Positions 1 through 64,000 of a stretch of DNA of 64,000 nt are shown here, in pieces; the stretch's first letter is position 1; each line of letters opens with the position of its first letter. The position numbers and the translations under genes were made by a program. The DNA lies in NCBI RefSeq assembly GCF_002286735.1, contig NZ_NRTA01000002.1, positions 124,001 through 188,000 on the forward strand, in the 5' to 3' direction. The stretch is from Leptolyngbya sp. BC1307. GTDB taxonomy: Bacteria > Cyanobacteriota > Cyanobacteriia > Phormidesmidales > Phormidesmidaceae. Below the pieces are notes generated by a model. The model searched no databases. It saw only the letters and a list, made by a program, of their open reading frames with translations, and was not told the origin of the DNA.

Positions 1-654
1 CTAACAGCAGCCCCCAAATGGTTGATTGGCTTTTCAGATATCACTGGTTTGCTGTGGAGCTTGAGCAAGCAGGGCATATCGGGTGTGCATGGGCCAGTCC
101 TGACGACGCTAGCAGATGAGCCGGCCTGGTCGATAGCGCGTTTGTTCAGCTGGGTAGAGCATCACCAGATAGCGCCTATACAAGGTCGCGGGTGGGCTGA
201 GATGGGCTGTGGCGGTCAGGCCAGCGGCAGATTGCTGCCAGGAAATCTCTGTGTGGCCACTCACCTGCTGGGCACACCGGCTGAACCTGACTTAACCAAT
301 GTGATTCTGGCGTTCGAAGATGTCGGCGAAGCCCCTTACCGGCTGGATCGAATGCTGACTCAGTGGCGCTCTAACGGTCGGCTGAAGCAGGTGAAAGGAA
401 TTGCTTTAGGTCGCTTTAGCGGCTGGCAACCGGATCAGTCAGGGCCGACGCTGAGCGTGGCAGAAGTGATGAGCGATCGCCTCTCAGATCTGGGCATTCC
501 GATTGTCTCTGATTTACCTTTTGGCCATGACGGTGCCAACGCCGCTCTGCCGGTGGGGATCTCCGTACAGCTCAATGCAGACGCAGGCACATTGAGCTGG
601 CCAGATAGCGTTCTCCCATCACCGCCCGCTGAAGGATGGCCCGCTGAAGTGTGA
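1..654 (+). CDS. LD-carboxypeptidase (peptidase family S66), 5' end outside window
   Basis: The reading frame is open from base 1, so this is the C-terminal part (about 217 residues) of a longer protein. S66 enzymes hydrolyse the L,D bond of murein tetrapeptides or cleave microcin C-like peptides, using a Ser-Glu-His triad. The segment KWLIGFSDITGLLWSL near the start is typical of the family just after the nucleophile domain. The Glu sits in ILAFEDVGEAPYRLDRML and the His in DLPFGHDGANAALPVG. The nucleophile Ser lies upstream of the window. The family is clear; whether the substrate is murein or another peptide cannot be told. Confidence 0.88.
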   Translation, partial: LTAAPKWLIGFSDITGLLWSLSKQGISGVHGPVLTTLADEPAWSIARLFSWVEHHQIAPIQGRGWAEMGCGGQASGRLLPGNLCVATHLLGTPAEPDLTNVILAFEDVGEAPYRLDRMLTQWRSNGRLKQVKGIALGRFSGWQPDQSGPTLSVAEVMSDRLSDLGIPIVSDLPFGHDGANAALPVGISVQLNADAGTLSWPDSVLPSPPAEGWPAEV

Positions 655-726
655 TAATCGTCAGATCTGGTACAGTCAGCTAGGATGACCCGTCTAAAAT
701 AAAGTTATCCCTCATTCTTGCTCGCC

Positions 727-1431
727 GTGGTTCCTCTTAAAGATAACAACCCCATCAGCACGACGCCGGTAGTCGTCTATGGTCTGGTTGTTCTGAATGT
801 TGCTATTTTCCTCTACGAAATGTCGCTGGGAGAAAATGCTCTCCAGCAGTTTTTTAACACGTGGGCAATTGTCCCGGCTGAGCTGACTCAATCCTTCAGC
901 GGCGGCGCAGCGGCTGAGCGCGAATGGTTTACGCTAATTTCTTCTCAGTTTCTCCACGGCGGATTTCTGCATGTGGGGGGCAATATGCTCTATCTGTGGG
1001 TCTTTGGCAACAATATTGAAGACCAGCTGGGTCATCTCAAGTTTCTGATTTTTTATCTGGCCTGCGGCGCGCTGGCAGGGCTAACGCAGTGGTTTTTTGA
1101 CCCGGCTTCGACCGTGCCAACGCTGGGCGCTAGTGGGGCGATCGCTGGCATTATGGGAGCCTACATTATCCGCTTTCCCCGCGCTAAAATTCTCACCCTG
1201 GTGCCGCTGTTTATCTTCATCACGACCTTCCGCATTCCGGCTATTTTCTTCTTGGGCTGGTGGTTTGTACAGCAGGCCCTATATGGCATCGCTAGCTTGG
1301 GAGCGACGGCGGATGTCGGGGCAACGGGCGGCGTGGCTTACTGGGCACATGCGGGCGGCTTTGTTTTCGGCGCTGTTTTAGGGCCGCTGCTCGGGCTGTT
1401 TTCTAAAGAGACGGACCGCCATCGCTGGTAG
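727..1431 (+). CDS. Rhomboid family intramembrane serine protease
   Basis: Polytopic membrane protease that cleaves substrates within the bilayer. The catalytic Ser lies in GASGAIAGIMGAY and the catalytic His in AHAGGFVFGA. The HGGFLHVGGNMLYLWVFGNN block is the conserved TM2 region. The N-terminus VPLKDNNP followed by a TM helix fits bacterial rhomboids of about 235 residues. I chose GTG at 727 because relatives begin M-(V/I)-P-L; TTG at 718 in the same frame is possible. Neither has a clear Shine-Dalgarno site. The substrate is unknown. A DUF2301 membrane protein follows 62 bp downstream on the same strand, so co-transcription is possible. Confidence 0.9.
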   Translation: MVPLKDNNPISTTPVVVYGLVVLNVAIFLYEMSLGENALQQFFNTWAIVPAELTQSFSGGAAAEREWFTLISSQFLHGGFLHVGGNMLYLWVFGNNIEDQLGHLKFLIFYLACGALAGLTQWFFDPASTVPTLGASGAIAGIMGAYIIRFPRAKILTLVPLFIFITTFRIPAIFFLGWWFVQQALYGIASLGATADVGATGGVAYWAHAGGFVFGAVLGPLLGLFSKETDRHRW

Positions 1432-1493
1432 TTATATCGCTTGCTCACAGAGACAATCCGCTTCTCTATAATCTGTTTTGTAATGGAGTCAAT

Positions 1494-2183
1494 ATGATGA
1501 CCACCCAACTCAATGCGCCGACTGCGCCCGACCCGGCGTCTGTGGTTTACGAAGGTCAGTTCGGCAGCTTTACCATCGACCCGCATGATCGCCAGGAGGT
1601 AATTCTCTACCGGGCTGGATTGGTTGTGGCTGCTATCAGTTTTGCGATCGCCGTCCTCTGCGTGTTCTTTGCCAGCGCGGCAGCTCCCCTAGTAGCAACT
1701 ATCTGCTACGGCCTGATGTGGCTAGCGCTTGGTCTCAGCTTCGCGAAGATCCATATCTACTTACGGCCCCTACACCGGGCGCTACAGATTTTTTGGGCGA
1801 TTGGCGGGCTGGCGAGCGTGGCGATCGCCTTCATTTACCCCAGCCCTCTAGCGCTGACAGCCTATCAGCAGCCACTGACAATTTTAGGCATCGGCTTTAC
1901 CTTTGCTGCCCTAACCGGCATTTTCTTCAAAGAAGCCTTTTGCTTTAATCGCCTGGAGACCAAATTTCTGGCGGTGATAGTGCCCGGTCTGCTGTTAGGC
2001 CATATGACGGGTCTTTTGCCCGACCAAACGGAGCGCGGTATGTTAGCTGTTTGGGCAGCGCTGTTTGCTATTTTTGCCCTGCGCAAAGTCATTCAGCCGA
2101 TCCCGCCAGACATTGGCGACAAAAGCGTCTTTGCATACTTAGAAAAAGAGCGGCTAGAAAAAGAGCGGCAGCAGGCGGCTTAG
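1494..2183 (+). CDS. DUF2301 domain integral membrane protein
   Basis: A 229-residue protein with about six hydrophobic segments between residues 40 and 200, a charged N-terminal part and a Lys/Glu-rich C-terminus (EKERLEKERQQ). It resembles the DUF2301 family, which is shared by cyanobacteria and plant plastids and has no known function. Features that prompted the call are FGSFTIDPHDRQEVILYRAGL before the first helix and the FKEAFCF motif in the middle. A GGAG at 1485-1488 lies upstream of two adjacent ATGs (1494 and 1497), and either could be the start. It ends 18 bp from the convergent peptidase gene. Confidence 0.75.
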   Translation: MMTTQLNAPTAPDPASVVYEGQFGSFTIDPHDRQEVILYRAGLVVAAISFAIAVLCVFFASAAAPLVATICYGLMWLALGLSFAKIHIYLRPLHRALQIFWAIGGLASVAIAFIYPSPLALTAYQQPLTILGIGFTFAALTGIFFKEAFCFNRLETKFLAVIVPGLLLGHMTGLLPDQTERGMLAVWAALFAIFALRKVIQPIPPDIGDKSVFAYLEKERLEKERQQAA

Positions 2184-2201
2184 TCTTGGCTTTAGGCTTG
2201 G

Positions 2202-3311
2202 CTAAGGATTAGCTTGCAAGAGGGTAGCGATCGCATTGACAATATGCTGAGCGCTGCCTTTGAGGAACGGTAGATCTAGCGTATCCGGCGTGTCCTGAGG
2301 CGTGTGGTAGTACGGGTTGCGAAAGTTAGCGGTGTCGCTGACAAAAAGAGTGGGAATATCTTTCTCCCAAAAGGGCGCATGATCGCTACGCAGCAGATCG
2401 GGGAAAAGTCTTAAAGTCGGCTCTGGAATTGGCAGACTCAGCACCCGGGGCTCACTGCGACCGGCAGAGCGCATAAATGCGTCAATCAGATCGCTCTGAG
2501 ATTGCAGGCCCAACACAGCTAAAAAATCACCCGTCTCCGGCAAGTCTTGCAGCGGCAACCGCAGCGGATAGGTCTGACAGCCCTCTGCATGACAGGCGTA
2601 GCCGACCATATCAAGAATGACTGCGCCCTTCACCCCAGCAATATTGTCAGCATCTTGAGTAAACGCCAAACTGCCTAAAAGGCCGCTGCCGTCGCTCTGA
2701 TGCTCTTCTTGGTCAAAAAAAACCAGCTTTAATGTCGCTAGAGAGCGATTTCCAGCTGCTGCCTGTTGCGAAAGTAGGCGGGCCGTTTCTAGTAGCGTGG
2801 CGATCGCACTGCCATTATCATCGGCTCCCGGCGAAGCAGCGACGGTGTCGTAGTGGGCACCTAGCACGATGGCCCCAGCATTAGGATCACTGCCGGGCAA
2901 TTCAGCAATAATGTTCATACCGCTTTGCTGAGCACTGCCGCTTTGCTGAGCACTGCCGCTCGCAGCGGGGTCGTAGCGCTGCTGAACCGGGGTGAGGCCG
3001 TAGTCTATAAGTCGGGCAGTGATATAGCTACTAGCTACCGCCTTTTCTGAAGTACTGTAGCGAGGCTGCGCTAGGGCAGCTACGTGGGCCATCAGCCGCG
3101 CTTCATCCACTCTGAAATCTAGGCGGTCTTGAGGGCTGAGGGCTGGGCTAATATCAGAATCAATATCAAGACCAGAAAGAGAGCGGGCAGCAGAGGGTGC
3201 GCCAGAGGGTGGCATGAAAGCGTCTGTCAGTCGGTTGACCGGATTGTCCCAAGCAATGGCTATTGTGATCAAAAGAGCGATCGCAAAGAAGAGCCTGCTG
3301 CTTTTTCTCAT
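2202..3311 (-). CDS. Secreted M28 family zinc metallopeptidase
   Basis: A predicted exported aminopeptidase-like enzyme of 369 residues. The N-terminal hydrophobic segment (residues 6-20) is a signal peptide or anchor. Zinc-site motifs of family M28 are visible: GAHYDTVAASPGADDNGS holds His and Asp ligands, FFDQEEH holds the catalytic Glu and an acidic ligand, and a late His lies in YYHTPQDTPDTLD. It likely trims peptides in the periplasm or outside the cell. An exact 18-bp tandem duplication (2921-2956) encodes the SGSAQQ repeat in a linker before the catalytic core. It converges on the DUF2301 gene; the substrate is unknown. Confidence 0.88.
   Translation of the reverse strand: MRKSSRLFFAIALLITIAIAWDNPVNRLTDAFMPPSGAPSAARSLSGLDIDSDISPALSPQDRLDFRVDEARLMAHVAALAQPRYSTSEKAVASSYITARLIDYGLTPVQQRYDPAASGSAQQSGSAQQSGMNIIAELPGSDPNAGAIVLGAHYDTVAASPGADDNGSAIATLLETARLLSQQAAAGNRSLATLKLVFFDQEEHQSDGSGLLGSLAFTQDADNIAGVKGAVILDMVGYACHAEGCQTYPLRLPLQDLPETGDFLAVLGLQSQSDLIDAFMRSAGRSEPRVLSLPIPEPTLRLFPDLLRSDHAPFWEKDIPTLFVSDTANFRNPYYHTPQDTPDTLDLPFLKGSAQHIVNAIATLLQANP
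2921..2956. repeat. 18-bp tandem duplication inside peptidase gene
   Basis: Two identical consecutive 18-bp units lie in the M28 peptidase gene. They duplicate six residues (SGSAQQ) in a loop between the N-terminal region and the zinc-binding core, so the reading frame is kept. Confidence 0.85.
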
Positions 3312-3409
3312 AGGGCTAGCCGAAAGCGTACAGGCCTGACGCCCTGATAACGCCCTAATTCTATAGCAATCGTCATGGTTGCTGCCGAGCCAGGCCCTGT
3401 CGCTCCAGG

Positions 3410-3724
3410 CTAAGAGAGCTGATCGTCAAAGTCTGGGCTGCTTTCTTTTTGCAAAAGCCGGGAGAGCTGTCCGCGAATGTCAGCGAGCTGGGGGTTATTA
3501 GGCTTAGGAATGACGACCAAACGCACTTCGATTTCTGAGACATTGGCAATCCGAGTCGTTTTTTCCCACACCTTGCGCTCAGTGTCCGACTCAGACTCAT
3601 ACCGGAAAGTCACCACGCTATTGCCGACTTCCAAAATCTCGACGTTCTTAAACCAGCCGCTGCTGCTTTGGATGTAAAGCCATACGCCAGGCTTGCCAAC
3701 CAGTTCCTTGAGCTTCTCTTCCAT
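3410..3724 (-). CDS. Conserved cyanobacterial protein of unknown function (104 aa)
   Basis: A small soluble protein with an N-terminal GKPGVWLYIQSSSGWFK segment, alternating beta-strand-like hydrophobics (VEILEVGNSVVTFRYE), then EKTTRIANVSEIEVRLVVIP and a charged C-terminal helix. The pattern suggests a small beta-barrel with a helical tail. I recall similar short proteins from cyanobacteria, but no function is known to me. No membrane segment or signal peptide is present. It lies alone between the peptidase (same strand, 98 bp downstream) and the divergent glpD gene. A hairpin lies about 55 bp upstream of its start. Confidence 0.65.
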   Translation of the reverse strand: MEEKLKELVGKPGVWLYIQSSSGWFKNVEILEVGNSVVTFRYESESDTERKVWEKTTRIANVSEIEVRLVVIPKPNNPQLADIRGQLSRLLQKESSPDFDDQLS

Positions 3725-4079
3725 CTATGCTGCGTCCCAATCAGAAACTACGAGATTAAAAGATGACCGAAATTAGAAAGATACATCTACCTGTCGATGT
3801 ATCTTTCCCACTTTGTCTTAAATTATCTAAGAAGTCTAGCACTGTCATGAAGTTGCCTGTTGAAGTTAATTAAGTAATTATTAAAAGAATATAAAAATGT
3901 AGCGTCATATGCAGTCAGGCTGTCCTTGCCCAGAGACGGCCTGAGGGCGGTGGTTTCAACTGACAGCTTCACAGCCCTGCCTGAGAAATATTCTCTACAA
4001 GATCTAAAAAGGCGTCTTTATATACAAGTGTTTATGGCGTACGTTCGATACGATGGCTTCGTAGCTTTATTTCGTAACA
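3725..4079. other. 355-bp intergenic region with an 11-bp hairpin
   Basis: This region separates the divergent gene at 3724 from glpD at 4080. The only clear structure is an inverted repeat with arms 3777-3787 and 3796-3806 (AAAGATACATC and its complement) and an 8-base loop. On both strands the 3' arm ends in TTT. The rest is AT-rich. No convincing gene was found; a short frame starting at 3926 overlaps glpD out of frame and was rejected. Confidence 0.6.
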
Positions 4080-5819
4080 ATGCGCGATTTCTCTTCAATA
4101 GATGCGACTGCCTACGATCTGATTGTGATTGGAGGCGGTATCAACGGAGCCGCAACGGCTAGAGACGGCGCGCTGCGAGGGCTCAAAACAATTTTGATTG
4201 ATAAGGGCGACTTTGCCAGCGGCACCACTAGCTGGTCATCGCGGCTGGTACATGGCGGTCTGCGCTATTTAGAATATTTTGAATTTCACTTGGTACGGGA
4301 GTCGCTTGCTGAACGAGAAATTTTGCTCAAGAGCGCGCCTCACCTGGTGCATCCGCTACAGCTCACGATTCCTATTTACGCAAAGGGCTCGCGTAGCTAC
4401 TGGGAAATCTGGGCGGGCATGATCCTCTACGACATTCTCAGCTTTGACAAAACTCTGCTGAACCACCGAATGTTGCCCAAGGCCAAACTCAAGCAGCTAT
4501 TTCGCGAGGTCAATCCGGCGGGCGTGCAGGGCGCGGCGCAGTATTTTGACGCTCAGGCAGAATATGCTGAGCGGCTGTGTTTGGAAAACGTGCTCTCTGC
4601 TCAGGCAGCCGGGGCTACGGCGCTCAACTATGTGAAAGTGACGGCATTGGAGCGGGAAGGCGATCGCATCACCACCCTCACCTGCAAAGACGAATTTTCC
4701 GAAGCCACTTTCACTATCCAGACCAGCGATAAAGCAGTGATAGTCAACACTTCTGGCCCGTGGGTAGACCGGGTCTGCCGTCAGGGTGAAAGAGACCATC
4801 AGCCCGCACCGATTGGCACGAAACGCAAGATTGGCGGTACTAAAGGCAGCCATATCCTGGTAGACACCTTTCCCGGCGCACCCGAAGCCGCTTTTTATGT
4901 AGAGGCGCTGACTGATAATCGGCCTTTCTTTATCCTGCCGTTCTTAGGGCAATGTTTGATCGGCACGACAGACCTGCGGTTTGAAGGCGATCTGGATCGG
5001 GTAAAAGCCAGTGACGATGAAATTGATTACCTGATCACCGAAACTAATAAGGTCTTTCCGGCAGCCAGGCTGAGCCGCGAGTCGGTGAAATGTACCTATT
5101 CGGGCGTGCGGCCTCTGCCCTATACCGAGAGCAAAAATCCTGGGGCAGTGTCACGCAACCACGTATTGTACGACCACGGTAAAGACGGCGTGGTGAATAT
5201 GGTGTCGCTGATTGGCGGTAAGCTCACGACCCACCGCCGGGTCGGCGAGGAAATGGTGGACTGGGTTTACAAGCGGCGGCAGCAGCCATCCCCGCCCTGC
5301 CAAACGCGGGTCCAGCCTTTGCCAGGCGCTATTTTGCCAACCGATCAGCGAATTGCTGAAGCGACCGCAGCCTATGGCGACCGGCTATCAAATCCGACGC
5401 TGGATCATCTCTTTACGCTCTATGGGGCGCGGGTCTTTAACTTGCTGCGCCTGATTGACGCGGCTCCTGATTTGGCCGAGCCGCTTGTGCCTGGGTTACC
5501 AGATATCAAGGCTCAGGTAGTTTACGCAGTGCGCGCTGAGATGGCCTACACGATTGGCGATATTTGCCGCCGTCGGACGATGCTGTCTTTGCAGGCCAAC
5601 TATGGATTGGATGCGCTGGAGACGATTTCTCAAACCCTGCAAGCTCATTGCGGTTGGAGCGCAACAGATTGCGAAAAGGCGATCGCTAATTACAAAACCC
5701 TGATGGCCGAGAACTGCATTCCTGACTACGCAATGGCCGAGGTTTTGGGTGATGACGAGGCGCGATCGCAGCGCTCATTTGCGGCAGATGAGGCAACACC
5801 TCAGCTTGCGGTAGGCTAA
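4080..5819 (+). CDS. glpD: FAD-dependent glycerol-3-phosphate dehydrogenase
   Basis: Oxidises sn-glycerol 3-phosphate to dihydroxyacetone phosphate, passing electrons to the membrane quinone pool. The 579-residue length fits the family. The FAD-binding GGGINGAATARDGALRG starts at residue 18, followed by FASGTTSWSSRLVHGGLRYLE, a hallmark of GlpD. Later blocks include FFILPFLGQCLIGTTD and YSGVRPLP. The C-terminal helical domain (from about residue 400) is present. The gene lies 53 bp upstream of gpsA, which catalyses the opposite reduction, so both directions of G3P/DHAP exchange are encoded side by side. The ATG at 4080 places MRDFSSIDATAYDLIVIGGG as the N-terminus. Confidence 0.95.
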   Translation: MRDFSSIDATAYDLIVIGGGINGAATARDGALRGLKTILIDKGDFASGTTSWSSRLVHGGLRYLEYFEFHLVRESLAEREILLKSAPHLVHPLQLTIPIYAKGSRSYWEIWAGMILYDILSFDKTLLNHRMLPKAKLKQLFREVNPAGVQGAAQYFDAQAEYAERLCLENVLSAQAAGATALNYVKVTALEREGDRITTLTCKDEFSEATFTIQTSDKAVIVNTSGPWVDRVCRQGERDHQPAPIGTKRKIGGTKGSHILVDTFPGAPEAAFYVEALTDNRPFFILPFLGQCLIGTTDLRFEGDLDRVKASDDEIDYLITETNKVFPAARLSRESVKCTYSGVRPLPYTESKNPGAVSRNHVLYDHGKDGVVNMVSLIGGKLTTHRRVGEEMVDWVYKRRQQPSPPCQTRVQPLPGAILPTDQRIAEATAAYGDRLSNPTLDHLFTLYGARVFNLLRLIDAAPDLAEPLVPGLPDIKAQVVYAVRAEMAYTIGDICRRRTMLSLQANYGLDALETISQTLQAHCGWSATDCEKAIANYKTLMAENCIPDYAMAEVLGDDEARSQRSFAADEATPQLAVG

Positions 5820-5872
5820 GACAAAGCAGGTTATACACTTGACTGCGTAGCTATCTAACCTAACCCGCCATC

Positions 5873-6862
5873 ATGACAGCATCTGCAACGGCTCCTTCAA
5901 ATCTCTCAAATTCTACTCACGCACCGGCAGCTCAAGTACTTAACCTTGCGGTACTGGGGACGGGTGCGTGGGGTAGCGCGCTAGCTCATCTTGCCAGATA
6001 CAACGGTCATCATGTGCAGACGTGGTCGCGCCGGGGGGAGCTAACGCTGGCGGAAGCGGTTGCCCAAGCCGATGTGGTGCTATCAGCTATCTCGATGAAA
6101 GGAGTGGCTAATCTGGCCGACCAGCTACAGCAGTCCTCGATGCCTGCTCAAGCGATTTTGGTAACAGCTACCAAAGGACTAGATCCTGAAACGACGCGAA
6201 CGCCTTCGCAGATTTTTCGGGCAGCGTTTCCTAATCATGCTGTAGCGGTTTTGTCTGGCCCCAATCTTTCAAAAGAAATTGAAGGGGGTTTACCCGCAGC
6301 AACGGTGTTAGCCAGTGAGGATCAGGCGGCGGCTGAAACAGTGCAGCAGCTTTTCTCTTCTGATCAGTTTCGGGTATATACCAGCCCTGACCCGCTAGGC
6401 GCTGAACTGGGCGGCACGCTAAAAAATGTGATAGCGATCGCCGTCGGCGTCTGTGATGGTCTCAACCTGGGGACCAACGCCAAATCTGCTCTGATTACCC
6501 GCGCTCTGCCCGAAGTCATTCGCATTGGCATGCACTTGGGCGCAACCGAAGTCGAAACGTTCTATGGCCTGAGTGGGCTGGGCGATATGCTGGCGACCTG
6601 TAGCAGCAGCCTTAGCCGTAACTACCGGGTAGGCTACGGTCTGGCCCAGGGTCAGCCGCTCGATCAGGTTCTAGAAGAACTAGGCGGCACGGCTGAAGGC
6701 GTTAATACCGCCCATGTGCTGATGGAGATTGCGAACCGCGAGGAGATCCCCGCGCCGATTTCTCGTCAGGTAGACCGACTGCTCAAGGGCCGGATTACGC
6801 CTCAAGAAGCCTTAGAAGCGCTAATGGAACGTGAGCTAAAGCCCGAAGCCTGCGATCTGTAA
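5873..6862 (+). CDS. gpsA: NAD(P)H-dependent glycerol-3-phosphate dehydrogenase
   Basis: Cytosolic enzyme making sn-glycerol 3-phosphate from DHAP for membrane lipid synthesis. The dinucleotide-binding motif VLGTGAWGSALAHLAR lies near residue 27. The family motifs VTATKGLDPET, LSGPNLSKEI, the substrate-lysine region GGTLKNVIAIAVGVCDGL and GLSGLGDMLATC are intact. The stretch after the Rossmann glycines is short (WSRRGELTLAEAVAQADVVLS), which I believe is normal for cyanobacterial GpsA. An N-terminal extension of about 22 Ser/Ala/Thr-rich residues precedes the core. It sits directly behind glpD and is likely co-transcribed. Confidence 0.95.
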   Translation: MTASATAPSNLSNSTHAPAAQVLNLAVLGTGAWGSALAHLARYNGHHVQTWSRRGELTLAEAVAQADVVLSAISMKGVANLADQLQQSSMPAQAILVTATKGLDPETTRTPSQIFRAAFPNHAVAVLSGPNLSKEIEGGLPAATVLASEDQAAAETVQQLFSSDQFRVYTSPDPLGAELGGTLKNVIAIAVGVCDGLNLGTNAKSALITRALPEVIRIGMHLGATEVETFYGLSGLGDMLATCSSSLSRNYRVGYGLAQGQPLDQVLEELGGTAEGVNTAHVLMEIANREEIPAPISRQVDRLLKGRITPQEALEALMERELKPEACDL

Positions 6863-7198
6863 AAGGCGTCTTGTCGGCTAAATATTTTCCCAGTTTTAAG
6901 CTGCCTGCCTTCCATACAAGGCGGGCAATTCTGGGGTCAAACAGATTTTTCAGCACAATAAATAAAAAATGAACAAAGACTGAGCAGCTTCTGGACTGTT
7001 CACATTTTGAAATGCTGACTACATTAACGATATACACGGAGGTCGCCAACGTTATTTTTTGTTAGGCAGTGTTATTTTTCGACAGACCAATCTTCCCACA
7101 GCTTCCTAAAGTCTCTGTAGGTATAACCTGTAGGCTTAAATTTACAAGGGTGTATAAGACCAGCGAACAACATAACAAGACACTACGAGAATATATCC
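6863..7198. other. 336-bp intergenic region upstream of the DUF4331 unit
   Basis: No gene was found. Two direct copies of GTTATTTTT lie exactly 20 bp apart (7051-7059 and 7071-7079), and TATAAG at 7153-7158 could be a -10 element. This is the likely promoter region of the 7199-12075 unit, but no matching -35 box was identified. Confidence 0.4.
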
Positions 7199-7951
7199 AT
7201 GAAAACAATTAGGTTCAAAGGGTTAGCGGCCCTATCAGGGCTCGGCTTCCTATTAGCAGCAGTCCCTACCCAGGCAGCAACTTTTACTGAAAGCGATGAC
7301 GCGGGCGAAAGCCTGCAAACCGCAGCGGCAGTCACTTCTGCACAAAGTATGTCCCTGGAGTCAATCTCGGGCTCTCTCTCTGGAGATGCCGACCTGTTCA
7401 AGATTTTTCTGACGGGCGGGCAAACGTTCTCAGCGACGACAACCAGCAGCGAAACAGCAGATATTCCGGTTAACCAGGCGGCAGGGATTCCCATCGATGT
7501 CGTGATCGACCCCAAGATATTTTTGTTTGATGAATTAGGGAACGGGGTTTATGCCAATGACGATCTCTTTGGCTCTGTTCAGTCAACGTTGCTCTCTGGT
7601 CCGGGCGGATTCTCACCGACGGCATCGGGCATTTATTTCTTAGGCATTTCCGGGACGGGCTTGGAGGCCGTTAGCGCCAATGGCCAGATCTTTCCAAGTG
7701 AACCGTTTGACCAGATAGCTGGGCCGACCGGAGCTGGCGGAGGGTCGCCTTTGACCGGGTTTGTGGGCGATCGCACCGCTTCATTTGGCAAATACACCCT
7801 CTCTCTGACCGGTGCGCAAACTATTGCCGCCGCTCCCCCTACAGACCCTGCCGCCAGCGTTCCAGAGCCAGCAATGACGCTGGGCCTACTCATGGTAGGT
7901 GGCCTGATCATCTCGCAAGCCAAACAATCAAATAGGAATCAGATATCATGA
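7199..7951 (+). CDS. Exported protein with PEP-CTERM-like sorting tail
   Basis: A 250-residue secreted protein. Residues 1-27 form a signal peptide ending near PTQAA. The middle (FTESDDAGESLQTAAAV, SGSLSGDADLFKIFLTGGQTFSAT, then YFLGISG) looks like a pre-peptidase C-terminal or DVUA0089-type beta-sandwich. The C-terminus has VPEPAMTLGLLMVGGLIIS followed by a basic tail, the layout of a PEP-CTERM sorting signal recognised by exosortase systems. Its stop overlaps the start of the DUF4331 gene by 4 bp (ATGA), indicating translational coupling. The specific role is unknown. No exosortase gene is in this window. Confidence 0.75.
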   Translation: MKTIRFKGLAALSGLGFLLAAVPTQAATFTESDDAGESLQTAAAVTSAQSMSLESISGSLSGDADLFKIFLTGGQTFSATTTSSETADIPVNQAAGIPIDVVIDPKIFLFDELGNGVYANDDLFGSVQSTLLSGPGGFSPTASGIYFLGISGTGLEAVSANGQIFPSEPFDQIAGPTGAGGGSPLTGFVGDRTASFGKYTLSLTGAQTIAAAPPTDPAASVPEPAMTLGLLMVGGLIISQAKQSNRNQIS

Positions 7952-9177
7952 AAAACAAATTTTTCTCTTGGAATTTAAAGAAGACCCTCGGCGCAGGCGG
8001 ATTGATTCTAGCACTGGCGGCAGCAGCGGGAACGGCGACCTTCGTCAATGCCTCTGACCACGACGATGGTGAAACGGAACTCAAGGGCCGTAACCTGAAC
8101 CTGACCGACCTGTACGTGTTTCGCGAAGGCGATCAAAATCCCAGCGCATCGCCTGACAATCTGGTGTTCGTCATGAATACCAATCCGCGATCTGTGGCCA
8201 GGCAACAATACTATTTCAGCAACAAGTCTCGATACGAGTTCATGGTCTCCCGCGTTGCTGACAAAGACGCCACGCCGACTGGAATGGCCGACATGACGCT
8301 GCGGTTTGAGTTCGCAGCGCCTGACGCCAATGACCAACAGGCTTACACGCTAACCGTGCTGGAAAATGGTGACACCGTTAGCACTGTTTCAGGGCAGACC
8401 ACAGCTTTGGGCAGTGAGCCCATTGTTAATTCCGCAGATGTGGGCGGGTCTATGGTGAAGGTATTTGCGGGCCTGCGAGAAGATCCGTTTTTCTTTGACG
8501 TGGAGCAGTTTTTCCGGGTGCGAGCCGGGGCGCTGGGGATTGGTCCCGCAGTGGGCTTCCGCGATCCGGATCAAGCGGTCGATTTTGCAGCGGGCTACAA
8601 CGTCAATGCGATCGCGGTTCAAGTACCCATCGCTCTTTTAAAGGGAAGCTCCGAAGCCACCACCTTTGATGTCTGGCAAACCATCTCTATCGGCAGCGGC
8701 AAGTCATTTGAGCAGGTTGAGCGATTGGCCCGTCCCGCTGTCAACGAAGGCTTAGTGGTCACTAACGACTTCTTAAACACGCTCAATAAAGTCACGCCCG
8801 CCTTTGAAGCCGCCGCCTTAGCTGGCCAAGAGCCTGCAGCGGGTGCGGCTGGCCCCATTGTCGGTGAAATTCAGCGCACGCTGATGGCCCTTGGCAACGA
8901 CGAAGAGAGAACCGCTGCTCTGATCGGAGCCTTCCTACCGGATGTCATGCGAATTGATACGACTGCCCCCAGCGGCTACGGCAGCGCCTTGAATGCCCAG
9001 GGCAGCCCCATTGGCGGGCGGCTACTCAAGGATGATGTGGTCGATATTACGCTTTCGGTGCTGACCAATGGGGCGATTACCAGTGACAACGTTTCCTACG
9101 AAGGGACACCTGGCAACCCCGCTCAGGGCCACGAGCCGCTGATTTCGGACTTTCCGTATCTAGCGCCAGCGAACTAG
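7948..9177 (+). CDS. DUF4331 family exported protein
   Basis: A 409-residue protein with a signal peptide (cleavage near FVNAS) followed by ASDHDDGETELKGRNLNLTD and LYVFREGDQNPS, the start of the DUF4331 domain. Later motifs such as NLVFVMNTNP, EDPFFFD, NVNAIAVQVPIALL and the C-terminal GHEPLISDFPYLAPAN fit the family, whose function is unknown. It starts inside the end of the preceding PEP-CTERM-like gene and is followed by a TPR gene and a nickel/cobalt transporter gene. The acidic and His-rich N-terminus and the transporter neighbour hint at metal handling, but this is inference. Confidence 0.85.
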   Translation: MKNKFFSWNLKKTLGAGGLILALAAAAGTATFVNASDHDDGETELKGRNLNLTDLYVFREGDQNPSASPDNLVFVMNTNPRSVARQQYYFSNKSRYEFMVSRVADKDATPTGMADMTLRFEFAAPDANDQQAYTLTVLENGDTVSTVSGQTTALGSEPIVNSADVGGSMVKVFAGLREDPFFFDVEQFFRVRAGALGIGPAVGFRDPDQAVDFAAGYNVNAIAVQVPIALLKGSSEATTFDVWQTISIGSGKSFEQVERLARPAVNEGLVVTNDFLNTLNKVTPAFEAAALAGQEPAAGAAGPIVGEIQRTLMALGNDEERTAALIGAFLPDVMRIDTTAPSGYGSALNAQGSPIGGRLLKDDVVDITLSVLTNGAITSDNVSYEGTPGNPAQGHEPLISDFPYLAPAN

Positions 9178-9314
9178 GCAGCGCCAGGTCTGAAAGATTA
9201 AGGAAGTAGAGGGAGAGCTGGGTCGGGGGAGATCGTTTAGCCGCGATGCGCCTTCTCCAGCTTTCCCACCACTGACTCGATATCTCTCAATTGCCCCTAT
9301 GGAAGCCGTTCTCG

Positions 9315-10655
9315 ATGCAGCTTATTCATTTAAGAAAGCCTTTATCCAAGCGCTGGCAAGCTTCTAGTATCCTCTTACTGAGTTTGCTGACAGGAGCCCT
9401 ATTGACGGCCACACCTTTTGGAAAACGCTTAATCGCCAGGCCGCCGTCCCGATACGCATACCCCTTTTCTCTATCGTTAGAGGGTGACAATCAACAGACC
9501 GTAGAAAGCGCTATTGCGTCTTATCAAGGGCGGGTTCAGCAGCATCCGGCAGATGGCTTAGATCGCGCTGCGCTAGCGGGCGCTTACCTAAAAATGGCTC
9601 GCGTCACGGGGGCGGCTAACTGGTATCTGCTGGCAGAGCAGGAGGCGCGGCAGTCGCTGACTAACCTACCTTTTAACAATGACGGTGCCGTGATGGTGCT
9701 AGCTGAAATTGCCCAAGCCAAACACGAATTTGCTGAAGCCGTGCGTTTGGCAGAGCAGGTCTCTGGCGCAAAATCGCTGACGGTAGTGGTTACTTCAAAA
9801 CTGGCGATGGGTCAGCTAGCGGCAGCGGAAACGGCAGCAGACGAAATGGTGGATTTTGTCCCCTCTCTCGGTAGCTTAAGTCTGCGGGGGTTGACTCGGA
9901 TGGCGCGAGGAGATCATCAGGGGGCACTGCTTGATTTTCAGCAGGCGATCGCCGCTGAAGAGCCCAGTGAACAGCGCGGCTCTGCTCAGATAAGAACCTT
10001 TCTAGGCAGGCTCTACGCCGAGCAGGGAAAAAGTGAACAGGCAGAGCAGCTATACCGCGAAGCCCTGAAAATTGTGCCTGACTATCCGCTGGCGCTGCTG
10101 CATTTAGCTCAGCTAGAGACGCGCTCAGGTGATTACCGAGCGGCTAATCGCTATTACTCGCAGCTCAGTACATCTGTCGCGAGCCAGGGGGTGGCGCTCC
10201 AGGGAATTGCCCGCATTCGCTCACTCCAGGGCAAAGCTGCTGAAGCCGAGTGGCAAAGTGCTGAAACGGTGCTAAGACAGCAGCTTGACGATAACGCTTT
10301 GGGACACAGGCGCGACCTGGCGCATTTGCTGCTAGAGCGCGGTCGTGACCGGGATGTGGCTGAGGCGATCGCCCTCATGCAAACCGAAACCCAAAACCGG
10401 CGCGATGCCGAAACGCTCGACATCCTGGCCTGGGCGCTATCGCGGGCGGGCCGCTGGCAGGAAGCGCAGGCCGCCATTCGTAAGGCACTTGATCAAGGCG
10501 TCCGAAATGCAGGTATTTTATACCGAGCTGCTGAAATTGAAACCGCATTAAGCCACCCAGATCAAGCTGAGAAATATATTCGCTCAGCTCAAGCGCTCGA
10601 TCCATCCTTTGATCAGCAGACTCGCCAAAGACTAGGACTGGTTGCCCAAAAATAA
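9315..10655 (+). CDS. Exported or membrane-anchored TPR repeat protein
   Basis: A protein of about 446 residues with a basic N-terminus and a hydrophobic segment (ASSILLLSLLTGALLTATPFG) acting as signal or anchor. Several tetratricopeptide-like repeats follow from about residue 60, for example RTFLGRLYAEQGKSEQAEQL and LALLHLAQLETRSGDYRAAN. TPRs form helical scaffolds for protein contacts. I prefer ATG 9315, preceded by GGAAG at 9301-9305, over the in-frame TTG at 9291. Its stop lies 10 bp before the preferred start of the transporter gene, so the two are probably one operon. No enzymatic domain is visible. Confidence 0.8.
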   Translation: MQLIHLRKPLSKRWQASSILLLSLLTGALLTATPFGKRLIARPPSRYAYPFSLSLEGDNQQTVESAIASYQGRVQQHPADGLDRAALAGAYLKMARVTGAANWYLLAEQEARQSLTNLPFNNDGAVMVLAEIAQAKHEFAEAVRLAEQVSGAKSLTVVVTSKLAMGQLAAAETAADEMVDFVPSLGSLSLRGLTRMARGDHQGALLDFQQAIAAEEPSEQRGSAQIRTFLGRLYAEQGKSEQAEQLYREALKIVPDYPLALLHLAQLETRSGDYRAANRYYSQLSTSVASQGVALQGIARIRSLQGKAAEAEWQSAETVLRQQLDDNALGHRRDLAHLLLERGRDRDVAEAIALMQTETQNRRDAETLDILAWALSRAGRWQEAQAAIRKALDQGVRNAGILYRAAEIETALSHPDQAEKYIRSAQALDPSFDQQTRQRLGLVAQK

Positions 10656-10665
10656 CGTTGCCATC

Positions 10666-12075
10666 ATGACTCGAAAACTGCGTCGATACAGCATTCTGGG
10701 TTTACTAAGCGCCTGCTGCCTTTGGCTGGCTATGGCAGTGCCCGGTCAGGCTCACTGGGCCGATTTAGCAACCGCTGAAATTACCTTTCAATCGGCTGAG
10801 GTTTCATCTGGAGAGCAATCTGGGGGGCAGTCTGGGGCGCAAATTGCTCTGACCTACCCTACCCAGCTAACTGCCTTTGCCGATGACGACACCAGCGGGC
10901 AGCTTTCAGACGAAGAAATTAATCGCCATCGCGCTCAGCTCCAAACCTTTTTGCAAGATCGCATTCGGTTGCAAGACAGTCAGGGTCAAATGGCAGTCTT
11001 GAGCGTTAGCCCTCGCAGTGGCGTTGTTGGCGTCGTTTCTCCTAGCGGGCAGGCGGCTCCCAAGACCCACACAGGTTTGCAGTTGGACTATACCTGGCCA
11101 ACCGCCGTTCAGGGTATTGAGATTGACTACAACTTATTTGTTCCAGATGCTCCTAAAGCTACCTGCTTAGCGACGATTTCTCAGGCAGGAGAGTTTACCA
11201 GCCACGTCTTTACCCCCCAAAAGACGACGCTGGTCCTAACGCCAGCGGGGACTGTGTTGAGTAAAGGCAAATGGGCACTGACGCTGATCGGGGTTTTTGC
11301 TTGGGGGGCGGCGCATTCAATGTCGCCCGGTCACGGCAAAACCCTGGTCGGAGCCTATTTAGTCGGCGAACGAGCTACGCCGCGCCACGCTATTTTCTTG
11401 GCAATGGTAACGACGGTGACACATACACTAGGCGTCTTTGCTTTGGGGTTGGTGACGCTGTTTGCCGCTCGCTACATTTTGCCAGAACAGCTTTATCCCT
11501 GGCTGAGTCTGCTATCGGGAACGATGGTGATGGCGATTGGGGTGAATCTGCTCTGGCAGCGGTGGCGGCGATATGTTTCTACAAAGGGCAGTAGCCATGA
11601 GGCTCACGGTCATACTCATACCCCTCATGCTCATACCCCTCATCATCACGGCCATACCCATCATCACGATCACGACCACGGTCATAGCGAGCATTCTCAT
11701 AGCGAGCACACTCACGGTGAACCAGCTCACTCCCACCTGCCTGCTGAAAATGGTGAGCCTGTTACCTGGCGAAGTTTGCTGTTTTTAGGGCTGTCGGCGG
11801 GTTTAGTGCCCTGTCCGGCGGCGCTAGTGCTGCTGTTGGGAGCGATCGCCCTCGGCAACCCAACATCTGGCCTGATTCTAGTATTCGTCTTTAGCCTAGG
11901 ACTATCGCTCGTGCTGACCGTGCTGGGGCTGTTGTTGGTCTATGCCAAGCAGCTATTTAAGTATTTGCCGACAACTCAGCTATCTTGGACGCGGTGGTTG
12001 CCGGTAGCTAGTGCCTCTGGGATCGTAGTTATCGGCATCGCGATTTCTACCCGGTCGCTGCTGCAAGTTTTCTAA
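10666..12075 (+). CDS. Nickel/cobalt transporter with His-rich loop (RcnA/NicO type)
   Basis: A membrane protein of about 469 residues. A signal peptide ends near GQAHWADLA; a periplasmic domain (to about residue 190) precedes the transporter core. The core begins with HSMSPGHGKTLVGAYLVGE, a motif of RcnA/NicO-type transporters. A loop at about residues 308-360 is packed with His and acidic residues (HGHTHTPHAHTPHHHGHTHH and more), typical of Ni/Co binding. A second hydrophobic half has GLVPCPAALVLLLGAIA. ATG 10666 is preferred over the in-frame TTG at 10642, which would overlap the TPR gene. Whether it imports or exports metal is not decided by sequence. Confidence 0.85.
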   Translation: MTRKLRRYSILGLLSACCLWLAMAVPGQAHWADLATAEITFQSAEVSSGEQSGGQSGAQIALTYPTQLTAFADDDTSGQLSDEEINRHRAQLQTFLQDRIRLQDSQGQMAVLSVSPRSGVVGVVSPSGQAAPKTHTGLQLDYTWPTAVQGIEIDYNLFVPDAPKATCLATISQAGEFTSHVFTPQKTTLVLTPAGTVLSKGKWALTLIGVFAWGAAHSMSPGHGKTLVGAYLVGERATPRHAIFLAMVTTVTHTLGVFALGLVTLFAARYILPEQLYPWLSLLSGTMVMAIGVNLLWQRWRRYVSTKGSSHEAHGHTHTPHAHTPHHHGHTHHHDHDHGHSEHSHSEHTHGEPAHSHLPAENGEPVTWRSLLFLGLSAGLVPCPAALVLLLGAIALGNPTSGLILVFVFSLGLSLVLTVLGLLLVYAKQLFKYLPTTQLSWTRWLPVASASGIVVIGIAISTRSLLQVF

Positions 12076-12107
12076 AACCTAGAGTAGATAGTGATCGATG
12101 AACGGCT

Positions 12108-13619
12108 TCAGGGAGCAACGGCCTCAGATCCTTCGTCCGCACTGCTCGCATCGTCAAACAGATCGGCATCGGGGCTATCAACCGGAGCTTCAATAGCAGA
12201 CGTATCGTCAGCGCTAGGACTGATGAGCGTATCTGGGATGTCTGTCGGTGTCGTTGGTGCAGATTCAGTGAGATCCGCCGCCGGTTTCTCCAGATTCGTA
12301 AGGGATTTTTCTATCTCCTCTTCTAATTTTTCTGATGCTTCTATCGACTCGTTTGCTGCGGACTCGAAGTCACTCAAATCCTCAGGAAGCTGACTGGGCT
12401 TTTCCTCGGCGGGTACCTCTAAGGGTTCAAGTTCATCAGATAGCTGGTCGAGTGGCTCATCTTCAGGCTCACTCAGGTCAGCCGGATCTTCCAGCTCAGC
12501 CTCCAACGAACGGATTTCAGCCGGATTTTCTTCAGCCGGATCAACTTCTGACTCTAGCTGAACAGCCTCCTCAGACTCTGCTGCTGCAGGCTGCTCCTCT
12601 AGCTGAAGTTCAGATTCGGTGATGTCTACAGGTTCTAGCTCCACAGGAGCGACGGGTTCAATGGGTGGCTCATAGTCAGGATCTGCAATCTGTCCAATCT
12701 GCTTCAGCGGCAGCTCACCACGCACAATTTTGGCCAGCGAATTTTGCTGCTCGGGGTCGTAATTAACTAGCCGCACCGTACTGTTAAAAGCATTGTCAAT
12801 GGGGTTTCCCTGCTCATCGACCAGGGTTAGCTGCACCCAATTTTGCCCTGGCTTAAATCCTTTGAGATAGATCGGCTGCCACTGCTCAAACAAAAAGCTC
12901 TGGCCATTGACCGTACAGCGCACCCGCCAATCTGAGAGGTCATCTTCTGAGCTTTCTTGGGCGATCATATGCAGCGGCGCATTGGTCAGATAAAAATCGA
13001 GCAAGATCGGTTCAGCGCCGTAAGTGCCCTGGGGCTCGCTGTAAGTCAGCAGCGGCTGAGCCAGATCAGGCGCATTGGCTCCCGTTTTGGCGAAGACATG
13101 AAAAGTGGTTTGAGCGAAGGCTGCTTCGTTCTTAAAGCTTTCGCCCCAGGGCCGCACGGCAAATACCCTGAGCGTATGACTACCGGGCAACAGGTCTGAA
13201 AACTCTAGAGGATCGTCCAAACTATAGATAGATCGTGCCGGTTGATTATCAAGAATGACCTGCAGGTGAGGGCCCAAGCCAGTTTTTTCATCCTTATATA
13301 TAGAGAGGCCGCGTAACGTCAGTTGGGCGCTGAGGCTAGTTTCTTCTATGACCTGGTCGGGCTTAGGTTTGGCGATCGCCACTTGGGGCTCGCTGTCCAT
13401 CAGATTCGCCAGGTCTAAAAAGATGGCAGGCGGCGCGACCTCGCTGATTGAACCGCTGAGCGATCGCACCTGCTCGCCGCTCGGCACATCAGGCAAATCT
13501 AAAAGGCGTACAGACTGAGATTTATTAGCACAGCTCAACAGCACCAGGCTCAATAACCCGCTGAGGAATAGCCGCGCCGCTTGCTTGAGCCACCGATTCT
13601 GAGTCTCTGTCACCTTCAT
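12108..13619 (-). CDS. Putative lipoprotein with long acidic C-terminal tail
   Basis: A 503-residue protein. The N-terminus has a hydrophobic stretch and lipobox-like LVLLSC with Cys at residue 30, so it is probably lipid-anchored. Residues 60-320 look like beta-rich extracytoplasmic modules, including a segment (RGLSIYKDEKTGLGPHLQV, then LLPGSHTLRVFAVRPWGESF) reminiscent of Ig-like folds. Residues 330-500 are strongly enriched in Glu, Pro, Ser and Asp and are probably disordered. I do not recognise a named family. It converges on the nickel/cobalt transporter gene (32 bp between stops) and lies upstream of psaA in divergent orientation. Confidence 0.7.
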   Translation of the reverse strand: MKVTETQNRWLKQAARLFLSGLLSLVLLSCANKSQSVRLLDLPDVPSGEQVRSLSGSISEVAPPAIFLDLANLMDSEPQVAIAKPKPDQVIEETSLSAQLTLRGLSIYKDEKTGLGPHLQVILDNQPARSIYSLDDPLEFSDLLPGSHTLRVFAVRPWGESFKNEAAFAQTTFHVFAKTGANAPDLAQPLLTYSEPQGTYGAEPILLDFYLTNAPLHMIAQESSEDDLSDWRVRCTVNGQSFLFEQWQPIYLKGFKPGQNWVQLTLVDEQGNPIDNAFNSTVRLVNYDPEQQNSLAKIVRGELPLKQIGQIADPDYEPPIEPVAPVELEPVDITESELQLEEQPAAAESEEAVQLESEVDPAEENPAEIRSLEAELEDPADLSEPEDEPLDQLSDELEPLEVPAEEKPSQLPEDLSDFESAANESIEASEKLEEEIEKSLTNLEKPAADLTESAPTTPTDIPDTLISPSADDTSAIEAPVDSPDADLFDDASSADEGSEAVAP

Positions 13620-14290
13620 GAAATCCTCGCACCAAAACTTGACTGCTAAATCTGACCGCGCTACGCCACCTGATCATAATTGGACAGGGGCCCTCAAGTG
13701 ATTTCTATTGCTAAACCTGACAGTCTGTTCACTTGAGCCAAAACTTTCAGGCGATAAGCCCATGCAACCAAACTTCTTTAAAGTTTGCAGAACGTCATCT
13801 TAGTCTGGGGTTCTCTATGGACGTAGCTCGTTTTCATCTATCCTCAGCCCCATTCTGCCGAAGGCGAGCCTGTAAAAAAAGCCCAACAATGCGAAATGTT
13901 TCTTTTTGTCCAGATAATCGCCAAATTTCGCTCTTCATATGTATGCAGCGAGCGTGCAAACCTTACAGGGATAGTATTTCCGCTGGTTGAACTATTGTTA
14001 ACTTAATGCCGACCCGGCTCGCAGCCGTGACTATAATACGTGAGAACATCCCTTTACCTCCTTGGGTTTGGACCGATAGCGTCACGAGTCGAGTTACCTT
14101 TCGCCTGTGATTCTATGCAAATAGCTGCTTGTAACAGACAGCGCGGTCTTCACAAAGATCCGGTCTAGCTAAGTGCTCTTGCGAGTAACACTCTTGCCCT
14201 TGAGTTTTATCGATCTATCGCTCGCCTTCGGGCTGGATCGCCCACGTTGGTATCGTCCCGTTCTTTCTCTGTCTAGAGAGGAGAGTCTCC
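13620..14290 (+). promoter_or_regulatory. Intergenic region and long psaA leader
   Basis: About 670 bp without a convincing gene precede psaA. A perfect TATAAT lies at 14032-14037, about 250 bp before the psaA start, without an obvious -35 box at the usual spacing. Long leaders and multiple promoters are known for cyanobacterial psaA. The AGAGGAGAG just before the ATG (14276-14285) supplies the ribosome binding site. A small hairpin lies at 13769-13787. I looked for paired HLR1 (RpaB-type) repeats and did not find a convincing one. A short frame at 13733-13990 has no recognisable content. Confidence 0.5.
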
Positions 14291-16564
14291 ATGACAACTA
14301 CACCGCGCGAGCGGGAAGCCACCAAAGCTAAGGTTGTGGTTGATAAAAACCCCACACCCACTTCATTTGAGAAGTGGGCCAAGCCAGGTCACTTTGACCG
14401 GACATTGGCTCGGGGACCTAAAACTACCACCTGGATTTGGAACCTTCACGCTGACGCTCACGACTTCGACAGTCATACCAGTGACCTAGAAGACATATCT
14501 CGAAAAATCTTTAGCGCTCACTTTGGTCATCTGGCCGTTGTGTTCATCTGGCTGAGCGGCATGTATTTCCACGGCGCTCGCTTTTCCAACTACGAAGGTT
14601 GGATGGCTAATCCGCTGGCTGTTAAGCCCAGTGCTCAGGTCGTTTGGCCGATTGTCGGTCAAGAGATCTTGAATGCTGATGTCGGCGGCGGCTTCCACGG
14701 CATTCAGATCACCTCGGGTCTGTTCCAGCTGTGGCGTGCTTCCGGCATTACCAACACCACTCAGCTCTATGCGACTGCCATTGGCGGTTTGGTAATGGCT
14801 GGTCTGATGTTGTTTGCTGGCTGGTTTCACTACCACAAGCGCGCTCCTAAGCTGGAGTGGTTCCAAAACGTAGAGTCCATGCTGAACCACCACCTAGCAG
14901 GTTTGCTGGGTCTGGGTTCTCTATCTTGGGCCGGTCACCAAATCCATGTGGCTGCCCCGATTAACAAGCTGCTGGACGCAGGCGTTTCGCCTAAAGACAT
15001 TCCGCTGCCGCATGAGTTCTTGTTTGACAAGGCTTTCATGGCAGAGCTATATCCCGGTTTCGCGCAGGGTCTCAAGCCCTTCTTTACGCTAAATTGGGCA
15101 GCTTATTCGGATTTTCTCACCTTTAATGGGGGATTGAATCCGGTAACTGGCGGTCTTTGGCTGACTGATTCGGCGCACCATCATTTGGCGATCGCCGTCC
15201 TCTTCCTGGTTGCTGGTCACATGTACCGCACCAACTGGGGCATTGGTCACAACATCAAGCAAATTTTGGATAACCACAAAGGCGATCCGCTTTTGTTTGG
15301 AGGTGAAGGTCACGTCGGCTTGTACGACTTTTTAACGACCTCCTGGCACGCTCAGCTCGCCATTAACCTGGCGCTGCTCGGTTCGCTCACCATCATCGTG
15401 GCTCAGCATATGTATGCGATGCCGCCCTATCCTTACCTGGCGACTGACTACGCGACTCAAGTGTCGCTGTTTACTCACCACATGTGGATCGGTGGATTCA
15501 TCGTCGTCGGTGCGGGGGCACACGGAGCTATTGCTCTGATTCGCGACTACGACCCGGCTAAGCATGTCAACAACGTGCTCGACCGGACGCTCAGAGTTCG
15601 CGACGCCATCATCTCTCACCTCAACTGGGTTTGTATTTTCCTTGGCTTCCACAGCTTTGGTCTCTACATTCACAACGACACCATGCAGGCATTGGGCCGC
15701 CCCCAGGACATGTTCTCGGATACGGCAATTCAACTGCAGCCTGTCTTTGCGCAGTGGATTCAGAGCCTGCACACCGCAGCGCCTGCCCTCAACGGCACCG
15801 CGCCTAACGCGCTAGCACCAGTTAGCTATGCCTTTGGCGGCGGTGTGGTCGCAGTCGGTGGCAAGGTTGCCATGATGCCGATTCAGCTCGGCACCGCTGA
15901 CTTCATGGTTCACCACATCCATGCGTTCACTATTCACGTGACCGTGCTCATCCTGCTAAAGGGTGTGCTGTATGCCCGGAACTCTCGTCTTATTCCTGAT
16001 AAGGCTGCACTCGGTTTCCGATTCCCTTGCGACGGCCCCGGTCGTGGCGGCACTTGCCAGGTTTCGGCTTGGGATCATGTGTTCTTGGGTCTGTTCTGGA
16101 TGTACAACTCGATTTCGATTGTGATTTTCCACTTCAGTTGGAAGATGCAGTCAGATGTATGGGGCACAGTGTCCGACAACGGCACGGTCTCACATATTAC
16201 CGGCGGTAACTTTGCCGCAAGTGCAATCACCATCAACGGTTGGCTGCGCGACTTCCTGTGGGCGCAAGCTTCTCAGGTCATCAACACCTACGGTTCGGCA
16301 CTGTCGGCTTACGGTCTGATGTTCTTGGGTGCCCACTTCATCTGGGCCTTCAGCCTCATGTTCCTCTTTAGTGGTCGCGGCTACTGGCAGGAATTGATTG
16401 AGTCTATTGTGTGGGCTCACAACAAGTTGAAAGTGGCTCCGGCTATCCAGCCTCGCGCACTGAGCATTACTCAGGGCCGAGCTGTGGGCGTGGCTCACTA
16501 CCTCTTAGGAGGGATCGCTACCACATGGGCATTCTTCCTGGCTCGAATGATAACAGTAGGTTAA
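14291..16564 (+). CDS. psaA: Photosystem I P700 chlorophyll a apoprotein A1
   Basis: One of two core polypeptides of photosystem I. It binds P700, most antenna chlorophylls, and half of the Fx iron-sulfur cluster in the thylakoid membrane. The length of 757 residues is normal. The Fx loop [12 protein letters not shown] has Cys 580 and Cys 589. Many conserved His-containing helices are visible, for example [19 protein letters not shown] and [20 protein letters not shown], and the C-terminus ends [12 protein letters not shown]. The start is fixed by a strong AGAGGAG. It is followed after 25 bp by psaB with no terminator between, so they form one operon. Nothing in the sequence suggests a far-red paralogue. 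Confidence 0.99.
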
Positions 16565-16589
16565 GGAGCGCGGAGGACTCGCATAACTT

Positions 16590-18818
16590 ATGGCAACTAA
16601 ATTCCCTAAATTTAGCCAAGCGCTAGCGCAAGACCCGACCACTCGTCGGATCTGGTACGGGATTGCCACGGCTCACGACTTTGAAACCCATGACGGGATG
16701 ACAGAGGAGAATCTTTACCAAAAGATCTTTGCCTCTCACTTCGGTCACCTGGCGATCATTTTCCTCTGGACCTCGGGCAACCTGTTCCACGTCGCTTGGC
16801 AAGGCAACTTTCCACAGTGGACGCAAGATCCGCTCAATGTGAAACCGATCGCGCATGCGATTTGGGATCCTCACTTTGGTCAGCCTGCGGTGGATGCGTT
16901 CACCCAAGCTGGCGCAAGCAACCCGGTTAACATCGCTTACTCGGGTGTATATCACTGGTGGTACACCATCGGTATGCGCACGAACGGCGACCTGTACATT
17001 GGCGCGGTGGGCCTGTTGGGCCTGGCAGCAGTGATGCTGTTCGCGGGCTGGCTACACCTGCAGCCCAAGTTCCGCCCGAGCTTGTCCTGGTTTAAGAATG
17101 CTGAATCTCGCCTGAACCACCACCTGGCTGGTCTGTTTGGCGTCAGCTCTTTGGCCTGGACGGGTCACCTGGTACATGTGGCAATTCCTGAGTCTCGCGG
17201 TCAGCATGTCGGCTGGGATAACTTCCTGACGACATTGCCTCACCCTGCTGGTCTCAAGCCGTTTTTCACGGGCAACTGGGGCGTTTACGCTCAAGACCCG
17301 GATACGGCTAGTCACATCTTTGGCACGGGTGAAGGATCCGGTTCGGCGATTTTGACCTTCTTGGGTGGCTTCCACCCGCAGACAGAGTCTCTCTGGCTGA
17401 CGGATATGGCGCATCACCATTTGGCGATCGCCGTCATCTTCATCATCGCTGGCCACATGTACCGGACGAACTTCGGTATCGGTCACAGCATCAAGGAGAT
17501 TCTGGCCACTCACCGTCCGCCTGAGGGTACGCCCTTTGGTGGCGCGTTAGGGGCTGGTCATAAAGGTCTCTACGACACACTGAACAATTCGTTGCACTTC
17601 CAGCTCGCTTTGGCGCTGGCTTCTTTGGGGGTGATTACCTCTCTGGTTGCTCAGCACATGTACGCGCTGCCGCCTTATGCTTTCATCGCTAAGGACTTCA
17701 CGACTACAGCGGCGCTGTACACTCACCACCAGTACATTGCTGGATTCATCATGGTGGGAGCGTTTGCTCACGGCGCGATCTTCCTGATTCGCGACTATGA
17801 TCCAGCGGCGAATGAGAACAACGTGCTGGCCCGCGTACTCGACCACAAAGAAGCGATTATCTCGCACCTCAGCTGGGTTTCTCTGTTCCTCGGCTTCCAT
17901 ACCCTGGGCATTTACGTTCACAACGATGTGGTCGTCGCCTTTGGTACGCCTGAGAAGCAGATCCTGGTTGAGCCGGTGTTTGCACAGTTTGTGCAGGCCG
18001 CTTCTGGTAAGGCGCTTTACGGCTTTGATACGCTGCTTTCTAACCCCGATAGCATTGCTACGACGGCTTGGCCAAATCATGGCGCTGTCTGGCTACCGGG
18101 TTGGTTTGACGCGATTAACAGTGGTACCAACTCTCTGTTCCTGGCAATTGGGCCTGGTGACTTCTTGGTACACCATGCGATCGCGCTCGGTCTCCACACC
18201 ACCACTTTGATCTTGGTCAAGGGTGCGTTGGATGGCCGTGGCTCTAAGCTCATGCCCGACAAGAAGGACTTTGGCTTTAGCTTCCCTTGTGACGGCCCTG
18301 GTCGTGGCGGCACTTGCGACATCTCAGCGTGGGATTCGTTCTACCTGGCGATGTTCTGGATGCTCAACACCATTGGTTGGGTGACCTTCTACTGGCACTG
18401 GAAGCATTTAGCGATATGGAGCGGTAACGTCGCTCAGTTTAATGAGAACTCAAACTATCTCATGGGCTGGCTGCGCGACTATCTCTGGCTAAACTCTTCT
18501 CAGCTGATCAACGGTTACAACCCCTACGGGATGAACAATCTGGCAGTTTGGGCTTGGATGTTCCTCTTTGGACACCTGGTCTGGGCAACTGGATTCATGT
18601 TCCTCATCTCCTGGCGCGGTTACTGGCAAGAACTCATCGAGACCATTGTTTGGGCTCATGAGCGCACGCCTTTGGCTAACCTGGTTCGTTGGAAGGATAA
18701 GCCGGTGGCAATGTCCATCGTTCAAGGTCGTCTGATTGGTCTGGCTCACTTTACGGTGGGGTATATACTGACTTACGCAGCCTTCCTGATTGCTTCAACC
18801 TCTAGTCGATTCGGCTAG
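16590..18818 (+). CDS. psaB: Photosystem I P700 chlorophyll a apoprotein A2
   Basis: Partner of PsaA in the photosystem I heterodimer; binds P700, antenna pigments and the other half of Fx. The 742-residue length is normal. The Fx loop [12 protein letters not shown] has Cys 567 and Cys 576. The N-terminus [20 protein letters not shown] is canonical. A GCGGAGGA motif lies 15-22 bp upstream of the start. The gene ends with an intrinsic terminator 30 bp downstream, marking the end of the psaAB transcript. Confidence 0.99.
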
Positions 18819-18848
18819 CTAGGTTGAGCCATTAGGCGAATAGAATAG

Positions 18849-18882
18849 AGCCCCTCAGCGTTGCTGGGGGGCTTTGTTTTTT
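18849..18882 (+). terminator. Rho-independent terminator of psaAB
   Basis: An 11-bp GC-rich stem (arms 18849-18859 and 18863-18873, one G-T wobble) with a 3-base GTT loop is followed by a T-rich tract with one G. It lies 30 bp after the psaB stop. Confidence 0.92.
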
Positions 18883-18919
18883 GCAGGGATGTAACCTGGT
18901 CATAAGATATGCAGAGTGA

Positions 18920-19165
18920 ATGGCTATGGTTACTTCTCCATCAAAACTGTACGAGCGTGTTGGGATAAAAGAATATTGGGTGGTGGATGTAGAGGCCCGA
19001 GAAGTTATTACTTTTGCGATAGGTGAGGACGAACGAAGCGGACAGATTATGGTATCTGCAGTACTGCCAAGGTTAGAGATGGATGTGATTGAGGAGGCTT
19101 TGAGGCGATCGCAGACTGAAAATGATGGGGCGATCGCTCAATGGCTAGTAAGGACTTTAGGGTAG
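18920..19165 (+). pseudogene. 3' remnant of a Uma2-family (DUF820) nuclease gene
   Basis: An 81-codon frame matches only the C-terminal third of Uma2 proteins: YERVGIKEYWVVDVEAREVITF followed by LPRLEMDVIEEALRRSQ. The core carrying the PD-(D/E)xK Asp and Glu is absent, and the DNA just upstream is the psaB terminator, so the 5' part was lost. Its end (ENDGAIAQWLVRTL) is almost identical in DNA to a piece at 58036, part of another Uma2 cluster. It may still be translated from ATG 18920 but is unlikely to be a functional nuclease. Confidence 0.8.
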
Positions 19166-19190
19166 TCAGTCATTACCGGCAGACCTGGCT

Positions 19191-19400
19191 CAAGCGCTTT
19201 GCCAGAGCTCGGTAGGAACGATGACGCGGTGGTTTGGCGAGATCGTCCAATACTTTGAGCACAGAACGACCAGCGGTGTTGTCGAAGGCATCAATAATAA
19301 GCTCAAGCTGATTAAGCGCTCTGGCTACGGCTTTAGAAACTTTGAGCGTTTTCGGCGTCGATATCTCATTTGCTGGCATTTTCCTACCGACGCTGCATAA
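19191..19400 (+). pseudogene. 3' remnant of an ISL3-type transposase
   Basis: Translation on the plus strand gives RWFGEIVQYFEHRTTSGVVE then GINNKLKLIKRSGYGFRNFE and FRRRYLICWHF before a TAA at 19398-19400. This is the conserved C-terminal end of ISL3-family (IS204/IS1001/IS1096/IS1165 type) DDE transposases, including the GVVEGINNKLK segment that carries the last catalytic Glu. Most of the transposase is missing and no start codon or terminal inverted repeat is evident. A 68-codon frame on the opposite strand is only its shadow. Confidence 0.82.
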
Positions 19401-19526
19401 TCAATCCCGTAGAGCCATCTGTCGTTATTCTGCTTAATTGATGACACGCCCTAGCTAAAAATCAGGAAAAACATTCCGAGCGGCTTCTCCAATAATTTCA
19501 ACCAGACGCACGACTTGTTGATCTAT

Positions 19527-20810
19527 CTAGCTGCGCTTCTGAGCGATTTGGAGTTTGAGTTCGTCAGCTTGATTGATCAGCTCGCTTTGACTTAGTTCGT
19601 CTTGTTCCCCCGAAGCTAACCACTTAAGCTGCACTTTGCCCGATTCGGCCTCGGCATCGCCCAAAATTAGGCCCACAACTGCCCCGCTGCGATCTGCCCG
19701 CTTAAACTGCTTACCAAAGGCGCTGCCACTGAGATCGACTTCGACTGAGTAGCCGTGCTTTCTTAGCTGATTAGCGAGCTGTGCAGATTGAAACTCCGCT
19801 TTTTCGCCTCTAGAAATCAAATAAACATCCAGTTCAGGAACCGTGCTGTAACGCTCCATCTGCTCCAGCAAAATAATCAGCCGCTCCAACCCCATGCCGA
19901 AGCCAATCGCAGGCGTATCTGGCCCCCCGAGCTGAGCGACCAGCCCGTCGTAGCGACCGCCGCCGCATACCGTCGCCTGCGCTCCCAAATCAGAAGACTG
20001 GATTTCAAAGGCGGTGTGAGTGTAGTAATCCAGGCCGCGTACCAGGCGAGGATTGATATTGAAAGGAATGCCCAGATTGGTCAGGTGCTGCTGCACGCCG
20101 TCGAAATGCCGCTGAGAATCTTCGCTGAGATAGTCCAGCAGGCTAGGGGCATCAACGACGATTTCTTGGGTGCGCTTGTCTTTGCTGTCAAGAATGCGGA
20201 GGGGGTTGCGGGTGAGGCGATCGCGCGAATCTTCATCTAGCTCATCTTGGTAAGGCGTAAAGTAACTGACCAGCGCGTCACGATAGGTTTGTCGGTCTTC
20301 GCCGCTGCCGACAGAGTTGAGATCGAGCGTGAGGGCGGTGAGTCCTAAGGTGTTGAGAATTTGGGTGGCGATCGCAATAATCTCTACATCTGCCCTCGGG
20401 TCGCGACTGCCCAAAATCTCCACGTCGAGCTGGTGAAACTGCCGCTGGCGTCCGGCCTGAGGACGCTCATAGCGAAAAGCTGGCCCTAGATGCCACAGCC
20501 GCTGCACACCGCCTAGAGCGAACAGCTTGTTTTGGATAAATGCCCGCACCAGACCAGCGGTGATCTCTGGACGCAGCGCAATAGACCGGCCACCGCGATC
20601 TTCAAAGCTGTACATTTCTTTGCCAACCGCGTCAGTCGCTTCACCAATGCCCCTGGCAAACAGCTCAGTCTGCTCAAAAATCGGCGTACGAATTTCCCGA
20701 TAGGCAAATTGATTAAGCGCCTGCCGCGATAGCCCCTCTATCGTCGCCCACAGCGGAGACTCAGCAGGTAAAATGTCACGGGTTCCGCGAATGGCTTGCA
20801 GGCTGCTCAT
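19527..20810 (-). CDS. hisS: Histidyl-tRNA synthetase
   Basis: Class II aminoacyl-tRNA synthetase that charges tRNA-His. Motif 2 region FRYERPQAGRQRQFHQLDVE, the RPEITAGLVRAFI block, histidine-specific RGLDYYTHTAFEI and motif 3 GFGMGLERLIILLEQ are all present. A C-terminal anticodon-binding domain follows (about residues 325-427). ATG at 20810 gives MSSLQAIRGTRDILPAE, the usual N-terminus; an upstream TTG at 20843 would add 11 residues and is less likely. The length of 427 residues is normal. It stands alone downstream of the mobile-element scar. Confidence 0.96.
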   Translation of the reverse strand: MSSLQAIRGTRDILPAESPLWATIEGLSRQALNQFAYREIRTPIFEQTELFARGIGEATDAVGKEMYSFEDRGGRSIALRPEITAGLVRAFIQNKLFALGGVQRLWHLGPAFRYERPQAGRQRQFHQLDVEILGSRDPRADVEIIAIATQILNTLGLTALTLDLNSVGSGEDRQTYRDALVSYFTPYQDELDEDSRDRLTRNPLRILDSKDKRTQEIVVDAPSLLDYLSEDSQRHFDGVQQHLTNLGIPFNINPRLVRGLDYYTHTAFEIQSSDLGAQATVCGGGRYDGLVAQLGGPDTPAIGFGMGLERLIILLEQMERYSTVPELDVYLISRGEKAEFQSAQLANQLRKHGYSVEVDLSGSAFGKQFKRADRSGAVVGLILGDAEAESGKVQLKWLASGEQDELSQSELINQADELKLQIAQKRS

Positions 20811-21099
20811 AAAAACTAGATCTGGCAATGGGCTCGTCCCCAATCCTAGCTCTGAATGGACGCTGAAGGAGCCTTTAACCTGACTCGCTCTCAGGTAAAT
20901 GGCAGCAGTTCAGCTCGTCAAGGCACACCCTGCCCGACTGCAGTGCCCAGCGAACTAGCCCCACCCAATTGCCAGTCGCCGTTTTGCTGGGCACGTTACT
21001 AACGTATATCGTCTAAGTTAGATCGAACGGCCTGACTGGCTTTTTGGTCTTTAGTCTGAGAAGGTCAGCTACCTGACATGGGCCTTTAATTTTGTGACT

Positions 21100-21591
21100 A
21101 TGCTTACTACCAGTGTAATCAATCTCATCACCCTCATGGCAACTATTGACGGCCTCGATAAAATTCTCTCTGAGCTGCGCTTTGCCCTATCTCAGCGCCT
21201 TTGTAAAGTGCTGCTGACCTACCTCTTTTGTCTGATAGCATTGGTGAGTTTTCCGACCGCCAGCTTCGCGCAGAGCACCGCGCCAACGGTAGAAACCGGA
21301 CGCGCCTTGTTTGACAGTGCTGATGTCGCCGCTGACAAAGTCGATCAGTTTGCTCAGGCTTACTTGCAGGTATTGAAGCTTTTGAGCGATCGCGAACCCG
21401 AACTCCCCGCTGCCGAAACCAATGCCGAAGCGCTGAAAATAGAGCAGTCTATCGAAGCAGAAGCCATTGACCTGATCGAAAGCAACGGCCTTACCCTGCC
21501 AGAATATATGCAGGTATTGGGGTTGGCCAGCCAAGACGCCACCTTCCGAGATAAAGTGCTCGGCAGAATGGACGAGTCGCTAGAGGAATAA
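21100..21591 (+). CDS. DUF4168 domain exported protein
   Basis: A small protein with an internal-looking signal peptide (VLLTYLFCLIALVSFPTASF then AQS) followed by a DUF4168-like helical domain: VDQFAQAYLQVLKLLSDREPE, a spacer, then NGLTLPEYMQVLGLASQDAT and FRDKVLGRM. DUF4168 proteins are common in cyanobacterial and proteobacterial periplasms and have no defined function. The start is uncertain: GTG 21094, ATG 21100 and ATG 21136 are all in frame, and the last would give a more typical N-terminus before the signal. A hairpin terminator lies just downstream. Confidence 0.7.
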   Translation: MLTTSVINLITLMATIDGLDKILSELRFALSQRLCKVLLTYLFCLIALVSFPTASFAQSTAPTVETGRALFDSADVAADKVDQFAQAYLQVLKLLSDREPELPAAETNAEALKIEQSIEAEAIDLIESNGLTLPEYMQVLGLASQDATFRDKVLGRMDESLEE

Positions 21592-21627
21592 ATGCAAGAT
21601 CGACATTGATATCCCTCGCCTTCTCAA

Positions 21628-21672
21628 AGCAAACGCCCTAGTTCCAAGGAAGGATTGACTAGGGCGTTTGCT
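21628..21672. terminator. Bidirectional hairpin between convergent genes
   Basis: A perfect 15-bp inverted repeat (arms 21628-21642 and 21658-21672, AGCAAACGCCCTAGT and its complement) with a 15-base loop lies between convergent genes ending at 21591 and 21739. No long T-tract follows on either side, so termination strength is uncertain. Confidence 0.65.
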
Positions 21673-21738
21673 ATCTGATTAAAACAGCTGATCAGAAGCG
21701 GAAATTAGGCGTACTGTGAGTTGATTTGCCGCTGAAAG

Positions 21739-22026
21739 CTACTCTTCGACATACATTTCAGGCTCGACAGCAAAGTTATTCAACCGGCCTGAATCATCAA
21801 CGACAAAGCCATCAGTCGTTTTGAGATCGGTATCTGATTCTTCCTTGCGAGCATCCGCAATGTCGTCTTTAGCTTGCTCGGCATCGCCGCCAGGCATCGT
21901 CCGAGTACCCTTAGGCTGCACTGCGTCACCCGTAGCTTGGGCAGTTTGCACAGCCCACTGATCACCAGCAGCGCCTTTACCCGGCAGTGCCTCTTTCACA
22001 ATATTCTCGTTTTGTTCAGCAGCCAT
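21739..22026 (-). CDS. Small acidic hypothetical protein (95 aa)
   Basis: A hydrophilic, Asp/Glu-rich protein beginning MAAEQNENIVKEALPGKGAA and ending in FAVEPEMYVEE. No membrane segment, signal peptide or known domain is visible. The start at ATG 22026 is supported by an AAGGAG about 8 bp upstream; a TTG at 22044 would add six residues. It is probably largely disordered. No function can be assigned; the gene lies between the DUF4168 gene and the adenosine-deaminase-like gene. Confidence 0.6.
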   Translation of the reverse strand: MAAEQNENIVKEALPGKGAAGDQWAVQTAQATGDAVQPKGTRTMPGGDAEQAKDDIADARKEESDTDLKTTDGFVVDDSGRLNNFAVEPEMYVEE

Positions 22027-22110
22027 AGAGCAGCTCCTTATCAATTTTATTTATGCCAGTAGGAAGCTTACGACCGTTGGCTCATTCGGGGCTTCTTTCA
22101 TCAGGCAGGT

Positions 22111-22134
22111 TCTAGCTCCATCGATGGAGCTAGA
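22111..22134. repeat. 24-bp perfect palindrome
   Basis: A perfect inverted repeat without spacer (12-bp arms, first arm TCTAGCTCCATC) lies in the 253-bp gap between the small acidic gene (start 22026) and the end of the adenosine-deaminase-like gene. There is no T-tract on either side. It could be a dimeric protein-binding site, a cruciform or an RNA hairpin. Confidence 0.8.
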
Positions 22135-22279
22135 TATGGCGATTCCTGGATGCATTCGAGAGGCGCGAGTCACTTTTCTCATTGCAACATAGGACTTTCA
22201 GCCGGTGTGATGTACCTCAGCAAAGTGACCAACGCTGTAGTGGCAGGCTAGCGTGGTGCGCAGCGTAGACTGAAAATCT

Positions 22280-23326
22280 TTATCCTTCTACCGACTCCAA
22301 ACTATTGCGGTGGCTACTGCGGTCATTCAGCAAGCTAGAGAGTAGATAGGCCGGCTGCTGTGGATGCGGCCAGGCAAACGCATGGCGAAAAGCCGCTGCC
22401 TGGCAGGCCCGCAGCCCATCGAAGCCGATCACATCGTGAGTCAGCAGATTTTCATACTCAAAAGGCAGTCGCACATTGTGCAAACCCGCATTGTCAGTAC
22501 AGATGGCAATATCTACGCCCGCATCAAAGCAGCGGTTAAACACCGTTTTGAGCTGGCTGATTTCTTTCAGGGTGCCGGTTTGTAGATAAGTAGTGGGGCA
22601 TACCTCCAGGCATTGACCGCGAGCGGCGACTTCTTTGAGCAACTCAGGGTAGTGCAGAGGGATTTGAATGCCGTGGCCAATTCGCATCAGGTAGGGTAGC
22701 AGCTCAGGGTAGCAACCGTCTGTGGTCTCGTACAGATGGCCGGTGGTATTGATCCCCAGGCTCTGGGCATGAGCGTAGAGCCGCTTAATTTCTTCGAGGT
22801 TGTAAGCTGCGTCGCCCCCGGCAATATCGATACCACAGACATACTCAGGGTATTGAGCAGCTAGCTCTAGGGTGGCGCGGTTGGTTTCATAGGACAGGCG
22901 AGAGTGCAAGCAGAGAATTTGCTTGGTCACGACCGGATATTCGCTCTGCTGACTGGCGCGGCCTACTACCTCAATAATTTCGGCCATGGCGTCAATTCTT
23001 TGAACTGAGCTGAGGTGCGCCGGTGTGCGATAGAAGGGCGTATATCGCAGCTCTAAATAGGCCAGATTTTCAAAAATGTAAGCGCCGCGAATTAATCGAT
23101 AAATAAAGTAGGGGAGCGCTTCTTTGGTTTGAACGCTTTCAACTAATGTGTGGAGTTCTAAATACTCTTCTAGGGTATCTTTGGGCTGAGTATAAAACTG
23201 TTCAAAGGCTGAATAGTGCGAAAACTTATCGGAAATATCGGGACGGTTGCGCTCAAAATAGCGCCACAGCACCCGAGGAACAACGGAACCACCAAGATGC
23301 CGGTGTAGCTCTGCATACAAACTCAT
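22280..23326 (-). CDS. Adenosine deaminase-like amidohydrolase
   Basis: A 348-residue member of the adenosine/AMP deaminase superfamily. The N-terminal metal motif is LHRHLGGSV (HxH). The catalytic-base region is TGHLYETTDG, in the place of the HAGE motif of classical enzymes, followed by IGHGIQIP and CTDNAG. Classical enzymes have two adjacent Asp at the last motif; here the second is Asn, so the substrate or activity may differ from adenosine. It is divergent from purA, suggesting a link to purine salvage. The ATG at 23326 gives MSLYAELHRHLGG, a natural N-terminus. Confidence 0.85.
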   Translation of the reverse strand: MSLYAELHRHLGGSVVPRVLWRYFERNRPDISDKFSHYSAFEQFYTQPKDTLEEYLELHTLVESVQTKEALPYFIYRLIRGAYIFENLAYLELRYTPFYRTPAHLSSVQRIDAMAEIIEVVGRASQQSEYPVVTKQILCLHSRLSYETNRATLELAAQYPEYVCGIDIAGGDAAYNLEEIKRLYAHAQSLGINTTGHLYETTDGCYPELLPYLMRIGHGIQIPLHYPELLKEVAARGQCLEVCPTTYLQTGTLKEISQLKTVFNRCFDAGVDIAICTDNAGLHNVRLPFEYENLLTHDVIGFDGLRACQAAAFRHAFAWPHPQQPAYLLSSLLNDRSSHRNSLESVEG

Positions 23327-24988
<1,662 letters not shown>

Positions 24989-25206
24989 AGGACTAGACCT
25001 GAAAAATTACTGTCTAGCAGGACGCGTGATCGGTTAGAATACTTTTTCGGGCCTATTCGTCTGTGCCGAGGGCACTCGCTAGTAGCGTTGGCTGGCAGGA
25101 AGCTAGCAGCAATACAGCTTTTTAGTTTGTGGCTGACAAACGCGACTTAAAATCAGCCCCATCAACTTTGACTGAACCGTTTTTGACTGAACCCTAGTAA
25201 ATTCTC

Positions 25207-25857
25207 ATGGAACTAACAATTGACTGCACCCAGCGTGCGGCGGACGAAAAGCCCAAAAAACTGCGCCGAGAGGGTACCTTGCCAGCCGTGCTCTATGGCC
25301 ACGACGGCTCTAACTCAATCGCCCTAAAGCTCAGCAACTACCAGGCTGAAGCGCTATTGCGCCAGGCAACTGTCAATAAGTCACTAATCACTGTCAACGT
25401 GACTGACATTCCCTGGAGTGGCAAGGTGATTTTGCGCGAAGTGCAGACGCATCCCTGGAAAAATAAGCTGCATCACCTTAGCTTTTTCTCGATCGCTTCC
25501 CAGTCAGAAATTGAAGTCAGCATGCCGATCAACTTCGTCGGCAACGCGATTGGTGTCACCGATCAAGGCGGTACGCTAGATACGGTGATGACCGAGATTC
25601 AGCTAAAGTGCCCACCTGACGCGATTCCTCAGTCTCTAGATGTTGATGTCTCTGAGATGAATATTGGCGACGCGCTGCATGTCGGTGAAATCACGCTGCC
25701 TAAGGGCAGTTCGGTTGCAGCAGACCCTGCCCAGCTGGTTGTTTCTGTCTTGGCACCGCGAACGATGACGGCCGCTGATAGCGAAGAGACTGGAACTGAG
25801 GCGATCGCCCCTGCGGGTGATACCGCCAAAGAGGGCGGGACCGAAGCCGCCTCCTAA
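25207..25857 (+). CDS. rplY: 50S ribosomal protein bL25 (CTC-type)
   Basis: A 216-residue bL25/CTC protein that binds 5S rRNA in the large subunit. The N-terminal L25 domain (residues 1-90, with LRREGTLPAVLYGHDGSNS and VILREVQTHPWKNKLHHLSF) is followed by the beta-domain of the CTC form (PINFVGNAIGVTDQGGTLDT and SLDVDVSEMNIGDALHV). The last 40 residues are acidic and low in complexity. It lies 218 bp behind purA on the same strand and ends with a terminator hairpin. Confidence 0.94.
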   Translation: MELTIDCTQRAADEKPKKLRREGTLPAVLYGHDGSNSIALKLSNYQAEALLRQATVNKSLITVNVTDIPWSGKVILREVQTHPWKNKLHHLSFFSIASQSEIEVSMPINFVGNAIGVTDQGGTLDTVMTEIQLKCPPDAIPQSLDVDVSEMNIGDALHVGEITLPKGSSVAADPAQLVVSVLAPRTMTAADSEETGTEAIAPAGDTAKEGGTEAAS

Positions 25858-25902
25858 ACTAGACAGACGGGGCAATGCGACAGTGATCGCCCTACTAAGC
25901 GT

Positions 25903-25937
25903 AAAAGGGTCGGGGATAGTATTTCCCTGGCCCTTTT
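25903..25937 (+). terminator. Terminator hairpin after rplY
   Basis: A 14-bp stem (arms 25903-25916 and 25924-25937, two G-T wobbles) with a 7-base loop lies 45 bp after the rplY stop. The 3' arm ends in TTTT, so it fits an intrinsic terminator with a short U-tract. Confidence 0.75.
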
Positions 25938-25992
25938 ATGATGTTTATCCTGATAGCGCGCTCTAAGTTTTTAAACCGCAATTATCCTGATC

Positions 25993-27564
25993 ATGGCTGA
26001 TTCTACGCTCCCCATCCTTATTCAGCAGATGCTCGACCCGGCGTTTTACCCCCATCCGGTGACAGCGCCAGTCCGCCTGATGCAGACGCATGTTTCTTAC
26101 GTATTGCTCACCGGAGACTATGTTTACAAGCTCAAGAAACCCGTTGACTTCGGCTTCTTGGACTATTCCACCCTGGAAAAACGTCAGCATTTTTGCCACG
26201 AAGAACTCCGCTTAAACCAGAGAGGAGCGGGCAGTCTGTATTTGGAAGTAGTGTCTATCACCCAGGCTAAATCTGCTGCAGATCAGTTTGAAATCGATGG
26301 TAGTGGGGAACCTGTGGAGTACGCGGTCAAGATGCGCCAGTTTCCGCAGTCGGCGCTGCTGAGCGCTCAGTTTGAGCAGGGCGAACTCAATGAAGACAAA
26401 GTGCGGCAGTTGGCTATTGCGATCGCTCAATTTCACAGCGAAACAGCCACTGACGACCACGTTCGCTCCTATGGAGACCCTGAGCAGATTCGCCAGGCTT
26501 TTGACGAAAACTATGAGCAGACCACGGGTTTCATCGGCGGTGATTCGATCACGAAGCCTCAGACCCAGCGGCAGTTTGATGAGACAAAAGCCTATACCGA
26601 CCGTTTCTTTGCGACCCGCCAGCCGCTTTTTCAGCGGCGGTTAGATCAAGACCGGATTCGCACCTGTCATGGCGATCTGCACCTGGGCAATATCTGTGAG
26701 TGGGAAGATCAGATTTTACTATTTGACTGCATCGAATTCAACGAGCCTTTTCGCTTTGTCGATGTCATGTTTGACATTGCCTACATCGTGATGGATTTGG
26801 AGGTGGCGGGCCGAAACGATCTCAGCAATATTTTTCTCAATCAGTACGCAGAAGAGACAGGCGACTGGGAAGGGCTAGAAGTGCTGCCGCTGTACGTGAG
26901 CCGCCAGTCTTACGTACGGGCTAAAGTGACCTCGTTTATGCTGGGCGATCCGTCGATACCGGAGGCAGATCGGCAGGCTGCTAGCGACAGAGCCGCCAAA
27001 TACTACCGACTGGCCTGGTCTTATGTGCAGGAAAAGCAGGGCGCTGTCGTGGCGATGGCAGGTTTGTCAGGCTCAGGGAAAAGTACGACGGCTCGGGCCT
27101 TAGCGCAGCAAACCGGGGCAATTCATCTACGTTCGGATGCGGTGCGTAAGCATTTGTCCGGGGTGCCGCTACGCGAAAAAGCGGGCGATGAAATTTACAC
27201 CACAGAAATGACAGATCAGACCTACAAGCGGCTGATCACGCTAGGGATGCGACTAGCCAGTCAGGGCTATCGGGTGATTTTAGATGCCAAGTTTGACCGG
27301 CAGGCCAAGCGGCAGGAGGCAGTTGCCGCTGCCCAATCTAAGAATCTTCTCCTGACATTTCTCTATTGCACCGCTGCTGAAGATATTCTTAAGGCCCGGC
27401 TAGATGAGCGCAGCGGCGATGTTGCCGATGCCACTAGCAACATGTTAGCCAGGCAGTCTATGGAGCCCTTTGACGCCAAGACCGCCGTAAAAACTATAGA
27501 TACCACTCGGCCCGCAGCCGCTGTTCAACAGCTGCTAAGTGGCGTCTTTAGCCCAGCTGAGTAG
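25993..27564 (+). CDS. Fusion of aminoglycoside-phosphotransferase-like and P-loop kinase domains
   Basis: A 523-residue protein with two parts. Residues 30-330 resemble APH-type kinases: CHGDLHLGNICEW carries the catalytic Asp, followed by LLFDCIEFNEPFRFVDVMFD with the metal-binding Asp. Residues 350-520 form an AAA_33-type P-loop domain with Walker A AGLSGSGKSTTARALA and a nearby D-kinase motif (VILDAKFDRQAKRQEA). Such bifunctional proteins are widespread in bacteria, but their small-molecule substrates are unknown; antibiotic resistance should not be assumed. ATG 25993 is the likely start. Confidence 0.85.
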   Translation: MADSTLPILIQQMLDPAFYPHPVTAPVRLMQTHVSYVLLTGDYVYKLKKPVDFGFLDYSTLEKRQHFCHEELRLNQRGAGSLYLEVVSITQAKSAADQFEIDGSGEPVEYAVKMRQFPQSALLSAQFEQGELNEDKVRQLAIAIAQFHSETATDDHVRSYGDPEQIRQAFDENYEQTTGFIGGDSITKPQTQRQFDETKAYTDRFFATRQPLFQRRLDQDRIRTCHGDLHLGNICEWEDQILLFDCIEFNEPFRFVDVMFDIAYIVMDLEVAGRNDLSNIFLNQYAEETGDWEGLEVLPLYVSRQSYVRAKVTSFMLGDPSIPEADRQAASDRAAKYYRLAWSYVQEKQGAVVAMAGLSGSGKSTTARALAQQTGAIHLRSDAVRKHLSGVPLREKAGDEIYTTEMTDQTYKRLITLGMRLASQGYRVILDAKFDRQAKRQEAVAAAQSKNLLLTFLYCTAAEDILKARLDERSGDVADATSNMLARQSMEPFDAKTAVKTIDTTRPAAAVQQLLSGVFSPAE

Positions 27565-27642
27565 CGAAATATAGCGTTGGTCACTTGGCTTGAATACAGC
27601 AATGCAGGCAAAACCTTTGCATAACAACAGGCCAAATGTCTC

Positions 27643-27670
27643 GCGTTGCCCGAATGCATCCGGGTAACGC
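27643..27670. other. 10-bp GC-rich hairpin between convergent genes
   Basis: Arms 27643-27652 (GCGTTGCCCG) and 27661-27670 pair with one wobble around an 8-base loop. It lies in the 135-bp gap between convergent genes ending at 27564 and 27700 and has no T-tract; it may be a weak bidirectional terminator. Confidence 0.5.
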
Positions 27671-27699
27671 TATAAACGCATACCGACTGTAAATGGACC

Positions 27700-27993
27700 T
27701 CATAAAACAGTCGAGACAATCACCGTAATCGTCGCGCTGGCGATCAGGGTAAAGGCGAGTTGCACCACCCACTGCGTCGCTTTTTGATAGTTGTCAAACT
27801 TATCGTTAAACGTGCCGACGCTAGTGGTCAGCCTGTCGACGATTTTGGTAAGCACATCGACATCTGTCGTCAGCGATTCAACATTCGTCGTCAGCGATTC
27901 AACATTCGTCGTCAGCGATTCAACATCCGTCGTCAGGGTGTCTAGCTTTTGTTCTATGCGATCTAGGCGATCGCTATCAGCCGATAAAGTCAT
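27700..27993 (-). CDS. Small heptad-repeat coiled-coil protein with C-terminal membrane anchor
   Basis: A 97-residue protein. Residues 9-60 are consecutive heptads of the type LTTxVxS (LTTDVES, LTTNVES, LTTNVES, LTTDVDV, LTKIVDR, LTTSVGT) forming a coiled coil. The C-terminal 25 residues (VVQLAFTLIASATITVIVST) are one transmembrane helix, giving a tail-anchored layout. Similar small coiled-coil membrane proteins are frequent in cyanobacteria, but none has a role known to me. Part of the coiled coil is encoded by near-identical 21-bp DNA repeats, so heptad number could change by slippage. Confidence 0.75.
   Translation of the reverse strand: MTLSADSDRLDRIEQKLDTLTTDVESLTTNVESLTTNVESLTTDVDVLTKIVDRLTTSVGTFNDKFDNYQKATQWVVQLAFTLIASATITVIVSTVL
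27860..27943. repeat. 21-bp tandem repeats encoding heptads
   Basis: Four consecutive 21-bp units start at 27860, 27881, 27902 and 27923. The second and third are identical, the first differs at two positions, and the fourth diverges in its second half. Each unit encodes one seven-residue coiled-coil heptad of the 27700-27993 protein. Confidence 0.9.
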
Positions 27994-28062
27994 GATGCGC
28001 TACGAGCAAATGTAACTGCTTATATTATGCCCTGTAGAGATGGACGGTCGCGTCTCCCCGTG

Positions 28063-28647
28063 CTACCGACTCATTAATCTGTCTATCTGGATAAATAGAT
28101 CCTCTTTGCTGGCAGAGTTATCTAGCACATGATCTGACTGCTGACACTTCTCAGCTAAGCTCATTTGAGCGTTTATGCGGGCTTGAGCCTCGTTAGCGGA
28201 TAGCTGACTGCGCTGCATGAGCCGTTCTTTTTGCTGCGTTGGGTCACAAAAGACGACCCATGTTTCGCTCACCAGATGAGTCAGCTTTGCTTCAAACAAG
28301 AGTGGAATGGCATGCACCAGCGTTTGCTCAGGGGAGAAAGCTGCGGTGATTTCTGTGAATCTGACCCGAACGAAAGGGTGAATTTGTTTTTCTAACCACG
28401 CTTTTTCAGCGGCGTTGTGAAAGATAATTTGGCCCAACTGCTGCCGATCTAGCATGCCGGTAGGCAAAAGTATGCCAGCGCCGTAGCGATCGCCAATCGC
28501 CCCCAAAATCTCGCTCCCTGGGGCTACCGCCTGCCGCGCATACACATCGGCATCTAGCACGGGCAGACCGTACCGACTCGCCAGATAGTCTGATACGGTG
28601 CTTTTGCCCGTCGCAATGCCTCCTGTGAGGCCAATGATGCGTCTCAT
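28063..28647 (-). CDS. coaE: Dephospho-CoA kinase
   Basis: Phosphorylates the ribose 3'-OH of dephospho-CoA, the last step of coenzyme A synthesis. The P-loop GLTGGIATGKSTVSDYLA lies at residues 6-23, followed by LPVLDADVYARQAV with the catalytic Asp region and the IPLLFEAKL segment. The 194-residue length is normal. Its ATG overlaps the stop of the upstream cobA-hemD fusion gene by 4 bp (ATGA), so translation is coupled. Confidence 0.94.
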   Translation of the reverse strand: MRRIIGLTGGIATGKSTVSDYLASRYGLPVLDADVYARQAVAPGSEILGAIGDRYGAGILLPTGMLDRQQLGQIIFHNAAEKAWLEKQIHPFVRVRFTEITAAFSPEQTLVHAIPLLFEAKLTHLVSETWVVFCDPTQQKERLMQRSQLSANEAQARINAQMSLAEKCQQSDHVLDNSASKEDLFIQIDRLMSR

Positions 28648-30167
28648 GGCTTTGCCCAGTTCTCTAGCCCTGCTGTGAGCCCAGGCAGGGTATATTCTTC
28701 AGCTTCAAGGGTGACTTTGCCGAGCAGCTTTTGGCAGTCTCTAGAGGTTTGGGGGCCAATGGAAGCGATCGCCACATCATCTAGCAAGGCGAGCCAGCGA
28801 TCGCCAAAAGCCTGATCCATCAGCCGCGCAAAATGACGCACCGTCTTAGAGCTAGCAAACGTGATGGCATCGACCCACTGGCTTTCTAAAGCGAGCTTAG
28901 CAGCGGGCGCAATTCTCTCTGGGCAGGCTGATTCATACGCCGCCACTTCGGTTACCCGCGCGCCTTTTGCCGTCATCTCTTTTACAAGCACCGCCCGCCC
29001 GCCGCTTTCTACTCTAGGAAACAATAGGTTCAAGCCCGCCGGGTCTGTAGGGAAGTTTTCGAGCAGTGAATCGGCGATAAAGCTGGGTGGGATAAAGTCT
29101 GCAGTCAGCCCGCGCTGCCTGAGAACAGCGTTTGTCTTGTTACCCACCGCTGCAATTTTTAGCGCAGCTAAAGCCCGAAAGTCTCTACCCTGATGCAGCA
29201 GTCGGTCTAAGAAAAAATTAACGCCATTCGCAGACGTGAGAATGAGCCAGTCGAAGTCAGCGAGATGAGAAATTGCATCATCTACCGGCTGCCAACTCAT
29301 CGGTGGGCGAATTTCCAAAGCGGGTAGATCGATCACCCTGGCCCCTTTCTCTACGAGCATCTGGCTAAACTGGCTGGCCTGACTCGCCGAGCGCGTAACC
29401 AGAATCGTTTTACCGGCTAAGGGCAGTGACGACGCGGGCAGCGGCGCTAGATAGTCACGCAATCCTACGACTTCGCCAATGACCAGTACGCAAGGGGAGA
29501 GCTTCGCTGCGCCGACAATCTGCGGCATACTCAGCAGCGTACCTTGCCAGATTTGCTGCTGGGGCTGACTGGCCCAGCGAATGATTGCCATCGGGGTTTC
29601 CGGTCGCTTGCTGTGGGTGAGAAGGCGATCGCAAATGTCTCGCAAATGTCTACCGCCCATCAGCAGCACAACCGTCTCCAGACGAGCCAGCACCTCCCAA
29701 TTCAAAGCATCTAGATCATGCGCTGTAAACGCACCAAAGCCCCGACTCAGCACCGGATCAGTCAGCGGAATACCCGCCATCAGCGGCGCTACCAGCACAG
29801 AAGACAGCCCCGGTACCACTTCAAAGCTACAGTCTGCGGCCCTGAGCGCCTGGATTTCTGCCGCCGCCCGGCCAAACACAAACGGATCACCGCTCTTGAG
29901 CCGCACCACCTGCTGACCGGCCTGACAAAGCCTGACCAACAGCCGATTGATCTCAGCCTGGGGGGTACTGGGCTGTCCGCCGCGCTTACCGACATGCCAC
30001 TGCTCACAGGTTGCTGGCAGCTGCTGCAAAATTGAGCTGTCAATAAGTGCATCGTACACCAGCGCATCGGCCTGGCCGATCAACTGCTGACCATAAACAG
30101 TGAGGTAGTCACCCTTCCCAGGCCCTGCGCCGACCAGATAAACTTTGCCGCTTGCCCCGTCAGACAT
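28644..30167 (-). CDS. Fused uroporphyrinogen-III C-methyltransferase / uroporphyrinogen-III synthase
   Basis: A 507-residue two-domain enzyme. Residues 1-245 are a SUMT/CobA methyltransferase: VYLVGAGPGKGDYLTVYG, then LKSGDPFVFGRAAAEI and VPGLSSVLVAPLMAGIPLT. It methylates uroporphyrinogen III at C2 and C7 to precorrin-2 for siroheme and cobalamin. Residues 255-507 are a HemD-type synthase (GKTILVTRSASQASQFSQML and DWLILTSANGVNFFL) that cyclises hydroxymethylbilane to uroporphyrinogen III. The fusion joins production of the tetrapyrrole branch-point intermediate with its diversion from heme and chlorophyll. Fusions of this kind (cobA-hemD) occur in several bacterial groups. It is coupled to coaE downstream. 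Confidence 0.92.
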   Translation of the reverse strand: MSDGASGKVYLVGAGPGKGDYLTVYGQQLIGQADALVYDALIDSSILQQLPATCEQWHVGKRGGQPSTPQAEINRLLVRLCQAGQQVVRLKSGDPFVFGRAAAEIQALRAADCSFEVVPGLSSVLVAPLMAGIPLTDPVLSRGFGAFTAHDLDALNWEVLARLETVVLLMGGRHLRDICDRLLTHSKRPETPMAIIRWASQPQQQIWQGTLLSMPQIVGAAKLSPCVLVIGEVVGLRDYLAPLPASSLPLAGKTILVTRSASQASQFSQMLVEKGARVIDLPALEIRPPMSWQPVDDAISHLADFDWLILTSANGVNFFLDRLLHQGRDFRALAALKIAAVGNKTNAVLRQRGLTADFIPPSFIADSLLENFPTDPAGLNLLFPRVESGGRAVLVKEMTAKGARVTEVAAYESACPERIAPAAKLALESQWVDAITFASSKTVRHFARLMDQAFGDRWLALLDDVAIASIGPQTSRDCQKLLGKVTLEAEEYTLPGLTAGLENWAKP

Positions 30168-30786
30168 GGTAAATCCATCAACCTACTGACTCTATTCTGT
30201 GGCATGAGCGACACAGATTTGTAAGCAGAGGCTAACGATCTAGCGTCTCATCCGCCGGGACAATCTCTTGAAGCGTTGCCAAAAACACGATGCCAGGAGC
30301 CATCAAATCTACCGTCACTATGTGAAACAGCAGCGGTCAGGGCTCATTTTTGGCATAGCGTTCATAGTCACTGCCTTGAAGGAGCGATCGCGCCGCCGCC
30401 GTCTGGTCCGGTCGCCTCAGCAAGCAACTGCCGTGGATAAAACCGGCCACGACGATGACTAAACACAGCCCCGTCGCGGCAATTTTCAGCGCTTTTAAAA
30501 TTAGCAGCGGTTGGCGTCACAGCGGTCTGTAACAGCTCGCTTCTGTAACCACTTACCTGAATCTGTGTGTCGCTACATGTGAACTTGTGAAGAATCGTCA
30601 TAGCAAGCAGCTAGGCGAGACTGGCTAGATAAAATAGAAGAGTCTCTAAAAGTAGAAGTAGTACTTTTTCACCTCTGTACTCACCACACCCGGCCCAGAT
30701 CATCCAGTTGCTACTTCTAAGTTAGCGCCATTACAGTCAACACCCGCCGGGTTAGCGATCTCGAACATCTTCAAGGAGATTGGGTC
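30168..30786. other. 619-bp region without a recognisable gene
   Basis: Short frames on both strands (for example 30268-30462 plus and 30368-30601 minus) have no recognisable domain, no good ribosome binding site and mutually overlapping positions, so I treat them as chance. One HIP1 octamer is present. The last 60 bp are the likely promoter and leader of the small gene at 30787. Confidence 0.4.
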
Positions 30787-30933
30787 ATGACACTTTTTCA
30801 AAGACTAAACAGTGCGTTTATCTATCTAGCCGAGGCTGCCTATCGCATCTTTAGTCCACACAAGGACGCTTATCCGGCAACAGGGCTCCAGCCTTACAGC
30901 GGAGAAGTCTATGCCAAGGAGTCGGAGTGGTAA
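30787..30933 (+). CDS. Small conserved-looking cyanobacterial protein (48 aa)
   Basis: ATG 30787 is preceded at 8 bp by a strong AAGGAG (30773-30778). The 48-residue product starts MTLFQRLNSAFIYLAEAAYR and continues IFSPHKDAYPATGLQPYSGE with a short tail to Trp. It has an amphipathic N-terminal helix and a Pro/Tyr-rich C-terminal half. The string YPATGLQPYSG resembles a motif I associate with other short cyanobacterial proteins, but I cannot name a family. The gene is isolated, so there is no context for its role. Confidence 0.7.
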   Translation: MTLFQRLNSAFIYLAEAAYRIFSPHKDAYPATGLQPYSGEVYAKESEW

Positions 30934-30985
30934 AGTAGCCCCAAAGACTGCCCCAGAGAAAGACTCAGAGAAAGTCTCAGCCAGA

Positions 30986-32395
30986 CTAAGCCTCAACCAT
31001 TTCAGAGCTGCTGGACTCCACTACCTTATCGCTAGACATTTCCTCTAGAACAAGGGCAGAAAGGGCCGGAATAGAATCATCGCCGGTAATCAGGCGGGCA
31101 CCGCGCTGACTGGTGAAGTAGTGCCAGCCCCACTGGAGCATCACCAGCAGCTTGTTATCGAACTCGATCAGATAATAAATGTGAACAAAAATCCAAATAA
31201 TCCAGGCGGGGAAGCCTGAGAGGTTAGCAAAGCCCAAAGCGGCAACGGCTTCATTGCGGCCAATGACCGCCAGGCTACCGTTGTCTTTGTAATTAAAGGC
31301 ACTGACGGTTTTGTTCGTCAGGCGGCGCTGAATGGAGGTTGCCAGGTAGTTGCCTTGCTGCATGGCGGTCGATGCCGTGCCGGGCAAGGGGCCATCGTGG
31401 TCGTGGGCGTAGTGCGCCAAGTCACCGGCGATAAAGAGATTGGGGTGGCCCGGTACGCTGAGATCTGGTTCTACAATGACGCGGCCAATGCGGTCTAGCG
31501 CTGCGCCGGTCTGCTCGGCGATCGCCTTACCCAGTGGCGACGCCTTAATACCAGCAGCCCATAAAACGGTGAAGGCCTGGACTTTTTCTTCTTGATCACC
31601 GCTCTTGAGCGTTACGGTGTCGCCTTCAATATTGGTCACCAGGGTTTTAGTGCGCACTTCTACGCCTAGCTTTTCTAGAGACTTTTTAGCTGCGGCTGAA
31701 AGGTCAGTTGGGTAGGGCGGTAGCACCCGATCCATTCCTTCTAACAGCACAATCTTAGTCTCACCCAGGTTGATGCTGCGAAAGTCTTCTCTGAGGGTCT
31801 CGTAGGCCAGTTCAGCAAGCGCGCCCGACAGCTCTACGCCAGTAGGCCCAGCGCCGACGACGAAAAAGGTCAGCAGTGCTTCCCGGCGGGTGGGGTTAGT
31901 TTCTTTTTCAGCCGCTTCAAAGGCTAAGAAAATACGGCGGCGAACCTCCAGCGCATCTTCAATGGTCTTCATGCCGGGAGCAATAGCCGACCACTCATCT
32001 TTACCAAAGTAGTGGTGGCTAGAGCCGGTAGCGACAATCAGGCTGTCGTAGCTGACAATTTCACCATTTTTTAGACGCACCTGCTGAGCTGCCGCTTCAA
32101 TGCCGGTGACCTCGCCCATCAGCACCTGCACATTTTTTTGCTTGCTAAGGATGGCGCGCAGCGGTGAAGAAATGTCTCCGGCTGACAGACCGCCTGTGGC
32201 CACCTGATAGAGTAGTGGCTGAAATAAATGAAAGTTGCGCTTGTCAATCAACGTTACCTTGACAGCCGCTTTGCCCAGTGCCTTTGCAGCGTACAGTCCG
32301 CCAAAACCGCCGCCGACAATCACCACATGGTGCAGTGTCTGTTCGCTAGCAGTAGCTGAGGCTGAGACGGGCCGGTTCTGAAGAACTGCTGTCAT
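30986..32395 (-). CDS. Type II NADH dehydrogenase (NDH-2), FAD-dependent
   Basis: A single-subunit, non-proton-pumping NADH:quinone oxidoreductase of about 469 residues. The FAD motif HHVVIVGGGFGGLYAAKALG is followed by FHLFQPLLYQVATGGLSAGD, typical of NDH-2. The NAD-binding site is FVVGAGPTGVELSGALAEL. The C-terminal part (AWIIWIFVHIYYLIEFDNKL) contains the membrane-association helix. In cyanobacteria NDH-2 proteins are thought to sense or adjust redox state as much as to respire. ATG 32395 gives MTAVLQNRPVSAS; the TTG at 32404 is an unlikely start. Confidence 0.92.
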   Translation of the reverse strand: MTAVLQNRPVSASATASEQTLHHVVIVGGGFGGLYAAKALGKAAVKVTLIDKRNFHLFQPLLYQVATGGLSAGDISSPLRAILSKQKNVQVLMGEVTGIEAAAQQVRLKNGEIVSYDSLIVATGSSHHYFGKDEWSAIAPGMKTIEDALEVRRRIFLAFEAAEKETNPTRREALLTFFVVGAGPTGVELSGALAELAYETLREDFRSINLGETKIVLLEGMDRVLPPYPTDLSAAAKKSLEKLGVEVRTKTLVTNIEGDTVTLKSGDQEEKVQAFTVLWAAGIKASPLGKAIAEQTGAALDRIGRVIVEPDLSVPGHPNLFIAGDLAHYAHDHDGPLPGTASTAMQQGNYLATSIQRRLTNKTVSAFNYKDNGSLAVIGRNEAVAALGFANLSGFPAWIIWIFVHIYYLIEFDNKLLVMLQWGWHYFTSQRGARLITGDDSIPALSALVLEEMSSDKVVESSSSEMVEA

Positions 32396-32643
32396 GGTTA
32401 GCAACCGATAATATATGCGACTTAACTAAAGTTTATAACTCTCGCGGACTTTTTTGGCCAGTCTCCCCCCCGACGCTTCATAGAAATTTGTTGACATTCG
32501 GCTTTATTTTTAGCGCGACTAGGGTTCGGCTACAGCAGTAGTATCGAGAGTCTGATAGGTTATAAGGTTAAGGTGCTGCAGAGGGCGCTACCGTGTGAGA
32601 AAATCGCGGTAAGGGCTGGGGTGAGGCGAGTAGGAGAGACCAC

Positions 32644-34473
32644 ATGGGGCTAATCGTTCAGAAGTATGGCGGCACCTCTGTCGGCAGCGTCGAGCGCATT
32701 CAGGCAGTTGCTGAGCGCATTCAGGCAACCGCTCAGGCAGGGCATGCGGTGATTGTCGTCGTCTCTGCCATGGGCAAAAGCACTGACAGTCTGGTGCAGC
32801 TTGCCCATGAGATCTCTAGCAATCCTAGCCACCGGGAAATGGACATGCTGCTATCCACTGGCGAGCAGGTGACCATTGCGCTGCTGAGTATGGCCCTGCA
32901 CGAACGGGGGCAGGCAGCCGTTTCACTGACCGGGGCGCAGGTAGGCATTGTCACAGAAGCCAAACATACCCGCGCTCGCATTCTAGAAATTAAAACCAAG
33001 CGCCTTGAGCGCCACCTGGAAGAGGGTAAAGTCATCGTAGTGGCAGGCTTTCAGGGCACCAGCCGCCGCAATAACAGCAGCGACGATGTTGAGATTACAA
33101 CGCTGGGTCGGGGGGGCTCTGACACATCAGCTGTAGCCTTAGCAGCGGCGATGCAGGCAGAATGCTGCGAAATCTATACTGACGTACCCGGCATTCTAAC
33201 TTCAGATCCTAGACTGGTGTCCGATGCGCAGCTGATGGCAGAGATCACCTGTGATGAAATGTTAGAGCTGGCAAGTCTCGGAGCTAGTGTGCTGCATCCT
33301 AGAGCCGTAGAAATTGCCCGCAACTACGGCATTACTCTGGTCGTGCGCTCTAGCTGGACAGACCAGCCGGGGACTCGGGTGACTGCCCCCGATCCTCAGC
33401 CTAGAGCCTTAGCCGGGTTAGAAATCGCCAACCCGGTAGACGCGGTAGAATTTGACACTGATCAGGCCAAAGTAGCGCTGCTGCGAGTACCCGATCGGCC
33501 CGGCGTCGCCGCTCAGATCTTCGGCGAACTCGCTGACCAAGCGCTGAATGTAGATCTCATTATCCAGTCAATTCACGAAGGCAACTCTAACGATATTGCT
33601 TTTACGGTGCGCTCTAGCACGCTCAGGCAGGCAGAAAGCGTCGCTGAGCACATTGCCCCGGCGCTGCGTAGCCACCCTACTGCTACCCACGAAGCCGAAG
33701 TGCAAACCGCGAGCAATGTCGCCAAAATTAGCATTGCCGGAGCCGGAATGATTGGCAGGCCCGGCGTAGCTGCGGGTATGTTTTCAGCGCTGGCTGCTGC
33801 TGGGGTCAATATTCAAATGATCTCGACTTCGGAGGTGAAGGTGAGCTGTACCGTTGTTGCCGAAGATTGCGATCGCGCCATTGCCACCCTCTGCGCTTAT
33901 TTTGAAGTGACCAGTTCTCCGGCCCGGCTCGATCAGCGCCGCACCCTTCCATCTCCAGCTGACCTACCGTCGGTGCGAGGAGCCGCGCTTGACCTGAAGC
34001 AGGCGCAGCTAGCCATTCGCTATGTGCCCGACAAACCTGGACTGGCCGCACGCATCTTTCAGATTTTGGCGGAGCGGGGCATCAGCGTCGATATGATTAT
34101 TCAGTCGCAGCGCAGTCGCCCTCATCACGGCCAGATGACGCGCGATATTGCCTGTACGGTCAGCCAAGATCATGCTGACTTAGCGCGCGAGGTGCTGCAG
34201 GCAGCGGCAGCAGAGCTAGGCTATGGGGAAGTGTCGGTGAACGGAGCGATCGCCAAAGTCAGCGTCGTCGGCGTGGGTATGATCCATCGCCCTGGCATTG
34301 CCGCCGCCATGTTCAAATCGCTGGCTAAAGCAGGCATCAACATTCAAATGATCGCCACCTCCGAAATTAAAATTAGCTGCGTGGTAGAGCAAGAGCAGGG
34401 CGTGCAGGCGCTGCGAGTAGTGCACTCGGCCTTTGACCTGGCCGGTGTAAAAACGGTGGAGATCCCGGCATGA
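32644..34473 (+). CDS. lysC: Aspartate kinase with duplicated ACT regulatory region
   Basis: Phosphorylates aspartate, the first step to lysine, threonine and methionine. The kinase domain (residues 1-250) starts [17 protein letters not shown] and includes [10 protein letters not shown] and [20 protein letters not shown]. Four ACT modules follow at about residues 277, 358, 456 and 536, as two pairs ([64 protein letters not shown]). The 609-residue form with a duplicated ACT pair is the usual cyanobacterial aspartokinase and implies feedback control by amino acids. Its stop overlaps the start of a 35-codon membrane-protein gene. Confidence 0.96.
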
Positions 34474-34577
34474 GCCAGGAAGTCGCTGTGTTTTTGGGCA
34501 GTGTAGCGCTGCTAATTGGCTATCTGGTGTTTTCGGCCAAAACTGAAATGGGCACCCGGTGGCCCTGGCAAAAGTGA
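34470..34577 (+). CDS. 35-aa single-helix membrane protein overlapping lysC stop
   Basis: The ATG at 34470 shares bases with the lysC TGA (ATGA overlap), a classic arrangement for translational coupling. The product is [20 protein letters not shown] then [15 protein letters not shown]: a short N-terminus, one transmembrane helix, and a basic, Trp-containing C-terminus. This layout is like small subunits of membrane complexes (PSI, PSII, cytochrome b6f, NDH-1), but the sequence does not match those I know. It is too short for most gene finders, and its expression is unproven. Confidence 0.55.
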
Positions 34578-34711
34578 GCAATTAATGCTGTGGAGGGATA
34601 TCTACACTTCTTAGCAGCCGCTAAACTTGCGATATTAAACAGGCAAGATGATTTTGTAAAACCTTTTGCGAGATCAGTTGCGCGCCCTCTCGACACAGCA
34701 GACTATCTCCA

Positions 34712-35005
34712 ATGAACAATCCCATCGAAACTTTTTACAACTGGTATCGCGGCGCTATCCGTAACCCTCAATATCGCTGGCTGGTTATTTTAGGCACGGC
34801 CCTCTATCTTGTCAGCCCGGTGGACCTGTTGCCAGATTTTATTCCTTTAATCGGCGTAATCGACGACAGCATCGTCGCGACGCTGTTGCTAACTGAACTC
34901 TCTTCTTTGGCCATAGGCTATCTGAGGGACCGCCGAGGCGTTGACATTGCAGACAGCGATATCAAAACTGAAGACGGCACTGTAATTGATGTCGAAGCTA
35001 GCTAG
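34712..35005 (+). CDS. YkvA/DUF1232 family small membrane protein
   Basis: A 97-residue protein with the DUF1232 signature: YRWLVILGTALYLVSPVDLL followed by PDFIPLIGVIDDSIVATLLL. Two hydrophobic segments flank the VSPVDLLPDFIP turn. The C-terminal 30 residues are hydrophilic and acidic. The family is widespread and its function is not established. ATG 34712 gives MNNPIETFYNWYRGAIRNPQ, matching relatives that begin with a short amphipathic helix. The gene converges on a transporter gene 98 bp downstream. Confidence 0.85.
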   Translation: MNNPIETFYNWYRGAIRNPQYRWLVILGTALYLVSPVDLLPDFIPLIGVIDDSIVATLLLTELSSLAIGYLRDRRGVDIADSDIKTEDGTVIDVEAS

Positions 35006-35102
35006 AGTGGCCGGGTGGTTTTTCACTCGATTGAGAACGCTCAGAGGTATCTGAGGTCTGTGCGGCGGGCACTGTCTCCTCAGGTTTACTTGCTTCAGTA
35101 GT

Positions 35103-36884
35103 CTAATCAGCTGATTCTGCGAGCTTCCAGGTGCCAATATCCCAGGTGCTGGCATCCCAGGGAGTCGGATCTATGCCGGTGATGCGATCGCTGACTCCGT
35201 TTGTCACTGCCCGCCACACAATCGGAATCACCGCGACATCCTCTGCCAAAATCGCATTCATCTGCTGAAAGAGCTGAGCCCGCTTTTGCGGATCGAGTTC
35301 TTTGCTGGCCTGTGTCCACAGCTTGTCGTATTCAGGATTGCAGTAGCGAGCATTGTTAGGCTTTTGCCATTTGTTTTCAAGCGAAGCAATCTCATCACAG
35401 AGCCACCAGCTCATGTAAATAGCCGGATCGGGCGTATCGCTGCCCGCGTTGTACTCCTGCATGTCCGCGTAAAAGTGGTTGATGCTGCGAGTCTGCGCCG
35501 GATCTGCTGAAAAGAAATCATCTACCGCCACCTGGCGAATCTCTACTTCAATGCCGACGGCTCTCAGATTTTCTTGAACCAGCGACTGGGTTTCCTGGCG
35601 CACCGGGTTAATCGGCGTTTGGAAGATGACGCGCATCTCCCGGCCGTCTTTGTCGCGGATGCCGTTGCCATTGCTGTCTTTCCAACCGGCTTTATCTAAC
35701 AGGGCCTTAGCGCCCGCCGGATCGTAGCGATGGCTAATCTGAGGGTTAGCGTACTGCTGCGGATAGGTCAGCAGCTGACGGACTGGCTGACCGGCATTGC
35801 CGTAGATCTGATTGGCGATCGCATCTCTATCAATCGCCTGATCGATAGCCTTGCGCACCTGGCGATCATTCAAAAACGGATGCGGATTTTTTACACTAGA
35901 ACGCTCCCCCTCCTTGGTTACCTGATCAGGGTCCGTAGGATTGAGCATAATCCGCTCTACGTAAGAGCCAAAAGTCGCGACGACTTTACCCTCGCCCGCA
36001 CTGGCTAGCGCTACCCGATCATCCACATCTAGCTGCAAGTTGTGAGCAAAATCAGCGTCGCCATCTCGCAGCACCCGCCGGGCCGCTACATAGGGCGTCA
36101 CCTTACCTTCTAGCTCCACCAGGCTAAAGAATGGCAGGCCATCACGATACTGCTCATTAGCAGCGAACGTCCACTGACCATCCGATACCGTAATAAAGCG
36201 ATAGGGGCCAGTACCAACTGGCTGCAGGTTGGCTGGAGCCCGCCGCACATTCACCCCCTGCACGTCAGCAAATACATGCTTGGGAATCACCATGCCATTT
36301 TGGCCAGTAAACGGCAGCTCCCAAGACGGATTAGGCTGCTTAAAGGTAATCTTTACGGTGAGCGGGTCGATGGCCTCTACTTTTTCAATCGCCTCGTAGT
36401 ATTTGTCAGTCACCGCCGCCACTTCGGGGTCACTGACAAACTCGTAGGTAAATACCACATCTTCAGCGGTGAAAGGCTGACTGTCTGACCAACGCACATC
36501 TGGCTTCAGCTTCCAGGTAACAGAGCGGCCATCGGCAGCTAGCCCACCATTCTCTACCGTCGGAATAGCCGCTGCCAGCACCGGAATTAGCTGGCCGTCA
36601 GGCTCGTAGGTAGCCAGCGGCTCATAGACAATCCGCGCCGCTTCAAAGTCTTGAAATCCGTTGGCCAGGTGAGGGTTTAGCGTCGTCGGCGTGCGGCTGT
36701 AGAGCAGCTTTAAGACGGCTTCATTGCGAGCGGCTGCGGGCGCTTCGCGGCTGGCCTCTTGAATCAGGGCAGGCCCAGCCGTGCAGGCCGGTAGCCCTAG
36801 TAGCAGCCCCAGCAAAAAAACGGAGCGCGGTAGCCTCAACAGCGAAGTCCTTAGCTGTCGGTAGGCAAGTAAAGATCTGATCAC
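35103..36884 (-). CDS. Peptide/nickel-type ABC transporter substrate-binding lipoprotein
   Basis: A family 5 extracellular solute-binding protein (SBP_bac_5) of 593 residues, tethered by lipidation: lipobox GLPAC with Cys at residue 34. Family landmarks are visible: LYSRTPTTLNPHLANGFQDF, then WKLKPDVRWSDSQPFTAEDV and FTYEFV, and a C-terminal IPIVWRAVTNGVSDRITGID. These proteins deliver oligopeptides or metal chelates to Dpp/Opp-like permeases. No permease or ATPase gene is adjacent, so the partner must lie elsewhere. The start is GTG at 36884. The ligand cannot be decided from sequence. Confidence 0.9.
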   Translation of the reverse strand: MIRSLLAYRQLRTSLLRLPRSVFLLGLLLGLPACTAGPALIQEASREAPAAARNEAVLKLLYSRTPTTLNPHLANGFQDFEAARIVYEPLATYEPDGQLIPVLAAAIPTVENGGLAADGRSVTWKLKPDVRWSDSQPFTAEDVVFTYEFVSDPEVAAVTDKYYEAIEKVEAIDPLTVKITFKQPNPSWELPFTGQNGMVIPKHVFADVQGVNVRRAPANLQPVGTGPYRFITVSDGQWTFAANEQYRDGLPFFSLVELEGKVTPYVAARRVLRDGDADFAHNLQLDVDDRVALASAGEGKVVATFGSYVERIMLNPTDPDQVTKEGERSSVKNPHPFLNDRQVRKAIDQAIDRDAIANQIYGNAGQPVRQLLTYPQQYANPQISHRYDPAGAKALLDKAGWKDSNGNGIRDKDGREMRVIFQTPINPVRQETQSLVQENLRAVGIEVEIRQVAVDDFFSADPAQTRSINHFYADMQEYNAGSDTPDPAIYMSWWLCDEIASLENKWQKPNNARYCNPEYDKLWTQASKELDPQKRAQLFQQMNAILAEDVAVIPIVWRAVTNGVSDRITGIDPTPWDASTWDIGTWKLAESAD

Positions 36885-37151
36885 AACTATGCACCGTGCG
36901 AGCTAAATAAAGTTAATAGTTCAATGAGAGTAATATTGAACAAACACATAATTCCTTCTACAGACTGCGCCACCCGGATTACCTAATCTGCGAGCTGGCA
37001 AATTTTTATGCGATCGCTCAAAAGCTCATCTCAAAAGCCCATGTATAGTAGCGCGAGTTACCAATTTCTGTGTTTGTGACTCAGCCGCTAATAACGGCGG
37101 CACTGCCCCAGAAATCTCCTGACCACTCTCAGTGACTGAGTAGTAATAGGC

Positions 37152-37203
37152 GGTAGATGCACCCTGATGTTTCCTCGGCCTTGGGGCCGGGGAATTTTCT
37201 TGT
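37152..37203 (+). ncRNA. Putative small RNA, copy 1 of a tandem pair
   Basis: Predicted transcript begins near GGTAGATGCACCCTGA (37152) and ends in a 10-bp terminator hairpin (arms 37171-37180 and 37185-37194, loop TTGG, one wobble) followed by TTTTCTTGTTT. Upstream, CCTGAC lies 28 bp before the GG, with AGTAAT as a possible -10. The same arrangement is repeated 101 bp downstream with different stem bases, so structure is kept while sequence changes. I cannot name an RNA family. Confidence 0.6.
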
Positions 37204-37252
37204 TTAGGCCGTATTTGTCCTGACATCGGTCTCTCCAGCGGAATAGTTAATT

Positions 37253-37308
37253 GGTAGATGCACCCTGACCGTTCCCTAATGCTCTTTTGAGCGTTGGGGA
37301 ATTTTTTT
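37253..37308 (+). ncRNA. Putative small RNA, copy 2 of a tandem pair
   Basis: The shared 5' segment GGTAGATGCACCCTGA starts at 37253 and is followed by a 13-bp hairpin (arms 37272-37284 and 37289-37301, loop TTTT, two wobbles) and seven T. CCTGAC lies exactly 28 bp upstream of the GG, as in copy 1, with TAGTTA as a candidate -10. The strong terminator and matching promoter spacing support a short transcript of about 55 nt. Confidence 0.65.
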
Positions 37309-37465
37309 AACTATTTTTTCCCTTCAGACCCAAGCTTCAGGCCCAAACTCTAGAGTCAGCCTTTCAATCGGCCCTGCTCAAAAGCAGCACTAAACCAGGT
37401 CACTAGCGCAGTAGGGACCCGGTCACAGCAATATAAATATATTTGTCACAGCTGACACAGCCGAT

Positions 37466-37933
37466 TTAGGCGGGTTCGTCCGGCGTCGCCTCAGCAGCAG
37501 GTTCAGCCGTCTCTACGGTAGTGTCATCAGCAGCTGCGGTAGCTTCAGTAGTCTCAGTAGCTTCAGTGGCTTCGGCGGTAGCTTCATCAGCTTCTTCCAC
37601 TGCCGGGGGTTCCGGTTCAGCAGATTTTGCTGTAGGTTTGGGGCCACGTATCAGAGCAGGATTTAACGGAGTTCTCGGCGCATCGTCTTTGTCACGGCCC
37701 CGACCCTTGCCCCGGCCTTTACTCCCACGACCGCGTCCTTCACTGCGATCTTCACCGCGATCTTCACTGCGCTCTGCTTCGCCAGCGGGGCGATCGCCTT
37801 TCTTGATAGGCCGGGGCGCATTGCTAGCAGGTACCGATTCAGATTTGGCCGTGTCAGAGCTGGCCGTGTCAGATTTGGCCGTATCAGAGTTGGCAGCTTC
37901 GCGATCGCTCTTCTTGATAGGACGATCTACCAT
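37466..37933 (-). CDS. Low-complexity charged hypothetical protein (155 aa)
   Basis: The N-terminus MVDRPIKKSDRE and an internal RPIKKGDRP form a duplicated motif separated by an Ala/Ser/Asp/Thr repeat. The middle (EDRGEDRSEGRGRGSKGRGK) is Arg/Gly-rich, like RGG-type RNA-binding tails. The last third is Glu/Ala/Thr-rich and acidic. The whole protein is probably disordered. RNA binding through the Arg/Gly part is inference only. No family is recognised. It is the last of three same-strand genes of unknown function (39730 to 37466). Confidence 0.55.
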   Translation of the reverse strand: MVDRPIKKSDREAANSDTAKSDTASSDTAKSESVPASNAPRPIKKGDRPAGEAERSEDRGEDRSEGRGRGSKGRGKGRGRDKDDAPRTPLNPALIRGPKPTAKSAEPEPPAVEEADEATAEATEATETTEATAAADDTTVETAEPAAEATPDEPA

Positions 37934-38013
37934 GATTTATCCGCCTGTACGTAAATTGCCAACCAATCGTATCACAGGGGATTGGGAGAAATAGACAGGC
38001 CGCTCAAAATGCG

Positions 38014-38382
38014 CTACATCATGCCTTGATCCATCGAGGGTTCACTGCCCAGCAGCGGCGTATCCCCTTCAGAAGAAGCATCGATGGTCTTACCCACTTC
38101 ACCATTGTCAAGCACAGCTTCAGGGTCAAAATTGAGGCCCAACACGTCAATCAGCGCGTCTTCATCCGAGTTGAGCTGATAAAACGGCACCATCAGGTTA
38201 GACAGTTTGGGTTCGAGCGCGTTAACCACCCCCAAAATCAAAAACGAAGACGGACGGCGTCCGCCCTCCGGTGTGCGTACAGAAGTATTAGCCATCTGCA
38301 CTTCTAGCCAGGTGCGGTTGGCGCGAAAATAGTCCAACCACTTATCTCGAATAACCGACGTAAAATTCTCAAAAAAGGCCAT
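38014..38382 (-). CDS. DUF5331-like cyanobacterial protein
   Basis: A 122-residue protein: MAFFENFTSVIRDKWLDYFR then ANRTWLEVQM, followed by TPEGGRRPSSFLILGVVNAL and EPKLSNLMVPFYQLNSDEDA. This arrangement resembles the cyanobacterial DUF5331 family as I remember it. The C-terminal 35 residues are Ser/Asp/Gly-rich and likely disordered. No membrane segment or signal is present. The function is unknown. It lies between two other hypothetical genes on the same strand. Confidence 0.68.
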   Translation of the reverse strand: MAFFENFTSVIRDKWLDYFRANRTWLEVQMANTSVRTPEGGRRPSSFLILGVVNALEPKLSNLMVPFYQLNSDEDALIDVLGLNFDPEAVLDNGEVGKTIDASSEGDTPLLGSEPSMDQGMM

Positions 38383-38680
38383 GTTAAAACCTGTAAGGGA
38401 TCAGCAAACTGCGCCAGGGAATGCCCACCGTAGCTATACAACTACGGCTCGTTGATTGAGCTTTGCACGGCATAGCCCCAACATCGCAGCAATCTAGCAC
38501 CCTTCAGGCGTTATGACTAGACGGTAACCAGATCAAATCTGAAATCCAATCTTCATCGGGACGGCGCAGGCGCAGCGACTAGCGGGTTAATCGTATCAGC
38601 TTGAGCAGTCAGCAGCCGTTGAGCGATCAAATGTTTAGCGGTTAGCCGTCCCTAGCTGAGAAAGTCGAAAATCCAGAGGA

Positions 38681-39730
38681 TTAGCTGTCGGCGCGAAGCC
38701 AGGTGCTGCCGACGGCCAGGTCATCGGTCTGCACGCGCTCAGTCACATCCACCGCCGAACCTTGTCGGGCCTGCCAGTCAGCTATCGCCCGGTGAATTTC
38801 AGCGGCAATCTCTGCGTGAGACTTGGTCACAACCGGGTCTGCCTCTAGCAGCTGAGACTTGTAGTAAAGCATCTGCGAAAAATCGCTGAGATCACCCGAT
38901 AGCAGCTCAGCCGGAGAGACATTAATTGGCCCGGCCTGCATAATCTGCGCAATCAGCTGCGGGCTTAAGATCGACTGAAACTGCTGAATGTAGGCCCAGG
39001 CAATTGACTGTACTTCTGTCTGCAAATCGCCCTTGCTCACATAGCTAGCCACTCGCTGCGCGATCGCCACCCATTCTGGTGCGACCCATCGACTGATTGC
39101 TCGCTTTAAGTCAAAAGACTTCGTCACCCGGTTGAGCAATAGCCGCCCCCCCGAACGACTCAGACTGCCATCATTGAGCGTGGCAATCACAGTCTGCACC
39201 AAACTGGTGATTTCACCTGCCGACCAAACTGCATCATCTGGGGCAAACTGCTGTAAATAGGCGCTGAGTACATTGCTGACAGTCTCCTCTCGCGCCTGCA
39301 GCCAGACCGCTGCTTGTTCTGCTAGCAGCTGAGCTGTCACGTCTATCGGAGAATCGTCGGGGCCCAGACTATTGAGAGCGGCGATCGCCTCGCTAATCGA
39401 CCCTTCTATCTGGCTGTTCTCAACGGCAGCGACATTGGCCAAAATGGCTCCAACCACTGCCCGCAGTTCCAGCTCAGAATCCGGCGGACCAAAGGTAACT
39501 GTATAGGCTCGCAGCGCGCTGAGGACTTGCTTGAGCTGATCAATCGTCGAACTTTCTGTCGGACTTTCTGTCGAACTCTCTATCGAACCTTTTACCGAAC
39601 CTTCCACCGGTTCAGCAGCAGACGCCGGATCTAAAGCCACGCTTGGCGAACGGTCTGCAACCGGCGGCACCGCCACCGCGTCTTCATCCGGTTGACCCGC
39701 TAACCCGAACAGTTTGCGAAATTGAAACAT
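38681..39730 (-). CDS. Hypothetical protein with Ser/Thr/Glu-rich linker (350 aa)
   Basis: The N-terminal FQFRKLFGLAGQ is followed by a low-complexity linker (about residues 20-65) encoded by imperfect repeats (TESPTESSTID and similar). Residues 70-330 are predicted mostly helical, including KQVLSALRAYTVTFGPPDSE and ISRWVAPEWVAIAQRVASYV. No known domain, signal peptide or membrane helix is evident. ATG 39730 is preferred to a TTG at 39745 because a GGGGAT lies about 9 bp upstream. The gene is likely specific to cyanobacteria; the role is unknown. Confidence 0.6.
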   Translation of the reverse strand: MFQFRKLFGLAGQPDEDAVAVPPVADRSPSVALDPASAAEPVEGSVKGSIESSTESPTESSTIDQLKQVLSALRAYTVTFGPPDSELELRAVVGAILANVAAVENSQIEGSISEAIAALNSLGPDDSPIDVTAQLLAEQAAVWLQAREETVSNVLSAYLQQFAPDDAVWSAGEITSLVQTVIATLNDGSLSRSGGRLLLNRVTKSFDLKRAISRWVAPEWVAIAQRVASYVSKGDLQTEVQSIAWAYIQQFQSILSPQLIAQIMQAGPINVSPAELLSGDLSDFSQMLYYKSQLLEADPVVTKSHAEIAAEIHRAIADWQARQGSAVDVTERVQTDDLAVGSTWLRADS

Positions 39731-39795
39731 AGCGTTTATCCCCAATTTCAGATGAAGCAGCCTAACTGACAGGCTACGCAGGATCTACTCTACCG

Positions 39796-40758
39796 TCAGG
39801 ACGATACGGCACAGTTTTCTATCGCGCAGCGAATGGTAGCTGCCACTGAACAGGCTAGCGCCGAAAAGTCGTAGCCCCCTTCTAAGCCAAACAAAATCCT
39901 GGGGCCCATGAGTTCCCAGCAGGCATGAGTAAACCAGCGGTAGTCATCGGGCTGCAGCGAGAGGCTCGCCAGCGGATCGGCCTGAGTCGCATCGTAGCCC
40001 GCGCTGACAATCATCAGATCAGCGCCAAAGTCTGCCAAAAATGGCCGCGCTTGATCGGCCCAACGCTGCTGATAGTCGGCGAGCTGAGCACCGGGAGGAA
40101 GCGGCAGGTTTAATACATTTTGATGTTGGCCGGTTTCTGAAGCTGCGCCCGTGCCCGGATAAGCCGGTGACTGATGAAACGAGCAGTAGGCCAAGTTTGC
40201 ATTCGCCTCGACCAGCGCCTGGGTGCCGTTACCGTGATGCACATCCCAATCGAGAATAGCCACCCGGCTGATACCTGGGCAGGTCAGCGCATAGTGAGCT
40301 GCGATCGCTGCATTTGAAAGCAGGCAAAACCCCATCCCCCGGTCGCGCTCAGCATGGTGGCCCGGTGGCCGCACCAGAGCAAACGCAGGCGATTTCTGCT
40401 GCCATACCCAGTCCACCCCATCCAGCCAGGCCGCCACTGCTAGCAGCGCCAAGTCGTAGCTCTGAGGCGATACCACCGTGTCGCTATCGATATGACCACC
40501 ACCCCGCTGGGCGATCGCGTCTAGCTGGTTCACATACCCCGGATCATGCACCCGACACACGTGGGGCAATACCGACCGAGCAGACGGTTCAATCCAGGCG
40601 ATCTGAGTGGCCCATTCGTCGGCTTGCAGGCCAGAATTTTGGCAATTTTTGAGATGGTCAACGACCGCGCTTAGGCGACCGGCATTTTCCGGGTGTCCAA
40701 GGCCCGTATCATGACCGGCAAAGAGACTGCTGTAAAAAACGGGAAATCGATAATTCAT
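39796..40758 (-). CDS. AcuC/class II histone deacetylase-like amidohydrolase
   Basis: A 320-residue zinc-dependent deacetylase of the arginase/deacetylase superfamily. Diagnostic motifs are HPENAGRL near the N-terminus, LVRPPGHHAERDRGMGFCLL with the catalytic His pair, ILDWDVHHGNGTQ with zinc ligands, and LEGGYDFSALA near the end. Bacterial members deacetylate acetylated proteins, polyamines or acetoin-like compounds; the substrate here is unknown. ATG 40758 gives MNYRFPVFYSSLFAGHDTG, the usual beginning; a TTG at 40800 would add an atypical extension. Confidence 0.92.
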   Translation of the reverse strand: MNYRFPVFYSSLFAGHDTGLGHPENAGRLSAVVDHLKNCQNSGLQADEWATQIAWIEPSARSVLPHVCRVHDPGYVNQLDAIAQRGGGHIDSDTVVSPQSYDLALLAVAAWLDGVDWVWQQKSPAFALVRPPGHHAERDRGMGFCLLSNAAIAAHYALTCPGISRVAILDWDVHHGNGTQALVEANANLAYCSFHQSPAYPGTGAASETGQHQNVLNLPLPPGAQLADYQQRWADQARPFLADFGADLMIVSAGYDATQADPLASLSLQPDDYRWFTHACWELMGPRILFGLEGGYDFSALACSVAATIRCAIENCAVSS

Positions 40759-41153
40759 CAGGGTTTCAAAGCAATCGCAAAGAAGACATTCAACAGCCAA
40801 CAGCGCCCTTAGAAAGGGTTAAAATGTGATAGAATATTGAGCGTACTTATGATTGATTTGCCCACTGCCAGCACCGCCAAAGTTCTAGCTGTTTAGCCCG
40901 GTTTTTTCTAGAAAAACCATTAATCATCACAGCGCGAAAACCAACCCCCTCTACGTTACTCACAAACTGTTCAAAAAAACTGTACAAGCTGTTAAAGGCA
41001 ACCGCTAAAAGCCGACCCATTTTTAATTCCTTTATTCAACAGATTTACTGCTTTTAGCAGTCTTCTAAAGAGGGCTAAAAGACACTTTTCACTGAGCCAC
41101 TCGCCATCTGCTGGCGTCAAAAGCATACTTTATTTACTTCTGGAGCTTCCTAC
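40759..41153 (+). promoter_or_regulatory. Intergenic region and gyrA leader
   Basis: About 395 bp between divergent genes. TAGAAT at 40830-40835 is a candidate -10 pointing toward gyrA, with TTAGAA at 40809-40814 at short spacing, so the gyrA mRNA may carry a leader of about 310 nt. In it, CTTTTAGC (41051-41058) can pair with either GCTAAAAG at 41004-41011 or GCTAAAAG at 41074-41081, giving two mutually exclusive hairpins. Confidence 0.4.
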
Positions 41154-43823
41154 ATGAGTAGTCCTCAAGAGCGCATTGTCCCGACTGATCTGCGCAACGA
41201 GATGTCTCGGTCTTACCTGGAATACGCCATGAGCGTCATTGTAGGCCGGGCGTTGCCAGATGCGAGGGATGGCCTCAAGCCGGTGCATCGGCGCATTCTC
41301 TATGCCATGCACGAGCTAGGACTCACCGCCGACCGGCCCTTTCGGAAATGTGCTCGTGTCGTCGGTGAAGTGTTAGGTAAATACCACCCCCATGGCGATA
41401 CGGCAGTCTACGACGCGCTGGTGCGGATGGCTCAAGATTTTTCGATGCGTCACCCGCTCATCAATGGCCACGGCAACTTCGGCTCAATTGACAATGACCC
41501 GCCAGCGGCTATGCGCTACACCGAGTCGCGGCTACAGGCGCTCACTGGAGATGCCCTACTGCAGGACATTGAAGCTGAAACCGTCGATTTTGCCGATAAC
41601 TTTGACGGTTCTCAGCAGGAGCCCGTGGTGCTACCTGCCCGCATTCCGCAGCTGCTGATTAACGGCTCGTCGGGCATTGCCGTAGGCATGGCGACCAATA
41701 TCCCGCCTCACAATTTGGGTGAGGTGATCGATGGCGCGATCGCCCTGATCGATAACCCCGACCTCACCAGCATAGAACTCATGGCCTATGTGCCGGGGCC
41801 AGATTTTCCTACGGGCGCTCAGATCATGGGCTCTCAGGGCATTCGCGACGCCTACACAACCGGACGAGGCTCCGTCACCATGCGCGGGGTGGCCTCCATT
41901 GAGACCCAGGCCATTCGGGGTCGCCCCGACCGAGAGACGATCATCATCACCGAGCTGCCCTACCAGACCAACAAAGCCGCGATGATCGAGAGAATCGCCG
42001 ACATGGTGAATGAGCGCCGCTTAGAGGGCATCTCTGACCTGCGCGATGAGAGCGACCGAGACGGCATGCGCATCGTCATTGAGCTCAAGCGCGACGCCTA
42101 CCCCCGCGTTGTGCTCAACAACCTCTACAAGCAGACGCCCCTGCAAAACAACTTTGGCGTCAACATGCTCGCGCTGGTGAATGGGGAGCCGCAGCTACTG
42201 ACCCTGCGAGACTTCCTGCAGGTCTTCATCGACTTCCGCATCGAAACCATCACCCGTCGCACGCGCTATCAGCTGCGCAAAGCCCAGGAGCGCGACCATC
42301 TCTTGCAGGGCTACCTGATTGCCCTGGATAATCTGGATGGGGTGATTGCTCTGATCCGGGGCTCTGCCGATGCCGCTAGCGCTAAGGCCGAGCTAGTAGA
42401 ATCCTACGGACTGTCTGAAACTCAGGCTGACGCGATTTTGCAAATGCAACTGCGCCGCCTGACCGCTCTAGAAGCTGAGAAAATTCAGCAGGAGCATGAG
42501 GACTTGATGCTCAAGATCGCTGACTTAGAAGATATTCTGGCCAATCGTGAGCGCATTCTGACCATTATCAAAGAAGAAATTACTCAGATTCGCGCTGCCC
42601 ATGCCAATGATCGCCGCACCGTGCTGGAGCAAGGAGAAAACGACCTGTCGGATATTTCGCTGATTGCCAATGAGCAGGTGGCGATTTTAGTGACCGAGCA
42701 GGGCTACATCAAGCGGATGCTGGTTGATACCTTTGAAGCTCAAAACCGGGCAACCCGTGGCAAGTCGGGCACCCGGATGAAAGACGACGACGGCATTGAG
42801 CATTTCATCACCTGCTGCACTCATGATCACGTCCTTTTCTTCACCGACCGGGGCGTTGCCTACTCGCTGCGGGCCTATCAAATTCCTGAAAGCTCGCGCA
42901 CAGCCAAGGGCTATCCGCTGGTGCAGATGCTGCCAATTCCCAAAGAAGAAAAGGTGACTTCGGTCATCGGCGTCAGCGAGTTTAGCGAAGACGAGTATCT
43001 GGTGATGCTCACTCAGGGCGGTTTTGTGAAGAAGACGGCGCTCTCAGCCTTTAACCGCATTCGCACGAATGGCTTAATTGCGATTTCTCTAGAAGCGGGC
43101 GATCAGCTGCGGTGGGTGCGTCTAGCTCGCGCTGAGGACAGTATTCTGATTGGCTCCCAACGGGGAATGACCATTCACTTCAAGACAGACCACAATCAGC
43201 TACGACCCCTGGGCAGGCCGACTAAGGGGGTGCGCGCCATGTCACTGAGAGAGGGCGATCGCCTGATCAGTATGGATATTCTCTCTTCTCAAATTGTCGC
43301 GGCGATTGAGGAAGCGACTGCCAGTGGTGAAGCCGACGACGACACAGCTAACGGTGACCAGGGGCCGTGGGTGCTGGTGGTGTCGGCAGGCGGACTCGGT
43401 AAGCGGGTACCGGTTGCTAACTTCCGGCTACAAAACCGGGCTGGGATGGGGCTAGTTGCGATGAAGTTTCGCAAAGCAGCCGACGAGCTGGTAGCCCTGC
43501 GGATTGCTGAAATTGAAGATGAGCTGATGATCGTCAGCAGTCGCGGCATTATCATGCGGCAGTCAATCGACGCGATTTCGATTCAGTCGCGGATGGCGAC
43601 CGGGGTGCAGCTGCAGCGGCTAGACGATGACGATGCGATCGCCGCTGTTGCCTTGGTTCCTCATCTCGAAGAAGAGGAAGAGGAACTGCCGCCTGACGAC
43701 GTTGCTGAGGCGATCACCGATACCGTCGCCGAAGCCGAAGCCGTCACTACCCTAGATGAAGATCTAGCGGAAGAAGACCCGATAGCAGACCCAGCCGAAA
43801 GCGAAGACGCTCCCGAGGGATAA
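41154..43823 (+). CDS. gyrA: DNA gyrase subunit A
   Basis: The subunit of type II topoisomerase that breaks and rejoins DNA during negative supercoiling. The catalytic Tyr is residue 122 in [10 protein letters not shown]. The quinolone-determining region is [20 protein letters not shown], with Thr at position 83 and Asp at 87, numbered as in E. coli. The C-terminal beta-pinwheel contains a GyrA-box-like [11 protein letters not shown], which supports gyrA over parC. The last 60 residues are very acidic. The 889-residue length fits. A strong terminator follows. Confidence 0.96.
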
Positions 43824-43885
43824 AGCCTACTGCCTTTAGGCTTAACAATGGGCTTGACGACGCCCGTCTGAATAGATCTCTGCAG

Positions 43886-43926
43886 AGCTGCGGAAGGCAT
43901 GGAATATGCCTACCCGCAGCTTTTTT
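43886..43926 (+). terminator. Rho-independent terminator of gyrA
   Basis: Outer 8-bp stem AGCTGCGG (43886-43893) pairs with 43914-43921, and an inner 5-bp stem pairs 43896-43900 with 43906-43910. Six T follow from 43921. It lies 62 bp after the gyrA stop. Confidence 0.88.
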
Positions 43927-44126
43927 AGTGGCAGATGGATCACAGCAGCTTACCCGGCGAAATTATTCCTACTTTAGACTTACTTCTTCTAGGGTTCAAT
44001 GCCGTATTCTGAAGGCGATCGCAGAAGTCTCTAAGGGCGCTGTCTCAATTGCTTAAACCAAACGTCCCGAATCAGCCGCCTACCGATAAAACTGCCTGTT
44101 GATAGATAGGCGGCAATAGCTTTGTT

Positions 44127-44159
44127 AAAAAAAAATCGTCAATCCCGACGTTTTTTTTC
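44127..44159. terminator. Symmetric A-tract/T-tract hairpin
   Basis: A short stem (CGTC at 44137-44140 with GACG at 44147-44150, 6-base loop) is flanked by nine A on the left and eight T on the right, so it could terminate transcription on either strand. The gyrA transcript already has its own terminator upstream. Confidence 0.55.
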
Positions 44160-44258
44160 TGCAAATAGCACTAAAGCTGTACTCTTATCTCTAAATCTCG
44201 GTAAAGCTTACTGATTTTTGATGTTAGCTACGCTTAGAAACTTTACACACTCCAAAAT

Positions 44259-46013
44259 ATGACCCATCTAATACCTTCCCTAACAGGTATTAGCTTATTA
44301 GGGCCTGGTTTATCGCCGAGCCTCGCTCAAGCTAGTACCCGAAATGACTTCAGTTTTAACGCGATCCTAGCGGGCCTGGGCATCGGCGTCGGCGAATTTT
44401 TGCCTAGACTGCTAGGCGCGATTCTGCTTTTGGTCGTCGGTCTCATCATTGCCTACATCGTCTCCTGGGCGGTGAGGGGCCTACTCAAAAAAACCAGTAT
44501 TGACGATCGTCTGGCCGCCTCGGTTACGGGCCGTCCTGCTAGCGAAGTGCCCGCTGCTAAGTGGATCAGCAGTATCGTTTTCTGGATCATTGCGCTCATT
44601 GTCCTGATTGGCTTTCTAGAGACGCTGCAGCTAACGGCGGTATCTGAGCCACTCAACGATCTCGTCAGCACCGTCTTAGCGTACATACCGCGAATCTTCA
44701 GCGCCGGTATTTTACTGGCAGTCGCCTGGGGTGTCGCCACTGTGGTCAGAAGCCTGGTCAACAATGGCCTGGCCAGATTTAACTTAGACGACCGCCTGGC
44801 CGAAAACACTGGCGTTGATCCCCGGCAAAATTCTGTACGAATTCATGAGACCCTGGGCAATGCGCTCTATTGGCTCGTGTTTCTGCTGTTTTTGCCCCTG
44901 ATCTTAAATGCGCTAGAGCTGAATGGTCTACTACAGCCCGTTCAAAACCTGATTGATCAGTTCTTTGCGGCTATTCCCCAGATTCTCAAAGCACTCTTGA
45001 TCTTTGGCGCAGGCTGGCTGCTGGCCAAAATCGTCCGAGGTATCGTGACGAACCTGCTCTCAGCTACCGGAATCGATAACCTGGGCCGTCGTTTAGGGCT
45101 TTCGCAAAGCACAACACCGGGCACGGGTCTATCGCTCTCTAGTCTGGCAGGCACAGTTGTCTATGTGCTGATCTTGATCCCGGCTGCGATCGCCGCTCTC
45201 AACGCCCTCAACATTGATGCCATCTCTGATCCTGCGATCAGCATGCTCAATCAGATCTTGAACTTCATTCCACTGCTGTTGGCCGCCGGTGTGGTTCTGA
45301 CGGTGTTTTACTTCATCGGTCGCTTCCTAGGCGAGCTAGTCACTAACCTGCTAGCCAGCGCCGGGTTTGACAGCGTGCTTGATATTTTAGGGCTGCCCGA
45401 TATCTCATCATCGACCAGATCTGCTACCTCGCCGCCTGCTTATCAGCCATCAGATTACGGCAGCACCGCTGTGCAGCCCGGTTCAACTACCATTCAGCCA
45501 CCGGCTGGGATGGTCTCACCCGCTACTAGCACTAGTCCTATTGGCAGTAGCGCTATGAGTACTGGTAGCACTGGCAAAACTCCCTCTGAAGTAGTGGGGT
45601 TAATCGTGCTGGTTGGCGTTGTTCTCTTCGGCGCGGTGACAGCCACTGAGATTCTACAGCTCGATCAGCTCACACTGATTGTTCGGGCAATTATGGAAAT
45701 CGCTGGTCAGGTACTGGTCGGCGTCGTCATCTTTGCCATTGGTCTATATGTGGCCAACCTGGCCTTCCGGCTGATCAAGAGCAGCAGTAACTCTTCTTCC
45801 AATACGCTAGCTCAGGCCGCACGGGTAGCAATCTTAGCCTTTGTCGGCGCGATGGCACTCGGTCAGATGGGCGTTGCTCCCAATATTGTGAACCTGGCCT
45901 TTGGTTTGCTGTTGGGTGCGGTGGCAGTAGCGATCGCCATTGCCTTTGGCCTGGGCGGTCGTGAGGTGGCCAACGAAGAGCTGAGAAACTGGCTAGGACA
46001 CCTCAAGAAGTAG
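44259..46013 (+). CDS. TM-helix-repeat membrane protein related to mechanosensitive channels
   Basis: A 584-residue polytopic protein built of about five related modules of one long helix plus an amphipathic helix, for example GEFLPRLLGAILLLVVGLII, YIPRIFSAGILLAVAWGVAT, IPQILKALLIFGAGWLLAKI and FIPLLLAAGVVLTVFYFIGR. This is the conserved TM_helix repeat found next to MscS-type channels. A Ser/Thr/Pro-rich linker (about residues 385-445) precedes the last module. It ends VAIAIAFGLGGREVANEEL, a segment also seen before MscS pores, but the MscS beta-domain is absent. It may act as a channel-like or regulatory protein. The start at ATG 44259 is likely. Confidence 0.8.
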   Translation: MTHLIPSLTGISLLGPGLSPSLAQASTRNDFSFNAILAGLGIGVGEFLPRLLGAILLLVVGLIIAYIVSWAVRGLLKKTSIDDRLAASVTGRPASEVPAAKWISSIVFWIIALIVLIGFLETLQLTAVSEPLNDLVSTVLAYIPRIFSAGILLAVAWGVATVVRSLVNNGLARFNLDDRLAENTGVDPRQNSVRIHETLGNALYWLVFLLFLPLILNALELNGLLQPVQNLIDQFFAAIPQILKALLIFGAGWLLAKIVRGIVTNLLSATGIDNLGRRLGLSQSTTPGTGLSLSSLAGTVVYVLILIPAAIAALNALNIDAISDPAISMLNQILNFIPLLLAAGVVLTVFYFIGRFLGELVTNLLASAGFDSVLDILGLPDISSSTRSATSPPAYQPSDYGSTAVQPGSTTIQPPAGMVSPATSTSPIGSSAMSTGSTGKTPSEVVGLIVLVGVVLFGAVTATEILQLDQLTLIVRAIMEIAGQVLVGVVIFAIGLYVANLAFRLIKSSSNSSSNTLAQAARVAILAFVGAMALGQMGVAPNIVNLAFGLLLGAVAVAIAIAFGLGGREVANEELRNWLGHLKK

Positions 46014-46064
46014 CCTCCTACTGAGGTCTACTCAAAACTAAAGCGCAGCTAGATACTTAGCTAA

Positions 46065-46108
46065 AAAGCCCACAGTCAGGAACCTTCAGTTCACTGGCTG
46101 TGGGCTTT
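46065..46108. terminator. Hairpin terminator downstream of TM-helix protein gene
   Basis: An 11-bp perfect stem, AAAGCCCACAG (46065-46075) with its complement (46098-46108), encloses a 22-base loop. The left side is A-rich and the right arm ends in TTT, then GCTTTG. It fits termination of the gene ending at 46013. Confidence 0.8.
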
Positions 46109-46114
46109 GCTTTG

Positions 46115-46130
46115 AGCGCTCATGAGCGCT
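46115..46130. repeat. 16-bp perfect palindrome next to terminator
   Basis: AGCGCTCATGAGCGCT is perfectly self-complementary and followed by TTT. It lies 6 bp beyond the preceding terminator hairpin; it may be a backup terminator or a protein-binding site before the gene at 46229. Confidence 0.65.
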
Positions 46131-46228
46131 TTTGAGCACTGTTTAAGCCTGGAAGAGTACTCAAGGTGTCAGGCATTTCCTCAGAGCCTCCTATACAATG
46201 AGCACGAAAAGGAAAATCAAAATCCTGT

Positions 46229-46435
46229 ATGAAAAGTGACGAGCTTGCTAAGTACATAGAAGCCACTGACGGCATGAGTAAGCCCTGGCTACTGCTCCAG
46301 CTACGTTTGGCCAAACTCAAAGAACGTCGTCAAGAGATCACCACTGAAGAATTTAACCGCCAGCTTGCCGAACTCCATACAGAACTCATGAAATTAGGCC
46401 AATGGTGGATCGGTCAAGAAGAAGACGTCTTTTAA
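46229..46435 (+). CDS. Small conserved helical hypothetical protein (68 aa)
   Basis: A 68-residue soluble protein predicted as two helices: MKSDELAKYIEATDGMSKPW, then LLLQLRLAKLKERRQEIT, followed by TEEFNRQLAELHTELMKLGQ and an acidic end. It looks like a coiled-coil hairpin. No known domain was recognised. It ends 17 bp before ppk1 on the same strand and is probably co-transcribed with it, suggesting a possible link to phosphate metabolism, which is inference from position only. Confidence 0.65.
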   Translation: MKSDELAKYIEATDGMSKPWLLLQLRLAKLKERRQEITTEEFNRQLAELHTELMKLGQWWIGQEEDVF

Positions 46436-46452
46436 AGGTTTAAGGAAACAAG

Positions 46453-48750
46453 ATGAGCAAAGCCGCTGCTAGCCCCAAATCCAGCAAACAATCCAAAGAC
46501 GCCATCGTCGACTCTGACACTCAGCAGACCAGCACATCAACCGACGGTAAAGCTAACGGTAAAGCCAGCGACAAACCCGATGCAAAATCAGGCGCTAAAC
46601 CATCCGCCAAAGCTAAACCATCTGCCAAACCAGAGAAAGCACCTCGACCCGACGACATCCAGCTCAGCGACAGTCAATGGTACCTCAGCCGCGAACTAAG
46701 CTGGCTAGAGTTCAACCGGCGCGTCCTGCACGAAGCCCTTGACTCGCGCACACCGCTGATAGAGCGGCTCAAGTTTTTAGCCATCTTCTGCTCCAATCTC
46801 GATGAGTACTTCATGGTGCGAGTCGCCGCTACCAAGCAGCAAATCGACGCGAATGTCAGCAAACGCACCCCAGATGGCCGCACCCCTACTGAACGTCTCA
46901 AAGACATCAGCCAGCGGCTGCGGCCCATGACCATTCAGATGCACCACTTTTTCCAAACTGAGCTGCGGCCTAAGATGCTTGCAGAGGGCATTTACCTGCT
47001 TGACTATGCCGATCTCAATCCCGATCAAAGCGCCTACTTAGATCAGTATTTTATTGAGCAAGTTTTTCCAGTACTAACGCCGCTAGCCGTCGATTCCGGG
47101 CACCCCTTTCCCTACATTTCCAATCTCAGTCTCAACCTGGCTGTTGAGATTCATGATCAAGAGTCCGCCGAGCCTCACTTTGCGCGGGTGAAAGTCCCTA
47201 AGGTCTTGCCGAGATTTGTTCAACTGCCCGATAGCCTGCAACCGCAGTCAGACCAGCCCTGTCACTGGGCGAGTGTGCCGATGGAGCAAGTGATTGCCAA
47301 CAATATAGCGGCCTTATTTCCCGGGATGAGCGTCAAAGACTGCTATGCCTTTCGCATCACTCGCAACGCCGATCTATCCGTAGAAGAAGATGAGGCCGAC
47401 GATCTCATGCTGGCCATTGAGCAGGAGTTGCGCAAGCGTCGCTTAGGCGGCTCTGTCGTCCGGATGGAGCTTGAGATCGGGATGAGCCCGGCCATGTGCA
47501 CTACGCTAATGAATGAGCTGAAGCTACAGGAAGAAGACCTTTACGAAATCGAAGGACCGCTTGGCCTGACCGATCTGATGAGCCTGATGTCTCTGCCTTT
47601 GGCAGAACTGAAAGACCCTGATTGGACACCGGTCACACCATCTTCCTGGAAAGCGACCCAGCACGCCGAGGGAGAATCTGTCTTTTCGATGATTCGGCGG
47701 TGCGATCGCTTAGTTCACCATCCCTACCACGCCTTCTCGGGCACCATCCAAACCTTTATCACCCAGGCCGTTAGCGACCCCGCCGTGCTGGCCATCAAAA
47801 TGACACTATATCGCACCTCCGGCGATTCTCCTATTGTCAACGCGCTGATCAAAGCTGCTGAAAATGGCAAGCAGGTAGTGGCCCTGGTCGAGATCAAAGC
47901 TCGCTTTGACGAAGAAAATAACATCAACTGGGCCCGCACGTTAGAACGCTCAGGCGTGCATGTGGTGTATGGCGTTATGGGCCTCAAAACTCATACCAAA
48001 GTAGCCCTGGTCGTTCGCCGAGAAAAAGACATGATCCGCCGGTATGTGCATATTGGCACCGGCAATTACAATCCCAAAACCGCCCGGATTTACACCGATC
48101 TGGGTCTGCTGAGCTGCCGTCCGGATCTAGGCACAGATCTAACTGACCTATTTAACTACCTGACCGGCTACTCCCGGCAGCACGCTTATAAAAAGCTGCT
48201 GATTGCCCCCGTTAGCCTGCGCGACCAGATGATTCAGTTCATTCATAAAGAAGTTGAGCAGGCCCAAAGTGGCAAAAAAGGCCACATTATTGTCAAAATG
48301 AACGCCTTAGTTGACCCCACCATTATCATAGAACTCTACCGGGCCTCTCAAGCGGGGGTCGAAATCGACCTGATTGTTCGCGGCATCTGCTGCCTGCGGC
48401 CTGGCATTCCCGGGGTGAGTGAAAATATTCGAGTAATCAGCATCATTGGCCGATTTTTAGAGCACTCTCGCATTTTCTACTTTTACAACGAGGGCAACCA
48501 GCGCTATTACATCGGCTCTGCCGATTGGATGCCTCGCAACTTGGACCGCCGGGTAGAGGCAGTCGTGCCCATCGAAGCAGAAAAGCTGCAAGCAGAGCTT
48601 TCTGAGCTACTGCAAATCTGCCTGAATGACAACCGGCAGGCATGGGAGATGCAGTCAGACGGCACTTATACACAGCGCCACCCTGAGGAAGACGAATCAG
48701 TGCGGAGCACGCACAACATTTTGATGACAGAAGCACTCGGCCACGGCTAG
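46453..48750 (+). CDS. ppk1: Polyphosphate kinase 1
   Basis: Reversibly polymerises the ATP gamma-phosphate into polyphosphate. The core starts at about residue 73 with WYLSRELSWLEFNRRVLHEA and SNLDEYFMVRVA. The phosphorylated His lies in GLKTHTKVALVVRREKDMI and a second conserved His in FLEHSRIFYFYN. Conserved YIGSADWMPRNLDRRVE closes the active site. The first 70 residues are a Lys/Ala/Ser/Asp-rich, probably disordered extension made partly of short repeats (GKANGKASDKPDAKSGAKPS), not part of the catalytic fold. The 765-residue total is slightly long because of it. Confidence 0.95.
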   Translation: MSKAAASPKSSKQSKDAIVDSDTQQTSTSTDGKANGKASDKPDAKSGAKPSAKAKPSAKPEKAPRPDDIQLSDSQWYLSRELSWLEFNRRVLHEALDSRTPLIERLKFLAIFCSNLDEYFMVRVAATKQQIDANVSKRTPDGRTPTERLKDISQRLRPMTIQMHHFFQTELRPKMLAEGIYLLDYADLNPDQSAYLDQYFIEQVFPVLTPLAVDSGHPFPYISNLSLNLAVEIHDQESAEPHFARVKVPKVLPRFVQLPDSLQPQSDQPCHWASVPMEQVIANNIAALFPGMSVKDCYAFRITRNADLSVEEDEADDLMLAIEQELRKRRLGGSVVRMELEIGMSPAMCTTLMNELKLQEEDLYEIEGPLGLTDLMSLMSLPLAELKDPDWTPVTPSSWKATQHAEGESVFSMIRRCDRLVHHPYHAFSGTIQTFITQAVSDPAVLAIKMTLYRTSGDSPIVNALIKAAENGKQVVALVEIKARFDEENNINWARTLERSGVHVVYGVMGLKTHTKVALVVRREKDMIRRYVHIGTGNYNPKTARIYTDLGLLSCRPDLGTDLTDLFNYLTGYSRQHAYKKLLIAPVSLRDQMIQFIHKEVEQAQSGKKGHIIVKMNALVDPTIIIELYRASQAGVEIDLIVRGICCLRPGIPGVSENIRVISIIGRFLEHSRIFYFYNEGNQRYYIGSADWMPRNLDRRVEAVVPIEAEKLQAELSELLQICLNDNRQAWEMQSDGTYTQRHPEEDESVRSTHNILMTEALGHG

Positions 48751-48767
48751 AAGTCATCGCAGCTGCG

Positions 48768-48983
48768 CTATTCGAACTTTTCGAGCTGCTCTAGCTTCAG
48801 CCACATATTCGGGGTAGGCACCCGGCCAAACTTCACCAAACCGTAATCGTCACGAGTGTCTAAGATCTCGCCTTTAGTCTCAAACAAATACTTAGAAAGG
48901 CGAGAATCACTGGCCTTAGCTTCCAGACTATTTTCAAACTTGTCTCGCACCAGACGAACGAAATCCCCTTTTTTTACGGGCAT
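48768..48983 (-). CDS. ndhO: NAD(P)H-quinone oxidoreductase subunit O
   Basis: A 71-residue peripheral subunit of the photosynthetic NDH-1 complex, which takes part in cyclic electron flow and respiration around photosystem I. MPVKKGDFVRLVRDKFENSL then EAKASDSRLSKYLFETKGEI and YGLVKFGRVPTPNMWLKLEQ match NdhO. The beta-barrel pattern and size are standard. It converges on ppk1 (17 bp between stops). Its position away from other ndh genes is normal for the small subunits. Confidence 0.93.
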   Translation of the reverse strand: MPVKKGDFVRLVRDKFENSLEAKASDSRLSKYLFETKGEILDTRDDYGLVKFGRVPTPNMWLKLEQLEKFE

Positions 48984-49117
48984 AGCTTTCTCGCGTAATC
49001 AGTTATCAACATATAATCGGCCTTATTGTACCGCTCTGGCAATCTTCCATAAGGATCGCATCAGTATCTGTTTGAAGGAGTTCCGCCCCCACCATTTACC
49101 GCCCCACCATTCGCCGT

Positions 49118-50014
49118 CTACCGCTGGCACTGCGGGCAGTAGTGAGCCGATCGCCCCGCTAGCTTGAGTCGGGCAATCTTACTGCCACACACCCGGCAAG
49201 GCTCACCCTCGCGGTCGTACACCCAGGCCACGCCGCCATAGTTGCCATTGGTACCGTGAACATCGCGAAAGTCGCTAAAGGTGGTGCCGCCTGACTCGAT
49301 GCTGGTCGTTAACACCTGTAAAATCGCATCGCGCAGCCGGGCGATGCGCTGCTTGCCCAGGCGATCGCATACCACCTTAGGACGAATGCCGCTCATAAAC
49401 AGCGCCTCATCAGCATAGATATTGCCAATACCTGCCACCAGTCGCTGATCGAGCAAGGCGTTTTTAATCGGTCGCTGCCTGCCTTTGAGCGCAGCGGTGA
49501 GATAGGCAACCGAAAAATCTTCGGCAAAGGGCTCCGGGCCTAGCCGCTGCAAGCCCGTCATCACACCTTCTAACGGCTCCGATGGCGGCACCCACCACAG
49601 CCGCCCAAAGGTGCGCTGATCAACGTACCTGAGTTCTCGCCCCTGGTCAAAAAAGAGCCGCACCCGGCAATGGGTCTGTACCGCTTCAGCCTGATCGACC
49701 CAGAGCAGCTGGCCCGTCATTCGCAAATGGACGCCTAGCCAGCCTGCCGCCTGCACTTCGCCAGACGGCTGTTCTACTATGTCGTGAGCGATAGCCTCTA
49801 GGGGCAGAGGCCGCTGCAATTCACCCAGCAGATACTTACCGCGCCGATGCCAGCACCGGACTTGCGTACCGACGACGCCCGCCAAAAAATTATCAGCCAG
49901 CTCAGGGTAGGCGATGCTACGCGCTAAGCGTACCTCTCCCCCTCGAACCGGCTGATTGAGCGAGACCCGATTGAGCCCCAAGCGGACGGTTTCTACTTCA
50001 GGTAACTCAGGCAC
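49118..50014 (-). CDS. mutM: Formamidopyrimidine-DNA glycosylase
   Basis: Removes 8-oxoguanine and formamidopyrimidines and nicks the abasic site. The catalytic Pro is residue 2 of the mature protein (MPELPEVETVRLGL). The helix-two-turn-helix region is ALLDQRLVAGIGNIYADEAL, and the C-terminal zinc finger is CRVCGSKIARLKLAGRSAHY then CPQC. All four Cys are present. The 298-residue length is normal. The start codon is GTG (50014), fixed by the need for Pro at position 2. It follows psaE by 12 bp on the same strand, so repair of oxidised DNA and photosystem I may share a transcript. Confidence 0.95.
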   Translation of the reverse strand: MPELPEVETVRLGLNRVSLNQPVRGGEVRLARSIAYPELADNFLAGVVGTQVRCWHRRGKYLLGELQRPLPLEAIAHDIVEQPSGEVQAAGWLGVHLRMTGQLLWVDQAEAVQTHCRVRLFFDQGRELRYVDQRTFGRLWWVPPSEPLEGVMTGLQRLGPEPFAEDFSVAYLTAALKGRQRPIKNALLDQRLVAGIGNIYADEALFMSGIRPKVVCDRLGKQRIARLRDAILQVLTTSIESGGTTFSDFRDVHGTNGNYGGVAWVYDREGEPCRVCGSKIARLKLAGRSAHYCPQCQR

Positions 50015-50026
50015 CGCAGCAGCTAG

Positions 50027-50323
50027 CTAGTTGTTGCCTTCACCCGGAATATCGCCCTCGGGAGGTGCGGTCTTCCGCTCAGCAGTAGGCGTTGCCTTCT
50101 TAGCAGCAGACTTCTTGCTTGCCTTCTTCTTAGGAGCCTCGACTTCGACCAGCTCAAATTCGCCGAAGTTGTTAGTATTGACGCCCGCGTAGTTCACCTT
50201 GTCAAAGCGCACCACAACTGGGTACTTAATCCCACTTTGATCAACTGAAGCAACGTTGCCAACTTCTCGAAACCAGTAAGACTCCGGACGGAGCACTCTA
50301 ACTTTAGAACCACGCTGAACCAT
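50027..50323 (-). CDS. psaE: Photosystem I reaction center subunit IV with extended C-terminus
   Basis: Stromal-side PSI subunit that helps dock ferredoxin. The SH3-like core is [20 protein letters not shown] then [20 protein letters not shown] and [20 protein letters not shown]. The core is about 62 residues, but the protein has 98 because of a tail [20 protein letters not shown] followed by an acidic/Gly end; standard PsaE has about 70-76 residues. The CD loop is also short. ATG 50323 is the family start. It is followed 12 bp later by mutM. Confidence 0.95.
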
Positions 50324-50492
50324 GAATACTAACCCTCTCAAACTCTAGATAAAATTAGTCCGTGACCCACAGGGCCACTCGTTACAAGGTTACTACTCAG
50401 CTGGGAAGAACTCCCGTTTTTGCGGTTTAAGTTTTATTGCTACGAAAGCATAACTTTTACAAACGCTGAGCCTGACGCTAGCTGATATGGCA

Positions 50493-51410
50493 TTACAAAG
50501 CCCTTATTGGCGCAGCGATAGCAGGCAAGGCAACTGTCGGTAACCCAACTGTAGGCAAAGCCGCTTGAGCACCGGTAGCAGGCGTCGCTGGGCTATCCGG
50601 CTGGTCGCTACTGTCAGCTGAAATTGGCCGAGAGACCTCAACGCCATTTTCTTCTAAGATCACCCGAGGTTCAAAAGCTAGCGTCTCAATGCGCTTAACG
50701 CGGACGCTGCCACCCGCAAGGCGATCGCCCACCCGCACATACCGCTCGGGTTCACTGCCAGAGCGCACAATTGCATAGGGCACATTACCCAGCTGAACCA
50801 CGCCAGAAACTGATATCGTTGGCGCAATCACCGGTTGTGGAATCGGTGGCAGTGCTGCCCGTGGAGAGGGCAGTACCAAAGGTCGATTATTCGGCTGTAC
50901 GCGCACTGGCGGCGGCAGCGGTGCGGACCTGCTCGCGACAGCCCTAGCCGCAGCGCTGCCGCCACCAGCAGACCTACCGGCGGCAGAGCCGCCGCCTGCA
51001 GAGCCGCCGCCTGCGGAGCTAGGGGCATTTCCAGCTGCATTAGCGCCCGCATTGGAAGATGGAAACCCACCATTACCCGCCGCCCCAACGGGAGAAACCA
51101 CAATCGGCACGGGTGCAGGTGGAATTGCCAAACTGGCGAAAGGATCGGTTCGACTGCGCTCCACCTGCTGAGTACGCGCATTCGGGTCGGTGGAGCGAAT
51201 CAGATCGGGAGCCGCTATAGAGGTCACACCCGTCGGCTCTACAGTCGGGTCAGTAAACGCTTCACCCCCCTCGCCCGCAGGCACAGCGGCGACATTACCG
51301 CCACTCTCATCAGTAGCCAGCGGATCAATCACCACGGCATCTTCGCGGTTGAAAAATTGGCAACCTGTGAGTGAGATGGTTGCAAGTGAAACGAGCAGCA
51401 GACGCCGCAT
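50493..51410 (-). CDS. Lipoprotein with PilP/GspC-like C-terminal domain
   Basis: A 305-residue protein with lipobox LTGC (Cys 17). The middle is a long Gly/Ser/Ala/Pro-rich linker (about residues 110-185). Residues 198-262 form a small beta-domain, SVSGVVQLGNVPYAIVRSGS, YVRVGDRLAGGSVRVKRIET and EPRVILEENGVEVSRP, with the same pattern as PilP and GspC HR domains of type IV pilus and type II secretion machines. The motif RTDPFASLAIP upstream is also common in such proteins. The next gene upstream encodes a SigF-type sigma factor, and SigF is known to control pili in Synechocystis, which supports a pilus role. Confidence 0.7.
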   Translation of the reverse strand: MRRLLLVSLATISLTGCQFFNREDAVVIDPLATDESGGNVAAVPAGEGGEAFTDPTVEPTGVTSIAAPDLIRSTDPNARTQQVERSRTDPFASLAIPPAPVPIVVSPVGAAGNGGFPSSNAGANAAGNAPSSAGGGSAGGGSAAGRSAGGGSAAARAVASRSAPLPPPVRVQPNNRPLVLPSPRAALPPIPQPVIAPTISVSGVVQLGNVPYAIVRSGSEPERYVRVGDRLAGGSVRVKRIETLAFEPRVILEENGVEVSRPISADSSDQPDSPATPATGAQAALPTVGLPTVALPAIAAPIRAL

Positions 51411-51467
51411 GCCTGATCCCTCCCGGGAGTAGAGTAGAATAGTTAAACAAAATAGTCAGCGCTAGCC

Positions 51468-52250
51468 CTATACTTCCCCAGCAGGCCGCATAATTACCTG
51501 CAAATGCTTAAGCCCTTTTTTAACCTGTCGGGAGACTGTTACAGAGCTAATCCCCAGGCGCTCTGCCGTTTCTTTTTGCGTGAGATCGTACAAAAACACA
51601 AATTCCACCACTTCACGGGTGCGCTTTTCTAGCTGCGATAGCGCCTGCTGCAGTCGAATCCGGTCTTCTTGAGCGAGCTGAAAGCTGCGATAGTGCGAGT
51701 CGGGCAGCAGATCACCCAAGGAGGATGACCCGCTTTCATTCTCTTGAGCGGGCGCGTCTAAGCTCAGTAGGCTACGATTACTGCTGGCGATTCTGACCTG
51801 CTGCCACTCTTCCAGCGTAATTTCCAGATAGTCAGCGACTTCTTGATCGCTGGGCCGCCGGTTGAGAGTGACCTGTAGCTCACAGATCGCCTTGGCTGAC
51901 TGATTTTGCAGGGTTTGCCAGCGCCGAGGAATACGGACTACGGTGCCTTTATCTCTTAGATAGTGCTGAATTTCGCCCCGGATATAAGGAATCGCAAAAG
52001 AACTAAAGGCATAGCCCTTCTGTAAGTCAAAGCGCTCAATCGCTCTGATTAAGCCAAGGCTACCGACCTGCATCAGATCGTCAAAGGCTTCTCCAGAATT
52101 GTGCAGCCAGCGGTGCGCTTCACGGCGAACAAGGCCGATGTTCATCTGTACTAGACGGTTGCGGAGCTGCGGTGAACGATTTTTCTGATAGGTCGTTAAA
52201 ATTTCTAACGACTGACTTTTGATGACCTGGTTGGTAGACGAGGAACGCAT
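51468..52250 (-). CDS. sigF: Group 3 RNA polymerase sigma factor, SigF type
   Basis: A 260-residue alternative sigma factor. Region 2 is NIGLVRREAHRWLHNSGEAF, DDLMQVGSLGLIRAIERFDL and YAFSSFAIPYIRGEIQHYLR. Region 3 includes LNRRPSDQEVADYLEITLEE. Region 4 has the helix-turn-helix LYDLTQKETAERLGISSVTV. Length and sequence match the SigB/SigF/SigG group; in cyanobacteria SigF governs type IV pili, motility and surface properties. The PilP-like lipoprotein gene lies 57 bp downstream on the same strand. No anti-sigma factor gene is adjacent. Confidence 0.87.
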   Translation of the reverse strand: MRSSSTNQVIKSQSLEILTTYQKNRSPQLRNRLVQMNIGLVRREAHRWLHNSGEAFDDLMQVGSLGLIRAIERFDLQKGYAFSSFAIPYIRGEIQHYLRDKGTVVRIPRRWQTLQNQSAKAICELQVTLNRRPSDQEVADYLEITLEEWQQVRIASSNRSLLSLDAPAQENESGSSSLGDLLPDSHYRSFQLAQEDRIRLQQALSQLEKRTREVVEFVFLYDLTQKETAERLGISSVTVSRQVKKGLKHLQVIMRPAGEV

Positions 52251-52740
52251 ATTTTTAGAAGGGCCTGATAAGTGTCAATTGCGGCCTCTTAGCAGATGAG
52301 AGAAGGCACACCCAAGGCGGATGAGACTCCCAACAGAACCCTATGAAGGCCAATCAACTGCTTGGGATGCCCACCGACACGTTCAGCCTAATTAAGGTTT
52401 CTCTCTCCAACAATTGGGTTTCTACTGAACTCACCTGCCTGGCCGGAGCTAGAGGCTAGATTGAGGCTAAATTGAGGAAATGGGCTGACCCCAAAACAAA
52501 AAAGAGGACACCATGAAGGTGTCCTCTTTCGCTGATATAGAAAGCGTACGGATGCAGGCGTACGCTGGCGTAACACTTGACCCGCCATACACAGCGGTTC
52601 TAGCGATTACTGATGGGGTGAGCAAAGTGGCCAAGTGCCATAGGTCAACAGCATTTTGCCTGTTGATACGCCTGGTCAGCGGCTCAATAGGCTACTTTGC
52701 TGAATTTATCTAAGGCCATGTCTTGGCCGTGTATTGGCGC
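52251..52740. other. 490-bp intergenic region between sigF and psbO
   Basis: Same-strand gap that holds the psbO terminator (52491-52529) and, closer to sigF, its probable promoter. The 66-codon frames on both strands contain the hairpin itself and have no recognisable content; rejected as genes. Confidence 0.45.
52491..52529 (-). terminator. Rho-independent terminator of psbO
   Basis: On the minus strand a perfect 12-bp stem (arms 52518-52529 and 52501-52512, 5-base loop) is followed by a T-rich tract (TTTTGTTTTGG). It lies about 210 bp downstream of the psbO stop with no gene in between. Confidence 0.85.
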
Positions 52741-53577
52741 TTAGGCACCGTAACCCGTTTCAATGCGACCGTAGAAGACGCCTTGGAGACGAACATCATC
52801 TGCCGCTGCAGTTCCCATGTCTGTGTCGGAGGGCTGCTCGGAGATGAAGGTGCCACCAATTTCACCAGTGCTGCTGTCTACTTTAGAGACCTGCAGAGAA
52901 ATGAAGCCTTCACCGACATCAAATGCCTTGACGTTCTCTCGGCTCAGATCTACGGCATCGGCTCGGGCAGGCAGTGCTACCGCGTTGTCATAGCCGGTTG
53001 TCAGTCCACGGGCTTTGGGATCTAGGAAGTTAGAAGTCCGGTAGGAAGGCACCCGGAAGCCGCCTTCAAAATCTGTAGAGGTAGTGACTGCGTTAAGACC
53101 AGGCTGTGAGAGAGCTTTGAGGCCTTTAATCGTGAAGAGGAAAGGAATTTGATCGCCACCGGGCAACTGTACGGTAATCGGCTGGAAGTCCATGCCGAGC
53201 TTTTCATCAAACAGTAGGCTACCGTCTTCTTGAAGTTTGATGTCGCCACTGACCTGCTCTAGAGAGGTCGTGTAGCGAGTGAGGGATTTACCTGAAATAA
53301 ATTCAGCTTCTTTGCGCTTGTTAGCAGACTCTTGCTTGACGAAGAAGCTAGTGGGCTCCAGGCACAAATCAACCAGCTTATAGGATGTGCCTGATTCGAT
53401 GGGAATCTGACCGCGACGGGTTTCGTCTACTTGGGGGCAGCTGTTGGCTAAACCAGTATTGCGAATTTGGTCATAGGTGAGTGGAATGTCGCTAGTAGCG
53501 CTAGGGGCTTCGCTACAGGCAGTGAGTACACCTAAGCAAAGAGCAAAAAACGCAGCGAGCAGGGCGCGATACCTCAT
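52741..53577 (-). CDS. psbO: Photosystem II manganese-stabilizing protein PsbO, probable lipoprotein form
   Basis: Extrinsic lumenal subunit that stabilises the Mn4CaO5 cluster. Family motifs are LTYDQIRNTGLANSCPQVDE, FFVKQESANKRKEAEFI, VPSYRTSNFLDPKARGLTTG and FISEQPSDTDMGTA. Two Cys (SCPQ and DLCLE) form the conserved disulfide. The signal peptide ends LGVLTACSEAPS, a lipobox with Cys 21, instead of the AxA site seen in several model species, so it may be lipid-anchored to the membrane. ATG 53577 (MRYRALLAAFF) is the preferred start; ATG 53589 is also in frame. A strong terminator lies about 210 bp downstream. Confidence 0.95.
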   Translation of the reverse strand: MRYRALLAAFFALCLGVLTACSEAPSATSDIPLTYDQIRNTGLANSCPQVDETRRGQIPIESGTSYKLVDLCLEPTSFFVKQESANKRKEAEFISGKSLTRYTTSLEQVSGDIKLQEDGSLLFDEKLGMDFQPITVQLPGGDQIPFLFTIKGLKALSQPGLNAVTTSTDFEGGFRVPSYRTSNFLDPKARGLTTGYDNAVALPARADAVDLSRENVKAFDVGEGFISLQVSKVDSSTGEIGGTFISEQPSDTDMGTAAADDVRLQGVFYGRIETGYGA

Positions 53578-53765
53578 GGGCAACCTCATGACTGTTGAAT
53601 GTTAAAGATTAAGGGATTTAGTAGATTATTTTACACCGCGACCGCCCGGTTTTGGGCGAGGCTTGCACCATCGCCGAGCGATCGCGTAGGCTCTGACAGG
53701 TTACCGCACGCAAGCAGACCTGTCAGCTCTGTCCTTAAACCCGCCCATTACCCGAGTCGAAAACG

Positions 53766-54122
53766 GTGAGCAATTCTGTCTCTTCTCCTCACAATCTGCC
53801 TGCCGACCTTTCGGAGCTTACCCAGGCAGTTAATACAGCGGCCCAAAACCGCGAAGGCAACTGTCTGGCATTGCTAGAGTTGTTAAGGCTGCTCAATACG
53901 CTCCACTCTGATATTCGAGATACGCTGTTTCGAGATGCGCTGCCTGACAACCGTCAGCGGCTGTACCGACTGCTGCGAGATATTGAACAGCAAGGCGGCT
54001 GGCCCTATATCAAAAGGATGCAGCTAACCGCGCTACTGGAGCATCTGGCAGAGTTCGCTGAGGATAGCGAGGTTGACGCTGGTCGCGTTCAATCTGTCCC
54101 TGAGTCATACCCTGATTCATAG
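53766..54122 (+). CDS. Hypothetical helical protein (118 aa)
   Basis: A soluble, mostly helical protein: LSELTQAVNTAAQNREGNCL, ALLELLRLLNTLHSDIRDTL, and RLYRLLRDIEQQGGWPYIKR. The start is GTG at 53766. No known domain is recognised, though the Trp-Pro and Lys/Arg segment in the third helix may be a conserved site. It is divergent from psbO, so the 188-bp gap between them holds both promoters. The function is unknown. Confidence 0.6.
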   Translation: MSNSVSSPHNLPADLSELTQAVNTAAQNREGNCLALLELLRLLNTLHSDIRDTLFRDALPDNRQRLYRLLRDIEQQGGWPYIKRMQLTALLEHLAEFAEDSEVDAGRVQSVPESYPDS

Positions 54123-54428
54123 TTGTAACCGGGGAGTCATAGTGTGATCGAGCTGCGGGCATGAGAGAGGCTGCCTGGGCGATCGCCTGTTATTTTGGCT
54201 ATGTTTGGGGTTCCTAACGGCCATATCAGAGTTTTTTCTTTTTTAAAGGGTTCGCCAATTTTTGCGGGTAGTGGTGTTTTCAGGCTGTAAGTGGTTAATA
54301 CTTTTACAGGTCGTTGGTAGTGGGCCTTGGGTCACCAGTGAGCTTTTATATTTTCAGAGCAATTCAGAGCAATATTGAAGCGGCCAATTATCCTCAAGCG
54401 AGCTAGCGATTTAGCTAAACAAGCAACT
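54123..54428. other. 306-bp intergenic region
   Basis: Contains one near-HIP1 site and a pyrimidine-rich stretch (TTTTTTCTTTTTT region near 54230). I see no gene, repeat or terminator. The in-frame TTG at 54375 could extend the following gene into it. Confidence 0.35.
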
Positions 54429-56018
54429 ATGGTCTTTAGAGAAAGTTACAAAAGCTGGCATCGCCTTTTGAAAGGCACTGTTTTATCTGGCGTGATGGCA
54501 CTGCTGGCCCAGGGAATGGCGACCCCACCCGCCCAGGCCGAGGTCAATCGGTTTTGCCAGCTGTCTCAGGCAGATGTAGACAGCAAGGAGGCGCTGCGCG
54601 TTGCGGGTTTGCAAGGAGATGCCGCAGCTCAGCGGCAGTATGAAGCCCTGAGACAGCAGCATTCGGCTGAGGTACAAGACTGTCGCCGGAGCCGCTGGCC
54701 AGAAAATCAGGCTATTTGGCTGCGGCTGTATCCCTGCGATCTGCAGCCTGGCCAGCTAGATGCGCTGATGGATCGCATTGTTAACCTGGGCTACAACCAG
54801 GTTTACATTGAGGCTTTTTCGAACGGGCAGGTGCTGCTGCCTAAAAATAATAATCCGACGGTTTGGCCCAGCGTCGTGCAGTTTGATGAGTATGCTGATC
54901 GCGATTTGCTGGCAGAAGCGATCGCCTCTGCCCATCAGCGCGGGCTTAAAGCCTACGCCTGGATGTTTACCCTCAACTTTGGCTATTCTTACGGTCAGCG
55001 GACTGATCGCCGTCAGGTGCTCGCTCGCAATGGCAGCGGCTTAGATACGCTGGACTACGCCGATACTGGCAATAGCGGCACTTCTGAAGAGGCGTTTATT
55101 GACCCCTATAACCGCCAAGCGCAGAGCGACTATTCACAGATGGTGCAGGCCGTGATTGCCCGGAAGCCTGATGGAGCACTCTATGACTACGTGCGCTACC
55201 CTCGCCTGACCGGTGCCGCTTCCGTCGTTAGTGATGTCAGGAACCTTTGGATCTATGGCCCAGCATCCAACCAGGCGATGGTGCAGCGGGCCAATAACGG
55301 AAAAGGCAGAGAGCTGATTCAGCGTTTTCTACGCAGCGGCTACATCACCAATACCGACGTGGCCCAGGTTGATAGTCTGTATCCTAGCGAGGGCGAACCC
55401 CTCTGGCAGAGCCGCAACCCGCCCGCCGTTGACCCTAAAAATTTAGCGCCTGCGGCTGATCGCAGGCCAGGGCTGCAAAGCGAGCTATGGCGGCTGAGCG
55501 TCGCCCATGCGATTCAAGGCGTCGTCGATTTCTTGCAGGCTGGGGCAACTCCGGCACGGCAGGCAGGTTTACCGACGGGGGCTGTCTTTTTCCCTTACGG
55601 CAACCGGGCAATTGGGAGTGGCTTTGACTCTAGATTGCAGCACTGGAACCGCTTTCCTAGCTGGATGGAGTCTCATCCAATGGCTTACGCGGTCTGTGGT
55701 AACGCTAGCTGCATTGTAGAAGAAGTACAGCGCGTTCTAGACGTGCGGCGTAACCCGGCTACGGTAAAGCCTGCCCTTGCCGGAACCTGGGGCGCGGCCC
55801 AACAAAATCGACCTTCGCTAGAAGCACAGATGGATGCGTTGCAGCAGTCTATTCCTCAGCTGAAGACAGTGAGTCACTTTTCCTTTGCCTGGCAAGACGC
55901 CGAATTTGAGCGTACGCGCAAGTCTTGTAGGCCTGCCGCTCGAAGTACTGATCTAGAGTCGTTGAGAGGCGGCGTTTTGCCGGAGAGCCCCGACCAAAGT
56001 GTGGTCAACTTACAGTAA
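54429..56018 (+). CDS. Exported GHL10-type glycosyl hydrolase-like protein
   Basis: A protein of about 529 residues. A signal peptide ends near MATPPAQAE. The core has the GHL10/family-10-like (beta/alpha)8 pattern: WLRLYPCDLQPGQLDALMDR, NLGYNQVYIEAFSNGQVLLP, SAHQRGLKAYAWMFTLNFGY and ALYDYVRYPR. Related proteins act on glycans outside the cytoplasm, but the substrate is not known. ATG 54429 is preferred; TTG 54375 would add 18 residues before the signal. Its end overlaps the cbiG-cobJ gene on the other strand by 9 bp. Confidence 0.8.
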   Translation: MVFRESYKSWHRLLKGTVLSGVMALLAQGMATPPAQAEVNRFCQLSQADVDSKEALRVAGLQGDAAAQRQYEALRQQHSAEVQDCRRSRWPENQAIWLRLYPCDLQPGQLDALMDRIVNLGYNQVYIEAFSNGQVLLPKNNNPTVWPSVVQFDEYADRDLLAEAIASAHQRGLKAYAWMFTLNFGYSYGQRTDRRQVLARNGSGLDTLDYADTGNSGTSEEAFIDPYNRQAQSDYSQMVQAVIARKPDGALYDYVRYPRLTGAASVVSDVRNLWIYGPASNQAMVQRANNGKGRELIQRFLRSGYITNTDVAQVDSLYPSEGEPLWQSRNPPAVDPKNLAPAADRRPGLQSELWRLSVAHAIQGVVDFLQAGATPARQAGLPTGAVFFPYGNRAIGSGFDSRLQHWNRFPSWMESHPMAYAVCGNASCIVEEVQRVLDVRRNPATVKPALAGTWGAAQQNRPSLEAQMDALQQSIPQLKTVSHFSFAWQDAEFERTRKSCRPAARSTDLESLRGGVLPESPDQSVVNLQ

Positions 56019-57878
56019 ATAACCTCTTGGTGTGATAAACCAGCCGGCGTAGTTTTTGCTGCTGCGGTTGCCGATGATGACGGTTGTGAGCATGTCGATG
56101 GGGTGGTTGAACATCTCATCGAGAGTGGTTAACGTCACGTCTTCGTCGGGGCGATAGAGGGAGCGAGCTAGAGCGACAGGAGTGTCAGGACTGCGATGCG
56201 CTAAGAAGGTATCGCGGGCAAAGATGATCTGCTCTGTGCGGGTTTTAGACTTGGGATTGTACAGCGCTACGATGAAGTCGGCTTGGGCAGCAGCTTGCAG
56301 CCGGGCTTGAATCACTTCCCAGGGGGTGAGCAGGTTACTCAGGCTGATGGCACAAAAGTCGTGCATCAGCGGTGCGCCGACGCGAGAGGCTGCTGACTGG
56401 AGGGCGCTGACCCCTGGAAACACCTGAACTGCTGGCGTTTTGCCATCCCAATTTTGGGCTCGTAGCTGCTCTAGGACTAAACCGGCCATGCCATAAATGC
56501 CGCAGTCACCAGAAGAAATAACGGCGACGGTCAGCCCCCAGTTTGCCAGGTGAATGGCTCGCTCCGCCCGCTGCTGTTCTTGAGTGATGGGCAGTGCTTC
56601 TACGATTTGGCCGGGGCGCAGTAGGGGGCGAATGAGATCGACATACAGCGCATAGCCAACAACAACATCGGCGTTAGTAATAGCGGCTTTAGCGGCGGGC
56701 GTGATTTGATCGAGGCTACCGGGGCCGGTGCCGACCAGGTGCAGTTGGCCAGTGCGACCGGTGTATTCGCGTTCGGACTGGGCGATCGCTACCGTCACCG
56801 CCCCTCTAACCCCGTCCTGCTTGACCACCTGCTTTTTGACTCGGAGCCCACTAGCATCAGCCACATCAGCTGCCACCATCGCCGCCGCTTCTGCCACGCT
56901 GGGCGTTCCGACTGCGTTTTGCACAACATCAGAAGGGTTGGGAACGGCTACGGTTTGCAATGTTTCGGACTGGAAGCAGCGTAAGGGCCAGTCTCTTTCC
57001 TGGACGAACGCCAGCAGTCCGGTTTCGTCGGCTTTGAGGTCTATGGTGGCAACGCCAGCGACGGCAGCGATCGCCAAATGCTGCGTCTGGCAAACTTTCT
57101 CAACTGCGTACTCAATCAGTTCCTTAGCAGTATCGCGCTCACAGCCAATACCGACCCACAGCACGCGCGGATGCCACTGCACTTTTGGCAGCTCCGAGTG
57201 CTGTTCTGAGGGGGGCGCAAAGGTTCTTTGTATAGGGCTAATCCAGATGCGCGCCTGCGGATGGGCCTGCTGGTCTCTCTCTGCAAATTCTGGAAAGCCA
57301 AACTGAAAGGGATGCGCTGCCGGTAGATGCTGCTGCCAGAGATCGGTGCCAGCTTCTTGTAAGACTTGAATGGGGGCTTGACTAGCGATCACCGCACTGA
57401 CGCCTGTCCAGTCTCCGGTGCCGCGAATCCAGCCAAAGGGAGTGCCTAACGTGTCTACTCCTGGCAGGTCAAGCGCGTTGGCTGCACCGGTCAGGATGGG
57501 TTGGCTACCGAGGAGGTGACTGAGACGTTGGGTGAGGCGATCGCCCCCGCCCTGATGCCCGCCACACAGGCTGATGGCAAACTTACCGGACTGATCAACG
57601 ACAACAATGGCTGGATCGACTGTCTTGTCAGTGAGCAGAGGGGCAATCAGTCGCACGACTGCGCCGCTTGCCAGGCAAAAGATAAACCCTTCGTATTCGT
57701 GCCAGTGGGCCTGCAAGAAGGTCGCTAGCGAGGTGTCGTAGACGCGATAGTTAAGATTTAAAGAGTCCGCTGCGGGCTGTAATTTAGGCGTGATCCATAG
57801 CTGGCTTTCTTCGCAAAGAGGAGCCAGACAGCGCAGCCCCGCAGGAGTTGTGGTGATAGCGGCGAGGGCGGAGGACAT
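56010..57878 (-). CDS. Fused cobalt-precorrin-5A hydrolase (CbiG) / precorrin-3B C17-methyltransferase (CobJ/CbiH)
   Basis: A 622-residue bifunctional cobalamin-biosynthesis enzyme. Residues 1-370 are CbiG-like: FIFCLASGAVVRLIAPLLTD, LCGGHQGGGDRLTQRLS and VLWVGIGCERDTAKELIEYA, then the C-terminal CbiG piece VAGVATIDLKADETGLLAF. CbiG opens the delta-lactone with loss of acetaldehyde. Residues 380-622 are a CobJ/CbiH methyltransferase: GQLHLVGTGPGSLDQITPAA, VISSGDCGIYGMAGLVLEQL and FPGVSALQSAASRVGAPLMH. It methylates C17 with ring contraction. Joining sequential steps in one chain may channel an unstable intermediate. Fusions of these two domains are known in cyanobacteria. Confidence 0.93.
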   Translation of the reverse strand: MSSALAAITTTPAGLRCLAPLCEESQLWITPKLQPAADSLNLNYRVYDTSLATFLQAHWHEYEGFIFCLASGAVVRLIAPLLTDKTVDPAIVVVDQSGKFAISLCGGHQGGGDRLTQRLSHLLGSQPILTGAANALDLPGVDTLGTPFGWIRGTGDWTGVSAVIASQAPIQVLQEAGTDLWQQHLPAAHPFQFGFPEFAERDQQAHPQARIWISPIQRTFAPPSEQHSELPKVQWHPRVLWVGIGCERDTAKELIEYAVEKVCQTQHLAIAAVAGVATIDLKADETGLLAFVQERDWPLRCFQSETLQTVAVPNPSDVVQNAVGTPSVAEAAAMVAADVADASGLRVKKQVVKQDGVRGAVTVAIAQSEREYTGRTGQLHLVGTGPGSLDQITPAAKAAITNADVVVGYALYVDLIRPLLRPGQIVEALPITQEQQRAERAIHLANWGLTVAVISSGDCGIYGMAGLVLEQLRAQNWDGKTPAVQVFPGVSALQSAASRVGAPLMHDFCAISLSNLLTPWEVIQARLQAAAQADFIVALYNPKSKTRTEQIIFARDTFLAHRSPDTPVALARSLYRPDEDVTLTTLDEMFNHPIDMLTTVIIGNRSSKNYAGWFITPRGYLL

Positions 57879-58120
57879 GTAGACATCTATCGGCTGAGAC
57901 TACACGACATGATAGGCCGTAATCGCCACTTTAACTTTACGTGACTGGCTTTATCGGGTGGAGAGCGTACAAATTTCTACGGTGCTGCTGGGGTTGGGAA
58001 TGGCGGTCGTTGAGGAGAATTTGGGGCTATCGTAAACTGAGAATGATGGGGCGATCGCTCAATAGTCGATCAAGCCAGAGAAAATAGTTTTTTACGCAGA
58101 CAACGCTAGGGCGACAGACG
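57879..58120 (+). pseudogene. Degraded DNA with Uma2-like 3' fragment (58036-58065)
   Basis: This 242-bp gap has no intact gene. The segment from 58036 reads TENDGAIAQ then stop. Its DNA matches 27 of 28 bases of the Uma2 remnant ending at 19165 (region 19122-19149), so a similar gene end was once here. The reading frame is interrupted upstream by TAA. Confidence 0.65.
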
Positions 58121-58711
58121 ATGATTGCCAGTAAAAGCAGCGGGCCTTACTTTACGCCAGAAGAATATTTACAGCTTGAGCGCGAAAGCTCAGTCAAGCA
58201 TGAATACAGGCAGGGACTTGTCTTTGCGATGGCGGGAGCAAAAAAAGCGCATGTTGCTATCGTGGGTAACTTATCGGGGCTGCTGTTTAATCATCTGCGC
58301 GGGTCGGGAGATTGCGTTACTTATGCCACTGACATCAAGGTCGAGTTTTTGGAGGGAAGCATATATTACTATCCTGACTTAGCAGTGACTTGTGACAAGC
58401 GGGATCAAGCTTCAAACAGTGCGCTTATTCAGCATCCTAAGCTGATTATTGAGGTGCTGTCTGATTCGACTGAAGCCTTTGACCGAGGAGAAAAATTTTC
58501 AGATTACAAGAATATTCTAGAGCTAGAAGAGTATGCGCTAGTTCATCAAAAACAAGTTTTAGTGGAACGTTTTTGGCGCAAAGCTAGCGGCCTGTGGTTG
58601 GCGCAGACATATCGAGTGGGCGAGAAGGTTGAGCTGGCGAGCATCGGCTTTACCTGTCCCATAGAATTTTTGTATGAGAAGGCTGAGCAGTTTCTAGAAG
58701 ATCAAGGGTGA
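58121..58711 (+). CDS. Uma2-family (DUF820) putative PD-(D/E)xK endonuclease, copy 1
   Basis: A 196-residue protein of the very large cyanobacterial Uma2 family, whose fold is a restriction-endonuclease-like PD-(D/E)xK nuclease. Motifs: YFTPEEYLQLERESSVKHEY at the N-terminus, then the Asp in YYYPDLAVTC, the Glu in PKLIIEVLSDST, and the Lys in FDRGEKFSDYK. The catalytic triad looks intact. The family's biological role is not established. A second copy follows at 58877 and decayed copies lie around both. Confidence 0.88.
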   Translation: MIASKSSGPYFTPEEYLQLERESSVKHEYRQGLVFAMAGAKKAHVAIVGNLSGLLFNHLRGSGDCVTYATDIKVEFLEGSIYYYPDLAVTCDKRDQASNSALIQHPKLIIEVLSDSTEAFDRGEKFSDYKNILELEEYALVHQKQVLVERFWRKASGLWLAQTYRVGEKVELASIGFTCPIEFLYEKAEQFLEDQG

Positions 58712-58718
58712 GATTGGA

Positions 58719-58817
58719 TATTACACGAACACCGCCGTTTTGACTGCACACGAGAATAATGGAGCGATCGCCCAGTGGCTACTAGAAACTCTCAAGCAGG
58801 CATCGATTCAGATCTAG
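58719..58817 (+). pseudogene. Decayed 3' fragment of a Uma2-like gene
   Basis: An open stretch reads YYTNTAVLTAHENNGAIAQW then LLETLKQASIQI and stops at 58817. Its end matches the C-terminal tail of the remnant at 18920-19165 (ENDGAIAQWLVRTL). There is no start codon or nuclease core, so it is a scar left between the two intact Uma2 genes. Confidence 0.65.
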
Positions 58818-58876
58818 AGGCCATTTGACGGCTGAGTAGAGTGATATAGTTTTCTATTGTTTTTAGTAGGAAACCC

Positions 58877-59452
58877 ATGATCATCAGCAGGCGGCGGGCG
58901 GCTCAGTTCACGCCCGAGAAATATCTAGAGCTTGAGCGCAGCAGTAAATTTAAGCATGAGTACATTCAAGGGCATGTGCTCGCGATCGCTAGTGCGACCA
59001 GGGCGCATGAAGTCATTACCGATAACCTGACCGCCCTATTTGTAAATCACCTGCGGGGGACGGGCTGCATTTCGCACTCTGGCGGAATGAAGGTGTATAT
59101 GCCGGAGCTGGGCGTATTTTATTATCCGGATCAGTCGGTAACCTGCGATGAGACCGAGGGCAGCGGCGATCAGGACTTTATCGTGTATCCCAAGCTGATT
59201 ATTGAGGTGCTTTCTGAGTCGAGCGCTGCTTTTGACCGGGGCGATAAGTTTGCCGATTATCAGACGATTCCTTCATTAGAGGAGTATGCGTTGATTCATC
59301 AGCGACAGATGGTGGTGGAGCGCTTTTCTCGCGATATTGAAAAAGATGTTTGGCTACCTCACATTCATCGGGCTAAAGATCAAGTCAGGTTCAAGTGCAT
59401 CGGCTTTACTTGCCCGATAGAATCTTTGTACGAGAATGTCAATAGTCTTTGA
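58877..59452 (+). CDS. Uma2-family (DUF820) putative PD-(D/E)xK endonuclease, copy 2
   Basis: A 191-residue paralogue of the gene at 58121. It shares QFTPEKYLELERSSKFKHEY, FYYPDQSVTC with the Asp, PKLIIEVLSESSAAFDRG with the Glu, and DKFADYQTI with the Lys. The two proteins differ widely between motifs, so the duplication is old or they were acquired separately. A ribosome binding site is plausible (TAGGAAACCC before the ATG). As for other Uma2 proteins, a role in mobile or defence functions is suspected, not shown. Confidence 0.88.
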   Translation: MIISRRRAAQFTPEKYLELERSSKFKHEYIQGHVLAIASATRAHEVITDNLTALFVNHLRGTGCISHSGGMKVYMPELGVFYYPDQSVTCDETEGSGDQDFIVYPKLIIEVLSESSAAFDRGDKFADYQTIPSLEEYALIHQRQMVVERFSRDIEKDVWLPHIHRAKDQVRFKCIGFTCPIESLYENVNSL

Positions 59453-59507
59453 TGGCGAGTTCTGCGAAGGCTGCCGAATGCCTGGGATGACGAGGCGATG
59501 AAGGAGG

Positions 59508-59612
59508 TTTGCCAGTAAAATTCAAGGGCCGCACTTTACGCCAGAAGAGTGTTTTGAGATTGAGCTGACGAGCCCTGTCAAGCACGTTACGGTACAGGTA
59601 CGAAGGTTCAAA
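59508..59612 (+). pseudogene. 5' remnant of a third Uma2 gene
   Basis: Reading from 59508 gives FASKIQGPHFTPEECFEIEL then TSPVKHVTVQVRRF, clearly homologous to the first 35 residues of the protein at 58121 (IASKSSGPYFTPEEYLQLER, SSVKHEYRQG). There is no start codon and the rest of the gene is missing; the TIR gene begins 50 bp later. This suggests insertion of the TIR gene or deletion between them. Confidence 0.78.
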
Positions 59613-59662
59613 TTTCAGATCGAAAAGGAAGTTATTTTGCAGGTCAGAGGAAATTATATAAA

Positions 59663-61105
59663 ATGACTAACGCGCCACCGTCAATTTTTATTAGCTACAG
59701 CCATACAGATGAGGCTTACGTCAGAGGGCTAGTAAAAGCTTTTGAAAGTCGAGGATTGTCTGTATGGCTAGACAATCACATTAATTATGGCGCTCAGTGG
59801 CAGCAAGTGATTGAGGCAAATCTGAGAGCTTGTCGGGCATTTGTACTCGTAATGACACCCCGCTCCAACCAGTCTCATTGGGTGAATTGTGAGTTAGCTC
59901 TTGCCGTAAGCTTGAACAAGAAAATATTTCCGATCCTTCTAGAAGGGGATTCGGTATGGTTCAACGTTTATGCACTTCAATCTGCTGACGTGAGAGAGGG
60001 TAGACTGCCCTCCGCTCATTTCTTCGAGGATATGATTGCAAGCGGTTCAGATTCAATACATGTGGAGGATAGTAGATCGTCAGTTCAAACTTTAGATCTT
60101 TCTACAACAATTTCTATAACAGAAAGCGTAAACGACGATCTCGCCTCTGACAACAGTAAGATTGACGGCACAGAACTGCAAAACCTAGCGTGGGCTGGCG
60201 ATTGGTTTGTCAACGTAGGTGAAGGTGTACACAGAGACTGGGATGACTGCGTAAAGTATGGATTTATTAGTGCGGGCCAAGGCTCAGTATATTCAGATGC
60301 CCTGAGAAAATTAGAGATCGGCAGCACAATCTATGCGTATATTTCTGGATTGGGTTATGTCGGTTTAGGCAAGGTTACTGAACAAGCTGTTCCTATCAAA
60401 GATTTTACTGTAGGGAGAGAGAAGATGCCCCTACTCAGCCTGGATTTGAAAGCGGAAAAACCCAGTGAGCACAGCGATAACTTAGAACTTTCGGAATGGG
60501 TTATTGGTATAAAGTGGCTCAAGACTTTTCCAAAGGATAACCCTCAGCGATTTGTAGGTGCGTTTGCAAATCCGAATGTCGTTTGCAAGTTGAGGAACAA
60601 GAGGACTTTAGAGTTTCTGCGTGAGAAATTTGGCTGGGCAGGAGACTGGTTTGTCAACATAGGGGAGAGACAAGGACATCTTCTATGGGAGGACTGCTTG
60701 CGATATGGATGTATCAGCGCTGGCGGCGGTCAAAAATACAGAGACGCTATACAGAAACTACAGCCTGGTAACGTTGTTTACGCATACATAGCCGGTGCAG
60801 GCTATGTCGGCTACGGCAAAGTCGTTGAGAACGCCGTTCCGGTTAAGGATTTCATGGCGAGAGACGTACCTCTGCTTGAACAAACCTTGGCAACGGTTAG
60901 ATTTGAAGAGCATAAAGACAAGAATAACCTAGAAATTTCAGATTGGGTTGCTCGTATAAAATGGCTCAAAACATACAAAAGAGAACAGGCGCGTTTCTTC
61001 CCTGGTGCGTTTGTTCACCGAGGTACACTATGCAGACTTGGTCAAAGGGAAACTTTGGAATTCCTTCATCAGGAATTTGGTATATCGGATAGTTTTAGTA
61101 CTTAA
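59663..61105 (+). CDS. TIR-domain protein with two tandem EVE/PUA-like domains
   Basis: A 480-residue protein. Residues 5-125 form a TIR_2 domain: SIFISYSHTDEAYVRGLVKA, VWLDNHINYGAQW, and SHWVNCELALAVS, with Glu 77 in the position of the NADase catalytic Glu of TIR enzymes. Residues 177-324 and 325-472 are two copies of a domain starting WAGDWFVNVGEG / WAGDWFVNIGER and carrying YGFISAGQGS / YGCISAGGGQ and YAYISGLGYVGLGKV / YAYIAGAGYVGYGKV. The pattern resembles EVE/PUA-like folds, which bind modified bases. An effector-plus-sensor design suits anti-phage defence. An AGAGG lies 12 bp upstream of ATG 59663. The gene is AT-rich to the eye and lacks GCGATCGC sites. TIR is certain; the repeat assignment is tentative. 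Confidence 0.82.
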   Translation: MTNAPPSIFISYSHTDEAYVRGLVKAFESRGLSVWLDNHINYGAQWQQVIEANLRACRAFVLVMTPRSNQSHWVNCELALAVSLNKKIFPILLEGDSVWFNVYALQSADVREGRLPSAHFFEDMIASGSDSIHVEDSRSSVQTLDLSTTISITESVNDDLASDNSKIDGTELQNLAWAGDWFVNVGEGVHRDWDDCVKYGFISAGQGSVYSDALRKLEIGSTIYAYISGLGYVGLGKVTEQAVPIKDFTVGREKMPLLSLDLKAEKPSEHSDNLELSEWVIGIKWLKTFPKDNPQRFVGAFANPNVVCKLRNKRTLEFLREKFGWAGDWFVNIGERQGHLLWEDCLRYGCISAGGGQKYRDAIQKLQPGNVVYAYIAGAGYVGYGKVVENAVPVKDFMARDVPLLEQTLATVRFEEHKDKNNLEISDWVARIKWLKTYKREQARFFPGAFVHRGTLCRLGQRETLEFLHQEFGISDSFST

Positions 61106-61124
61106 ATTCGGTGGTAGAGAGTTG

Positions 61125-61157
61125 ACACAAAACCAGAAACATTTTCTGATTTTGTGT
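61125..61157. terminator. Hairpin between convergent TIR and nucleotidyltransferase genes
   Basis: A 15-bp stem with one mismatch (arms 61125-61139 and 61143-61157, loop CAT) lies 20 bp after the TIR stop. It is AT-rich and lacks a long T-tract outside the stem, but its position between convergent genes fits a shared terminator. Confidence 0.6.
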
Positions 61158-61256
61158 TGAGCGCCTTTTCTCTTAAGGTGATGTGTTTGGGAAACAGGAT
61201 AGTCAAATGCAATAAAATTGGCAACGAGCTAGATTTTTGCTGAGCGAGATCGCCCA

Positions 61257-62066
61257 TTAACCCACACCCGATTCTTGAAAAGCCTGAGCTAAATCATCAC
61301 TCATTGCCAAACGATCAGCCCATTCTCTCAAGTATTCAAAATCTAAACTTTCATGCTGTACCTTAAGAACGCCGAGAATGTCTCTCCACTGTGTTTCGGA
61401 GCGCGATCGCCTTCGCCACAAAAGCTTACTGAGCACAATGTCTTCTGGCGAGATAAAGTAAAGCTCACCTTCTAGCCGTCTCCGTTCAAACTTGACAGTA
61501 TCCCAGGATTCCTCCCCTGACAGGATTAAGTCAGCTTGCATCACTGTTTCCTGGTGAATGATTTGTAGCGTTCTCATTCTGCCTGAGATGATATCCTCCA
61601 CGCCAGGAACATAAAATCCGGCAGTTTCTAATGCTGAAACCAAAGTAGCCATATCCGATTTACTGACGTTGAGTACAACATCGAGAGCTCGCGTTGTGCG
61701 AGGGTCGCCGTAGGCGGTCGCAGCGACACCACCAGTGATGTAATACGCAATGCCTATTTGCTCGAAGATGGGGTGTAGCTGCCTCGCTAGCTGTAGTGAG
61801 TCTTGAATCCAATTCATAGGCTTTCCTCTAAATGCAAAGCCGGGTGGCCACTGATGCCCTAGCCAAACAAAGGCAACCTTTTTTGCAAAGTCGCTGGGGC
61901 TTAGCTCGCTGAATGTCCGTTTTAAGCCCATGAGAGAAAGTTCTCTCGCCCCTCTGCTGAGCGCGGCTGACATGGCTAGGCGATCGCTATTCGACTTCTG
62001 TCGCAACAGCTGAAACACAAACCGATCCGCCTCGACCGACGTATCAATAGATTGGGCCTTGTACAT
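61257..62066 (-). CDS. Nucleotidyltransferase-fold protein with fused N-terminal helical domain
   Basis: A protein of about 269 residues. The C-terminal part (from about residue 95) has the minimal nucleotidyltransferase pattern YYITGGVAATAYGDPRTTRA then LDVVLNVSKSDMATLVSALE, and later YFISPEDIVLSKLLWRRR, as in AbiEii/DUF6036-like proteins. The first Asp of the usual DxD is Ala (RALDV instead of RDLDV). The N-terminal part, SIDTSVEADRFVFQLLRQKS and ALSRGARELSLMGLKRTF, resembles a small protein often encoded as a separate gene before such enzymes. This may be a fused toxin-antitoxin-type pair. ATG 62066 and ATG 62075 are both plausible starts. Confidence 0.75.
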   Translation of the reverse strand: MYKAQSIDTSVEADRFVFQLLRQKSNSDRLAMSAALSRGARELSLMGLKRTFSELSPSDFAKKVAFVWLGHQWPPGFAFRGKPMNWIQDSLQLARQLHPIFEQIGIAYYITGGVAATAYGDPRTTRALDVVLNVSKSDMATLVSALETAGFYVPGVEDIISGRMRTLQIIHQETVMQADLILSGEESWDTVKFERRRLEGELYFISPEDIVLSKLLWRRRSRSETQWRDILGVLKVQHESLDFEYLREWADRLAMSDDLAQAFQESGVG

Positions 62067-62282
62067 AACATCCATTCTACGAGCGATTATCAAGCGGCGA
62101 AATTGCCAAGATTCCCTGTCAAAGATAGTTGACGTTTTTAAAAGAACACTGGTACTCTAAGTCTCACAGCTATTGCGTGTAAGGCGCGATCGCTCAACCG
62201 CCCGAAAATTTAGCAGTCGCAGCCAATGATTGGTAGGACAATCACTGACTGCTCGCCCCCTCGCTGACGAGACCAGCAAGGC

Positions 62283-62350
62283 GGTTATGGTCATGATGCC
62301 ATAGCCACCCTGACTCTTAGCAAGTTGGGGTGGCTAAATTTTGGGTTTTT
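62283..62350 (+). promoter_or_regulatory. Possible attenuator with mutually exclusive hairpins
   Basis: GGTTATGG (62283-62290) can pair with CCATAGCC (62299-62306). TAGCCACCC (62302-62310) can instead pair with GGGTGGCTA (62328-62336), followed by TTTTGGGTTTTT. The two pairings share bases 62302-62306, so only one can form, which is the layout of an attenuator ahead of the gene at 62374. Confidence 0.45.
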
Positions 62351-62373
62351 CTAACCACCACACTGGAGAAACC

Positions 62374-62667
62374 ATGAAAACGACCGCTTATCTCACTAGC
62401 GATCTGTTGAATCCTGACCCAGAGGGCAGACAGACCGCACCCGCCGCGCTGCGAATTGGGCCCGGTTTTAGCAGCAGCCCGCACAGAGAAGAACTGAGAC
62501 ACATTCTGCTAGGGACTCCCGAGGCTATCCAGCAAGCCATCCATCAGCTCCACGTTTTGAACTATGCCGAAACAGTGCTGTGGAGCCCGGTGATGCCCGT
62601 TGGCGAACAGATCATTTTAACCACGACGCAAGGAGAGGCGATTAGTTTGCTGCGGCGATCGCTGTAA
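62374..62667 (+). CDS. Hypothetical protein (97 aa)
   Basis: A 97-residue soluble protein: MKTTAYLTSDLLNPDPEGRQ, then a segment ending ELRHILLGTPEAIQQAIHQL and HVLNYAETVLWSPVMPVGEQ. The LLGTPEAIQQAIHQLHVLNYAEXXXWS string resembles small cyanobacterial proteins I have seen, but I cannot name a family. ATG 62374 has GGAG 7 bp upstream; an in-frame TTG at 62341 would add 11 residues inside the hairpin region and is unlikely. It lies downstream of a possible attenuator and converges with secA. Confidence 0.65.
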   Translation: MKTTAYLTSDLLNPDPEGRQTAPAALRIGPGFSSSPHREELRHILLGTPEAIQQAIHQLHVLNYAETVLWSPVMPVGEQIILTTTQGEAISLLRRSL

Positions 62668-62739
62668 TCCTCTGTATTAATATGGGGCCATCTTTGTCAA
62701 AAAGCAGAGATGGCCGAGAGGGGAAGGGCGATCGCCGTT

Positions 62740-64000
62740 TTATACCCTTTGCTCCGACTGTCTGACCGCTGGCTGCGGCTGCGGCTGGAACTGGAAGAGC
62801 GTATAGACAACGTTGCGGCGAATGCCGGTCATCATATCGAGAAAGACTTCGTAGCCTTCGCTCTTGTACTCAATCAGCGGATCTTTTTGACCGTAGCCGC
62901 GCAGCCCTACGGTTTCTCTTAGAGCATCCATCTGCTGAAGGTGCTCGCGCCAGAGGCTGTCGATCTGCTGAAGGATAAAGAAACGCTCAGCTTCTCGCAT
63001 CAGCCCAGACTTGATCGAATCTACCTGAGCCTCTTTGAGATCGTAAGCAATTCGTACCTGTTCAATTAAGAAGGTTTTGATTTCTCCCATCGAGAGATTT
63101 TCGAGCTGATCGGGGGTGAGGTCGGCCAACAGGTAAACAAATTCTTGCACCTTAGCAACAACACTCTCTAAATCCCATTCTTCTGAGGGCAGTTCTGGAT
63201 TGACATAGGCTTCAACAATGTCGTTCATAGTCTGCTCGGCATAGCCCAGCACCAGCTCTTTGAGCGCATCTCCTTCTAGCACCCGTCGTCGCTCGGCGTA
63301 GATGGCGCGGCGCTGGTTATTCATTACTTCGTCATATTCAAAGACTTGCTTACGAATGTCGTAGTAGTAGGTTTCAACCTTCTTTTGTGCGCCCTCAAGC
63401 GATCGCGTCAGCATTCCTGACTCAATCGGCATGTCTTCTTCGACGCGGAAGGCATTCATGAGTCCGGCAACGCGATCGCCGCCAAAAATCCGCAGCAGGT
63501 TATCTTCTAAGCTCAAGAAGAACTTCGTCGAACCCGGGTCACCCTGACGGCCTGCCCGGCCTCTGAGCTGATTGTCTACCCGGCGCGACTCGTGACGCTC
63601 GGTACCAATGACGTGCAGACCACCAAGTTCGACTACTTCGTCATGGGCTGTCGAAGTGATGCTTTCGTAAACTTTGAGCACCTGATTATAAACGTCGCGC
63701 AGCTTTTGAATCACCGGATCATCGGTTGGGGCTTTTTCGGCAGCCACAGCGATCTTATCTTCGGCAGCAAGTTCAGACAGACTTTGCTCCCCATAGGTTT
63801 TGACGGCAAAAGACACCGCTTCTTTGAGCACTGATTTTAGCTCGGGCGAAAGCTCGGTCGGGAAAATTTGAGGAGACGCCTTCCAGGTCTTTGGCTTCTT
63901 GCCACCAGCGAACCCCTGAGCCTGACTGCCGCTTTTAGCCGCCGCAACTTGAGCCACGCCAAACTTTTCGTCATCTTCAGGCTTCACCAGACGGGGCATG
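62740..64000 (-). CDS. secA: Preprotein translocase ATPase SecA, C-terminal part (5' end outside window)
   Basis: The last 420 residues of SecA, the motor that drives precursor proteins through SecYEG. The frame remains open at the window edge, so the true start is outside. The ATPase motif region [20 protein letters not shown] then [20 protein letters not shown] marks the NBD2 end, followed by the helical scaffold ([40 protein letters not shown]) and the C-terminal [19 protein letters not shown]. The extreme C-terminus is a Pro/Gln tail ([10 protein letters not shown]) without the zinc-binding Cys motif, as in other cyanobacterial SecA proteins. Confidence 0.96.

Follow-up and report, generated by a model that had tools for sequence, protein, structure and literature searches.

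A conserved DUF4331/TPR/permease gene group with an anglerase-like domain: a candidate bacterial envelope system for copper or nickel

Four genes in the Leptolyngbya window

We analyzed a 64,000-nucleotide stretch of the Leptolyngbya sp. BC1307 genome (contig NZ_NRTA01000002.1, positions 124,001 to 188,000; here called the window), in which four plus-strand genes encode, in this order, a PEP-CTERM protein, a DUF4331 protein, a TPR protein, and a NicO permease (Table 1). The open reading frames were as described in the original prediction, and we reproduced both the ATGA overlap joining the first two genes and the 10-bp gap between the last two. This gap is counted from the ATG at 10666, which was taken as the NicO gene start in place of the TTG at 10642 in the ORF list; the TPR gene was likewise started at the ATG at 9318 instead of the listed TTG at 9291. 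No plus-strand terminator-like site was found in the 140 bp between the DUF4331 and TPR genes. Over the whole scan, promoter- and terminator-like sites were no more numerous than in shuffled sequences.

Table 1. Genes and predicted features of the locus (window coordinates)
Feature	Coordinates	Strand	Basis
PEP-CTERM protein, 250 aa	7199..7951	+	ORF, TIGR02595 tail
DUF4331 protein (PF14224), 409 aa, predicted exported	7948..9177	+	ORF, profile
Predicted signal peptide of DUF4331 protein, end ...FVNA	7948..8052	+	Sequence
Predicted mature N-terminus of DUF4331 protein, S-D-H-D-D-G, ATCUN-like S-x-H	8053..8070	+	Sequence, model pLDDT < 50
TPR protein with N-terminal hydrophobic segment	9318..10655	+	ORF, TPR profiles; anchor by eye
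Anglerase-like domain fused to NicO permease	10666..12075	+	ORF, profile, predicted fold
Predicted signal peptide of permease, end ...PGQA	10666..10752	+	Sequence
Ang-1/ZrgA-like extracytoplasmic domain, starting at His1	10753..11250	+	Predicted fold, conservation
EF-hand-like loop D44-E55 in anglerase-like domain, DDDTSGQLSDEE	10882..10917	+	Weak EF-hand matches, conservation
His-rich loop between the two NicO membrane-domain halves	11592..11740	+	Sequence

The DUF4331 assignment was clear (PF14224, 224.6 bits against a cutoff of 27; E = 3.5e-66), as was that of the NicO domain (PF03824, 67.6 bits against a cutoff of 27.7; E = 1.5e-18), and several TPR models scored above their cutoffs on the third protein. 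The tail of the first protein exceeded the TIGR02595 cutoff of 16 only barely (16.1 bits). As the tail scores above the cutoff and the genome also encodes an exosortase (TIGR02602, E = 2.9e-59, above cutoff), we retained the PEP-CTERM designation.

Conservation of the DUF4331/TPR/permease core

Gene neighborhoods were compared in the 80 closest named contigs and in 17 plasmid loci. A TPR gene directly followed DUF4331 in 78 of the 80 loci, and a NicO or HupE/UreJ_2 permease came next after it in 65; in six loci with a TPR gene and room downstream, we found no permease. The permease slot alternates between the two types, with HupE/UreJ_2 in 25 of the 80 loci. On plasmids, the full trio was present in 11 of the 17 loci, spanning three phyla (hosts among the Alpha-, Beta-, and Gammaproteobacteria, Actinomycetota, and Cyanobacteriota). 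The core recurs far above chance, and the cyanobacterial gene group represents, as judged from sequence comparison, a single lineage of a putative operon found widely in bacteria. The original prediction had proposed comparing DUF4331 neighborhoods among bacteria, and these proved to be conserved in several phyla.

The four-gene unit first suggested for this locus holds for its last three members, which recur across phyla; the PEP-CTERM gene falls outside the general system. Its homologues are almost limited to one clade, apart from weak multidomain relatives at three loci, and the PEP-CTERM tail is missing from 9 of the 20 clear homologues. A domain weakly resembling PPC/DVUA0089 is seen in homologues. 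By these sequence criteria, the protein is accessory and clade specific. In the clade of the window, a PEP-CTERM or otherwise exported protein would be an addition to the conserved core. An ECF-sigma and/or ChrR-like gene lies close to the trio in 31 of the 80 loci. When mapped on the tree, permease type was not significantly associated with the PEP or regulator genes (at most four supported independent pairs). Five flanking gene families also recurred near the loci, at 5 to 11 loci each.

Predicted N-termini of DUF4331 and the permease

To our knowledge, DUF4331 is an uncharacterized family; our literature search, which covered few subscription papers, found no mention of DUF4331 or PF14224. 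After removal of the leader or of Met, the protein appears to start with S-x-H, an ATCUN-like motif on a disordered tail (mean pLDDT of the model, 91.7; first 12 residues, below 50). ATCUN motifs are N-terminal X-X-His sequences associated with Cu(II) and Ni(II). The likeness to proteins bearing them lies in X-X-His at the predicted mature N-terminus, a candidate site for which we claim no homology. An S/A-x-H start is present in 127 of 129 distinct DUF4331 sequences, and the N-terminus is missing from the other two. Among the 123 leader-bearing copies, the preceding residue is Ala (111), Ser (9), or Thr (3), and a crude blind signal-peptide rule placed the cleavage exactly before S-x-H in 47; in all four leaderless copies, Met precedes the motif. 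Since Thr before the cleavage site is disfavored by signal peptidase, the three copies with Thr may not have a free S-x-H.

The motif could instead be structural or catalytic (e.g., an N-terminal serine) and hold no metal, with DUF4331 being a surface protein whose only tie to the others is the common operon. DUF4331 does not always go with the permease: in three Rhodobacterales loci it adjoins type II secretion genes and neither a TPR nor a permease gene is present, and the four leaderless copies are located outside the trio; conserved Asp residues elsewhere in DUF4331 also fit such a role. We nevertheless regard this explanation as doubtful, given the low pLDDT of the first residues and a Paraburkholderia copy (A-S-H) that keeps His at position +3 even though its first residue is Ala. 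A Foldseek search with the DUF4331 model returned nothing at an E value of ≤0.001 (best probability, 0.13 among the 50 best matches listed), and the best VIA match, to antibody chains (Z = 6.3), was below the level exceeding a common arrangement; this want of a fold relative does not by itself mean a new fold. The DUF4331 profile also matched sequences of designed chains built from helical repeats (best E = 1.7e-11), which we attribute to helix composition. In wider DUF4331 sampling via a metagenome-assembled genome named Tatlockia (G430), the matches fell at places known from cyanobacterial genomes.

The permease also has a conserved predicted N-terminus. Behind a predicted signal peptide (a hydrophobic leader), all 65 permeases from the 80 loci carry H-W-x-D, preceded by Ala in 60 of the 63 counted, with cleavage predicted by eye. 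The AlphaFold2 model of the first ~166 mature residues (pLDDT 87.2) matched ZrgA and PA4063 in Foldseek with probabilities up to 1.00 and E values of 3e-4 to 1e-3, at TM-scores of only 0.4 to 0.5; the anglerase Ang-1 (9GCE) was absent from the 50 best matches listed. VIA-align, by comparison, scored the model similarly against 9GCE (Z = 9.6; rmsd, 3.8; 133 aligned; model residues 1 to 166 on chain residues 1 to 158) and ZrgA (8F1B) (Z = 9.7; rmsd, 3.5; 116 aligned), with the best match outside these families at a Z of 5.8. The alignment with 8F1B opens by pairing model residue 1 with residue 35, which ligates zinc at site 1 of ZrgA. Against PDB sequences, the domain profile gave only nonsignificant matches, mostly to EF-hand proteins (best E = 0.13), and one plasmid relative gave no match up to an E value of 1.

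As in Ang-1 and Ang-2 (PMC12537917), a predicted signal peptide and His1 precede a metal permease, and the predicted fold is the 9GCE beta-sandwich, in which strand 2 is followed by three helices. The published anglerases are carried by HupE/UreJ-2 permeases (PMC12537917), whereas the window protein has NicO and shares its operon with DUF4331 and TPR genes; we therefore term the domain anglerase-like and do not class it as Ang-1. The main text of PMC12537917, the only paper in which our literature search, with its limited coverage of subscription papers, found the word "anglerase," never uses the terms DUF4331, TPR, tetratricopeptide, or NicO. The periplasmic zinc proteins ZrgA and PA4063 (8F1B, 7AMX) resemble the window domain in predicted fold at 13 to 15% identity, but ZrgA serves an ABC importer as its binding protein and has no permease fusion. 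His1 is a candidate mono-histidine-brace. D44 is present in 64 of 64 anglerase-like domains and H106 in 63 of 64; D44 and E55 may simply be calcium-holding residues of the EF-hand-like loop.

Candidate metals and direction of transport

As the transporter bears a metal-fishing domain, the operon probably captures Cu or Ni at the cell surface. We think it somewhat more probable than otherwise that the DUF4331/TPR/permease core serves envelope capture and uptake of a divalent transition metal, with Cu and Ni as the likeliest candidates. The envelope metal-handling role originally predicted is supported in that the neighborhood is conserved and structural relatives of the permease domain bind Cu/Ni (9GCE) and Zn (8F1B). 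Metal would be caught outside the inner membrane and passed for uptake to a modular inner-membrane permease consisting of a signal peptide, an Ang-1/ZrgA-like domain, and a NicO (here) or HupE/UreJ_2 membrane domain. DUF4331 would be the exported partner. The S-x-H at the predicted start of its flexible tail could act as an ATCUN chelator of Cu(II)/Ni(II) and may either load the permease with metal or serve as a metal buffer for it. The TPR protein probably acts as an envelope scaffold that, anchored in the membrane, could link the two.

More tentatively, DUF4331 proteins might be ATCUN metallochaperones for Cu/Ni that hand metal to the His1 domain of a swappable NicO/HupE permease on the TPR scaffold, in a two-step N-terminal relay. 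Such a relay, if real, would define a class of metal acquisition system in the bacterial envelope that has not been described to date. The analysis as a whole attaches a specific biochemical prediction to DUF4331 and widens the anglerase idea from HupE/UreJ-2 to NicO permeases. The gene group is portable, keeping its metal-catching domain and partners while the permease type is swapped.

The NicO family includes the exporter RcnA, so outward transport is possible. The permease could then export Ni/Co, as RcnA does, or Cu, with the extracytoplasmic domains buffering expelled metal. Its membrane domain and His-rich loop are like those of RcnA and NicO Ni-Co transporters (PF03824, NF007454), and regulator genes flank many loci as noted above. 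The permease also matches the NCBIfam nickel/cobalt efflux model (NF007454) at 131.2 bits, which is under the RcnA cutoff of 195; the match spans only residues 196 to 462 of 469, with nothing matching the His1 domain. The exchange of NicO for HupE/UreJ_2 permeases, which carry the same domain and count as nickel permeases in PMC12537917, and the resemblance of this domain to ZrgA, described as serving zinc import (PMC9820375), make efflux unlikely.

A dedicated Ni supply to urease or NiFe hydrogenase, to which the HupE/UreJ family names and the urease of the window genome point, seems highly improbable. The window genome has no NiFe hydrogenase match, and among 58 relatives, this enzyme was encoded in 5 of 18 genomes with DUF4331 versus 21 of 40 without. 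Urease was found in 17 of 18 and 33 of 40, respectively, and being near-universal among these genomes, it does not discriminate. Gene co-occurrence (urease, hydrogenase, and the plastocyanin family) did not separate Cu from Ni. An assignment to Ni/Co, as in the transporter name of the original prediction, is not supported: DUF4331 shows no association with NiFe hydrogenase among these relatives, and Ang-1 binds Cu (Kd, 74 nM) more tightly than Ni (220 nM; PMC12537917).

Neighbors of DUF4331 in the closest loci

The original prediction placed a PEP-CTERM protein, a DUF4331 protein, a TPR protein and a Ni/Co transporter in one unit, and ORF calls and profile matches confirmed all four genes in the order and spacing claimed (table). 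Judging by its relatives, the source genome (window at G000, C2, 124001-188000) is probably cyanobacterial. A photosystem I-like protein farther along the window, recognized without a family call, we take to be PsaA. For DUF4331 relatives, we scanned one degenerate peptide pattern over a genome collection and kept the best 80 of 472 (loci L045 to L124); all counts on this set refer to these 80 loci only, a sample biased toward the window. A TPR gene lay directly downstream of DUF4331 in 78 loci, and the two others (L061 and L066) had 125 and 242 bp of contig remaining. A permease followed TPR in 65 loci (NicO type in 40, HupE type in 25). In seven of the 13 loci with TPR in which no permease was found, the contig ended within 2.5 kb of DUF4331; the remaining six (L056, L078, L080, L084, L096, and L107) had room downstream of TPR. 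The literature searched, with limited coverage, contained no description of a DUF4331-TPR operon.

Positions of the genes and loci discussed
Feature	Record	Coordinates	Strand
PEP-CTERM protein	window	7199-7951	+
DUF4331	window	7948-9177	+
TPR protein	window	ends at 10655	+
NicO permease	window	ends at 12075	+
Photosystem I-like protein	window	starts at 14291	
Second NicO protein	G000 (window's genome), C44 (L041, L042)	8944-9702	
M56/BlaR1-like protein and trio	L021	4694-10668	
Small Cys-containing protein (example)	L046	10221-10553	
PEP-CTERM protein after trio	L158 (Nostoc plasmid)	9967-10626	
Trio and second DUF4331 gene	L159 (Streptomyces plasmid)	11051-12871 and following	

An ECF-sigma and/or ChrR-like gene occurred near the trio (DUF4331, TPR and permease) in at least 31 of the 80 loci (both in 25), and a relative of the window's PEP protein occurred in at least 23 (20 of them strong); both counts are lower bounds because flanks were short in some loci. 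A Pfam check of example proteins returned HupE_UreJ_2, sigma-70 regions, a ChrR cupin-like domain, DUF4394 and DUF4114. Among the 80 contigs, the trio was also present in Trueperaceae, Calidithermus chliarophilus, two Armatimonadetes and two "Bacillota" MAGs. The contig L058, titled a gammaproteobacterial MAG (Tatlockia), grouped with cyanobacteria, and the name is probably wrong. A small, apparently secreted Cys-containing family followed the permease in 11 loci and was not seen in the window. In a distant relative (L021), the trio was preceded by an M56/BlaR1-like protein with repeats (identified by eye), a regulator gene of a different type.

Gene trees and plasmid loci

On a quick tree of the 80 DUF4331 proteins (SH-aLRT support only), permease type required six changes, at least four of them forced by supported branches. 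On a tree of the permeases' N-terminal anglerase-like domain, which had some long branches, it required five, with at least two forced. The regulator genes required 13 changes on the DUF4331 tree and the PEP relatives two, namely, one clade including the window and the weak multidomain proteins of L078 and L090 (excluding the L096 relative, which a frame change splits). Within the window's clade, 11 PEP relatives had a PEP-CTERM tail by eye and nine had none; three tailed proteins were profiled and all exceeded the cutoff. Of two tailless ones profiled, one gave DUF4394 and the other DUF4114.

Using a distant DUF4331 as the tblastn query, we obtained 32 plasmid records and read 17 of them (three, unannotated, as ORFs). 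The complete trio was present in 11: in Pseudomonadota (Marinobacter, Lichenicola, two Pseudoalteromonas, Variovorax, Comamonadaceae and Paraburkholderia), Actinomycetota (two Streptomyces and Embleya) and one cyanobacterium (Nostoc). The TPR match was weak in one Pseudoalteromonas plasmid (L164; E = 2e-5), several proteobacterial loci had a small gene between DUF4331 and TPR, and the order in Paraburkholderia was TPR-HupE-DUF4331. Three loci (Miltoncostaea and two Adhaeribacter plasmids) had DUF4331-TPR without a permease. Three Rhodobacterales loci (L154, L155 and L160) had DUF4331 without TPR or permease, located between the gene for an A24 prepilin peptidase and those for type II secretion. 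The Streptomyces plasmids (L159 and L161) carried a second DUF4331 gene, adjoining a sortase gene in L159; their complete DUF4331 proteins end in a hydrophobic segment and a basic tail. In the Nostoc plasmid, a PEP-CTERM protein directly followed the trio; its alignment with the PEP protein of the window was confined to the region of the C-terminal tail.

Predicted mature N termini of the permease and DUF4331

We modeled the first 166 mature residues of the window's permease together with 48 relatives drawn from the NicO and the HupE type (pLDDT, 87.2; pTM, 0.83). Foldseek matched ZrgA and PA4063 at probabilities up to 1.00, yet with TM-scores of 0.4 to 0.5. VIA-align gave Z scores of 9.7 for ZrgA (8F1B; rmsd, 3.5; 116 aligned), 9.6 for 9GCE (rmsd, 3.8; 133 aligned) and 8.6 to 8.9 for PA4063 entries, with the next other fold at 5.8. 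The 9GCE structure shows the Ang-1 domain from a HupE/UreJ-2 permease, with copper bound by His1 and Asn41 (Kd values of 74 nM [Cu] and 220 nM [Ni]); its authors propose that the domain captures metal and passes it to the permease (PMC12537917). ZrgA site 1 comprises His35, His37 and Glu66 (PMC9820375); ZrgA residue 35 aligns with residue 1 of our model. Anglerase-HupE proteins have been known since 2025; a NicO fusion was not found in the literature searched, where coverage was limited.

H-W-x-D followed the leader in all 65 permeases of the 80 loci, preceded by Ala (60), Ser (2) or Thr (1) in the 63 meeting the search pattern; the other two read Ser followed by HWSD. In the conservation count, the invariance of H1, W2 and D4 follows from the HW[AGDN]D pattern by which the 64 domains were picked. 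Conserved without selection were D44, Y113 and Y126 (64/64), H106 and E55 (63/64), C138 (62/64) and H59 (59/64). D44-E55 reads as an EF-hand-like loop, and D44 may therefore coordinate calcium instead of Cu/Ni. By eye, all 11 plasmid permeases had Ala-His at the leader end, with other starts (HKxSD, HSASS, HQLST and HPLGN).

Ser at position 1 and His at position 3 of the predicted mature DUF4331, an ATCUN-like candidate Cu(II)/Ni(II) motif, were common to 11 proteins, whose identity to the DUF4331 of the window went down to 24%. We found no description of this start in the literature searched, again with limited coverage. Of 129 distinct sequences with 280 residues or more, 127 had an S/A-x-H start, which the search pattern required near the DUF4331 start; in the other two (L096 and L132), the N terminus was missing. 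A hydrophobic leader preceded the motif in 123 (last residue Ala in 111, Ser in 9 and Thr in 3), and a crude blind cleavage rule of our own placed the site at the motif in 47 of these. As background, 103 of 817 unrelated flanking ORFs had a blind signal peptide, with His at +3 in one and at +1 in three. Four leaderless sequences read M-S-x-H, where the ORF begins in two; the other two have an upstream in-frame start available. Leaderless cyanobacterial copies in L036 and L038 start with MSHHLDSP, lie outside a trio and have as neighbors, by eye, a small membrane-like protein and a gene resembling NAD epimerases.

The mature DUF4331 model had a pLDDT of 91.7, with residues 1 to 12 under 50. Identity of residues 1 and 3 in the 55 underlying sequences is partly by selection, as these were trimmed to begin at S-x-H; D2, D4, D5 and G6, though not part of the pattern, were also identical. 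The conserved tail, disordered in the model, would be compatible with a metal-binding terminus. Against PDB chains, the DUF4331 profile matched designed helical-repeat chains (best E, 1.7e-11; mature residues 220 to 310), probably reflecting helix composition.

Distribution and direction of transport

DUF4331 had a patchy distribution: 18 of 58 relatives carried it, as did 26 of 386 genomes sampled from the phylum. NiFe hydrogenase was not enriched with DUF4331 among the 58 relatives (5 of 18 genomes with DUF4331 versus 21 of 40 without). The NicO family includes the exporter RcnA, which counts against uptake. Nevertheless, the trio probably serves metal uptake rather than export, since ZrgA serves import (PMC9820375) and PMC12537917 refers to HupE as a nickel permease. 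The window's genome encodes urease and a plastocyanin-family protein and gave no match to NiFe hydrogenase. This genome also encodes a second, distinct NicO protein with a GTPase-like ORF just downstream; by eye, the start of that ORF resembles what we take to be COG0523 metal chaperones.

Follow-up and report, generated by a model that had tools for sequence, protein, structure and literature searches.

Two short units set 101 bp apart are found at positions 37117–37308 (forward strand) of the 64-kb stretch of DNA analysed here, which we refer to as the window. Each consists of TCCTGAC followed after exactly 28 bp by GGTAGATGCACCCTGA, a hairpin and a T-run, and the pair lies between the gene for a solute-binding protein and the genes for a small acidic protein and a DUF5331 protein (Table 1). 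The 16-mers in copies 1 and 2 (the 5' segments of Table 1) are identical, and no further matches were found across the 64 kb with up to three mismatches allowed; because only ~0.5 matches would be expected even at that looseness, two exact 16-mers are far above chance. Similarity between the units reaches 23 nt with 87% identity. A first-pass annotation had described two units at this spacing with CCTGAC, a 28-bp gap and a shared 16-mer, all of which are present in the sequence (CCTGAC at 37118 and 37219), though the real shared box is one base longer at the 5' end (TCCTGAC).

NsiR1 is a known regulatory RNA of ~55 nt that has been studied as a marker of nitrogen-fixing cells (heterocysts). 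The whole Rfam covariance model for this RNA (RF02399) was matched by both units, with scores of 42.0 bits for copy 1 (37151–37201) and 57.3 bits for copy 2 (37252–37308) compared with a gathering threshold of 39 bits, and the NsiR1 start GGUAGAUGCACCCUGA, a consensus taken from other copies, is exact in both. These matches support the identification of the pair as tandem genes of NsiR1, each with its own putative promoter and terminator and a predicted RNA product. We regard the pair as a well-supported member of a known small RNA family in an unexpected host, and the earlier view of two short RNA genes as opposed to a chance arrangement, which did not name the family, agrees with these scores and with the retention of a tandem pair at this position in five of seven genomes of the genus (two have a single copy).

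Table 1. Features of the NsiR1 pair and its neighbours (window positions), and NsiR1-like loci given by locus handle.
Feature	Position	Strand	Remarks
Family-5 solute-binding protein gene	35103..36884	-	Divergent from the pair; conserved neighbour (PF00496; synteny)
TCCTGA, putative -35 element, copy 1	37117..37122	+	One mismatch to DIF1 TCCGGA; 35 nt 5' of RNA start
NsiR1 copy 1, predicted RNA	37152..37201	+	RF02399 match; weaker -10 and T-tract
5' segment, copy 1	37152..37167	+	Invariant; proposed target-pairing region
Intrinsic terminator, copy 1	37171..37201	+	10 pairs; tail TTTTCTT
TCCTGA, putative -35 element, copy 2	37218..37223	+	DIF1-like
GGAATAGTTA, extended -10, copy 2	37240..37249	+	Near family consensus
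NsiR1 copy 2, predicted RNA	37253..37308	+	RF02399 match
5' segment, copy 2	37253..37268	+	Invariant; same as copy 1
Intrinsic terminator, copy 2	37271..37308	+	14 pairs, T-run; compensatory changes keep the stem in the genus
155-aa acidic protein	37466..37933	-	Convergent neighbour; no family assigned
DUF5331 protein gene	38014..38382	-	Neighbour (PF17265; synteny)
NsiR1-like loci	L267 5285; L268 4899 and 4714; L269–L271; L273–L302	+ (L267); - (L268)

Predicted promoters and terminators of the NsiR1 pair

Each copy ends in a predicted hairpin with a T-tract, as is found in NsiR1 where a short RNA is closed by an intrinsic terminator, and the single box in front of each copy at the 101-bp spacing corresponds to the tandem repeats with individual promoters of this family. 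The hairpin of copy 2 folds much more strongly than shuffled sequence (z -5.35) and that of copy 1 modestly so (z -1.9). Both had been annotated as pairing, and the 10 bp given for copy 1 stand, but the stem in copy 2 has 14 pairs and not 13. Three pairs of the copy 2 stem have changes on both sides within the genus with the pairing kept, and the structural conservation proposed earlier from the two copies extends in this way across the genus, where the sequence of the stem varies and pairing is retained.

The -10 element is good in copy 2 and degenerate in copy 1, and a scan for sigma-70 promoters returned weak matches only. When we examined 404 NsiR1 copies for hexamers no more than one mismatch from TCCGGA, 387 position hits were at -37, -36 or -35 and no other position had more than ten, and an AGAA-type extended -10 was common to the copies 3' of this hexamer. 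The combination matches the pattern of the DIF1 promoter class, in which both elements are needed for heterocyst-specific expression (PMC6133370) and which is dependent on hetZ (PMC7377430). While DIF1 has TCCGGA at -35, the window copies have TCCTGA, and the one mismatch is within that tolerated in the published DIF1 set.

Genomic position and distribution of NsiR1

NsiR1 is found between the same genes, with the solute-binding protein on one side and the 155-aa and DUF5331 proteins on the other, in all seven genomes of the genus. Besides the pair, the host genome (4.9 Mb in 222 contigs) carries NsiR1 above threshold at two further places, ahead of ddl and in the lgt–cobM interval, and each of these three locations is seen again across the genus. 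Neighbours at 173 other NsiR1 loci included hetF (36 loci), solute-binding protein (12), ddl (12), cobM (7) and lgt (5), and because the same neighbours recur at these other loci we consider the positions to be old. No NsiR1 copy was found in the hetF region of the host; the position upstream of hetF is not required by the Rfam model, and a hetF-adjacent position was found in part of the family only. We note that the lgt–cobM copy (L006 4698–4754, reverse strand; orthologues in L208, L209, L213, L216 and L218) has no DIF1 element, and that it is closely preceded by an inverted repeat, TGCATCT-n8-AGATGCA, which is conserved and could fold onto the 5' segment and mask it.

The covariance search of cyanobacterial genomes suggested with the first-pass annotation placed NsiR1 above threshold in all 63 genomes of the host's order and in 190 of 368 Cyanobacteriia genomes; hetR was found in 186 of the 368. 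NsiR1 and hetR occurred together in 184 genomes, NsiR1 alone in six, hetR alone in two and neither in 176, a co-occurrence which follows clades and is given here as raw genome counts that ignore kinship. Both hetR-only genomes hold weaker NsiR1 hits, and the one we inspected, G211, is of the gatB type described below. Some of the six NsiR1-only genomes are incomplete drafts, while hetR was undetected in two that are 99% complete, G068 and G082 (L303, L305, L308, L310, L313 and L316). A strong nifD hit was missing from 103 of the 190 NsiR1 carriers, and named carriers include Spirulina, Phormidium, Nodosilinea, Oscillatoria and Leptolyngbya. Published work places the origin of hetR in filamentous cyanobacteria, invariably together with patX, ahead of that of heterocysts (PMC7761841), and it has been reported that the two are found in almost all filamentous cyanobacteria, with their role outside the heterocyst-formers called a mystery (PMC11298460).

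The 5' segment and a gatB-side NsiR1-like branch

Positions 2–12 of NsiR1 were identical in all 72 covariance-model copies and positions 13–16 in 94–99% of them, although this is partly circular as the model favours such copies, and variation in the RNA begins at position 17. Near-invariance across the class fits a segment that would pair with targets. When the genus was searched for sequences nearly complementary to the 16-mer, no target with long complementarity was identified among the inspected matches with zero or one mismatch, which were members of the NsiR1 family; matches with two mismatches were few. A 7-nt match near the start of hetF is confined to the host, and no conserved match to the 5' segment was found in hetF start regions, leaving hetF unsupported as a conserved target.

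NsiR1-like RNAs starting with TGTAGATGCACCCTGATGG came to light in the search for sequences complementary to the 5' segment. The host copy of this type (L267 5285, forward strand; G000:C14:93284) falls short of the Rfam threshold with a score of 26.6 bits. The TGTAGATGCACCCTGATGG pattern, with no more than one mismatch, was found in 81 of the 368 class genomes compared with none for a reversed control pattern, and gatB is near at least 20 of the NsiR1-like loci that were fetched. In place of DIF1, these copies have a HetR-type operator, GGGGn5CCCC, at -42 together with a CATAaT-type -10. At least nine of the 12 fixed bases of GAGGGGn5CCCCTC, the hetP-type HetR site (PMC4192349; PMC4649674), are held by 38 of 40 NsiR1-like copies, 31 of them at exactly -42, and the same level of agreement was seen in 0.75% of shuffles and in 3 of 404 DIF1-type copies. 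Six of the seven genus genomes each contain between one and four instances of a tighter form, GGGGTn4CCCCTCA, with the gatB-side RNA as the recurring site. From the operator sequence, HetR may bind at -42 of this RNA, and the branch is apparently undescribed. Among the genomes in which hetR was undetected, G068 retains the HetR-type operator at its gatB-type RNA.

The HetR circuit in the host and the possible role of NsiR1

The host hetR has both Pfam domains, its hetF homologue has a CHAT domain, and patX, with an RGSGR pentapeptide, is immediately upstream of hetR (L230 1886–2213). TCCTGAC, which contains the -35 variant seen in the window pair, is found ~60 bp upstream of patX, though a single hexamer within 100 bp has a chance expectation of a few percent. 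There was no match for nifD in the host assembly (99.99% complete), and in all likelihood the host is a filament of Leptolyngbya type that lacks heterocysts. A nifD match was found in three relatives in the genus; the gene is absent from some members (the host G000, G052 and G053) and present in others (G054, G055 and G057), and NsiR1 is kept in all of them.

In Nostoc PCC 7120, NsiR1 is a HetR-dependent RNA of ~60 nt present as 12 tandem copies upstream of hetF, where it acts as a translational repressor of hetF and of alr3234, a hetP-like gene (PMC9045159). Its induction follows nitrogen step-down. The window pair resembles the NsiR1 of Nostoc/Anabaena sp. PCC 7120 in the 5' segment, the terminator architecture, the tandem arrangement with a putative promoter per copy, and a DIF1-like hexamer at -35. 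It differs in having two tandem copies and not 12, in adjoining a solute-binding-protein gene and not hetF, in having TCCTGA and not TCCGGA at -35, and in being predicted in a host with no nifD match and presumably no heterocysts. A parallel is Limnospira indica PCC 8005, described as a filament with neither heterocysts nor nitrogen fixation but with hetR and a patS-type gene, where the NsiR1-like RNA162 (57 nt) was reported from radiation-response transcriptomes (PMC8400943); this is a distant lineage, and the passages of that paper on RNA162 include no promoter, copy-number or target work. Leptolyngbya sp. BL0902 is nif-less and non-heterocystous and has a patX–hetR operon with a predicted DIF1 promoter (PMC11298460), and the host has the same gene order with TCCTGAC upstream, although that operon encodes proteins whereas the window pair would produce small RNAs.

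Three other explanations of the pair were weighed against these data. The pair might act mainly in cis on the divergent solute-binding-protein gene, as RNA antisense to its 5' leader, in the manner of NsiR1.1 and hetF in Nostoc. The orientation of the gene, its association with NsiR1, which is retained within the genus and at 12 further loci, and the Nostoc NsiR1/hetF arrangement of the same kind are what would be expected in this case, but the sequence separating copy 1 from the start of the gene shows no conservation in the genus, and because other NsiR1 copies adjoin unrelated genes (ddl, lgt–cobM) the part common to NsiR1 is not tied to the solute-binding-protein gene. We judge such a role to be unlikely. 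Still less probable is that a host unable to fix nitrogen has inherited the units as the degenerating, disused leftovers of an NsiR1 array. Copy 1 could be read in this way, as its -10 is degenerate, its T-tract weaker and its score the lower of the two, and the host has no nifD match; against this, copy 2 shows no damage to its promoter, 5' segment or terminator, its stem is kept by compensatory change in genomes of the genus which include others with no nifD match, and NsiR1 is retained by the 103 class carriers noted above.

We reject the suggestion that the conserved segment codes for a micropeptide starting MHPD and is not a pairing region, and consider that there is almost no chance of it being correct. 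Although almost every copy has ATGCACCCTGAT in frame, the reading lengths are scattered, mostly 4–8 codons with 16 and 10 in the window copies, and there is no ribosome-binding site because the AUG is only 5 nt from the RNA start. The third positions of CAC and CCT are almost constant where synonymous changes would be free, which is therefore evidence against a peptide.

Our preferred explanation, of tandem NsiR1 genes with their own promoters, pairing with targets through the 5' segment, switching by HetR–PatX and an older role outside heterocysts, is as a whole very probable. Each copy would be transcribed in the host on the forward strand from its own promoter, formed by the TCCTGA -35 and an AT-rich -10, and each RNA would begin at GGUAGAUG and stop at the intrinsic terminator after ~50–56 nt. 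The single-stranded 5' segment GUAGAUGCACCCUGA most likely pairs with the translation-start regions of target mRNAs and would block translation as in Nostoc. Expression is probably switched by the HetR–PatX circuit, since DIF1 promoters in Anabaena depend on HetR and HetZ and the host keeps patX–hetR. Heterocyst-based nitrogen fixation is unlikely to be the output because no nitrogenase gene was found in the host, and the role of NsiR1 in filamentous cells may be an older one, perhaps concerned with cell state or division.

That NsiR1 is present in a cyanobacterium with no detected nitrogenase gene suggests that this RNA is older than heterocysts. Whether NsiR1 is the ancestral, pre-heterocyst RNA arm of the HetR–PatX circuit, with a DIF1 branch that includes the window pair and a gatB branch under a HetR operator at -42, is in our view evenly balanced; the idea of an old RNA arm is supported but not proved, and is directly testable because hetR deletions in a non-heterocystous strain exist. 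If it is correct, NsiR1 would provide a simple molecular read-out of the HetR–PatX circuit in filaments lacking nitrogenase, and its targets would offer a route to the effectors of the circuit.
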